Shown piece by piece: positions 1 through 36,064 of a stretch of DNA of 36,064 bases; position 1 is the first letter of the stretch, and every line of letters begins with the position of its first letter. The notes beneath the pieces were generated by a model that saw nothing but the letters and a program-made list of their open reading frames with translations, was not told the origin of the DNA and did not search any database. The stretch lies in assembly GCA_031265825.1 (NCBI GenBank), contig JAISCD010000074.1, forward strand, positions 1 to 36,064. The letters run 5' to 3'. Origin of the DNA: Treponema sp. GTDB lineage: Bacteria; Spirochaetota; Spirochaetia; Treponematales; Breznakiellaceae. The position numbers were made by a program, and so were the translations under genes.

Positions 1-240
1 GTGTTTAAATACTTCACACGGGGTGTTGTTAGAAAGGTAGTACCGCTGACCCCGACACGCGAGGCGTGTTTAAATACTTCACACGGGGTGTTGTCTGAAA
101 GGGTGTGCCGCTGACCCCGACACGCGAGGCGTGTTTAAATACTTCACACGGGGTGTTGTCTGAAAGGGGGCGCCGCTGACCCCGACCTGACCCTTTAAAA
201 CACCCGAAGGGTGCGCTTGCAGGCAAGCGGAACCTACTCG
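1..240. repeat. Three 65-bp tandem copies of dispersed repeat R1
   Basis: Copies start at 1, 66 and 131. Each reads from GTGTTTAAATACTTCACACG through GGGGTGTTGT and CCGCTGACCCCGAC. The array runs into an R1 end with the palindrome CACCCGAAGGGTG near 201-213 and then GCTTGCAGGCAAGC. R1 recurs throughout the window as a modular unit with three small dyads: CACCC-TTC-GGGTG, CCGTC-TT-GACGG and GCTTGC/GCAAGC. No gene is supported here; open frames on both strands are by-products of the repeat. Confidence 0.85.
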
Positions 241-641
241 GTGTTAGGAAAGAGTCGCCGCTATCTCCGACAGGTTAAGCCCAATAATAAGGAAGACGGG
301 CGAGCGCAGAGCTGAAGATCAAAGCGCGGGACCCCTGCTCTTTGCTACCTGCTACCTGCTCACTAACCACTATTCACTGCCCACTTTCAGGAGGGGGGCG
401 CGTCTTTCCTTAAACGGAGGACGGCACACAGGCGCCCTTGTGGTGCGCCCCCCTCGCTTCAGACCGCTTGCGCGGTCTTCCGCTACCCCCCAATAACTGA
501 AGCGTGTTACCCAATGGTGTCAAAAGAATAAAGAGCAAATAATAGAGAGCAATGAGCAGTGAGCAAAGGAAAGCCGTTCGGGGTTAAAGCCGGGCGGCGC
601 TTTCCTAAAAAGTAATGAGCAAAGTAGTAAAGGGGCGTGTC
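241..641. repeat. Gene-free stretch with an inverted R2 repeat and heptamer-like tail
   Basis: A reverse-oriented copy of the second dispersed family (R2) spans about 365-530. It is recognised by GGGGGGCGCG next to CTTTCCTTAAACGGAGGA, then GTGGTGCGCCCCCC and the GCTTGCGCGG block. The heptamer-like tail (GCTACCTGCTACCTGCTCAC) lies on its left, as expected for the reverse orientation. The remainder to 641 is low-complexity sequence rich in AGCAAAG and GAGCA. I see no gene in it. Confidence 0.6.
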
Positions 642-682
642 AAAGGGGCGGAGGCGTTTATAAGCGCCTCCGCCCCTTTTTT
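642..682 (+). terminator. Strong intrinsic terminator without an upstream gene
   Basis: Arm AAAGGGGCGGAGGCG (642-656), loop TTTATAAG and arm CGCCTCCGCCCCTTT (665-679), with the T-run continuing to 682. It is a textbook rho-independent terminator for plus-strand transcription. No gene lies upstream within the window, so it ends either a transcript from outside or an unannotated RNA. Confidence 0.8.
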
Positions 683-730
683 ATCTTCCCCATACACAGC
701 GCACCCTTGGGGTGTTCTAAAACGTCCTAT

Positions 731-1017
731 CGCAGGAGTTGCGACAGCTATCGCGGGAGTTGCGACAGCTATCGCAGAAGTTGAAAGACCTCTTTGAGAA
801 ATTGAAAGACCTCTTTGAGAAACTGAAAGACCTCTTTGAGAAACTGAAAGACCTCTTTCAGAAATTGAAAGACCTCTTTCAGAAATTGAAAGATCTCTTT
901 GAGAAGTTGCGCGACCTCTTTGAGAAGTTGAAAGACCTCTTTGAGAAATTGAACGACCTCGTTCAGAAGTTGCATGACCTCTTTGAGAAATTGAAAGACC
1001 TCTTTCAGAAAGAGTAA
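731..1017. repeat. 21-nt tandem array A (about 13.5 units)
   Basis: Units start every 21 nt from 731. The first two are GC-rich variants (GGAGTTGCGACAGCTAT). Later ones carry the near-palindrome AAAGA-CC-TCTTT followed by GAGAA(A/G)TTG. The period is a multiple of three, so both strands stay open; the plus strand reads as a heptad repeat KLKDLFE. The only start codon is TTG at 739 with no spaced ribosome site. I treat it as a DNA repeat and not a gene, though a coiled-coil peptide cannot be excluded. No gene follows it. Confidence 0.85.
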
Positions 1018-1030
1018 AGGGAGGCGTGCG

Positions 1031-1345
1031 GTGTCAGAGACGCAGTGTCAGACGTGCAGGTGTCAGAGACGTGGTGTCAGACGTGGGTTGGGGGGTGGCG
1101 GAAGACCGCGCTTGCGCGGGCTGGAGACAGGGGGGCGCACCACAAGGTGGACCGTGAGCCAACCTCCGTTTAAGGAAAGACGCGCCCCCCTCCTGAAAGT
1201 GAGCAGTGAATAGTGAATAGTTAGTAGTTAGTAGTTAGCAGTTAGTAGTTAGCAGTTAGCAGTTAGCAGTTAGTAGTTAGCAGTTAGTAGTTAGCAGTTA
1301 GTAGTTAGCAGTTAGTAGTGAATAGTGAGTAATTAGCAAAGGAGG
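1031..1345. repeat. GTGTCAGA repeats, R2 copy and heptanucleotide tail
   Basis: Four close copies of GTGTCAGA(G/C)ACG or GTGTCAGACGT lie at about 1031-1085. An R2 copy at about 1087-1200 runs from GGGGGGTGGCGGAAGACCGC to CGCGCCCCCCTCCTGAAAG. From 1200 to about 1335 follows a (AGTTAGC/AGTTAGT)n tract with 7-nt period. The order R2 then heptamer tract recurs elsewhere. Confidence 0.75.
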
Positions 1346-1579
1346 TGGCGGTGTCAGACAACAAGGAGGTTCCGCTTGCTTCGCGGCGCTCCCTTCCTAA
1401 TAACGCGGAGGTTCCACTTGCAAGGCAAGCGCACCCTTCGGGTGTTTTAAAGCGTCCTGCCTCTTTTTCTAATAACGAGTAGGTTCCGCTTGCAAGGCAA
1501 GCGTAACCGTCCTGTCGGGGACAGCGGCGCTCCCTTTCAAACAATAACCCGTGTGAAGAATTTAAACACCCAAAGGGTG
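1346..1579 (-). repeat. R1 repeats in reverse orientation
   Basis: Two or three degenerate R1 modules: GAGGTTCCGCTTGC, GCAAGCGTAACCGTC, CCCGTGTGAAG and CACCCAAAGGGTG. The last palindrome (1567-1579) ends exactly where the tRNA-Ala -35 box begins. Confidence 0.7.
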
Positions 1580-1608
1580 TTGACAAAAAATTGTGATTAG
1601 TGTATAAT
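1580..1608 (+). promoter_or_regulatory. Consensus sigma-70 promoter of tRNA-Ala
   Basis: TTGACA at 1580-1585, a 17-nt spacer, and TATAAT at 1603-1608: a perfect consensus. The predicted start is near 1615, about 6 nt before the tRNA. Confidence 0.9.
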
Positions 1609-1620
1609 AAAGAAGATTTT

Positions 1621-1694
1621 GGGGGTGTAGCTCAGTTGGCTAGAGCGTTTGAATGGCATTCAAAAGGTCAGGGGTTCAATTCCCCTCACCTCCA
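1621..1694 (+). tRNA. tRNA-Ala (anticodon GGC)
   Basis: Cloverleaf of 74 nt. The acceptor GGGGGTG pairs with CACCTCC and contains the G3-U70 wobble that marks alanine tRNAs. The anticodon stem TTTGA/TCAAA encloses loop ATGGCAT with anticodon GGC. The T arm is AGGGG-TTCAATT-CCCCT. The discriminator base is A and no CCA is encoded. Its last 19 nt overlap the end of the opposing nrdG-like gene. Confidence 0.97.
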
Positions 1695-2395
1695 AAACTC
1701 CCTCCTTCCGCGTTTTTTCCTAATTCCCTAGCCCTTCTTACCAATTTCTCAACATCCTTTACACTCGAATCCGCGAATGTATTCCAGCGCGGATCAAGAC
1801 AGTGCCCCGCTTTAAATACCCTGAACAACCACGGAGCTTCGTCTACTAAAGGCGCAAGCGCGTCCACATCCGCCTCATCCATATTCGGCAAGGCAAGCGT
1901 GCGGAATTCATGGGCTACGCCAGACTCGTGAATAAGAGCCGCGCTTTGCTTCAAGGCACTCCCAACGGACGCGAGACCCGCCTCGTGCGCGGGGTGGAGG
2001 AGGAGACCGTCGTAGCGATCTGGCGCAAACTTGAGGTCAAGCGCGATGTAATCAGGCGGGGGTTCCTGTAAAACCGCCTCCAACGCCGCTGGATTCACGC
2101 CGTTTGTGTCGAGTTTGACCGGTAAGCCCATTGCTTTTACAGTCGCTATAATATCCGTCAAGCCTGTATACAGTGTAGGCTCACCCCCGCTCAAGACGAC
2201 TCCGCCGAGCACGGCGCGTCGTTTCCGTATGTGCGCGAGGGCTTGGTCGAGCGATAGTACGTCTTTGACTTCGCCTGTCGCTAATTCGTGGTTATGGCAC
2301 CAGGGACAGCGAAGGTTACATCCTATGAAGAAGATAACGGCCGCTATCTTCTTGGGGTAGTCTACGAGGCTGGTTTTCTGCAAGGTTACATTCAT
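1676..2395 (-). CDS. nrdG: Anaerobic ribonucleotide reductase activating protein (radical SAM, NrdG2 type)
   Basis: A 239-residue radical-SAM enzyme. The cluster motif C26-x3-C30-x2-C33 (GCNLRCPWC) and the SAM-binding SGGEPT near residue 70 are clear. Such proteins reduce SAM with a 4Fe-4S cluster to install the glycyl radical on class III ribonucleotide reductase. The reductase itself is not in the window, so the partner is inferred; a pyruvate formate-lyase-type activase is a weaker alternative. There is no Shine-Dalgarno before ATG 2395. A TAGAAT box ends 6 nt upstream, so the mRNA is probably leaderless. The stop codon lies inside the T arm of the opposing tRNA-Ala, and the tail after about residue 225 (GKNAEGGSFGGEGN) is low-complexity and partly antisense tRNA. 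Confidence 0.85.
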   Translation of the reverse strand: MNVTLQKTSLVDYPKKIAAVIFFIGCNLRCPWCHNHELATGEVKDVLSLDQALAHIRKRRAVLGGVVLSGGEPTLYTGLTDIIATVKAMGLPVKLDTNGVNPAALEAVLQEPPPDYIALDLKFAPDRYDGLLLHPAHEAGLASVGSALKQSAALIHESGVAHEFRTLALPNMDEADVDALAPLVDEAPWLFRVFKAGHCLDPRWNTFADSSVKDVEKLVRRARELGKNAEGGSFGGEGN

Positions 2396-2401
2396 GCTCT
2401 T

Positions 2402-2430
2402 ATTCTACCGTAATAAGGAGGGAAATACAA
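2402..2430 (-). promoter_or_regulatory. Promoter of the nrdG-like gene, leaderless arrangement
   Basis: Read on the minus strand: TTGTAT (2425-2430), 17-nt spacer, TAGAAT (2402-2407), 6 nt, ATG. The expected transcription start coincides with the start codon. Confidence 0.6.
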
Positions 2431-2474
2431 CGCCGTCTTGTTGGGCTAAAAAACAAAATAACACGCCCTATCGC

Positions 2475-2503
2475 TTGACATGTTTTCGTTTTTCATATAT
2501 ACT
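2475..2503 (+). promoter_or_regulatory. Promoter of the tRNA-Ser pair
   Basis: TTGACA (2475-2480), 17-nt spacer, TATACT (2498-2503). The start is expected near 2510, just before the first tRNA-Ser. Confidence 0.85.
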
Positions 2504-2516
2504 CCATTTGACTTTA

Positions 2517-2602
2517 GGAGCGGTGTCCGAGTGGTTGAAGGAGACGGTCTCGAAAACCGTTGAACCTATCGGGTTCCGGGGGTTCGAATCCCCCCTGCTC
2601 CG
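2517..2602 (+). tRNA. tRNA-Ser (anticodon CGA)
   Basis: An 86-nt type II tRNA with long variable arm. The acceptor GGAGCGG pairs with CTGCTCC, and the anticodon stem ACGGT/ACCGT holds loop CTCGAAA. The discriminator is G, as usual for serine tRNAs. No CCA is encoded. It reads UCG. Confidence 0.96.
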
Positions 2603-2614
2603 CCTTTTAGTTTT

Positions 2615-2702
2615 GGAGAGATGTCCGAGCGGCCGAAGGAGCACGATTGGAAGTCGTGTGTGCCTCTAAAGGGTACCGTGGGTTCAAATCCCACTCTCTC
2701 CG
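2615..2702 (+). tRNA. tRNA-Ser (anticodon GGA)
   Basis: An 88-nt type II tRNA. The acceptor GGAGAGA pairs with TCTCTCC, and the stem CACGA/TCGTG holds loop TTGGAAG. It follows tRNA-Ser(CGA) by 12 nt and is surely co-transcribed with it. Dispersed repeat R1 begins directly at its discriminator base. Confidence 0.96.
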
Positions 2703-2760
2703 TGTTTAAATACTTCCTAATGGTTATTGTTTGAAAGGGGTCTCCGCTGACCCCGACATG
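2702..2760 (+). repeat. R1 fragment between tRNA-Ser and its terminator
   Basis: Begins GTGTTTAAATACTTC at the tRNA 3' end and runs through CCGCTGACCCCGACATG. It separates the tRNA from the terminator at 2761 and is therefore part of the primary tRNA transcript. Confidence 0.75.
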
Positions 2761-2802
2761 AAGGAACCACGCTTATAAGTAAGCGTGGTTCCTTTTTTTT
2801 TT
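2761..2802 (+). terminator. Intrinsic terminator of the tRNA-Ser operon
   Basis: Arms AAGGAACCACGCTTA and TAAGCGTGGTTCCTT with loop TAAG, and a ten-T run at 2793-2802. Confidence 0.92.
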
Positions 2803-2814
2803 AGGCAAAATAAT

Positions 2815-3131
2815 CAGGAGGGGCACACCACAAGGGCAAGCGCACGCTACCTCCGTTTAGAGAAAGACGCGCCCCCCTCCTCCTTATGGCGTCTGCCTTG
2901 CGGCGGCGCTGGACGGGGTGTCAGTGGTATCGTACGACGCATAGGTTCCGCGCCCGCCCCTTCTTCTAACAACGAGTAGGTTCCGCTTGCGTGCAAGCGT
3001 AACTATCAAGACGGGGTCAGCGGTACTACCTTTCAAACAACACCCCGTGTGAAGTCGTCCAACACCCGAAGGGTGCGAGGTCAGCGGCGACCCCTTGCTA
3101 ATAACAACCCGTGTGAAGTCGTTTGACACCC
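2815..3131. repeat. R2 fragment and reverse R1 modules
   Basis: A short R2 fragment (GGAGGGGCACACCACAAGG ... AAAGACGCGCCCCCCTCC, 2817-2882) is followed by reverse R1 modules to 3131. The final palindrome CACCCTTAGGGTG abuts the stop codon of the omptin gene. No gene is supported. Confidence 0.7.
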
Positions 3132-4073
3132 TTAGGGTGTTATTTTGATTGTTAATCCTGTCTCTATGAAAGAAAAGCCTGCTCCTGCAACGCCAGACTT
3201 GATGTAGCGGTTATTTATCTTTGTATAGGTTGATCCAGACGCGCCTGCCGTGTATTTATAGGAGAAAAAGAGGGCGATCGTGAAACGCGAGACAGCAAAG
3301 CTTAACTCGGCTTTTGGTTCAAGGAAAAACCCGCCTTTAAGATAGTCGTAAAACTCATTGCCGTAAGAGTAGGCGAGGTGTGTATCGTGCGCCATGCCAG
3401 AGATAAACGGACTTACATTGAAAGCAAAGTATATCTGGCAAGCGCCTAGCGGAAGAGCTAACGACGCTCCCAATCCCCCAATGAACCACATCTGTTTGTA
3501 GTTGATAGCCGCCCCTGTATAAGGCTTCTTGGGGAGAGAGTCGCTCCACGTATCGGAGGAGGAGACGTATTGATAATAACCATCTCTGGATTCAAAGGCA
3601 AAGTCTACGAATAAAACCGTGCTGTATACCTTAAAGACAAATATCTTGAAAAGCGGGAAGGAAACACCCGCGTCAAGGTTGAGGATAAGGGCGTTTTGTG
3701 TGTAGTTCTGATGTCGGGAATAATTGGTAAGTTGTCCGTAGGTTCCTGCCCAATCTCTGTCTTCCATGATGCCTGAGTCCGCGTTAATGCCGTATTTTAG
3801 GGTAGCTTCGGTGAAGAAGCCAAAGCCATCTAAGGGATTACGCCTCTCGAAGTTCATGGAAACGCCCCAGAATAAGAGAGGTTCCATATCCCAGAGTAAT
3901 TGGCTCAGATAATCGCGTGAATCACCGTCTTGATAGACGATTTCCTCGACTTGTCCGTAGAAAACGCCGAAGGACGCGCTACTTGAAGCCGAATAGAGCG
4001 GTTCTGCATGAGTGGAAAATAGAGGGAGAAACATATTGTAAAATATCCAAAAAAGCATTATATTTTTTATCAT
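3132..4073 (-). CDS. Omptin-like outer-membrane aspartyl protease
   Basis: A 313-residue protein with a signal peptide ending at about STHA (residue 23). The remainder alternates amphipathic strands, as in a ten-stranded barrel. Omptins (OmpT, Pla) cleave substrates at the cell surface using an Asp-Asp/Asp-His quartet. Here MEDRDW places Asp105 and Asp107 like the first pair, and HDTHL gives Asp230-x-His232 like the second, so the active site looks intact. I chose ATG 4073 because AGGAAAG precedes it by a normal spacing; a longer frame to 4133 has no ribosome site. Its ATG shares the CATG palindrome with the divergent gene at 4072. The stop TAA is followed at once by CACCCTAAGGGTG of repeat R1. 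Family assignment rests on motifs, length and topology. Confidence 0.8.
   Translation of the reverse strand: MIKNIMLFWIFYNMFLPLFSTHAEPLYSASSSASFGVFYGQVEEIVYQDGDSRDYLSQLLWDMEPLLFWGVSMNFERRNPLDGFGFFTEATLKYGINADSGIMEDRDWAGTYGQLTNYSRHQNYTQNALILNLDAGVSFPLFKIFVFKVYSTVLFVDFAFESRDGYYQYVSSSDTWSDSLPKKPYTGAAINYKQMWFIGGLGASLALPLGACQIYFAFNVSPFISGMAHDTHLAYSYGNEFYDYLKGGFFLEPKAELSFAVSRFTIALFFSYKYTAGASGSTYTKINNRYIKSGVAGAGFSFIETGLTIKITP
4036..4064 (+). promoter_or_regulatory. Promoter of the 4072 lipoprotein gene, leaderless arrangement
   Basis: TTGTAA (4036-4041), 17-nt spacer, TATATT (4059-4064), then 7 nt to ATG 4072. It lies inside the start of the divergent omptin gene. Confidence 0.5.
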
Positions 4074-4467
4074 GTACTTTCCTTTCTTTAAGATAGTCGG
4101 CGCCGCGGTGCCGCCCTCTGTAATCGCCTTCATTATACTCTTTTCCTGCGTTCAGGTACAAGACAACTTCTCCATTATACCGCCCCCTACCTTCCCTTTG
4201 TCAAGGGCTGTCATAGGTTACGGAGTTATTCTTCCTTCTTATACAAACCTCGTAAGCGAACCTGCCCTCGGTAGTTTCTCACGAGGTTATATGCGGCGAG
4301 GAACCGTCGTTAGCGTGCTTGAACGTAAAGCCATTCAGAAGCAGGACGCAATAGAATCATGGGTCTTCATCGAAGGCGGCTACAAGGGTTGGTTGAATGA
4401 GGAGCGGGTCTTCATCTATGACCACGAAGTTCAAGCAATAACCGCTTCAAATATGATGGATCAATGA
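4072..4467 (+). CDS. Putative lipoprotein with SH3-like C-terminal part
   Basis: 131 residues. The N-terminus has a hydrophobic stretch ending in IILFSC, a plausible lipobox with Cys26. The middle is Pro-rich. The C-terminal half (about 70-120, RRGTVVSVLERK...WVFIEGGYKGWLNEERV) resembles bacterial SH3-type modules, in which a variable loop is followed by a GW pair. I do not recognise a named family. There is no ribosome site; the start is supported only by a -10 box 7 nt upstream, and GTG 4108 is an alternative giving a shorter signal peptide. It overlaps the DUF445 gene by ATGA, so the two are translationally coupled. Confidence 0.65.
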   Translation: MYFPFFKIVGAAVPPSVIAFIILFSCVQVQDNFSIIPPPTFPLSRAVIGYGVILPSYTNLVSEPALGSFSRGYMRRGTVVSVLERKAIQKQDAIESWVFIEGGYKGWLNEERVFIYDHEVQAITASNMMDQ

Positions 4468-5828
4468 GAACAATCTTATTCTGGCTGATACCGCCGATCA
4501 TCGGCGCGGTCATCGGTTACGTTACTAACGCTATTGCTATCAAAATGCTCTTTCGTCCACTCAAAGAGGTGCGTCTTGGTAAATGGCGGCTTCCTTTTAC
4601 ACCGGGCATACTTCCTCGCCAACGCCGTCAGCTCGCACAGAGCATAGGTCGCATGGTTGAACAGGAGCTTCTTACGCCTGAAATTGTCCGCGCGCGCCTT
4701 GCCCAGGAAGACGTGCGAATGAGTGTCAAGAACAGCGCGGCGGCTTTCACGGGCAAGCTGTTGTCAACTCGTATAATGGAGCTGTCTCTTGATAAAACGA
4801 GCCCGGTCATTGGCGATGTATTGAAAAGCCTTTTTCAATCGCCGCTTGCCACCTCTATTCTTGACGAAGCTTTCAGTTTTATTACGCAGAACGTTGAGAA
4901 GAATGAGTTCTTCAGTAAGAACCTCCGCGAGATAATGGGTGATGAAAAGGTAAGCGCTTGGGGAGAAAGGGTGAGCGAGGCGGTGAGTGTCTATGTAATG
5001 GCAAACAGTAATGCCATCTCTGAACAAAGTACTGTTGTCTTTGCTAATAACTTCTCGCAACTTACGGATGCGTGTATCAGTTTCTTGAAACGGAGCGATG
5101 TTCATAAAGAGCTTGAAACGCATGGGCGTGTCTTCCTCAATAGTGCCATCCGAAAGTTGAGTCTAACTCAACGTTTTTTCTTATCGCTAGGGCAGTACGA
5201 CGAAAAGCTCTCTGAGAGGATGCCGGAAATCATAGACGATCTTATCCGTCAGCTTTATTCTTTGTTTTCTAATAACGAGAATAGACAGCGTTTGATGATG
5301 TTTTTTGCCATCAACACAGAGCGGCTCTTGTCAAATAGCGGATCGCAGGTTGCAAACATTGTTGAGAGTTTTCTTTCTGCCCAGGCTGATAAGCCGTTGA
5401 AGGAGCTTCTGCAAGGCATCAAGAAAGAAGATATGCAGGTCTTATGGCAAAAAACCCTTGATGTCATGCGGGATTCTTTGAGTAACTCGTCTGTTTTCAC
5501 GGGTTTTCTCAAAGAGTTGCTCGAAAAACATAGGGATACGGTTGTTGCGTCCTTCTTCCCTATTACTGCGGAACAAAAGGACGCGCTTGACGCTTTCATT
5601 GCAGAGAAGGTCCTGTTGCTCGCTGATGAGCAAATTGGGAATGCGCTTGCCTCTATCAATGTGATGGCTTTAGTCGCGGATCGTATCGACGCATTGGGCA
5701 TGATTGAGGTGGAGCATATCATTCTGGATATTATGGCAAATCAACTCAAATGGATAAACGTCTTCGGCGCGATACTTGGCGCTCTTATCGGGGTCTTCCA
5801 ATCTTTGTTTACATGGTTGATTAGCTAA
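4464..5828 (+). CDS. DUF445 family membrane protein
   Basis: 454 residues. The first transmembrane segment is followed by the family's hallmark [15 protein letters not shown] (about 18-33) and TPGILPRQR (about 46-54). A long mostly helical soluble region follows, and a second hydrophobic segment closes the protein (about 432-452). DUF445 (YheB-like) proteins are membrane-anchored and of unknown function. The ATGA overlap with the upstream lipoprotein suggests that the pair acts together at the envelope. The family call is firm; the function is unknown. Confidence 0.88.
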
Positions 5829-5877
5829 CTACCGAGTCTATGGGCTTCTTATATTTAGAAAATTATTTGGAGGTTTT

Positions 5878-6582
5878 ATGTCAACACATATTACAGCGAA
5901 GGACGGGGAGATTGCCCCGGCGATTCTGCTTCCCGGTGATCCTTTGCGAGCGAAATTTATAGCCGAGACGTTCTTTGAAGACGCGCGTCTGTATACAAGC
6001 GTGCGGAATATACTCGGTTATACCGGGCTTTACAAGGGAAAACCCGTGTCGGTGCAAGGAACAGGCATGGGAATTCCGTCTATTTCCATCTATCTGAATG
6101 AGCTTTTCCGCGAATACGGAGTCAAACGAGCCATTCGCGTAGGAACAGCCGGCGCCATTCAGCCGGAACTGAAAGTCCGGGACGTGATACTCGCCACTGC
6201 CGCGTCTACGGACAGCGGCGCGAACAACATCCGCTTTAAAGGCAGAAGCTTTGCGCCCGCCGCATCCTTCCCCCTCCTCAAAACAGCCTATGACCTAGGG
6301 CTTCGGAAAGGCGTTGAGCTGAAAACCGGAGTCGTAGTTTCGTCAGATATGTTCTACACCGAGGAACCGGACGATTGGAAGCTCTGGGCGAGATTTGGCT
6401 GTCTGGCGATAGAGATGGAGACTGCGGAGCTTTACACCCTTGCGGCGAAATACAGACGAGAGGCGCTGGCACTGCTCACTGTCTCCGACCACATCATCAG
6501 TGGAGAAACCACTACCGCCGAAGAACGACAGAACGCCTTTGTTCAAATGATAGAAATCGCCCTAGACGCCGCCGTATCGTGA
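5878..6582 (+). CDS. deoD: Purine-nucleoside phosphorylase, DeoD type
   Basis: 234 residues, the usual length for hexameric bacterial PNP. The enzyme splits purine (deoxy)nucleosides with phosphate into base and (deoxy)ribose-1-phosphate in the cytoplasm. Landmarks: His4 near the N-terminus, [16 protein letters not shown] (phosphate loop), [21 protein letters not shown], the ribose-binding EMETAEL and the catalytic Asp in TVSDHI. The start at 5878 follows TTGGAGG at good spacing. The ABC ATPase gene begins 21 nt after the stop, fitting a nucleoside uptake and salvage operon. Confidence 0.95.
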
Positions 6583-6603
6583 TTCATTCAACGATTTTTT
6601 GAG

Positions 6604-8085
6604 ATGATAACCTTAAACGGCATAGAAAAGACGTTCCCCAACGGCGTTAAAGCCCTTGACCGCGCGGATTTGGTACTCAACGAGGGTGAAATTCACGCGA
6701 TCTTGGGTGAAAACGGCGCGGGAAAGTCAACGCTGATGCACATACTTGCGGGATTCCTGCGGGCTGACGCGGGAAATGTCGCGGTTGACGGCAAGGAGCG
6801 GCGGTTTTCCCGCTATGCGGACGCGCTCGACGCGGGCGTTGGCATGGTGAGACAGCATCCCCTAATCGCGGAAGGGTTTCCCGTATGGGCGGTTTGCGCA
6901 CTCGGCGCGGAAGGCGGCTTCTTCCTCAACCCCAAGAAGTCCCGCGCGCGGGTAGAGGCAGTCTGTGCGAAGTGGGGGTTTTCCCTCCCCTTGGATAAAG
7001 ACGCGGTTTCTCTGACCGTGAGCCAGCGGCAGATCGCCGCGGTTGTCTGCCTCCTCCTGCGAAATTGTTCCGTCTTCGTCTTTGACGAGGTTACTGCGGT
7101 GCTTTCCCCTGACGAAACTGAAAGGATATTCGCCCTCTTCGCGCAACTCAAGCGTGGCGGGGCAAGCATTGCGCTCATTTCCCACAAGTTAGACGAGACC
7201 CTTGCCATTGCGGACCGTGTTACCGTTCTTCGCAAAGGCAAGACGATTGCGAGTTTCGGTAGGGCGGAGGCAGATGCGGAGACCTTGACCGAATCGATGT
7301 TTGGCAAGGGAGAGGTCGAGGATTGGACGGGCACTGCGGGCGGGGGGGAAACTATTCTTTCCATTCAAAGCCTTGCGGCGACTGAGACAGGGGGACTGCC
7401 GCTCTTGCGGGATGTTACGCTGAAGGTCGCGGGCGGTTCAATCGCTGGCGTTGCGGGGATCAAGGATAGCGGCATTGATACGCTCGAATTGGTTCTTGCT
7501 GGGTTTCTGAAACGGAGCGCGGGGGTTATTCAGCTTAACGGCGTTGAGGTTGGGGGCGATCCGCTGGCGTTTCGGTCTGCGGGCGGCGCGTATTTGGCGG
7601 CTGACCGCGGCGGCGTATGTCTTGCGCCGAACCTGTCGTTATGGGACAATCTCGTCATACACGCCCAACGGAAGAACCGTTTCTTTCTTGACAAGGGTTT
7701 TCTGAACGATTGGGCGGCTGGTATTATGGGGAAAACCGAATGGGCGCGTGATGCGGGGGCGCGTTCTTTCAAGGAAACCGCGTCTTCTTTTTCCGGTGGG
7801 CAACTGCAACGACTTATTTTGGAAAGGGAACTTGCTGAAACGGCGAAATTACTCGTGTTATCCGAGCCGTTCTGGGGCTTAGACGTGCAATCCCGCGCCC
7901 GTCTTGTTCAAAGACTACGCTCGGTAACGGCGCATGGGGGCGCTGTTCTTATTTTTTCTACAGACATTGACAATATCGTCCTTCTTTGCGATGAGATCTT
8001 CGTCATACGAGATGGTCGTAGCGTGGAAATCATCCGCGGTTCGGTGGAAAGCCGTAAACAACGACTTATAAAATCAATGGTTTGA
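6604..8085 (+). CDS. Sugar/nucleoside-type ABC transporter, fused double ATPase
   Basis: 493 residues with two ABC ATPase domains, as in RbsA and in nucleoside importers of the BMP class. Domain 1 (about 1-235) has Walker A GENGAGKST, signature LTVSQRQ and Walker B FVFDEVTAVLSPDE. Domain 2 (about 245-493) has a degenerate Walker A (GIKDSGIDT) but a good signature SFSGGQLQR and Walker B LLVLSEPFWGLDV; this asymmetry is normal for the family. Coupling to deoD suggests nucleoside import. No binding protein or permease genes follow; a repeat region begins about 20 nt after the stop. The ATPase therefore needs partners encoded elsewhere, or the operon has been cut short. Confidence 0.88.
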   Translation: MITLNGIEKTFPNGVKALDRADLVLNEGEIHAILGENGAGKSTLMHILAGFLRADAGNVAVDGKERRFSRYADALDAGVGMVRQHPLIAEGFPVWAVCALGAEGGFFLNPKKSRARVEAVCAKWGFSLPLDKDAVSLTVSQRQIAAVVCLLLRNCSVFVFDEVTAVLSPDETERIFALFAQLKRGGASIALISHKLDETLAIADRVTVLRKGKTIASFGRAEADAETLTESMFGKGEVEDWTGTAGGGETILSIQSLAATETGGLPLLRDVTLKVAGGSIAGVAGIKDSGIDTLELVLAGFLKRSAGVIQLNGVEVGGDPLAFRSAGGAYLAADRGGVCLAPNLSLWDNLVIHAQRKNRFFLDKGFLNDWAAGIMGKTEWARDAGARSFKETASSFSGGQLQRLILERELAETAKLLVLSEPFWGLDVQSRARLVQRLRSVTAHGGAVLIFSTDIDNIVLLCDEIFVIRDGRSVEIIRGSVESRKQRLIKSMV

Positions 8086-8953
8086 CATTATTTTCACCCG
8101 TCTCAAGCCAGACGGATTCTGACTTAGGAGTAGTGGACTCGCACTTGGGAGTAGGATGCTTGGACTTGGGAGTACGACTCTAATACCTGGGAGTACGACT
8201 CTAATACTTGGGAGTACGAGTCTCTAACTTGGGAGTACAACACGCGGACACGGGAACGGAAGGCTCGGACTTGGGAACGGGACACGCGGACACGGGAACA
8301 GAAGGCTCGGACTTGGGGATAAGAGGCTCGGACACGGGAACGAGAGGCTCGTTTCCTCCCGCGTCCTTTTCTATCTGCTCTTTGCTCTCTACTACCTGCT
8401 AACTGTTAATTACTACCTGCTCTTTCTAATGCGTGTATTGGGGGAGGGGTGACTATAAGCGGGAGATGTTGGTGGCTTTCAACACCCTGATCCGTCCCCA
8501 CTTGGGGGGTAGCGGAAAACCCGCGCAAGCGGGGTTGGAGCGGAGGGGGGCGCGACACAAGGGCGGGCGCTTGCGACCTCCGTTTTGGAAATAGCGCCCC
8601 CCTTCTTAAAGTTAGCAGTGAATAGTGAGTAGTGAGTAAAGGAAGACGGGCGAGCTGAGAGTAGAAATAGTTATCGAAGCGCGGACTTCCTGCTAACTGT
8701 TAATTACTAACTGCTCTTTGCTAATTGCTAACTGCTCTTTGCTACTTACTACCTGCTACCTGCTAATTGCTCTCTGTTATTTCTTGGACACCAGCCATTA
8801 AGAAGTTGTCTGACACCCTTCGGGTGTTTCAATACTTCACAAGGGGCGTTATAAGAAAGGGGGCTCCGCTTCCACTGACATGACGGCTACGCTTGCAAGG
8901 CAAGCGGAGCCTTCTCGTTGTCTGAAAGGCGCCCTTCGATTACCCGAAGGGTG
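8086..8953. repeat. Repeat-filled intergenic region with 21-nt array B, R2, heptamer tracts and R1
   Basis: Array B (8121-8351, listed separately) is followed by heptamer-like tracts (CTACCTGCTAACTG) and by an R2 copy (8497-8625). More heptamer tracts in both orientations run to about 8780. R1 from 8805 ends in CCCGAAGGGTG abutting the ligase stop codon. No gene is visible. Confidence 0.75.
8121..8351. repeat. 21-nt tandem array B (11 units)
   Basis: Eleven consecutive 21-nt units start at 8121. The constant part is (G/T)AC(T/A)(T/C)GGGA. Units 3-5 hold GAGTACGACTC (arms GAGT/ACTC). Units 7-11 alternate two forms, GACACGGGAAC and GACTTGGGAAC, so there is a higher-order 42-nt period. The array follows the ABC ATPase gene and no gene starts downstream. 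Confidence 0.85.
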
Positions 8954-10678
8954 TTAGTTCTCGTAGCTTTTATATAGGAAGCGGCGAATCTTCTGTTGCG
9001 CGTTCTTCTCAAACGCCTCTTTCCGAATGGTGAAATCCATGATCTTCTTGTAGCCGACAAGCGTTCTATTCACGTTTTCGATTTCCTTCTTGACCAACGA
9101 GTGAATAAACCCGTCGTCCGTTCCCTTGCCGGGGTAATCAAGGGCTATGGTCTCGTAATTTGGCACGATCACCGCGAAGATTTGCTCCCCGCGCGTGTTC
9201 GCCTCCTTCCTGCCGACTACGAGCGCCTCCTGAATGACGCGGGAACCGCTGAAATGCGCCTCGATCTCTTCGGGGTAGATGTTCTTCCCGCCGGAACTCA
9301 CTATCAGGTTCTTCTTGCGCCCGCTTATATAGAGATACCCGTCCTCGTCACGATAGCCCAAGTCCCCGGTCTTCAGGTAAGGAACCCCGTCAAGGAGTTC
9401 AAACATCTCCTCCGTGGCTTCCGGGTTGTTGTAATAGCCCAACATCAGGGACGGCGAGCGAACCGCTATCTCACCAACGTGATCCTCGTTCTCGTCGATG
9501 ATCTTGATCTCCGTGTATTTGACCGGCAAACCCACCGACTCGTTGCGTTTGAACGTGGGCAGATTCACGCTGATGAGCGGACCATTCTCACTCATCCCAT
9601 AGCCATGCACGATGTTGAACCCAAACGAGTCGAAGAAGTCCGCGGTTTTGGGGTTCAGAGCGCCGCCCCCAGCCACCATTATCCGTATAGAACTGAGCCG
9701 CGCCTTCTTGCGGATGATCGCCATGGCGACACGCCCGAAACCGATGCGCCCTCTCTTCGCCTCGGCAAGGGAGATTTTCCGCAGGACGTCAAAGACGCCC
9801 TTGAGAAGCGGAGACAACTTGTTATAGCCTTGACCGATAGCGTCCATCACCTTGTCATAGAGCAGGGGAACCGCGATCAGGAAGGTGCCGCCCGCGTCTT
9901 TTATGTCGTCAATCACCACTTTGCCGATGAGCTTCTCCACGATGATAAAGCCAGCGCCGCATGACAACGGCGAAATGAAGGAACAGGTCGTCGGATAGGT
10001 GTGGTGTAAGGGCAGGACGTTGATAAAAATGTCTTTCTCCGTGGGACGGAGCGCGCGTATGGCTCCGTTAGCATTGGCGATGATGCCTTTGTGGGACAAC
10101 ATGACCCCCTTGGCAAAGCCTGTCGTGCCAGACGTAAACACGATGGAGACAGGATCGCTCTCGGCGATGTCTTCCACCTTCGGCAGGACAATGGATTCAG
10201 TGTCCGCCCCGAATACGGCAAAGGCGGTGGTTTCATGATCAGGAAGACAGACTTTCACATCGACCTCTACGGTTTCAGCGAAGTCCTGCTTGCGCTTGGA
10301 GTAAAAGAACGCCTTTGCTTGGGTTATTTCAAGGATATTAGCGCACTCTTTTTCCGATATGAGGAAGTCTATCGGCACGACTACCATCCCGGCGATAGCA
10401 GAGCCCATCCAGACAGCCGTCCATTCGGGACGATTCTCCGCCCAGAGAGCTACGCGGTCCCCTTTTTGTAAACCCGCGGCAAGCAACCCACGCGCTATTT
10501 GCCTGCACTTGGTCGCAAAATGCTTGAAAGACCACTCGGTAAACGTCTTCTGTTTACCGGAACGATAAAAGATCGCCGTCTTATCTTGATACTGAGACTC
10601 AATCCCACCAAGGAAAGCGACGAAATTTGGATACGGCATATCAGGTAAACCTGACGTATATTCTTCAATCTTATACAT
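8954..10678 (-). CDS. Long-chain fatty acid-CoA ligase (AMP-forming)
   Basis: 574 residues, ANL superfamily. These enzymes activate a fatty acid with ATP to an acyl-adenylate and transfer it to CoA. Visible motifs: P-loop VFTSGTTGFAKGVMLSHKG (about 178-196), GYGMSENGPL (A5, about 340), TGDLGYRDEDGYLYISGRKKNLIVSSG (A7-A8 hinge) and near the C-terminus the catalytic Lys in NAQQKIRR. Chain length and pathway role cannot be read from sequence. The promoter is consensus with its -10 box only 9 nt from ATG and there is no Shine-Dalgarno, so the mRNA is likely leaderless or nearly so. The TAA stop is followed immediately by R1 palindrome CACCCTTCGGGTA. Antisense frames of over 300 codons across it are shadows. 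Confidence 0.9.
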   Translation of the reverse strand: MYKIEEYTSGLPDMPYPNFVAFLGGIESQYQDKTAIFYRSGKQKTFTEWSFKHFATKCRQIARGLLAAGLQKGDRVALWAENRPEWTAVWMGSAIAGMVVVPIDFLISEKECANILEITQAKAFFYSKRKQDFAETVEVDVKVCLPDHETTAFAVFGADTESIVLPKVEDIAESDPVSIVFTSGTTGFAKGVMLSHKGIIANANGAIRALRPTEKDIFINVLPLHHTYPTTCSFISPLSCGAGFIIVEKLIGKVVIDDIKDAGGTFLIAVPLLYDKVMDAIGQGYNKLSPLLKGVFDVLRKISLAEAKRGRIGFGRVAMAIIRKKARLSSIRIMVAGGGALNPKTADFFDSFGFNIVHGYGMSENGPLISVNLPTFKRNESVGLPVKYTEIKIIDENEDHVGEIAVRSPSLMLGYYNNPEATEEMFELLDGVPYLKTGDLGYRDEDGYLYISGRKKNLIVSSGGKNIYPEEIEAHFSGSRVIQEALVVGRKEANTRGEQIFAVIVPNYETIALDYPGKGTDDGFIHSLVKKEIENVNRTLVGYKKIMDFTIRKEAFEKNAQQKIRRFLYKSYEN

Positions 10679-10687
10679 AATAGGATT

Positions 10688-10716
10688 ATTATAAACAAAT
10701 TCTTAACTCTTGTCAA
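10688..10716 (-). promoter_or_regulatory. Consensus promoter of the acyl-CoA ligase gene
   Basis: Minus strand: TTGACA (10711-10716), 17-nt spacer, TATAAT (10688-10693), 9 nt, ATG at 10678. It is a perfect consensus with virtually no leader. Confidence 0.85.
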
Positions 10717-10734
10717 AGTCAAATTCATAAAACC

Positions 10735-10965
10735 ACCAGAATTCTGCACATAAATTCCGAAATCGTTAAGCACACCCTTCGGGTGCGGGGGACGGCGGAA
10801 AGAGCAGAGAGCAAAGAGTAAAGACGAGACGGGCGGTGGGGTCAGATAACGCGGAGGTTCCGCTTGCAAAGCAAGCGTAACCGTCAAGACGGGGACAGCG
10901 GCGCACCCTTTCGTACGACACCCCGTGTGAAGTCGTTAAACACCCGAAGGGTGTGCTTATATAAA
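10735..10965 (-). repeat. Reverse R1 modules between ligase and prfB
   Basis: CACCCTTCGGGTG (about 10771), then heptamer-like AGAGCAAAGAG sequence, GAGGTTCCGCTTGC, GCAAGCGTAACCGTC and CACCCGAAGGGTG (about 10941-10953). No gene. Confidence 0.65.
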
Positions 10966-10979
10966 GCGCTATTTTCTTA

Positions 10980-10985
10980 TATACT
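10980..10985 (+). promoter_or_regulatory. -10 box of prfB
   Basis: TATACT with 6 nt (GCCTTC) before ATG 10992 and no ribosome site. The -35 region is poor (TTATAT at 17 nt). Leaderless arrangement. Confidence 0.45.
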
Positions 10986-10991
10986 GCCTTC

Positions 10992-12105
10992 ATGTTATTG
11001 ATTGAATTAGGCGCGCCTATCAAGGCGCTGAAAGCGAAAATTTACGATATATGGAGGCGTCTTTGAAGACGCCAAATTTATAGAACGCATCGCAAGCATC
11101 GAAAAGATAATCGGGGCGCAAGACTTCTGGGAAGATCAGACTACAGCCGAGAAGACAATGTCTGAACTCAAAAGCCTAAAGGCGCGGTTTGAGCCGTGGA
11201 AGACCCTCAAAGCTGAATTTGACGACCTTGCCATCCTCTACGAGTTGTCCACCGAGGAGAAAGACGAATCCCAAGCCGCGGAAATAGAAAGAACACTCAA
11301 TCATCTGGCTGAACGCTACGAGAAACAGAACCTTGTCGAGCTAATGTCCGGCGAAGTTGACAAGAATGGGTGCTTCCTCACCATACACGCGGGCGCGGGC
11401 GGCACCGAGTCCTGCGATTGGTCCCAGATGCTCTATAGGATGTATCTGCGGTGGGCGGAACGACGCGGCTTTTCCGTCGAGGAAGTTGACCGCCTTGAAG
11501 CCGAAGGCGGCATAAAAAGCGCCACGTGTAAAATCGAGGGCGCTTATGCCTATGGGTTCCTCAAAGGCGAATCTGGAGTACATCGGCTCGTCCGCATCTC
11601 CCCCTTCGACGCAAACTCCCGCCGACATACGTCCTTTGCCTCAGTTTATTTATTCCCGGTTTTGGACGATTCCATAGCGGTTGACATTCGTTCTGAAGAC
11701 CTCCGTGTAGATACATACCGTTCCGGCGGCGCGGGCGGACAACACGTCAATAAGACCGACAGCGCCGTGCGTTTCACCCACCTGCCGACCGGCATCGTGG
11801 TCACCTGCCAATCGGAACGAAGCCAAACCATGAACCGCGCCACCGCGATGAGTATGCTCCGCGCTCGCCTCTACGAGTATTATAAGTCAGAGAAAGAAAA
11901 GGATAACCAGCGGTTCGCCCAAGAGAAGAAAGACGTCAGTTTTGGCAGTCAGATTCGCTCTTATGTGTTTCAGCCCTATACGATGGTCAAAGATACCCGT
12001 ACAAAAGCGGAAATGGGCAATATTCAGGCGGTCATGGACGGCGATATTGACCTTTTCATCGAGAAATACCTACGTTTCGCGCAGAGCGAGGACAGCCCGC
12101 GTTAA
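10992..12105 (+). CDS. prfB: Peptide chain release factor 2, with programmed +1 frameshift
   Basis: RF2 terminates translation at UGA and UAA. The zero frame opens at ATG 10992, reads 24 codons (MLLIELGAPIKAL...IWRRL) and meets in-frame TGA at 11064. A +1 slip at CTT-TGA (11061-11066) joins the long frame from GAA 11065. GGAGG (11053-11057) lies 3 nt before CTT, exactly as in the E. coli site. The joined product is about 370 residues, the family length. The tripeptide ISPFDANSRRHTS holds RF2's SPF, and SGGAGGQHVNKTDSAVR holds GGQ. ATG 11158, 31 codons into the shifted frame, is not the true start because the skipped part encodes conserved sequence (IIGAQDFWED). Confidence 0.95.
11053..11066 (+). 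promoter_or_regulatory. prfB +1 frameshift signal
   Basis: Internal Shine-Dalgarno GGAGG, 3-nt spacer CGT, slippery CTT and the UGA stop. This is the autoregulatory RF2 element: low RF2 slows reading of UGA and favours slippage. Confidence 0.93.
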
Positions 12106-12588
12106 AAAACACGCAGTTATCCCCACACGTGTACAGACAAAGCCTGTTGGACGACTCTTCCCAACGGGCATATCTGACACCCCCAAGCGCCCACGACATA
12201 AACAGCGAATTGCCCCGGGCTTTATCGGAAAATCTCCGGTAACCTTGCACAAAGTACGTTGGATTATACTGATTAACGCAAATTTACTTTAGAAAAACGA
12301 AAACCACACGGCTTGTCCGTGTGGTTGCACTTACCGATGAGGTAATCTCTCAAAACACTGTTTTAAATCCTGCGATAGCTTTAGAAAGCTTCTTTTGTAT
12401 AGAAAAATATACATTAGCTTATGTTTGTTTCGCTGTATGAATGGCTGTACAGTTTTCAATTCATTATATCAAAATAAATTGTAATATTTATCTCAATATA
12501 ATAACACTTTTGGTATAAGAATTGCACTATATAACAGTGACGAATGGTTTATAAATGGAGAAATAGATGATGTTTCAGGAGGGTTTTT
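12106..12588. other. Intergenic region between prfB and the sigma factor gene
   Basis: 12106-12300 shows no gene or repeat. A 10-bp hairpin AACCACACGG-CTTGT-CCGTGTGGTT lies at 12302-12326 without a T-run; it could stop prfB transcription weakly. From 12360 the DNA is AT-rich. It contains the dyad TGTATA-N6-TATACA (12396-12413) and the candidate sigma-54 promoter at 12510-12526. Confidence 0.55.
12510..12526 (+). promoter_or_regulatory. Candidate sigma-54 (-24/-12) promoter of the sigma factor gene
   Basis: TTGG-N10-GC in TTGGTATAAGAATTGCA. GG is at 12512-12513 and GC at 12524-12525, the fixed 10-nt gap of RpoN promoters, and TTGCA matches the -12 element fully. A TGTATA/TATACA dyad about 100 nt upstream sits where an enhancer-binding activator would. 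A sigma-70 -10 box (TATAAC, 12530-12535) overlaps but has no good -35. Confidence 0.5.
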
Positions 12589-13428
12589 ATGAGAAATGAC
12601 ACGATGTTACAGGTTTATTATAATCAAATCAAGACGATTCCCTTGCTTAGCTTTGATGAAGAACTCGAATTATCAAAACGCATAATGAAGGGAGATGATT
12701 CCGCCCGCAAGAGACTCGTTGAGGCAAATCTCCGTCTGGTGGTCAAGATAGCGCACTCGTATATAACTTCAGAAGTTGGACTTATGGACGTAATACAAGA
12801 AGGCAACATAGGACTCATGCGCGCGGCTAACAAATACGACTACAAGAAGAACGTCCGTTTTGCAACCTATGCTAATTGGTGGATCAGGCAGGCTATAACC
12901 CGTTATTTCATAAGCAGTCAGCGCCTCATACGGCTTCCCACCAGGAAGGAAGAGCTGTTTAGAGCAATCAGACGAGTAAGTCAACAGTTGAACCAAAAGC
13001 TCATGCGCGAGCCGTATCCCGAAGAAATCGCCCATGAATTAGATATTTCCGTCCGCAGTGTTGAACTTATCCTCAATGTTACGGGCGATTTTGTCTCCCT
13101 TGAGGTTGAAAACTCCGAGGAGTCAATCTCGCTCTTGAATACCCAAGAAGACTACACGTATAATCCAGAGCTGGAGTTCGTCCGTAAGTCTTCAAGGGAA
13201 TCTATCTTAAGTTTCTTGAGTATTCTTAAAGAAAATGAACGCCGCGTCATCATGGATCGGTACCAATTCAATGAAAATGGGGTACACACACTCAAGCGCA
13301 TAGGCACCAAAATGGGACTTTCTGCGGAAACCATCCGTCAGATTGAGAAACGCGCCCTCAAACGTTTAAGGTGGCAGGCGGAAAAGCTCGGTGGATTTGA
13401 ACAGCGTTTCTACCTAGAAGCAATATAA
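12589..13428 (+). CDS. Sigma-70 family RNA polymerase sigma factor (RpoS/RpoH-like, group 2-3)
   Basis: 279 residues. Region 1.2 (about 5-35), region 2 with VEANLRLVVKIAHSY, LMDVIQEGNIGLMRAANKYD and FATYANWWIRQAITRY (2.3-2.4), region 3 (about 125-190) and region 4 with a C-terminal helix-turn-helix (KRIGTKMGLSAETIRQIEKRALKRLR) are all present. Region 1.1 and the long non-conserved insert of housekeeping RpoD are absent, so it is an alternative sigma factor. Start 12589 follows CAGGAGGG at normal spacing. The candidate sigma-54 promoter upstream would place it in an RpoN-to-alternative-sigma cascade like that of Borrelia rpoS. The regulon cannot be inferred here. Confidence 0.9.
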   Translation: MRNDTMLQVYYNQIKTIPLLSFDEELELSKRIMKGDDSARKRLVEANLRLVVKIAHSYITSEVGLMDVIQEGNIGLMRAANKYDYKKNVRFATYANWWIRQAITRYFISSQRLIRLPTRKEELFRAIRRVSQQLNQKLMREPYPEEIAHELDISVRSVELILNVTGDFVSLEVENSEESISLLNTQEDYTYNPELEFVRKSSRESILSFLSILKENERRVIMDRYQFNENGVHTLKRIGTKMGLSAETIRQIEKRALKRLRWQAEKLGGFEQRFYLEAI

Positions 13429-13465
13429 CAGCTCAAAGAGACGTCCCTGTTGTGGTTTATTGCAA

Positions 13466-14509
13466 TTACTTTATCTTCGTTTCGTTTCGTAAGATGCTTC
13501 TGATGAATTTACCGGACTGTGAAAGCTGGTTCTCTGTCCAATGTCCTTTACCTTCGCGGTCCGCGTTGAGAATCAGTATGCCGGAATCTTCGCCTTTGTT
13601 GGTGAGGGACCAGTTCACCCAAGAGATGTTATTTTCTTGCAAGAGGGAAGCCCATTCGAGGAATTCGGCCTCATAGACCCCTTCGCCGCCAGATGCCTTG
13701 GACGTACCACATTCAGTAACGAAGAGGGGCAGTCCGTTTTTAATGGCGGTACGCGCCTGTTCCCTGAGCGATTCGCCGTGCGATCCCGCGTAAAAGTGTA
13801 GCGTATACATAATGTTGCTGTAACCGGTGATGGGATTTGCGGACGCAACGTCTACCATTTGACTCCAGCGTGGTGTGCCGACGATGATGATGTTGTCAGG
13901 GTCGTTAGCGCGGATAACCGAGATGATGTGTTCCGCGTAAGGTTTTACCACCTCGTCCCATGTTACATCGTCGCCGTTAGGTTCGTTGCAAATTTCGTAG
14001 ATGACGTTGGGATATTCGCCGTATGTCTTTGACATTTCGTCGAAGAATTCCGCGGCTTGGGCTTCATAGCGTTGAGGATTCGCGTCTTGGTGCACGTGCC
14101 AATCAACGATGACATAAATACCGAGTTTTATAGCCGCGTCCACCGAGTCTATGACCGCTGTTTTCAACGCTGGGCGGATGATGTAACCGCCGTCCAGCAG
14201 TTCCAATGCGGCGCGCCAAACCTGTATGTTCCAATCATCGCGGAGCCAACCGATAACGGTTTCGTTAGCGTATTTCGCCCCGTATTGTAGGGCAAACGAG
14301 CTTATGCCCCGAAGCTGAACAGGTTTGCCCGCTTCATTCAGAAGCTGTGTGCCTTTCACCTGCAACCGCCCGTAACGTTCCACTACGGTTTTCCCGTTCT
14401 TGTCAACGGAAAGCCGCGTGTCTTGATAACACCCGGTTACAAGCGCGCATATTGCTAAAAGAGCGTAAACCGCACTCCGCGCCAGATGACTACCAATTGC
14501 TTTTTTCAT
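13466..14509 (-). CDS. Cellulase-like glycoside hydrolase family 5, lipoprotein
   Basis: 347 residues. The lipobox VTGC puts Cys27 as the mature N-terminus, so the enzyme is probably membrane-anchored and exposed. The GH5 (subfamily 2-like) landmarks are clear: LRGISSF near 67-72, DWHVH near 136-140, acid/base Glu176 in ICNEPN, HFYAGSHG near 238-245, nucleophile Glu266 in FVTECG, and WVNWSL near 297-302. The likely substrate is a beta-1,4-glucan. RBS AAGGAAAG precedes the start. It is the third gene of a minus-strand operon with an esterase, which suits plant-polymer breakdown in a gut. It converges on the sigma gene with 37 nt between. Confidence 0.9.
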   Translation of the reverse strand: MKKAIGSHLARSAVYALLAICALVTGCYQDTRLSVDKNGKTVVERYGRLQVKGTQLLNEAGKPVQLRGISSFALQYGAKYANETVIGWLRDDWNIQVWRAALELLDGGYIIRPALKTAVIDSVDAAIKLGIYVIVDWHVHQDANPQRYEAQAAEFFDEMSKTYGEYPNVIYEICNEPNGDDVTWDEVVKPYAEHIISVIRANDPDNIIIVGTPRWSQMVDVASANPITGYSNIMYTLHFYAGSHGESLREQARTAIKNGLPLFVTECGTSKASGGEGVYEAEFLEWASLLQENNISWVNWSLTNKGEDSGILILNADREGKGHWTENQLSQSGKFIRSILRNETKIK

Positions 14510-14525
14510 ACTTTCTTTCCTTACA

Positions 14526-15131
14526 TTACTGCTTATTAAAAGCAGTTTCCGTATCCAGACGGATTTGATCGATGAACGGCTGATATTTTTTCTTGAGCGC
14601 GTCCATATTTTGCTTATAGAAAGCCGCGAATTCCGGGTCTTGGAAGGGGTCGATCTTGACCTGCTGTCCCATGCGTTTGGAAAGTTCCGCTTCTTTTTGC
14701 CGCAAACGAGGGGCGTATTGCTGTTTTATAGCCTGTTCATATTGATCAACGTCGTCAAGGTAACGGGAAACTATACCCTTAGACTGCTGAAACATAGTGT
14801 CAAACCGCGCATCGTTTATGATGCACTGTAAACCGTTCCCTACCGCCTCAAACGTCTTCATGTCGTCTTTGGAAGCCGGCAGGTTTAGGCGTAAAACAAG
14901 CGTTTCAAAAACGCCTAGCTTAAAAGCCTGTCTCTGCTCTTCTGGTGTTTGTTTCAAGGCTTCTTCTATTATGGTTTTAGATTTCTCGTTTTTCTTAACC
15001 GCGTAATCTAAAAATTCATTTGCTATCTTCTTGCCGTTCTGTTTAGCTTCAAATTGCTCGATACTTGCCTTATCACTCTTGATAGATTCGGTTCTTTCCA
15101 GAACGATTTCCCAAGCTGTCTTTATCTTCAT
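14526..15131 (-). CDS. Conserved hypothetical helical protein
   Basis: 201 residues, charged and almost entirely helical, with no signal peptide or membrane segment. Lys/Glu/Gln-rich stretches at about 40-75 and 130-200 could form coiled coils. It looks like an uncharacterised spirochaete-type protein (possibly DUF6657), but I cannot confirm this. RBS AGGAGA precedes ATG 15131. It starts 8 nt after the esterase stop and ends 16 nt before the cellulase start, so it is embedded in the hydrolase operon. No catalytic motif is visible and I assign no function. Confidence 0.7.
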   Translation of the reverse strand: MKIKTAWEIVLERTESIKSDKASIEQFEAKQNGKKIANEFLDYAVKKNEKSKTIIEEALKQTPEEQRQAFKLGVFETLVLRLNLPASKDDMKTFEAVGNGLQCIINDARFDTMFQQSKGIVSRYLDDVDQYEQAIKQQYAPRLRQKEAELSKRMGQQVKIDPFQDPEFAAFYKQNMDALKKKYQPFIDQIRLDTETAFNKQ

Positions 15132-15139
15132 ATCTTCTC

Positions 15140-16657
15140 CTATAAATCTTCCTTACAACTCCTGAAAGGCATTGTTGGAAGTCCGTTTTTCCCAAACAGG
15201 GGCGTTGGCCCGAATTTAGTCCAAGCATAGCGTATATAAACCGGGTGTGGCACGTCCACGCAGGAAGCGACGATGGTATCGCCCTCTATGACTACTTTTG
15301 CCTTATGGTACGCATGGTCTTCACCGGCTACTTCAAAGCCGTCCAAGTCTCCGACAGCCTTGAAGCCCTCTGACGCATGGTCAAAAAACACGCGGATAAC
15401 GTCCTCTTCGTTTCTTGCCCTGCGGAACGTAGGACCGTCCGCGTGCACATCTTTACGATAAATCTTCTTCAGCGCTTGCAAGGAGAGGCGGAAACCCACG
15501 GTCTGCTTGTCCAAGGGGTGTATATTGTCAAATTCGCCCTTGTCTATGATGACCGCCATGCCGGTATTTGCGATAGTTTTTGAGACTTTGAACTGTTGTT
15601 CCCGCAGAATCGCCCATCCTTTGTCGGTCAAGCCCGCCTCCACATCAGCCTTTGACGCATACATGGGGAGCTGGACGAACAGGAAGGGCAGTTCATCGTC
15701 ATGCCAATCTGTGCGCCATTGATCGATAAGATAGTACATCATCTCCGCGTAATCGCTGTACCAGAGGTCAGCATCTTCTTCGCCCTGATAGTAAAGAAAT
15801 CCCTTGAGTGCAAAGGGCGCGACACGGCAGATCATCGAATAGTAGAGGCTTGTCGGTCGGTAGGGGCTCTTTCTGCCTGCGGGTTGGGGCCAGGGACATT
15901 CCCCGCACTCCACGTTGAGTACTTCCCACGTAACGTCAGGCTCTATGGCACGCCGCGCCTGTACCCGCTCGTCCCATGCCTGCCATGTCGCAAGGTATTC
16001 CGCCATGTCCCGCTCGTAATCCGTATCTGTCTTGTCGCCTATCAGCGCCGCGTAATCGCTTATGTACCGTTGTCCTGCCGCGCTTTTCTGTAGTTGTTTC
16101 TCGCTCATCCAACAACTTATGGATGTGCCGCCCCAACTGCAATCAATGATGCCTATAGGAACGCTTGTCTTGGTGTTCACCCATACGGCGAAGAAATACG
16201 CCGCCGCGCTCACGTCCGCGGCGGTAGCGGGGCGGCAAACCTGCCATGTGTTGGTCTTCTCCGCCGTAATGAAACGCTCGTCAATGATAGCCTGTTTGAT
16301 AGGTTTGTAGAAACGAATGTTAGGATTTGACGCATCTTCTACTTCGTCTTGTCCGTTCAGACTGTCTTTGAGCGCGAGTTCCATGTTGCTCTGTCCGCCG
16401 GCAAACCACACATCGCCTATGATTACGTTTTTGAAGCTGATGCTTGTCTGTTTGCTGGTCACGGAGAGAACGCCTTCCACGCCCGCCTCTTGCGGAGGCA
16501 AAAAACACCGCCACACGCCGTCTTTCACCACAGTCTCACGGTTCACGTTCCTGAAAGTTATACGGATGATCTCGCCGTCCGTTCCGCTTCCCCATAGAGG
16601 AATATCCTTGTCTCTCTGTAACACCATATTATCCGAAAAAATTGGCGCTATTTGCAT
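15140..16657 (-). CDS. Sialate O-acetylesterase / acetyl xylan esterase-like (SASA family)
   Basis: 505 residues. The N-terminal beta-domain (about 1-75) precedes an SGNH-type esterase domain. The GQSNM motif carries nucleophile Ser90, DCSWGGTSISCWM near 170 forms the oxyanion region, and the acid/base pair appears as FDNIHP near 400. These esterases remove O-acetyl groups from sialic acids or from acetylated plant glycans; the operon partner GH5 favours the plant-glycan reading. No signal peptide is visible, so the protein is probably cytoplasmic and acts on imported oligosaccharides. Start 16657 has a strong AAGGAGG. Confidence 0.88.
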   Translation of the reverse strand: MQIAPIFSDNMVLQRDKDIPLWGSGTDGEIIRITFRNVNRETVVKDGVWRCFLPPQEAGVEGVLSVTSKQTSISFKNVIIGDVWFAGGQSNMELALKDSLNGQDEVEDASNPNIRFYKPIKQAIIDERFITAEKTNTWQVCRPATAADVSAAAYFFAVWVNTKTSVPIGIIDCSWGGTSISCWMSEKQLQKSAAGQRYISDYAALIGDKTDTDYERDMAEYLATWQAWDERVQARRAIEPDVTWEVLNVECGECPWPQPAGRKSPYRPTSLYYSMICRVAPFALKGFLYYQGEEDADLWYSDYAEMMYYLIDQWRTDWHDDELPFLFVQLPMYASKADVEAGLTDKGWAILREQQFKVSKTIANTGMAVIIDKGEFDNIHPLDKQTVGFRLSLQALKKIYRKDVHADGPTFRRARNEEDVIRVFFDHASEGFKAVGDLDGFEVAGEDHAYHKAKVVIEGDTIVASCVDVPHPVYIRYAWTKFGPTPLFGKNGLPTMPFRSCKEDL

Positions 16658-16682
16658 AAAAACCTCCTTATATCTATATAAG

Positions 16683-16712
16683 ATTATACCACACCCTTCG
16701 GGTGTTTGACAA
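16683..16712 (-). promoter_or_regulatory. Promoter of the esterase-cellulase operon with R1 palindrome as spacer
   Basis: Minus strand: TTGTCA (16707-16712), 18-nt spacer, TATAAT (16683-16688). The spacer contains the complete 13-bp palindrome CACCCGAAGGGTG (16692-16704). A factor binding that palindrome would block the promoter. Confidence 0.7.
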
Positions 16713-17340
16713 CTTCTTAATGGTTATTATTTGAAAAGAGGTACCGCTGACCCCGTCTTGACGGCTACGCTTGCACCCTTCGGGTGTTTAAATACTTCAC
16801 AACGGGCGTTATAAGAAAGGATGCGCCGCTGACCCCGTCTTGACGGTTACGCTTGTAAACAAGCGGAACCTCTGCGTTGTACGAAGGGGAACGCCGCTGA
16901 CACCGTCAGGACAGCTACGCTTGTAAGCACGCAAAGACTTATTGATGTATTGAACGGAGGTGTCAGACACCCGAAAGGTAGGCTTGTAAACAAGCGGTGT
17001 ATCCGCGTTGTATTGAACGGAGGTGTCAGACACCCGAAAGGTAGGCTTGCAAGCAAGTGGTGTATCCTTGATGTATTGAACGGCGGTGTCAGACACCCGA
17101 AGGGTAGGCTTGTAAGTACGCAGAATCTCCGTGTTATATTGAACGGAAGCGCGCCCAGACCACCGATGACTGACACCGCGCCGAATGAAGCGGCGTCTGA
17201 CACCCTGCCCCCGCCGCCCGTCTTCCTTTGCTCATTACTCACTACTACCTGCTACCTACTACCTATTACTTGCTAACTGCTACCTACTACCTGCTACTTA
17301 CTACCTACTAACGGGCAACGGTGTCAGACACCCCGCGCGC
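16692..17340. repeat. R1 cluster, 63-nt tandem array and heptamer tract
   Basis: Several R1 modules in tandem (16692-16950). A 63-nt tandem repeat follows, with TGAACGG starting at 16951, 17014, 17077 and 17140. Its units contain GGTGTCAGACACCCGAAAGG and GCTTGTAAACAAGC. GTGTCAGACACC blocks and a heptamer tract (CTACCTGCTACCTACTACC, 17230-17310) follow. No gene is supported; frames on both strands reflect the multiple-of-three period. Confidence 0.8.
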
Positions 17341-17360
17341 AAAAATTCATGCTAAATGTA

Positions 17361-17389
17361 TTGACGTAAAAAAGCATACGATATATAAT
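17361..17389 (+). promoter_or_regulatory. Promoter of array C and the 17956 gene
   Basis: TTGACG (17361-17366), 17-nt spacer, TATAAT (17384-17389). The start is expected near 17396, giving a leader of about 560 nt that contains array C. A weak hairpin (AATCCT/AGGATT, about 17530-17549, then CCTTTT) could attenuate between promoter and array. Confidence 0.75.
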
Positions 17390-17573
17390 TTTCCTTAAAG
17401 TATTGTATATATTCAAAAGGAGTATAAATAAAGTATTGGACAAACCGTATTATGCGCCGTATATGGCGAACCGCAACAGCAGTCTTGCCCCTTGCCCGCC
17501 TTGTGTACATTTGACGACAAATGCATATAATCCTCCTAAAGAAGGATTCCTTTTGCCTCATAACAAAGCTAAC

Positions 17574-17846
17574 TTTAGTTTGCAGTCCGTTCTGTTTGAC
17601 TCGCAGTCCGTTCTGTTTGAGTCAAAGTCCATCCTGTTTGATTCGCAGTCCATGGACTTTGACTCGGAGTCCATGGACTTTGACTCGGAGTCCATGGATT
17701 TTGACTCAGAGTCCATGGATTTTGACTCAGAGTCCATGGATTTTGACTCGGAGTCCGTGGACTTTGACTCGGAGTCCACGGACTTTGACTCGGAGTCCAT
17801 GGATTTTGACTCGGAGTCCATGGACTTTGACATGAAATCCAAGCCG
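17574..17846. repeat. 21-nt tandem array C (about 12-13 units) in the leader of the 17956 gene
   Basis: Units begin TTTGACTC at 17595, 17616, 17637 and so on to a degraded one at 17826. The core is GACTC-(G/A)-GAGTC, flanked by CCATGGA. Neighbouring units can pair as TCCATGGACT with AGTCCATGGA across a 9-nt loop, so RNA of either strand can form a ladder of alternative hairpins. The first units differ (GCAGTCCGTTCTG), as if the array grew at its 3' side. Confidence 0.88.
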
Positions 17847-17942
17847 TTTATTTTCAAAATAAACGGTACGATTATACCTTGCGGGCGATTAGCGCCTCAT
17901 AAGGGAAAAAATATCCTGCGGACGATTCACGTCTCGCAAGGA
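17844..17942 (+). promoter_or_regulatory. Structured leader between array C and the gene
   Basis: A perfect inverted repeat CCGTTTATTTT-C-AAAATAAACGG lies at 17844-17866. Next, CCTTGCG (about 17877) can pair with CGCAAGG (about 17935), closing a 60-nt loop just before the ribosome site AAAAGGAGAAA. An imperfect direct repeat of about 30 nt (TGCGG(G/A)CGATT) lies inside the loop. It could control access to the ribosome site. Confidence 0.45.
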
Positions 17943-17955
17943 AAAGGAGAAAGAA

Positions 17956-18678
17956 ATGGTAAAGAGAAACGATTGGTTACCCGCTGGGCGCATATCGATC
18001 ATAGCGATGTGCCGTAAGTGGATAGCGTACATTACTGAAGCCCTGAGAACGGCTTGGGGCATACCCGCGGAACAGCTTGCGGCTCTGAAAGCCCTCCTTG
18101 AGACCGCGGAAGCGCTCTTGCAGAAGGCTATGGACAGCGCGGAACGAACCCATGTGATCACGGTGGAGTGTCAAGCGGCGTTTACGGCGTTGAAGGAGAA
18201 GATGCGCTTCTTCCGAGACCGGTATTTCAAACTACCGCCGCTGACCGAAGGGGACTGGGCGGCTCTGGACTTCCGACCCAAGGACACGCACCCGACGCCG
18301 GTACCGGCGCCTGACGGGGTGCCAGCGGTGTCCCTGAGTTACCCCGGCGGTCCCCACGCGCTAACCGCGCATCTGGGTCCCATGCCCGGCACGCAGGAAC
18401 TCGATCAGACGAGCGACTACGGCTACACGCTCTACGTGGGCATCATGCCGCCCGGCGGAGCAACGCTGGAACAGGCGGCGTCTGAGAAGCACTACTTAAT
18501 GAAGGCGCCTGCGGACGGGAAGGGTCTCCAGCACTTTCGGTTCACCCGGCGGCGCAAGGAGAAACTCCTGTTTGACACCGAGGACGGAGGCATGACGATC
18601 TATATCTGTTGCCGCTACGAAAACCAGAAGGGCGAAGTAGGGCAGTGGGGGCCGGTAGCCTCCGCGGTGATACCGTAA
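17956..18678 (+). CDS. Unknown-family protein, paralog 1 of the array-linked module
   Basis: 240 residues, no signal peptide. The N-terminal half (about 1-105) is helical, starting NDWLPAGRISIIAMCRKWI. After a Pro-rich linker (about 108-125) the C-terminal half looks beta-rich, with DYGYTLYVGIMPPGGA, FRFTRRRKE and a final RYENQKGEVGQWGP...IP. That ending resembles an immunoglobulin/fibronectin-like strand pair, but I do not recognise the family. It is a clear paralog of the gene at 27804: WLP-R-I-AMCR-WI, MPPGGA-E-A--EK, FTRR-KE and RYEN-KGE-G-WG are shared. Both have RBS AAAAGGAGAAA and a 21-nt array in the leader. A hairpin follows the stop. Function unknown. Confidence 0.85.
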   Translation: MVKRNDWLPAGRISIIAMCRKWIAYITEALRTAWGIPAEQLAALKALLETAEALLQKAMDSAERTHVITVECQAAFTALKEKMRFFRDRYFKLPPLTEGDWAALDFRPKDTHPTPVPAPDGVPAVSLSYPGGPHALTAHLGPMPGTQELDQTSDYGYTLYVGIMPPGGATLEQAASEKHYLMKAPADGKGLQHFRFTRRRKEKLLFDTEDGGMTIYICCRYENQKGEVGQWGPVASAVIP

Positions 18679-18705
18679 CCAAGGCACAGGCCCGCGAATG
18701 TGGTG

Positions 18706-18741
18706 GGCGGACAAGCGCGTTGCACGTTTGTCCGCCTATTT
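18706..18741 (+). terminator. Probable terminator after the 17956 gene
   Basis: GGCGGACAA (18706-18714) pairs with TTGTCCGCC (18728-18736), extendable by GCG/CGT, followed by TATTTTGT. Confidence 0.6.
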
Positions 18742-18774
18742 TGTCGGCGGGCATAATACGCAAAGGAATAAATA

Positions 18775-19386
18775 ATGAAAAAAATGAGTATGGTTCTGTT
18801 AAGCGCGGCGTTTAGTCAAGACTGGGTCGCGGACCCTGAAAGCGACTTCGAGGTAAGTCTCAATAATGCGTCGGACGGGTACATAATCAGGAAGTACACC
18901 GGTTCCGACCGCGATGTTGTCATCCCGGCGGAGATACAGGGCTTCCCGGTCAGGGAGATTAGCGATCGGGCGTTCTTGGGGTGCGGTAGTCTTGACTCGG
19001 TCGCCATACCGGACAGTGTTACAAAGATTGGCGCGTATGCGTTTATGGACTGTAGTAACCTAGCTTCGATTGCTATACCGGACAGCGTTACGGAGATTGG
19101 CAAGCAGGCGTTTATGGGTTGTATTCGCCTCTTCTCGGTCGCCATCCCGGACGGCGTTACGGAGATTAGCGAGGGTACGTTTATGGATTGTATTCGCCTC
19201 GTCTCGGTCGCCATACCAGACAGCGTTACGGAGATTGGCGCAGGGGCGTTTTCTCGGTGCTGTAGCCTCATAAGGTTGACTATTGAGCCTGTTAAGCGCA
19301 AATGGATGTGTAACTTCTCCGATTGCAAACTCAACTTTATATCTCAGGCCGTGCTCAGGAAGGCGGGTTATACGGGTAGGTTTTAG
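18775..19386 (+). CDS. BspA-type leucine-rich repeat protein, LRR paralog 1
   Basis: 203 residues. An N-terminal cap (SDFEVSLNNASDGYIIRKYTG...VVIPAEIQGFPVREI) leads into about five 23-residue repeats of the TpLRR/BspA class (IPDSVT-IG--AF--C--L--V). A conserved C-terminal cap follows (RKWMCNFSDCKLNF...AGYTGRF). BspA-type LRR proteins are usually surface or secreted adhesins in treponemes and Bacteroidetes. The signal peptide is shortened (MKKMSMVLLSAAFSQDW) compared with paralogs 2 and 3, so export is doubtful. RBS AAAGGAA precedes the start. It is first of five tandem paralogs with 5, 8, 6, 7 and 6 repeats. Confidence 0.9.
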   Translation: MKKMSMVLLSAAFSQDWVADPESDFEVSLNNASDGYIIRKYTGSDRDVVIPAEIQGFPVREISDRAFLGCGSLDSVAIPDSVTKIGAYAFMDCSNLASIAIPDSVTEIGKQAFMGCIRLFSVAIPDGVTEISEGTFMDCIRLVSVAIPDSVTEIGAGAFSRCCSLIRLTIEPVKRKWMCNFSDCKLNFISQAVLRKAGYTGRF

Positions 19387-19454
19387 CCGCGCTGGTGTCA
19401 GTCATGCGTCTATTGCCGGTGGGCATAATACGCAAAGGAGTAAATAATAAAAAA

Positions 19455-20291
19455 ATGAGATTGGTTCTGCTCTGTGCGGTGTTTCTTGGAGCAGGCGCGG
19501 CTTTCGGTCAAGACAGGGGCGCATCCCCTGAAGGCGACTTCGAGGTAAGTCTCAACACTGCGTTGGGCGGGTGGATAATTACCGGGTATACAGGCGCCGG
19601 CGGCGATGTTATCATCCCGGCGGAGATACAGGGCTTGCCGGTCCGGGAGATTGGCGCAAGGGCGTTTGAATACTGTAGTAACCTCGTCTCGGTTGCCATA
19701 CCGGAGGGCGTTACGCAGATTGGCGCGGGGGCGTTTTGGGAGTGTAGTAGCCTAGCCTCGGTTGCCATCCCGGACGGCGTTACACAGATTGGCGGGGCGG
19801 CGTTTTATGGTTGCAGTAGCCTAGCCTCGGTTGCCATCCCGGACGGCGTTACAGAGATTGGCGCGGGGACGTTTCGGGAGTGTAGTAGCCTTGCCTCAGT
19901 CGTCATCCCGGACGGCGTTACAGAGATTGGCGAGCGGGCGTTTTCTGAGTGCAGTAGCCTTGTCTCGGTTGTCATACCGGACGGCGTTACGCAGATTGGC
20001 GAGGCGGCGTTTGCTTGGTGCGGAAGCCTTATCTCGGTTACCATACCGGACGGCGTTACGAAGATTGACGCATGGACGTTTGCGTACTGCGAAAGCCTCG
20101 TCTCAGTTGCCATACCGGACAGCGTTACGCTGATTGGCGAGGGGGCGTTTCGGGGTTGCAGTAGCCTTACCACGGTGGATATTGCGCCCATTAACCGCAG
20201 ATGGAGCTTGGACATTTTCGCCAATTGCGGCAAAATCAGCCTTGCGTCTCAGGCGGCGCTCAAGCGGGCGGGGTATACAGGCGAGTTTTAG
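19455..20291 (+). CDS. BspA-type leucine-rich repeat protein, LRR paralog 2 (eight repeats)
   Basis: 278 residues with a complete signal peptide (MRLVLLCAVFLGAGAAFGQ), the common cap and eight 23-residue repeats, the longest of the cluster. The start is set at 19455. Compared with paralog 1, the leader AAAGGAGTAAATAAT has lost the G of the ancestral ATG, so translation must begin at the next ATG, about 14 nt from the ribosome site. A longer frame to 19395 has no ribosome site and would put non-homologous residues before the signal. Expression may be reduced. It is probably exported. Confidence 0.9.
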   Translation: MRLVLLCAVFLGAGAAFGQDRGASPEGDFEVSLNTALGGWIITGYTGAGGDVIIPAEIQGLPVREIGARAFEYCSNLVSVAIPEGVTQIGAGAFWECSSLASVAIPDGVTQIGGAAFYGCSSLASVAIPDGVTEIGAGTFRECSSLASVVIPDGVTEIGERAFSECSSLVSVVIPDGVTQIGEAAFAWCGSLISVTIPDGVTKIDAWTFAYCESLVSVAIPDSVTLIGEGAFRGCSSLTTVDIAPINRRWSLDIFANCGKISLASQAALKRAGYTGEF

Positions 20292-20590
20292 CGGCGCGGG
20301 TGTGGGGGGTGGCGGAAGACCGCGCCCCCCTCCTAAAAGTTAGCAGTTAGCAGTTAGCAGTTAGCAGTTAGCAGTTAGTAGTTAGCAGTTAGCAGCTAGT
20401 AGTTAGCAGTTAGCAGTTAGTAGTTAGCAGTTAGCAGTTAGTAGTTAGTAGTGAATAGTGCGGCGGTGTCAGACAACGCGGAGGTTCCGCTTGCTTGCAA
20501 GCGTAACCGTCAGGTCGGGGACAGCGGCACACCCTTTCAAACAGCGCCCCGTATGAAGTATTTAAACACCCTTCGGGTGAGGAGTACGTA
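20292..20590. repeat. R2 fragment, long heptamer tract and R1 before LRR paralog 3
   Basis: A truncated R2 (20295-20338, ending GACCGCGCCCCCCTCC) is followed by about 17 units of TTAGCAG/TTAGTAG (20339-20460) and a reverse R1 whose palindrome CACCCTTCGGGTG ends immediately before the ribosome site of the next gene. Confidence 0.8.
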
Positions 20591-21295
20591 ATGAAAAGAA
20601 TGAGATTGGTTCTGCTCTGCATAGTGTTTCTTGGAGTGGGCGTGGCTTTCGGTCAAGAAAGGACCGCGTCCCCTGAAGGCGACTTCGAGGTAAGTCTCAA
20701 CACTGCGTTGGGCGGGTGGATAATTACCGGGTATACAGGCGCCGGAGGCAATGTTGTCATTCCGTCGGAAATACAAAGTATCCCGGTTCGGAGGATTGGC
20801 AGGGAGGCGTTTTATTTTTGTAGTAGCCTTGTCTCGGTCGTCATACCGGATGGCGTTACGGTGATTGGTGCGGTGGCGTTTTGGGATTGTAGTAACCTTG
20901 TCTCAGTCGGCATACCGGAGGGCGTTACGGCGATTGGCGCGGGGGCATTTATGGAGTGCGGAAGTCTTGCCTCGGTCGTCATACCTGACAGCGTTACGTT
21001 TATTGGCGAAGGGGCGTTTGCTTGGTGCGAAAGCCTTGTCTCGGTCGCTATACCGGACCGCGTTAGGCTGATTGACGTGGCAGCGTTTTATGAGTGTCGT
21101 AGCCTAGCCTCGGTCGCCATATCTGACAGCGTTACGGAGATTGGCGATGGGGCGTTTAGGGAGTGTAGTAGCCTTGTAACGGTGGATATTGCACCCATTA
21201 ACCGCAGATGGGGCAGGGACAGCTTCTCCGGTTGCAAACTCAGCCTTGCATCTCAGACGGCGCTCAGGAGGGCGGGGTATATGGGCAGGTTTTAG
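20591..21295 (+). CDS. BspA-type leucine-rich repeat protein, LRR paralog 3 (six repeats)
   Basis: 234 residues. Intact signal peptide MKRMRLVLLCIVFLGVGVAFGQ, the N-terminal cap (DFEVSLNTALGGWIITGYTG, as in paralog 2), six repeats and the cap PINRRWGRDSFSGCKLSLASQ. RBS GAGGAG lies directly after the R1 palindrome. The upstream block replaces the leader shared by the other paralogs, so its transcription may differ. Predicted exported. Confidence 0.9.
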   Translation: MKRMRLVLLCIVFLGVGVAFGQERTASPEGDFEVSLNTALGGWIITGYTGAGGNVVIPSEIQSIPVRRIGREAFYFCSSLVSVVIPDGVTVIGAVAFWDCSNLVSVGIPEGVTAIGAGAFMECGSLASVVIPDSVTFIGEGAFAWCESLVSVAIPDRVRLIDVAAFYECRSLASVAISDSVTEIGDGAFRECSSLVTVDIAPINRRWGRDSFSGCKLSLASQTALRRAGYMGRF

Positions 21296-21307
21296 CGCAC
21301 TTTGGCT

Positions 21308-21342
21308 AAAAGCGGCGCTGGTGTCAATCATGTGCCGCTTTT
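21308..21342 (+). terminator. Hairpin between LRR paralogs 3 and 4
   Basis: AAAAGCGGC pairs with GCCGCTTTT across an 18-nt loop containing GGTGTCAATCA. The ribosome site of the next paralog follows within about 20 nt, so it may be a terminator or part of the duplicated leader. Confidence 0.5.
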
Positions 21343-21374
21343 GTCGGCGGGCATAATACGCGAAGGAATAAGTA

Positions 21375-22121
21375 ATGAGAGAACAGATATACGCGGCGTC
21401 CGATCAAGACCGGGCTGGCAAAGCCGCTCCGGAAAGCGACTTCAAGGTAAGTATCAATGATACGCTGGACGGGTGCATAATCACCAAGTATAGCGGTACC
21501 GGTGGCGATGTTATCATTCCGGCGAAGATACAGGGCTACCCGGTCAAGGAGATTAGCGGAAGGGCGTTTGTTGATTGTTGTAGCCTTACCTTGGCCGCCA
21601 TCCCGGACAGCGTTACGCTAATTGGCAGTGGAGCATTTTCTGGTTGTGATAACCTTACCTCTGTCGCCATACCGTATGGCGTTACACTAATTGGTAGATA
21701 TGCATTTCAAGGCTGTGGTAGCCTAGCCTCGGTTGCCATACCGTATGGCGTTACAGCGATTGGTGAGGCGGTGTTTTTGGGTTGCAGCAACCTTGCTTCG
21801 GTTACCATACCGGATAGCGTTACGCTGATTGGCGTGGGGACGTTTATGGGTTGCAGGAGCCTAGCCTCGGTTACTATACCGGACAGCGTTACGCTGATTG
21901 GCGAGTGGGCGTTTTCCAAGTGCGCCAGCTTAGTTTCGGTCGCCATACCGGACAGCGTTACGCAGATTGGTAGGGGGGCGTTTAGGGATTGTAGTAGCCT
22001 TGTAACGGTGGATATTGCGCCCATTAACCGCAAATGGGGCAAGGACAGCTTCTCCGGTTGCAAACTCAGCCTTGCGTCTCAGGCGGCGCTTAAGCGAGCG
22101 GGGTATACGGGCGGGTTTTAG
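21375..22121 (+). CDS. BspA-type leucine-rich repeat protein, LRR paralog 4 (no signal peptide)
   Basis: 248 residues, seven repeats. It starts MREQIYAASDQDRAGKAAPESDF, where paralogs 2 and 3 have a hydrophobic signal followed by the aligned FGQDR...SPEGDF. The signal core has been replaced by a short polar segment, so export by the Sec route is not expected. RBS GAAGGAA. Repeats and C-terminal cap (RKWGKDSFSGCKLSLASQ) are otherwise intact. It may be an unexpressed donor copy for recombination with the exported paralogs. Confidence 0.88.
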   Translation: MREQIYAASDQDRAGKAAPESDFKVSINDTLDGCIITKYSGTGGDVIIPAKIQGYPVKEISGRAFVDCCSLTLAAIPDSVTLIGSGAFSGCDNLTSVAIPYGVTLIGRYAFQGCGSLASVAIPYGVTAIGEAVFLGCSNLASVTIPDSVTLIGVGTFMGCRSLASVTIPDSVTLIGEWAFSKCASLVSVAIPDSVTQIGRGAFRDCSSLVTVDIAPINRKWGKDSFSGCKLSLASQAALKRAGYTGGF

Positions 22122-22133
22122 CGCACTTTGGCT

Positions 22134-22168
22134 AAAAGCGGCGCTGGTGTCAATCATGCGCCGCTTTT
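22134..22168 (+). terminator. Hairpin between LRR paralogs 4 and 5
   Basis: AAAAGCGGCGC (22134-22144) pairs perfectly with GCGCCGCTTTT (22158-22168). It is a near copy of the 21308 hairpin, which shows that gene and leader were duplicated together. Confidence 0.6.
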
Positions 22169-22200
22169 GTCGGCGGGCATAATACGCGAAGGAGTAAATA

Positions 22201-22878
22201 ATGAGAGAACAGATATACGCGGCATCCGATCAAGACCGGGCTGGCAAAGCCGCTCCGGAAAGCGACTTCAAGGTAGAAAGCAATGCTACGTTGGACGGGT
22301 GTATAATCACCAAGTATACCGGTCCTGAGGGCGATGTTGTCATCCCGTCGGAAATACAAGGTATCCCGGTCCGGAGGATTGGCAGGGAGGCATTTTGGGG
22401 TTGTAGTAGCCTTGTCTCGGTCGTCATACCGGACAGCGTTACGCTGATTGGCGTAATGGCGTTTAGGGGTTGTAGCAACCTAGACTCGGTCATCATACCG
22501 GACAGCGTTACGCTGATTGGCTGGTATGCGTTTTCTCGTTGCAGTAGCCTTGTCTCGGTCATCATCCCGGATAGCGTTACGCGGATTGGCTGGGAGGCGT
22601 TTAGGGGTTGTAGTAACCTAACCTCTGTCGTCATCCCGGACAGTGTTACGTGGATTGGCTGGAGGGCGTTTGAGGGCTGTACTAGCCTAGCCTCGGTCAT
22701 CATACCGGACAGCGTTACGCTGATTGGCGATGGGGCGTTTAGGGAGTGTAGTAGCCTTGTAACGGTGGATATTGCGCCCATTAAGCGCGAATGGGGCGCG
22801 AACAACTTCGACGGTTGCAAACTCAGCCCTGCGTCTCAGGCGGCGCTCAAGAAGGCGGGGTATACGGGCGGGTTTTAG
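22201..22878 (+). CDS. BspA-type leucine-rich repeat protein, LRR paralog 5 (no signal peptide)
   Basis: 225 residues, six repeats. The first 25 residues are identical to paralog 4 (MREQIYAASDQDRAG...), again without a signal. The repeats differ from paralog 4 (RGCSNL, SRCSSL, EGCTSL), and the part just after the cap (VVIPSEIQGIPVRRIGREAF) is closer to paralog 3, which suggests mosaic exchange. RBS GAAGGAG. The gene ends 10 nt before an R2 copy. Confidence 0.88.
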   Translation: MREQIYAASDQDRAGKAAPESDFKVESNATLDGCIITKYTGPEGDVVIPSEIQGIPVRRIGREAFWGCSSLVSVVIPDSVTLIGVMAFRGCSNLDSVIIPDSVTLIGWYAFSRCSSLVSVIIPDSVTRIGWEAFRGCSNLTSVVIPDSVTWIGWRAFEGCTSLASVIIPDSVTLIGDGAFRECSSLVTVDIAPIKREWGANNFDGCKLSPASQAALKKAGYTGGF

Positions 22879-23152
22879 CGGCGCGGGTGTTGGGGGGTGG
22901 CGGAAGACCCCGAAGGGGGCTGGAGACAGGGGGGCGCACCACATGGGCGTCTGTGTGCCATCCTCCGTTTAGGGAAAGACGCGCCCCCCCTCATACTATG
23001 AAAGTGAGTAGTGGTTAGTGGTTAGTTAGCAGTTAATAGGTAGTAGTGAGTAGTGGCCAGTCGAGGCGGCGCTAATCACTAGCCACTAATCACTCCAATG
23101 GTGCGGCGGTGTCAGACAACGAGTAGGTTCCGCTTGCTTGCAAGCGTAACCG
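22879..23152. repeat. R2 copy with heptamer tail and reverse R1
   Basis: R2 at 22888-22995 (GGGGGGTGGCGGAAGACC ... AAAGACGCGCCCCCCC), then TAGTGGTTAGTGGTTAGTTAG tracts in both orientations to 23095, then GTGTCAGACAAC and R1 modules that continue into the 3' end of the next gene. No gene. Confidence 0.75.
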
Positions 23153-25186
23153 TCAAGACAGGGTCAGCGGGTACGCCTTTCTAACAACAACCCTTGTGAA
23201 GTCGTCTAACACCCTTTGGGTGGGGATTTTCTCAAATACGTGGTTGAGAGCTTGGGAGACAGCCTGCGTGTAAGCCGCGGGGAGCACGCTATAAGGCAAC
23301 TCGCATATACCTTTGGAGTCCGCGCTTTCATTCTCTATGAAACTCACGGTTATAGGCGGAACGTCTATGGGCGAAGGAACATCGTAATTATAGATGAGCG
23401 AGTCGTCAATCTTCCCGTCTGTATAAAAGATATTTTCCCGCGCCGCCCAGCCCAAGGCGTGTGTTGACGCTCTTTTGACCGCTCTTTCCGCCCTTTCAGG
23501 CGTGAGAATACGCCCTCCTTCTATACAGAGCCAGCACCCGCGGATTTTCGGCACCCTGTCAATTTCCACTTCTACGACACCAGCCGCCCAACTCAAAGGA
23601 GAAAGCGCGTTTTCGTCGATTTTCTCTTTAATCCAAGCATGATCAGTCAATACCGAAGGCTCATAGGCACGGCGCACGGTTATAGGCAAAGGCGCCCGTG
23701 TCCGCCTGATCTCCAAACAACAACGCTCCGCAAGCTTTGCGATTACCGCGATGTTTCGGGAAGCCGTCGAGACTCCCGCATCTGTACCGTCTATCACCCG
23801 CGTCTTTTCAGGCGCTACCTCCAGCATCCGCACCGCCAAATCTCGCAAAACCCGCGCGAAGCCAGAATCCGCGCTCGTCCTTATCACCAGGGACTCGTCT
23901 TCCTCCAACGTTATTTCTACAGAACAGTCGTTGTCCCCGAACAGGAGACCGCTCCCCTGATAAGCAAGGGCTATTCCTATGCCCCGCACCGGCGTTTCTT
24001 CCGGGTTATCCTGCCCGCGGAGTAGGTTGTAGGACGCCCATTTTCGCTTGTAATCCGCCATCGTGGTAACCCGTTCCATCACTTGATCCGCGAAGACCTG
24101 TTCCTTCAGGGGAATTCCTAGGGCAAGCTTGCCGTCTTTCTTCAGGGCGTACTTTGCCCGCCATTCGGCAGGCATCATGCCGACTATATCCGCGATATGG
24201 GAGACGTGCCGCTCTATCGCAAAGAAGCCTTGGGACAGCCCAAAGCCTTCAAACGGTCCTTGATAGGGAATATTGCTCTTCACCGCGGTGGCTTTCACGG
24301 TAACCGGTGAAAGCTGGTATGCGCCGAGGCTCCCGATACAGATTCGCGTCAAGAGTTCTTCGGTGAAGACGCCTTCCGCGCCTACGTTGATCTTCGCCTC
24401 TATGTCTGTTGTCAGAACTTCCCCGTCTTCCTTAATACTACTCGTGATTTTTATTTCAGTCTCCGCGCGTTTCGGACCGTAACGGAAACATTCTTCCCTT
24501 GTCAGGCAGAGTTTCACCGACTTTTTCGTCAAGAACGCGCCTAACGCCGTATGGCACGCGACCAGAGATGGGTACCAAAGCTTGCCGTCAAGGTGGAAGC
24601 CGAGTCTTGTGGGAATGACTTTAACCGTTTCAGGGCTTATTCCCAAGACTTTAGCGACAGAATTCCGCGTATGCGCCTGCCACTGGGTCGCTGTGTAAAC
24701 GGTAACCCCGTCTTCGGCAAGAGCCGTCAGCGCACAGAAGGGTTCCGCCTCCCAATGATCCTGAATACCGGTGTGATAAACGCCTTGAACCACGGCTTTA
24801 TTTTCAACCGCGTCTGGGGGCAGGGGTTCTCCAATGACGAAGTTTCTTTCCATTATGTTTTCGGTCTGGTCCGCATTCTCTGGGGAGTCTTCCTGCTCAA
24901 TCAAGACCTTGCAGTCCGCGGCGTAAGCCCATAGCTTCAGATCGTCTGGCCCAACGAGGATGCCTACGGGTTCGCCTATGTAAGAGACTTTATCCTTTGC
25001 CAATATGGGTACGGGAAACTCGTCGAGTTGGTTGGCGCCGGGTATGTCCTTCGCGGTGATGAGCGTATAAGAGGGCGGCATTTGGGGACATTCTACGTTT
25101 ACGAAGCGTCCTTGCGCTGACGGGGACCTGAGAGTAACGGCGAAGAGGCTGTCTTCAATGTTTATATCAGTAACAAATGTATCCAA
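23153..25186 (-). CDS. Xanthine dehydrogenase-like molybdopterin-binding subunit, divergent
   Basis: 677 residues, somewhat shorter than usual for the molybdenum hydroxylase large subunit. The order of segments is right: VSYIGEPVGILVG (about 68), DHWEAEPFCALTALAEDG (about 147), TRLGFHLDGKLW in the place of the pterin-contact GGGFGGK, GPFEGFGLSQ in the place of GAFRGFG, and KGICELPYS with the Glu of the GxGE base near the end. The changed pterin loop and the Arg-to-Glu change make activity or substrate uncertain. No FAD or FeS subunit is adjacent. The start is TTG 25186 with RBS AAGGAAG, 4 nt from the ECF stop. The last 23 residues (from PTQRVLDDFTRV) are translated repeat R1. Confidence 0.8.
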   Translation of the reverse strand: MDTFVTDINIEDSLFAVTLRSPSAQGRFVNVECPQMPPSYTLITAKDIPGANQLDEFPVPILAKDKVSYIGEPVGILVGPDDLKLWAYAADCKVLIEQEDSPENADQTENIMERNFVIGEPLPPDAVENKAVVQGVYHTGIQDHWEAEPFCALTALAEDGVTVYTATQWQAHTRNSVAKVLGISPETVKVIPTRLGFHLDGKLWYPSLVACHTALGAFLTKKSVKLCLTREECFRYGPKRAETEIKITSSIKEDGEVLTTDIEAKINVGAEGVFTEELLTRICIGSLGAYQLSPVTVKATAVKSNIPYQGPFEGFGLSQGFFAIERHVSHIADIVGMMPAEWRAKYALKKDGKLALGIPLKEQVFADQVMERVTTMADYKRKWASYNLLRGQDNPEETPVRGIGIALAYQGSGLLFGDNDCSVEITLEEDESLVIRTSADSGFARVLRDLAVRMLEVAPEKTRVIDGTDAGVSTASRNIAVIAKLAERCCLEIRRTRAPLPITVRRAYEPSVLTDHAWIKEKIDENALSPLSWAAGVVEVEIDRVPKIRGCWLCIEGGRILTPERAERAVKRASTHALGWAARENIFYTDGKIDDSLIYNYDVPSPIDVPPITVSFIENESADSKGICELPYSVLPAAYTQAVSQALNHVFEKIPTQRVLDDFTRVVVRKAYPLTLS

Positions 25187-25189
25187 CGA

Positions 25190-25792
25190 CTATTCTTCCT
25201 TTGATAGCCTTGACCGTCTGGGTCCCATGTGTAGGTTTTTCCATAGGGAAACCACGATAAAGGTAATTATTGCGGAGGCGACTGCCTCTATGGGTCCGTT
25301 GAGCGCGGCGATGGGAAAGATTATTTCCCAGGGGAAGATTTTGAGGAGTCCGAGTCCGCCGAGAACGAGCACGGTATTGACGAGGCTTCCGATGATCGCC
25401 GCGGCGATGATGGCGATTGCGACGATGAGCGCCTTTCGCTCTTTCTTATTCCATAGTTGTCCGCTTATGAGCGCATAGCAGAACCACGCGGCGGGTCCTA
25501 TAAGCATTCGCGGAATCAACGCGATGAATGGATAGGTCATAAAAGCCATATCCACGGGCGAAGTTGCGATGATAGACGCTTGGATGATGCTGAAAATCCC
25601 AAACAGGATTCCTATAAATAGTCCCACGAAGGGACCTTCGAGTATTGCGCCTATGATGACAGGCACTTGTAGTATGGTTATCGCCGCTCCAAACGGCAAT
25701 AGAATGAAGCCGAGTCCGGTAATCCCCAACACTATGATGATTGAAGACAAAACGCCTGCAATCGCTATTTTCTTAACGGTATTATTCATCAT
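25190..25792 (-). CDS. ECF transporter S component
   Basis: 200 residues, six predicted membrane segments, starting KKIAIAGVLSSIIIVLGITGLGFI, which is typical of energy-coupling-factor substrate-binding components. These membrane proteins bind a vitamin or similar small molecule and work with a shared T component and two ATPases, none of which are here. The substrate cannot be told from sequence. RBS AAGGAAAA precedes ATG 25792 (25789 also possible). The 4-nt gap to the molybdenum hydroxylase-like gene suggests that transported substrate and enzyme are linked. Confidence 0.85.
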   Translation of the reverse strand: MMNNTVKKIAIAGVLSSIIIVLGITGLGFILLPFGAAITILQVPVIIGAILEGPFVGLFIGILFGIFSIIQASIIATSPVDMAFMTYPFIALIPRMLIGPAAWFCYALISGQLWNKKERKALIVAIAIIAAAIIGSLVNTVLVLGGLGLLKIFPWEIIFPIAALNGPIEAVASAIITFIVVSLWKNLHMGPRRSRLSKEE

Positions 25793-25816
25793 TTTTTCCT
25801 TATATTTTATTCTGGG

Positions 25817-27076
25817 TTACTTAGAATACGCTACTCCGCCGATAGCGCCGACGACGACAAACCTGCCGCCGCCATAGGCGGCGCCGTAGAAGCTATCGTT
25901 GTCAAATAGGCTGTCAGTTGCTGGTATCCAACTTATTCCGTCAGAGGAGGACGCTATTTGGTAGTTATCGCCGACAGCGACAAACCTATCGCCGCTGTGA
26001 GTTATGGCTCTGATATTGTTGGCGCCGAATGCGCTATCTTCTACTTCTGACCATGTTATCCCGTTAGAGGAATACGCCATCTTGCCACCGTCTCCGCCCG
26101 CGACAAATTTACCGCCGCCATAGGCGATACTGTAAATGTTGCCGCTGAAAACGCTGTTCTCTACCGCGGTCCAGTCCGTCCCGTTAGAGGAATACGCCGT
26201 CTTGCCATCTTCGCCCACAGCGACAAACTTACTGCCGCTATAGGCGACGCTATGGATAACGCTACTGCCGAATGTAGTTTCCCCTACCGCGTCCCATGTA
26301 GTCCCGGTTATGGAAGAATACGCCATCTTGCCATCAGCGCCTACAGCGACAAACTTGTTATCTCCATAAACGATGCCATAGATGCTGTCGGTGAATGTAC
26401 TGTCCCCTACCGCGGTCCAGTTCGTCCCATTGGATGAATACGCCATCTTGCCGTCTGCGCCTACAGCGAAGAATCTGTAGTTGCCATAGGTGATACCGAA
26501 AATATCATCACTGAATTTGCTATCCGCTACCGCGACCCATGCGGTCGCGTTAGGAGTGGCAGTCCATACCGTCGTGTTAGTGGGATCGGGATATACCATT
26601 TTGCCGCCAGCGCCGCCAGCGACAAACTTGCCGCCGCCATAGGCTATGCTACGGATATTATTGGCGCCGAATTTACTATCCGCTACCTTGCCCCACGACA
26701 AGGGAACATTGCCAGCTTTTGCCATGACCGACGCTCCGCTACTTTTGTTTCCCGAAGCGTCTACGCTCTTAACGGTAAAGGTGTACTCCGTATCATTGGT
26801 TAGACCTGTTATTTCTTTAGTAACGGTTCCCTGTTTAACGATGATGGGGCTTGATCCGTCTGGCTTATAGGTAATTTCCACACTGTCAAAGTCCGTATCG
26901 CTCGGCTCGGTCCACGAAAGAGTTATTTTTTCATTGCCGCCTACAGCGGTGGGGGTGGTAACATTGCCGGGCGAATCGAAGTCATCGTCAACGTCGTTGA
27001 TACCGCCGCCGCATCCCGCAATAATCAATCCGAAAGTAAATATAAGCGCCGCACTTCTCAATAAAAACTTGTTCAT
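25817..27076 (-). CDS. Lipoprotein with FN3 domain and seven-bladed beta-propeller
   Basis: 419 residues. Signal with lipobox LIIAGC (Cys22) and a Gly/Asp-rich linker. An FN3 domain (about 39-120: PTAVGGNEKITLSWTEPSDTDFDSVEI...LTNDTEYTFTVKSVDASGN) is followed by seven repeats of about 40 residues with pattern W-V-DS-F-I-YG-KF-AVG-GKMAYSSNG. Seven such units fit one seven-bladed propeller. The role is probably surface binding; no catalytic motif is visible. RBS AGGAGA. Neighbouring ECF and hydroxylase genes on the same strand start 24 nt after its stop region, but they face the same way downstream, so read-through is possible. Confidence 0.85.
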   Translation of the reverse strand: MNKFLLRSAALIFTFGLIIAGCGGGINDVDDDFDSPGNVTTPTAVGGNEKITLSWTEPSDTDFDSVEITYKPDGSSPIIVKQGTVTKEITGLTNDTEYTFTVKSVDASGNKSSGASVMAKAGNVPLSWGKVADSKFGANNIRSIAYGGGKFVAGGAGGKMVYPDPTNTTVWTATPNATAWVAVADSKFSDDIFGITYGNYRFFAVGADGKMAYSSNGTNWTAVGDSTFTDSIYGIVYGDNKFVAVGADGKMAYSSITGTTWDAVGETTFGSSVIHSVAYSGSKFVAVGEDGKTAYSSNGTDWTAVENSVFSGNIYSIAYGGGKFVAGGDGGKMAYSSNGITWSEVEDSAFGANNIRAITHSGDRFVAVGDNYQIASSSDGISWIPATDSLFDNDSFYGAAYGGGRFVVVGAIGGVAYSK

Positions 27077-27174
27077 AAAAAATCTCCTATCTTTATACTA
27101 CCCGCCACACCTTGCTTGGAATTGCGAGCTTTTTCTTTATGTATAAGTTCATTATCCAATTACTGCGGAAAACG

Positions 27175-27480
27175 TCAAGCACCCTTCGCAGCCTTCGGCT
27201 GTTTAAATACTTCACACGGGGTGTTGTTAGAAAGGGGGCGCCGCTTCCACTGACTTGACGGTTGCGCTTGCACCCTTCGGGTGTTTAAATACTTCTTAAC
27301 GGGCGTAGTCCGAAAGGGTGCGCCGCTGACCCCGTCCTGACGGTTACGCTTGCACGCAAGCGGAACCTCCGCGTTGTCTGACACCTTAACACTAATCACT
27401 AATCACTCTACTAACTATTACCTGCTACCTGCTAACTATTACCTGCTAACTTATAACTACTACCTACTAACTTATAAGTG
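27175..27480. repeat. Tandem R1 modules and heptamer tract
   Basis: Three R1 modules with CACCCTTCG ends at 27180, 27271 and adjacent positions run to GAACCTCCGCGTTGTCTGACACC (about 27385). A heptamer-like tract (ACTATTACCTGCTACCTGC) follows to about 27475. No gene. Confidence 0.75.
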
Positions 27481-27534
27481 GAAAGGCGGCTGGAATTGCG
27501 CTTTTGAAAATAATCGAGAAAAGAAAAAATTCAC

Positions 27535-27563
27535 TTGCATGAAATATCAAAACTATATATAAT
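27535..27563 (+). promoter_or_regulatory. Promoter of array D and the 27804 gene
   Basis: TTGCAT (27535-27540), 17-nt spacer, TATAAT (27558-27563). The predicted start near 27570 lies just before the first array core at 27577, so the leader is almost entirely array. Confidence 0.7.
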
Positions 27564-27576
27564 AATTCTAGTTCAG

Positions 27577-27786
27577 AAGTAACTACTTATGACTTAAAAG
27601 TAACTACTTTTAGCCTAGAAGTAACTACTTTTTGTTCAGAAGTAACTACTTTTAGTCTATAAGTAACTACTTCTAGTTCAGAAGTAACTACTTTTGGCTC
27701 ATAGGTAACTACTTATGGCTTAAAAGTAACTACTTTTGGTTCATAGGTAACTACTTTCAAGTTATAAGTAGTTACTTCTAGTTCAG
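27577..27786. repeat. 21-nt tandem array D (10 units) forming the leader of the 27804 gene
   Basis: Ten units at exact 21-nt steps (27577, 27598 ... 27766). The 12-nt core AAGTAACTACTT is identical in seven units and AGGTAACTACTT in two; the last is AAGTAGTTACTT, the exact reverse complement of the core. The core is a dyad (AAGTA-N2-TACTT). The 9-nt spacers differ between most units (ATGACTTAA, TTAGCCTAG, TTTGTTCAG and others). The array ends 18 nt before the start codon, just ahead of AAAAAGGAGAAAA. Confidence 0.92.
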
Positions 27787-27803
27787 AGAAAAAGGAGAAA
27801 AAT

Positions 27804-28520
27804 ATGGCTCATTATAGAGAATGGCTTCCAACAACCAGAGGCAAAATACTCGCTATGTGTAGAGAATGGATTACCGCATTGATCGCTTACGCTTCGGCGT
27901 GGAATGTCCCTCAAAATGTTATAACTGAACTGCAAACACTGTTTGCCTTAGCCGAAGCTGCCTTTGACGCGGCGAAAGACTCAAGCGAGCGCACCGCTTA
28001 CATCAGCGCCAAATGCAAAGCGGCTTTTAGAGCGCTGGTTGCGAAAATGCGGCTTATCAAGAGGCATTATTTTCTCAGTCCGCCGCTTGCGGACGCGGAT
28101 TACGCCTTACTCGGATTGAAGCCGAGGGATAAAGCCCGTTCGCTGGTTCCCCCTCCGATAGACCAAGTATTAGCGGAAATTTCCCGTCCCGGGATTCATT
28201 TGTTGGAATTGCATTTTCGTCCTGCTCCCGAAGCCTTGTTGGACCAGCATCGGGGCGATTACGGCTGTCGTTATTATTGGGGCGTCATGCCGCCGGGTGG
28301 CGCTTCAGTGGAGGCGGCGACCGGCGAGAAGCGGGAATTGATGAACGTCCCTACGTCGGGCGCACTTCTTCCATTCTCAAAGTTCACCCGTCGAAAGAAA
28401 GAACGTATTGACTTTGCGGCTGGCGACTCCGGGAAAAGAGTGTTCTTTTGCGTGCGTTACGAAAACGCCAAGGGCGAGGCGGGTCCCTGGGGTCAGATAT
28501 TCTCATCAATTATCCCCTAA
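27804..28520 (+). CDS. Unknown-family protein, paralog 2 of the array-linked module
   Basis: 238 residues, no signal peptide. The layout matches the 17956 protein: a helical N-terminal half (EWLPTTRGKILAMCREWITALI...), a linker, then a beta-rich half with DYGCRYYWGVMPPGGASVEAATGEK, FTRRKKERIDF and the ending RYENAKGEAGPWGQIFSSIIP. Conserved points include AMCR-WI, the MPPGGA turn and the closing RYEN-KGE-G-WG. I do not recognise the family. The DNA is unlike paralog 1 at codon level, so the duplication is old or the copies came separately. The TAA stop is followed at once by R1 palindrome CACCCTTTGGGTG. Confidence 0.85.
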   Translation: MAHYREWLPTTRGKILAMCREWITALIAYASAWNVPQNVITELQTLFALAEAAFDAAKDSSERTAYISAKCKAAFRALVAKMRLIKRHYFLSPPLADADYALLGLKPRDKARSLVPPPIDQVLAEISRPGIHLLELHFRPAPEALLDQHRGDYGCRYYWGVMPPGGASVEAATGEKRELMNVPTSGALLPFSKFTRRKKERIDFAAGDSGKRVFFCVRYENAKGEAGPWGQIFSSIIP

Positions 28521-29253
28521 CACCCTTTGGGTGTTAGACGACTTCACATGGGTTGTTGTACGAAAGGCGGACCCGCTGTCCCCGTCTTGACGGTTACGCT
28601 TGCTTTGCAAGCGGAACCTCCGCGTTGTCTGACAGGCACAGCGTGTATACAAAGGTGTCAGATGCTTTTTAGAACACCCGAAGGTTGCGCTTGCAGGCAA
28701 GCGGGGTTCCTCCTTGTTGTCCGCGTTGTCCGGCAGGCACAGTGTGTATACGGAGGTGTCAGATAACTTCCCAAGGGGCGGTGTCAGACACCGAAGGTGG
28801 CAGGGTTGGGGGGTGGCGGAAGACCGCGGTTGCGCGGGCTGGCGACCGGGGGGCGCACCACAAGGGCAACGGTTTGCCGCCCTCCGTTTAGGGAAAGACG
28901 CGCCCCCCTCTCTAAAAGTGAATAGGTAGTAGTTAGCAGATAGCAGGTAGTAGAGTGATTAGTGATTAGTGTTAAGGTGTCTAACAATGAGTAGGTTCCG
29001 CTTGCTTGCAAGCGCACCTTTCGGGTCAGTGGAAGCGGCGCACCCTTTCTAACTACACCCCGTGTGAAGTATTGAAACACCCGAAGGGTGTTGACAAAAG
29101 GGGGGAACTGTAGGATACTTATTTTAAGACAACGAGTAGGTTCCGCTTGCTTGCAAGCGTAACCGTCAAGTCAGTGGAAGCGGCGCACCCTTTTAAACAG
29201 CGCCCATTGTGAAGTATTTAAACACCCGAAGGGTGTAAAAGGAGAATAAAGCA
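28521..29253. repeat. R1, GTGTCAGAC and R2 repeats before the PLP gene
   Basis: Forward R1 starts at the stop codon of the preceding gene. GCACAGYGTGTATAC/GGTGTCAGA blocks (28635-28770), an R2 copy with tail (28800-28970), then two reverse R1 copies to 29235 follow. The 29254 promoter lies between the two reverse R1 copies. No gene is supported. Confidence 0.75.
29091..29119 (+). promoter_or_regulatory. Promoter of the PLP-enzyme gene, abutting an R1 palindrome
   Basis: TTGACA (29091-29096), 17-nt spacer, GATACT (29114-29119). CACCCGAAGGGTG (29078-29090) ends on the base before the -35, exactly as at tRNA-Ala. The transcript would start near 29126 and carry a full R1 copy in its leader. Confidence 0.65.
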
Positions 29254-30447
29254 ATGTCCAAGCGAGTATACGGGAAAGAATTCGGGTTTCATACCAGAGC
29301 TGTCCATACGGGGAATGATGTAGACGGGGAGACAGGGGCGCTTCGCCGCCCTATCGTGATGGCAAATAGTTACGCCCTGCCCTATGATCCTTCGGAACTC
29401 AACTGGAGCGAAGCGGGAAAGAATCTCTACACCCGGAACGGGGGGAGCAATCAGCAATACCTTCAGGAAAAGCTTGCCGCGCTCTCCAACGGAGAGGACT
29501 GCGTGGTTTTGGGAAGCGGGGTGGCGGCTCTGTCCGGACTGTTCTTCTCCTTGCTCCAAGCAGGGGATCATGTGGTCTTCTCCAGCGTTACCTATATCGC
29601 GGTGTACCGACTACTCCACGAACTTTTAAACACCAAATTTAAGGTAGAAACCACCATTACGGATACCACGGATCCAGAAGCGGTGCGGCGGGTCATGCGT
29701 CCGAACACGAAGTTGGTACATATCGAAACACCGGGGAACCCGGTCATCGCCGTTTCCGATATTCGCGCCATCGCTGGGATTGCCCATGAAGGAGGCGCAC
29801 TCCTTTCGGTGGATAACACCTTCGCCTCTCCCTATAATCAGCGCCCTCTGGACCTGGGGGCGGATTTCTCCGTGGAAAGCCTGACAAAATACATCAACGG
29901 TCATGGGGACGCCATGGGCGGCGCCATCATCGGCGCCAAGCGTTACCTCGACATTATCCGCGCCCAGTCGCAGGTGAATCTGGGCGGGGTTATCAGCCCT
30001 TTTAATGCGTGGCTTATCATGCGAGGCGCGGTAACCCTGCCGCTACGGATGCGGCAACATAACGACAACGCCCTTCGGACTGCCCGCTTTCTGGAATCCC
30101 TGCCCTGCGTCAGCTTCGTCATGTATCCGGGGCTGGGAAGCCACCCCAACCACGCCGTAGCCGTCTCCCAGATGTCGCCCGGCTTCGGGGGAGTCCTTGC
30201 CTTCGGTCTCAAGGCGGATCACGATACCCACAACCGCTTTGTCAGCCATCTGCGGGTGATTACTTCCGCAGTGTCTCTGGGGCATGATGAAAGCCTTATC
30301 GTGTTTCTGGGCGAAAAGGATGAGCGTCAGTATCTGTACCCACCGGAATTCCACAACGGCTTTTTCCGATTCAGCGTGGGACTTGAGGACGCGGAAGACA
30401 TTATCGGCGATATTGAACAGTCGCTGAAAAAGACAGGACTCCTCTAG
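29254..30447 (+). CDS. PLP-dependent Cys/Met metabolism enzyme (gamma-synthase/gamma-lyase family)
   Basis: 397 residues, the usual length. Family members perform gamma- or beta-elimination or replacement on cysteine, homocysteine or methionine. The PLP lysine is Lys212 in SVESLTKYINGHGDAMGG; other landmarks are YTRNGGSNQQYLQEKLAAL, GSGVAALSG (phosphate site), ETPGNP near 158-163 and VDNTFASP near 186-193. Cystathionine gamma-synthase, gamma-lyase and methionine gamma-lyase cannot be separated with confidence from motifs. RBS AAAGGAG precedes ATG. It is monocistronic, flanked by repeats. Confidence 0.9.
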   Translation: MSKRVYGKEFGFHTRAVHTGNDVDGETGALRRPIVMANSYALPYDPSELNWSEAGKNLYTRNGGSNQQYLQEKLAALSNGEDCVVLGSGVAALSGLFFSLLQAGDHVVFSSVTYIAVYRLLHELLNTKFKVETTITDTTDPEAVRRVMRPNTKLVHIETPGNPVIAVSDIRAIAGIAHEGGALLSVDNTFASPYNQRPLDLGADFSVESLTKYINGHGDAMGGAIIGAKRYLDIIRAQSQVNLGGVISPFNAWLIMRGAVTLPLRMRQHNDNALRTARFLESLPCVSFVMYPGLGSHPNHAVAVSQMSPGFGGVLAFGLKADHDTHNRFVSHLRVITSAVSLGHDESLIVFLGEKDERQYLYPPEFHNGFFRFSVGLEDAEDIIGDIEQSLKKTGLL

Positions 30448-30718
30448 GAAGCGCCATCCGGTATGACCGAAAACAGGTTGCGAAATGATAAATATTTACC
30501 ACAAGACGAAAGGATTATATTTTGAATTTTATTGAAGTAAAAAAGTAACCATAATCTCTGATGTTACTTCCTGTTCACCAGTAGGAACAGATGCTGATAC
30601 GCATAATAGGACTGTTTATGCTTCGCCACCCGTTGGCGGCTCGGGCGGAGGTTTATCGTGTGAATCGAAGTGTAACCAGTCCTATTACGCGACGTACCAC
30701 TCGTACACTATTTATTTT
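30448..30718. other. Intergenic region with a long inverted repeat
   Basis: GC(A/G)TAATAGGACTG occurs at about 30602 and in inverse at about 30680, 14 nt with one mismatch, enclosing about 60 nt that includes CCACCCGTTGGCGG. A start-less open frame on the plus strand (about 30540-30740) reads VTSCSPVGTDADTHNRTVY and then GGSGGG, like a protein fragment. I cannot decide between a structured RNA, a small element and a gene remnant. Confidence 0.35.
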
Positions 30719-31219
30719 TTATTGTTTTATCACGTTATATAGTACCATTATTCCTCCAGACATTATTGATATAACGAATCCTATAAATATTCCTTTTATA
30801 AATGCCACTATATGATGTTTCGGATTTCTATATTCTTTTATCATATCTTCCGTCCCTTTTATAATCACTTTCTTACTATGACAGAATAGTATTATATCCA
30901 ACACTACTAAATCATATAAATTTACAACAGAAAACATTATAAATGTATTTACAGAAGTTTGTGAAAACGTTTTCATTCCAGAAAAATAAGAAACAATAAA
31001 AAATATTATCGCAAATAATATTAGTGCAACAATTTTTTTGATGATATGCTTTTGTTCTATTGTTTTTATTGAATCTTTATATTCAGGCAATGATTCAACT
31101 CTTTTTCTTATTGCCGTTGGATATGATACTATCTGGGAGACCGGATTGTTATATAACGGTGGCATTATTATTAGAGTAAATATAATGCACAAAACTATAC
31201 ATTCAATTACCAAAACCAT
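30719..31219 (-). CDS. Hypothetical membrane protein, AT-rich
   Basis: 166 residues with about four membrane segments. Residues 25-60 (NPVSQIVSYPTAIRKRVESLPEYKDSI) and VNLYDLVVLDIILFCHSKKVIIKGTEDMIKEY near 100-130 look like a conserved membrane family known from Clostridia, without assigned function. RBS AGGAAA. It starts 21 nt after the stop of the gene at 31241 and forms a pair with it. Base composition is clearly more AT-rich than the surroundings, suggesting transfer. Confidence 0.7.
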   Translation of the reverse strand: MVLVIECIVLCIIFTLIIMPPLYNNPVSQIVSYPTAIRKRVESLPEYKDSIKTIEQKHIIKKIVALILFAIIFFIVSYFSGMKTFSQTSVNTFIMFSVVNLYDLVVLDIILFCHSKKVIIKGTEDMIKEYRNPKHHIVAFIKGIFIGFVISIMSGGIMVLYNVIKQ

Positions 31220-31240
31220 ATTTTCCTACTCATATCATTC

Positions 31241-31735
31241 TTATATTTTGTCTTTCCTTCTTAATTTTTTAAATTCCAATAAACGTAATACCAATATACT
31301 AGCAGAAATTCCCGTCAATATGCTATAAATTGCATTTTCTAGGACAGTATAACTGTCGTAATAACTCTCAATAGCTCTCTTATATGAAAAGAAATATTTT
31401 GTTGAAAAGACTATTATGGACAACACAAGACCGCTAAGACTCCCCTCCAATATTACAGAATGTTCCTCAACTTTCACAATTCCACCTTTCTTCATAAAAA
31501 TCAGTGGGAATATGTAGCCAATAACAAACAATGCCATACATATACCGAATAGTTTGACACTATGTTCTTGAATCAAATTAAAAACAAACAAAAACAAAAA
31601 GACACACGGTAAAACAAACAATTTTGCGATATGTATTTTATGTTTTTTCGTAGATGAAACACCTGAAACAATTAAATATAGAAGTACTATCCATACCCAA
31701 ACAGGCGTATTTTGAATAATTTTTATAATTTCCAT
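31241..31735 (-). CDS. Hypothetical membrane protein, DUF6622-like, AT-rich
   Basis: 164 residues, about five membrane segments. The N-terminus (IIQNTPVWVWIVLLYLIVSGV...IHIAKLFVLPCVFLFL) resembles the DUF6622 type of membrane protein; function unknown. RBS GGGAG lies 6 nt before ATG 31735. With the downstream gene it makes a two-gene AT-rich unit placed between the PLP gene and the phosphodiester glycosidase. Confidence 0.7.
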   Translation of the reverse strand: MEIIKIIQNTPVWVWIVLLYLIVSGVSSTKKHKIHIAKLFVLPCVFLFLFVFNLIQEHSVKLFGICMALFVIGYIFPLIFMKKGGIVKVEEHSVILEGSLSGLVLSIIVFSTKYFFSYKRAIESYYDSYTVLENAIYSILTGISASILVLRLLEFKKLRRKDKI

Positions 31736-31790
31736 TTATGTCTCCCATTTATTTTAGGCGCAATTACACATAACCGACTTTACGTTAAAA

Positions 31791-32657
31791 TCAGCGGCGC
31801 GCTACGCCAATACAGACAGCTACTGCTCGTTCATTATTTGAAGAAGAAAAAGGACGGTGAACAGGGCGGTTTATCACCCTACCATTCAAGGCGAAAGCTG
31901 TTGAACCGCCGCCGTCCATATTCAAACCTTGTTCCGCGCCAAGCGCCGATAGTATCATAGCGATTTCCTTTTCGGTTGCGCCCACGCTTGCCGCCCGCCT
32001 GCCGTCAATGACAAGCATATACAAGACACGACCCTTATCAGAAAGCCCAACCGCGGTCCGTGGATGACGCACCGTTGACTCTATGACGCGCTCGGCGATC
32101 TTTCCATCTTGAAGCGCCACGCGGAAACCGCCTACGGCGTTTTCAATATGCTCAATCGTTGAGCTATTGATCTGACTCTGCTCTACGATCTCCGCGCTTC
32201 CGCCTGTTTTAAACACTATTGCGGCAAGCGAAGGATTTGGCTTCTGCCACAATAAACCATCAGTGATAAAAACACCGACAACTCGCCGCTTTTCCCCTTC
32301 TTTCGCGCTTACAATATCAAACGGCGAAGCGTTTATCGCGGCTATACACCCGTTCTGCTGTGCAAAAGTACTGACGAAGACGCTCGGAACAACGCCGAAT
32401 TCCTCACCCGGCTCATTTAGGATTATTCTGAAATCAGCGTTCAAATCAACTCGCAAAAAGTAAAACATCAGACGCGGCTTTTCTATTTCTCCCCGCCCAA
32501 TATCAATGCCGTCCGTCAGACTTTCCCATTGCGGAGACCACTCTTCTAATACTACGCTTTTCTGGCTTGACTCTTGAAATAATCCATCGTTCCCATGCAC
32601 CGAAGCGCAGGATAGACAGATGAAAAGAACAAGATAGACCCCATACTTACCAATCAA
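31791..32657 (-). CDS. Phosphodiester glycosidase (NAGPA-like) lipoprotein
   Basis: About 288 residues. Members of this family remove GlcNAc-type caps or cleave sugar phosphodiesters; in bacteria they are exported and associated with envelope or capsule glycans. Conserved blocks: INASPF (about 110), VRHPRTAVGLSDKGRVLYMLVIDGRR (about 195-220) and LNMDGGGSTAFALNG near 250. I chose TTG 32657 (MIGKYGVYLVLFICLSC), which gives a short signal ending in a plausible lipobox and has AAAAGG upstream; TTG 32699 is an alternative without a ribosome site. It overlaps the end of galM, so it is translationally coupled to it. Confidence 0.82.
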   Translation of the reverse strand: MIGKYGVYLVLFICLSCASVHGNDGLFQESSQKSVVLEEWSPQWESLTDGIDIGRGEIEKPRLMFYFLRVDLNADFRIILNEPGEEFGVVPSVFVSTFAQQNGCIAAINASPFDIVSAKEGEKRRVVGVFITDGLLWQKPNPSLAAIVFKTGGSAEIVEQSQINSSTIEHIENAVGGFRVALQDGKIAERVIESTVRHPRTAVGLSDKGRVLYMLVIDGRRAASVGATEKEIAMILSALGAEQGLNMDGGGSTAFALNGRVINRPVHRPFSSSNNERAVAVCIGVARR

Positions 32658-33678
32658 AACTAAATACTGCCTTTTCTGAATAATCCCTTTCAGGACCAAA
32701 GATGCAGGAAGGGAACTGCGGGTTGTTGGGGGAATCCGGGAAGTGTTGAGTTTCTAGGCAGAAGCCGTTACGTCGGGCATAGATTGAACCGGTCTTTCCA
32801 TGAATACCGTTGAGGTAGTTCCCAGAGTAGAATTGGACACCGGGCTGTGTGGTAAAGACGCGCATACTCCGCCCTGAGGCGGGTTCAAAAACCTCGGCGC
32901 AGGGGCGCAGGTTCCCCATGTCGCCGTCAACTACAAAACAATGGTCGTACCCGTTGGGCGTTGATCCAATATCGTTTCCAATAGGCTTTCGAGTCTTGAA
33001 ATCAAAGGGAGTACCTTGCACGGGCAAAATCTTACCTGTTGGGATGCCGTCCGCGGCGACCTCTACATAATAAGACGAATGAATAACGGCTTCATGCGCG
33101 AGAATATCTCCCCTTCCTTCGCCCGCAAGGTTGAAATACGCATGATTAGTCAGATTCACAGGACAATCCACATCCACTTTCGCCTTGTAAGTCGCCACTA
33201 CTTCGTTTGACTTGGTGAGTCCATAACAAACCACAGCTTTTAACGCGCCGGGAAAGCCCTCGTCTCCATCTGGGCTGTCCAACTCGAAACGGACGAAGAC
33301 CCCGTCATCTGTTTCAAACTGATCCGCTTCCCACACAAGCCTGCCGAAATTCTTCAATCCTGAATGGAGGCTGTTCTCTCCGTCGTTCTTGAGGAGCGTG
33401 AACGTCTTGCCGTTAAGGTCAAATCGGGCGCCGCCTATGCGGTTGGCGAAACGCCCCACAGTAACGCCGAAGAAAACCGTATCCACGGCGTATCCGCCCA
33501 GCGTTGAATAGCCAAGCAAGACATCGGCGATGCCGTTCTTCTTTGACGGCACGTTCAAAGACGTCAGTGTCGCGCCTAAAGTAGACACGGAGAGGCGCAG
33601 ATCTCCTGCGCTCAGTGTATAAAGGGCAACTTCTTCCCCATTGGAAAGAGTCCCGAATGGTTTTTTGATGATTTTCAT
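32647..33678 (-). CDS. galM: Aldose 1-epimerase (galactose mutarotase)
   Basis: 343 residues. GalM interconverts alpha and beta anomers of galactose and glucose. Landmarks: FGVTVGRFANRIGGARFDLNGK, GLKNFGRLVWEA, the catalytic-site His in NLTNHAYFNLAG, PNGYDHCFV, and the catalytic Glu region QTQPGVQFYSGNYL near 280. ATG 33678 is preferred over a longer frame to 33714, because MKIIKKPFGTLSNG matches the family N-terminus. A TATACT box lies 6 nt before ATG with no Shine-Dalgarno, so the mRNA is probably leaderless. It heads a two-gene operon with the phosphodiester glycosidase. Confidence 0.92.
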   Translation of the reverse strand: MKIIKKPFGTLSNGEEVALYTLSAGDLRLSVSTLGATLTSLNVPSKKNGIADVLLGYSTLGGYAVDTVFFGVTVGRFANRIGGARFDLNGKTFTLLKNDGENSLHSGLKNFGRLVWEADQFETDDGVFVRFELDSPDGDEGFPGALKAVVCYGLTKSNEVVATYKAKVDVDCPVNLTNHAYFNLAGEGRGDILAHEAVIHSSYYVEVAADGIPTGKILPVQGTPFDFKTRKPIGNDIGSTPNGYDHCFVVDGDMGNLRPCAEVFEPASGRSMRVFTTQPGVQFYSGNYLNGIHGKTGSIYARRNGFCLETQHFPDSPNNPQFPSCIFGPERDYSEKAVFSFDW

Positions 33679-33684
33679 GGAGAG

Positions 33685-33714
33685 AGTATACCACAAGACC
33701 AGACAAAGAAACAA
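33685..33714 (-). promoter_or_regulatory. Promoter of galM, leaderless arrangement
   Basis: Minus strand: TTGTTT (33709-33714), 18-nt spacer, TATACT (33685-33690), 6 nt, ATG 33678. Confidence 0.55.
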
Positions 33715-33761
33715 GCGATTTTACGACTGCGCCGTGTAATTGATATTTCTTAAAAAGCCTC

Positions 33762-33789
33762 TTGCAATTTAGGCGAGACGCGCTATAAT
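33762..33789 (+). promoter_or_regulatory. Promoter reading into the poly-C tract
   Basis: TTGCAA (33762-33767), 16-nt spacer, TATAAT (33784-33789), 7 nt, ATG 33797. Leaderless arrangement. It is the only good promoter upstream of the 33895 gene. Confidence 0.65.
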
Positions 33790-33851
33790 AAACGTTATGA
33801 AACAAAATCGTCTCTATAATAAATTTCAATTCGGACAGCGTACTCTTTTTA

Positions 33852-33862
33852 CCCCCCCCCCC
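33852..33862 (+). repeat. Poly-C tract (11 C), candidate phase-variation site
   Basis: Eleven C in a row. From ATG 33797 the present frame stops at TAG 33875. With 12 or 9 C the frame would run without a stop into the 33895 gene. The tract also lies just upstream of a second TATAAT (33868-33873), in the position of a promoter spacer. Confidence 0.8.
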
Positions 33863-33894
33863 ATAGCTATAATATAGCTCACTCGCAGTATCGC

Positions 33895-34470
33895 GTGCCG
33901 ACTCACGCGAAGCTCACGCTTGTTCGGCGGCGGTTACGGTTTTTTCTGTGGTTCTTTTTACTTTGCGGTTTTCTGCATGGGGAACCGCAAAAAGGCAACA
34001 CAATATTCCTTGACCTGAATCCGTCACTCCTCGCTCTTTTCTATTTACCTCTGGACATTGAAGGATTTGGTATAGAATTTGGTTACCTGCGGGATCTCCC
34101 ACGGGGATTTGCGCTTATGGGCGATATAGCTTTTCTCTCATTATCCCAATGGGGAGCGGATTTTTCCGTTTGGGATCTAAGCCTTTGCGGACGCTATACA
34201 ATGGTGGAAAAGGGCGCTGTCGCGTTTTTTTCCGCGCTAAAAATGGGCGCCTTGCTTTACACTTCGCCCTATTATGAGGGAGGTACTTTTACTGTAGGCA
34301 TAGAACTCGGTCTGCGGCGTAGGATAGGTGCGCGTTTTATGATAGAACCCTATATTCTGTGCGCCGTTTTCGCGGACGACCGCTATCTCATGCCTTTTAC
34401 TATGGAAACTCTCACCGAACTTTTGCTTCCCGGCTTCAAGGCTGGTGTGCGTTTCGGCGTGGTTTTTTAA
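33895..34470 (+). CDS. Putative outer-membrane beta-barrel protein, possibly phase-variable
   Basis: 191 residues from GTG 33895. A basic stretch (LTLVRRRLR) and hydrophobic core FFLWFFLLCGFLHG form a signal peptide. The mature part alternates aromatic/Gly strands (GIEFGYLRDLPRGFALMGDIAF, AFFSALKMGALLYT, GFKAGVRFGVVF ending in Phe), as in small barrels. I do not recognise the family. There is no good ribosome site at GTG. With one C more in the upstream tract the protein would instead start at ATG 33797 and carry an extra N-terminal stretch of about 33 residues. The phosphoesterase follows after 24 nt. Barrel call is by pattern only. Confidence 0.65.
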   Translation: MPTHAKLTLVRRRLRFFLWFFLLCGFLHGEPQKGNTIFLDLNPSLLALFYLPLDIEGFGIEFGYLRDLPRGFALMGDIAFLSLSQWGADFSVWDLSLCGRYTMVEKGAVAFFSALKMGALLYTSPYYEGGTFTVGIELGLRRRIGARFMIEPYILCAVFADDRYLMPFTMETLTELLLPGFKAGVRFGVVF

Positions 34471-34494
34471 GTCCATATAAGGGGGGTGGTAACC

Positions 34495-35508
34495 ATGATA
34501 AGGAGCTTATGCGTTCTATTCTGTTTGGTTCTTGCCGCGTGTGGGGAGGATTTCAACTTTGTAGGCGATACATGGAGACCCGTTTCGGAATTCCGTATCG
34601 GCGACTACGCAGGGCTTGTAAAAAAAGACGGGGTTGATTTTCGTATTTTGCAGTTTACCGACACGCACATAAATACCTGGTACGATTCTCCTTCCACTCT
34701 GGAAAGAACCTATTCCCTGATGGCTCGCGCCATAAACGCGACGAAGCCAGAGCTTCTGGTCTTGACGGGAGACAATGTGGGGAATTTCTTCAATCCTGTC
34801 TGGAGTCAGCAACTTATTGCTTTTCTCGATTCTTTCGAGATTCCCTACGCTCTTGTCATGGGAAACCATGACGGCGACTTCGTTCAGATGGAAGATGGCA
34901 ATCTTCAGCGCCGTATCGCGGAACTTTTTGTCAGGGGACGGTATTCGCTTTTTGAGAAAGGTCCGGAGAATGTAAGTGGAACGGGTAATTACGGGGTTAA
35001 TTTGTTCAATCGGAGGGGCGAAGTTCTTTATAGTTTGATCTTGTTGGATTCGCACAGCGACTATATTCGGCGGGATCAGGTTGATTGGTATGAATGGTAT
35101 GTACGCGGCGTTGAAGTCGCGGCTGGAAGGGCGGTAGGGAGTCTGGCTTTCTTTCATATTCCCCCGCCGGAAATCAAATTCATTCATCAAGAAATGAAGG
35201 AACAGGGGAAAAAAGACGAGGCGGGGCGTTCCGCAGAGGAAGCTTTTAAAGAGCCTCCTAATGTACAGAGTTGGAATGCGGGTCTCTTTTCCCGTATGCG
35301 GGAGCTTGGAAGCACATCTCATATATTTTTCGGTCATGATCATCTGAATGTGCTTGATTATGAGTATCAGGGCGTTCATTTTGTATATGGTCTGAAGACG
35401 GGTTATTGCGCGTATAACGATCCTGATTCGGTTGGGGCTGTCCTTATCGTCTTGCGCGGGGAAACCGCGGGTGATATGCGCGTCAGCGTGGATTTCTGGT
35501 ATTTCTGA
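34495..35508 (+). CDS. Calcineurin-like metallophosphoesterase, lipoprotein
   Basis: 337 residues. Lipobox LVLAAC places the mature Cys at about residue 16. All metal-binding motifs of the superfamily are present in order: DTH in QFTDTHIN (near 55), TGDN (near 92), GNHD (near 123), a His in FHIPPPE (near 222) and GHDHLN (near 280). The pattern resembles purple acid phosphatase/Dcr2-like enzymes that hydrolyse phosphomonoesters or diesters outside the cytoplasm. ATG 34495 follows AAGGGGGG at good spacing and is preferred to GTG 34486. It is probably co-transcribed with the barrel-like gene 24 nt upstream. Confidence 0.9.
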   Translation: MIRSLCVLFCLVLAACGEDFNFVGDTWRPVSEFRIGDYAGLVKKDGVDFRILQFTDTHINTWYDSPSTLERTYSLMARAINATKPELLVLTGDNVGNFFNPVWSQQLIAFLDSFEIPYALVMGNHDGDFVQMEDGNLQRRIAELFVRGRYSLFEKGPENVSGTGNYGVNLFNRRGEVLYSLILLDSHSDYIRRDQVDWYEWYVRGVEVAAGRAVGSLAFFHIPPPEIKFIHQEMKEQGKKDEAGRSAEEAFKEPPNVQSWNAGLFSRMRELGSTSHIFFGHDHLNVLDYEYQGVHFVYGLKTGYCAYNDPDSVGAVLIVLRGETAGDMRVSVDFWYF

Positions 35509-35571
35509 GACGGCTTAGTCATTGATTTTTCAGACGACTCCGGGTATATTCTATCTGAAGGAGTTTATAGC

Positions 35572-35787
35572 ATGCAAAACATATACAGCGGATTTAAAGC
35601 TTTCTTGAAGGGTTTAGTTTCCATTTTTGATATTACGGGACAATCTTTTCTCCGTTCCCTTCCTGACTTTTCCGGAGGGTTTGAACGGGACGCTCAAGCT
35701 CTTGCCGGCGATTGGCGGCAAGTGGGGCAGGATATGCGTTCCGCTATGAATAAGGTTTCACAAGAGGTACAATATGGGAAAAGATAG
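35572..35787 (+). CDS. Small protein of unknown function
   Basis: 71 residues, no signal peptide. N-terminal half GFKAFLKGLVSIFDITGQSF is amphipathic to hydrophobic; C-terminal half (GDWRQVGQDMRSAMNKVSQEV) is a charged helix. RBS GAAGGAG lies about 10 nt before ATG. The next frame starts 14 nt before its stop, so the two are coupled. I do not recognise it. Confidence 0.7.
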   Translation: MQNIYSGFKAFLKGLVSIFDITGQSFLRSLPDFSGGFERDAQALAGDWRQVGQDMRSAMNKVSQEVQYGKR

Positions 35788-36064
35788 GACGGAAACTTCT
35801 CTTGTTTCACGATCTCAAACGCATATAGCCTCTTTACCGCTGTCTACCGCCGTTGGTGTCAGACGCCGCCTTATCCGCCGTTGGTGTCAGCCGCCGCTTC
35901 GTCCGCCGCTGGTGTCTGCCGCCGCCCGTCCGCCGTTGGTGGCAGACGCCGTCTTATCCGCCGCTGGTGTCAGACGCCGTCTCGTCCACCGTTGGTGTCA
36001 GACGCCGCCTTATCCGCCGTTGGTGTCAGCCGCCGCTTCGTCCGCCGCTGGTGTCTGCCGCCGC
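35774..36064 (+). CDS. Open frame running into the 28-nt array, cut by the window edge
   Basis: ATG 35774 overlaps the upstream small gene by 14 nt. The first 25 residues (MGKDRTETSLVSRSQTHIAS...) look like ordinary protein and faintly recall the start of DUF2335-type membrane proteins. From codon 25 on the frame consists of translated 28-nt repeats (Arg/Pro/Ala-rich, changing frame each unit) with no stop in the 97 codons visible. Either the 28-nt array has invaded a gene, leaving a fragment, or the product carries a repetitive tail. The end is outside the window. Confidence 0.4.
   Translation, partial: MGKDRTETSLVSRSQTHIASLPLSTAVGVRRRLIRRWCQPPLRPPLVSAAARPPLVADAVLSAAGVRRRLVHRWCQTPPYPPLVSAAASSAAGVCRR
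35847..36064. repeat. 28-nt tandem array, at least 7.8 units, continuing past the window
   Basis: Units begin CCGCCG(T/C)TGGTGTCAG(A/C)CGCC at 35847, 35875 and so on; the third unit is 27 nt. Units 2-3 recur as units 7-8, so there is a higher-order period of about 140 nt. The units contain the GGTGTCAGAC motif found in R1/R2 regions. Confidence 0.88.

Follow-up and report, generated by a model that had tools for sequence, protein, structure and literature searches.

A poly-C tract in a leader reading frame as a putative on/off switch of an exported protein gene in a Treponema genome

Results

A tract of 11 C was found between a promoter-proximal ATG and the gene for a 191-aa exported protein in a 36,064-nucleotide stretch of a Treponema draft genome (GenBank assembly GCA_031265825.1, contig JAISCD010000074.1, positions 1 to 36,064 of the forward strand; hereafter "the window"). 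We consider it fairly probable that this tract is a slippage-driven translational on/off switch, i.e. a contingency locus, which has been assembled in its OFF length. Comparison within the genome and across the genus gives good support to a frame switch, because the same layout recurs at other loci and similar copies differ by one C.

In the proposed mechanism, the promoter P1 would give a leaderless mRNA starting at ATG 33797, on which ribosomes would translate 18 codons and then enter the C run. At 11 C translation would end at TAG 33875 and ATG 33797 would yield no exported protein (OFF); with 12 or 9 C the ribosomes would read approximately 10 more codons and run on through the signal peptide into the outer-membrane-type protein (ON). 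Replication slippage would shift the length of the tract, so that single cells would flip between the two states.

Structure of the locus and reading frame of the leader

The following features make up the locus:
33762..33767, + strand: −35 hexamer of P1, TTGCAA, from the sequence and a promoter scan; TTGCAA or TTGTAA in the homologous leaders of genomes G002 and G006
33784..33789, + strand: −10 hexamer of P1, TATAAT, after a spacer of 16; invariant in a four-way alignment of homologous leaders
33797..33851, + strand: ATG with 18 leader codons (MKQNRLYNKFQFGQRTLF) and the A of the next codon, from sequence and translation; the ATG lies 7 nt past the −10
33852..33862, + strand: poly-C tract of 11 C in the sequence, the proposed slippage switch
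33865..33879, + strand: AGCTATAATATAGCT, a 7-1-7 palindrome which contains a second TATAAT (33868-33873); role doubtful
33875..33877, + strand: TAG which closes the leader frame at 11 C, from translation
33895..34470, + strand: gene for the 191-aa exported, probable outer-membrane beta-barrel protein, from its signal peptide, C-terminal Phe and relatives
34495..35508, + strand: metallophosphoesterase with a lipoprotein-type signal (PF00149, E = 6.5e-14), the partner gene of the 191-aa protein gene

An earlier sequence-only reading had given TTGCAA-16-TATAAT, ATG 33797, C11 at 33852-33862, TATAAT 33868 and TAG 33875, and all of these were right to the base. P1 is the sole sigma70-like match in 33600-34700, agreeing at 10/12 positions; this match alone proves little, since shuffles of the region yield 1.0 such match on average. 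The sequence ATGAAAC is invariant in the alignment of the window leader with the homologous leaders L184 (G006), L198 and L181 (both G002), and the mRNA from P1 is probably leaderless, starting at ATG 33797.

We translated the leader in silico with 8 to 14 C. Only 9 and 12 C open it into the 191-aa ORF, through GTG 33895, as the sequence-only reading had predicted, while with 8, 10, 11, 13 or 14 C a stop follows 0-4 codons past the tract. At 11 C the leader ends in PPP-IAII and then TAG 33875. A change of one unit thus alters the reading frame at this tract, and would be expected to alter expression. In the ON state the protein would have ~33 extra residues ahead of its signal peptide. It should be noted that an internal start near GTG 33895 could make the protein at any tract length, since its relatives start at about this position.

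It had also been suggested that the tract controls transcription by its spacing to the second TATAAT. In this explanation TATAAT 33868 would be the real promoter, the tract would lie over its −35 or spacer and set promoter spacing or strength, and the gene would start at GTG 33895. The TATAAT does lie 5 nt past the tract, GTG 33895 is homologous to the start of the relatives, and opc of Neisseria meningitidis works without a clear −35, this region being covered by its poly-C, which tunes transcription (PMC7864442). However, no good −35 was found at any spacing (by eye, the best matches were 3/6 at a spacing of 16 and 1/6 at 17 and 18), P1 further upstream is a better promoter, GTG 33895 has no Shine-Dalgarno sequence, and at many sister tracts the strong promoter is instead found 55-120 nt upstream. 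TATAAT-like words 5-14 nt past tracts number 21 in 65 loci against ~17 from composition by our own estimate, which is close to the local A + T expectation. Spacing control is thus an unlikely explanation for this locus.

The 191-aa protein

The 191-aa protein has a signal peptide, a C-terminal Phe as in all of its relatives, and 14 invariant residues common to these relatives. It had no Pfam match above cut-off, and its relatives gave sub-threshold matches to DUF3575, OMP_b-brl and autotransporter models; membership of OmpW, Tpr or another named family was not found with Pfam, where the relatives resemble DUF3575 and OMP_b-brl only weakly. A family-profile search of solved structures returned only chance matches, and a single-sequence structure prediction was uninformative (pLDDT 36). 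The earlier description of the protein as "barrel-like" is made plausible by the C-terminal Phe and the weak matches of the relatives, but those matches are all sub-threshold and the predicted structure adds nothing to them; an outer-membrane beta-barrel is a reasonable but unproven assignment.

The layout recurs across the host genome

The host, which we take to be an uncultured termite-gut Treponema (the termite gut being read from isolate codes and lineage), is represented by a 1.8 Mb draft assembly (G000) of 117 contigs, estimated to be 57% complete. Judged by a DUF445-type protein, Treponema MAGs such as Cc175_bin106 come closest among named relatives, at 70-75% identity. The genome contains about 105 tracts of C9 or longer (C9+), and we studied tract context in stretches fetched around these. 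Some 70 runs of this kind, the window tract among them, occur in the genome, and many have the same arrangement of promoter, start and poly-C.

We searched for this layout as an ATG upstream of the tract, open into the tract, with a sigma70 promoter 4-9 nt before it (score ≥ 9). It was found at 17/50 G000 tracts compared with 2.1% of 3476 control ATGs, and in a second count, by a best-of-several procedure, at 16/61 tracts compared with 2.1% of random positions. The 17 loci are not all independent, because several are related copies. Overall, about a quarter to a third of C11/C12 tracts carry the layout of the window, with 18-40 open codons. Most of the promoters are TTGACA-17/18-TATAxT with the ATG 6-9 nt on, the window locus being among them, and this distance from the −10 leads us to infer leaderless mRNAs. 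A looser pattern (TATANT-ATG-C9) was present in 10 of the 12 congeneric genomes, with its backward control also matching in a few.

Copies of related leaders were found to differ by one C. In one paralogous set of leaders, the C11 copies L020 and L056 are closed and the C12 copy L026 stays open for 300 codons; in G002, L198 has C11 and L181 has C12. At a further locus (L050) a C11 tract stands directly before a signal peptide and is open. The frame logic, the recurring layout and these one-C differences between copies support the on/off switch put forward in the sequence-only reading, in which slippage in living cells and OFF/ON expression are putative steps.

At 23 of 29 layout loci the leader stops within 11 codons past the tract at its assembled length, and the assembled length is the longest phase in 4/29, fewer than the one in three that would be predicted. 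A gene start with a Shine-Dalgarno sequence could be recognised at 14 loci; in 10 of these at least one tract phase keeps the leader open up to that start (shuffles predict 2.5), and the assembled length does so in 1/14. These mostly closed loci fit switches caught OFF; they also fit the view that a short leader peptide is the normal product.

In the latter explanation the poly-proline stretch and early stop would themselves be functional, via ribosome stalling or transcription attenuation, and the C run would be kept for its prolines or as a phase-variable attenuator. Besides the early stops, it is favoured by terminator-like hairpins between tract and gene in 6/38 leaders, compared with 1.0 in shuffles. 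Prolines, however, need neither a pure C run (any CCN codon would serve) nor variation in length from copy to copy, and there is no terminator between tract and gene in the window or in most other leaders. We find it improbable that a regulatory leader peptide accounts for the window locus.

Hairpins with T runs between poly-C and gene were seen at L197, L203, L074, L081, L106 and L086. Ribosome-controlled attenuation may operate at some sister loci, though not at the window locus, and the leaders with hairpins may be phase-variable attenuators. Terminator attenuation as a general mechanism was rejected, as a hairpin was present in only 6 of the 38 leaders and in none at the window locus. A conserved dyad past the tract was also rejected: 10 inverted repeats were counted compared with 4.7 in shuffled sequence (maximum 9), and this is not a specific element because a similar excess exists upstream of the tract.

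By simple ORF calling, the next 3′ gene lies on the C strand at 40/47 G000 tracts and on the opposite strand at 7. This bias cannot be taken as genus-wide, because it was absent or reversed in the small G002 and G003 samples. The genes at sister tracts include, by Pfam, glycosyltransferases (GT2, GT8), LicD, TylF and other methyltransferases, cytidylyltransferases, a ManC-type nucleotidyltransferase, lipoproteins and an OMP_b-brl porin. An association with surface and glycan genes is therefore seen both in these matches and in the exported protein of the window. Several genes appear to be frame-split at their tract. In one of these stretches (L091:908-2784) a G11 tract separates the EIIB part of a PTS sugar transporter from its EIIC-EIIA part, and the two are read in different frames, making it a candidate phase-variable sugar transporter.

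The leader and the gene pair have separate relatives

The promoter, ATG and first codons of the window align with L184 (G006), where a C12 tract lies upstream of an unrelated gene. The window leader also aligns with the G002 copies L198 and L181, both of which are at contig ends with their genes beyond the sequence. In a family-wide search, relatives of the 191-aa protein were found at 28-51% identity in six other genera, and a search of the host contigs and of the same genus returned none. Downstream of the 191-aa-type gene, a metallophosphoesterase follows wherever the neighbour could be read, namely in L163, L164, L165, L166, L180 and L168. No poly-C precedes those relatives whose upstream DNA was readable; in alignment the N termini of the relatives fall within a few residues of GTG 33895, and several have, by eye, an ATG soon after a TTGACA-TATA promoter. 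The phosphoesterase relatives within the genus (L041 and L042) have neither an outer-membrane-type gene nor a tract.

We read the tract-bearing leader as an addition in this lineage, made by insertion or by tract growth in a new leader, because relatives of the gene pair lack the tract and homologues of the module stand at other loci. Promoter, ATG, leader and poly-C would then form a module present at many genes of the genus, placed here before an otherwise conserved pair of protein and phosphoesterase genes. As a wider and more tentative proposal, which is quite possible without being favoured, the module would stand before unrelated genes throughout, its C count would gate the leader, and its length would be set per species. 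The gating would work through direct fusion, which would be the case in the window, or else through translational coupling to the next gene or its attenuation.

Length of poly-C tracts in the host and in the genus

Among roughly 100 G000 tracts whose lengths were read there were 57 C11, 15 C12 and 17 C10, with almost none of C8-C9. In 229 kb of DNA sampled around C9+ tracts, C/G runs numbered 6 of length 7, 1 of 8, 1 of 9, 11 of 10, 44 of 11 and 11 of 12. Exact-length counts were made genome-wide, and here G000 contains 4 exact C8 runs versus 62 exact C11 runs. For A/T runs in this genome, numbers fall off smoothly up to length 10 and show no second peak. The window tract is therefore far beyond chance, because C/G runs peak separately at 11 while poly-A/T decays smoothly, and it is a long pure repeat of the kind found at contingency loci.

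A separate GC-rich repeat, dispersed in the genome, accounts for most of the C10 tracts, and its C9-C10 runs were set apart as a different class. This repeat (gtgcgccccctgtctcc...ggtcttccgccaC9-C12aac) has its own poly-C end, occurs at L017, L019, L038, L047, L057, L080 and others, and seems to have no relation to the leader modules. At the ends of G000 contigs C4, C27 and C113, very long runs of C or of mixed C/G were artefact-like and were set aside. The base following a C9+ tract is G or A, with T in only 3/68 cases in G000, 0/23 in G002 and 2/24 in G003, unlike C4-C5 runs.

The 11 other genomes of the genus contain 36-180 C9+ tracts each. The mode of length is 11 in G002 and 14-16 in G003. 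Exact C15 runs number 88 in G007, 52 in G008, 41 in G009, 31 in G010, 28 in G003 and 22 in G001, and there are 0 in G000, G002 and G006; exact C11 runs number 62 in G000, 20 in G006 and 9 in G004, and 0-1 in G001, G003 and G007. The congeners thus group around 11-12 or around 15 C. Long artificial poly-C at some contig ends (C4, C27) and the use of a draft assembly alone would fit poly-C runs being mutational by-products or assembly errors, with a fixed true length at the window locus, but this is very unlikely given species modes of 11 or 15 with a gap at 8-9 and no such peak in poly-A, the bias towards the coding strand and the repeated promoter-ATG arrangement. Species with modes of 11 and 15 are worth comparing for a difference in mismatch repair or polymerase, and these species-specific lengths provide a natural system for asking how a hypermutable tract comes to its equilibrium length.

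Comparison with known phase-variable systems

Neisseria, Haemophilus and Campylobacter carry contingency genes in which coding tracts shift the reading frame, often of surface or glycan genes and in large genome-wide sets. The window locus and its sister loci resemble these in having a homopolymer near the 5′ end, a reading-frame on/off logic and a large set of tracts; the genus differs in that many tracts follow a probably leaderless sigma70 module common to unrelated genes, with a species-specific length of about 11, or 15. The general class of coding-tract contingency genes is described in PMC11868660.

A further likeness is to N. meningitidis opc, where, according to Sarkari 1994 as cited in PMC5084427, a poly-C lies in the promoter of an outer-membrane protein gene. 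Both have poly-C of similar length before an outer-membrane protein gene, a probable one in the window, and a slippage switch, which in the window is a proposed one. However, the opc tract is in a promoter and acts on transcription, whereas the window tract lies most simply inside a translated leader, where it would set the frame.

The sequence-only reading had also drawn on Treponema pallidum, where the tpr genes and tp0126, which encodes an OmpW relative, have poly-G of 7-11 in their promoters, with a transcriptional effect and measured length variation (PMC7864442). This analogy holds in principle, as both cases have a homopolymer before membrane-protein genes in the same broad bacterial group, but not in mechanism, as the T. 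pallidum tracts are promoter poly-G with transcriptional effects, and the window protein has no OmpW match.

Large slippage repertoires are known mainly from pathogens and vertebrate commensals, possibly through database bias (2025 review, PMC11868660), and a comparable set in a genus of insect-gut symbionts would make a strong test case. In a search of a paper library that covers few subscription papers, we found neither a description of a shared leaderless module before unrelated genes nor one of such a system in termite-gut treponemes.

Other features were noted elsewhere in the window. At 17403-18017 there is a leader-like ORF which is related to those of L020/L026 but lacks a long C tract; it is followed by 21-nt coding repeats (FDSESMD) and a paralogous gene. 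The window commonly has repeats of 7, 14 and 21 nt. Positions 18775-22878 encode five tandem paralogous proteins with 69-nt (23-aa) BspA-like leucine-rich repeats (VAIPDSVTEIG...), and an omptin-family outer-membrane protease homologue (PF01278, E = 3e-26) is encoded at 3132-4133.
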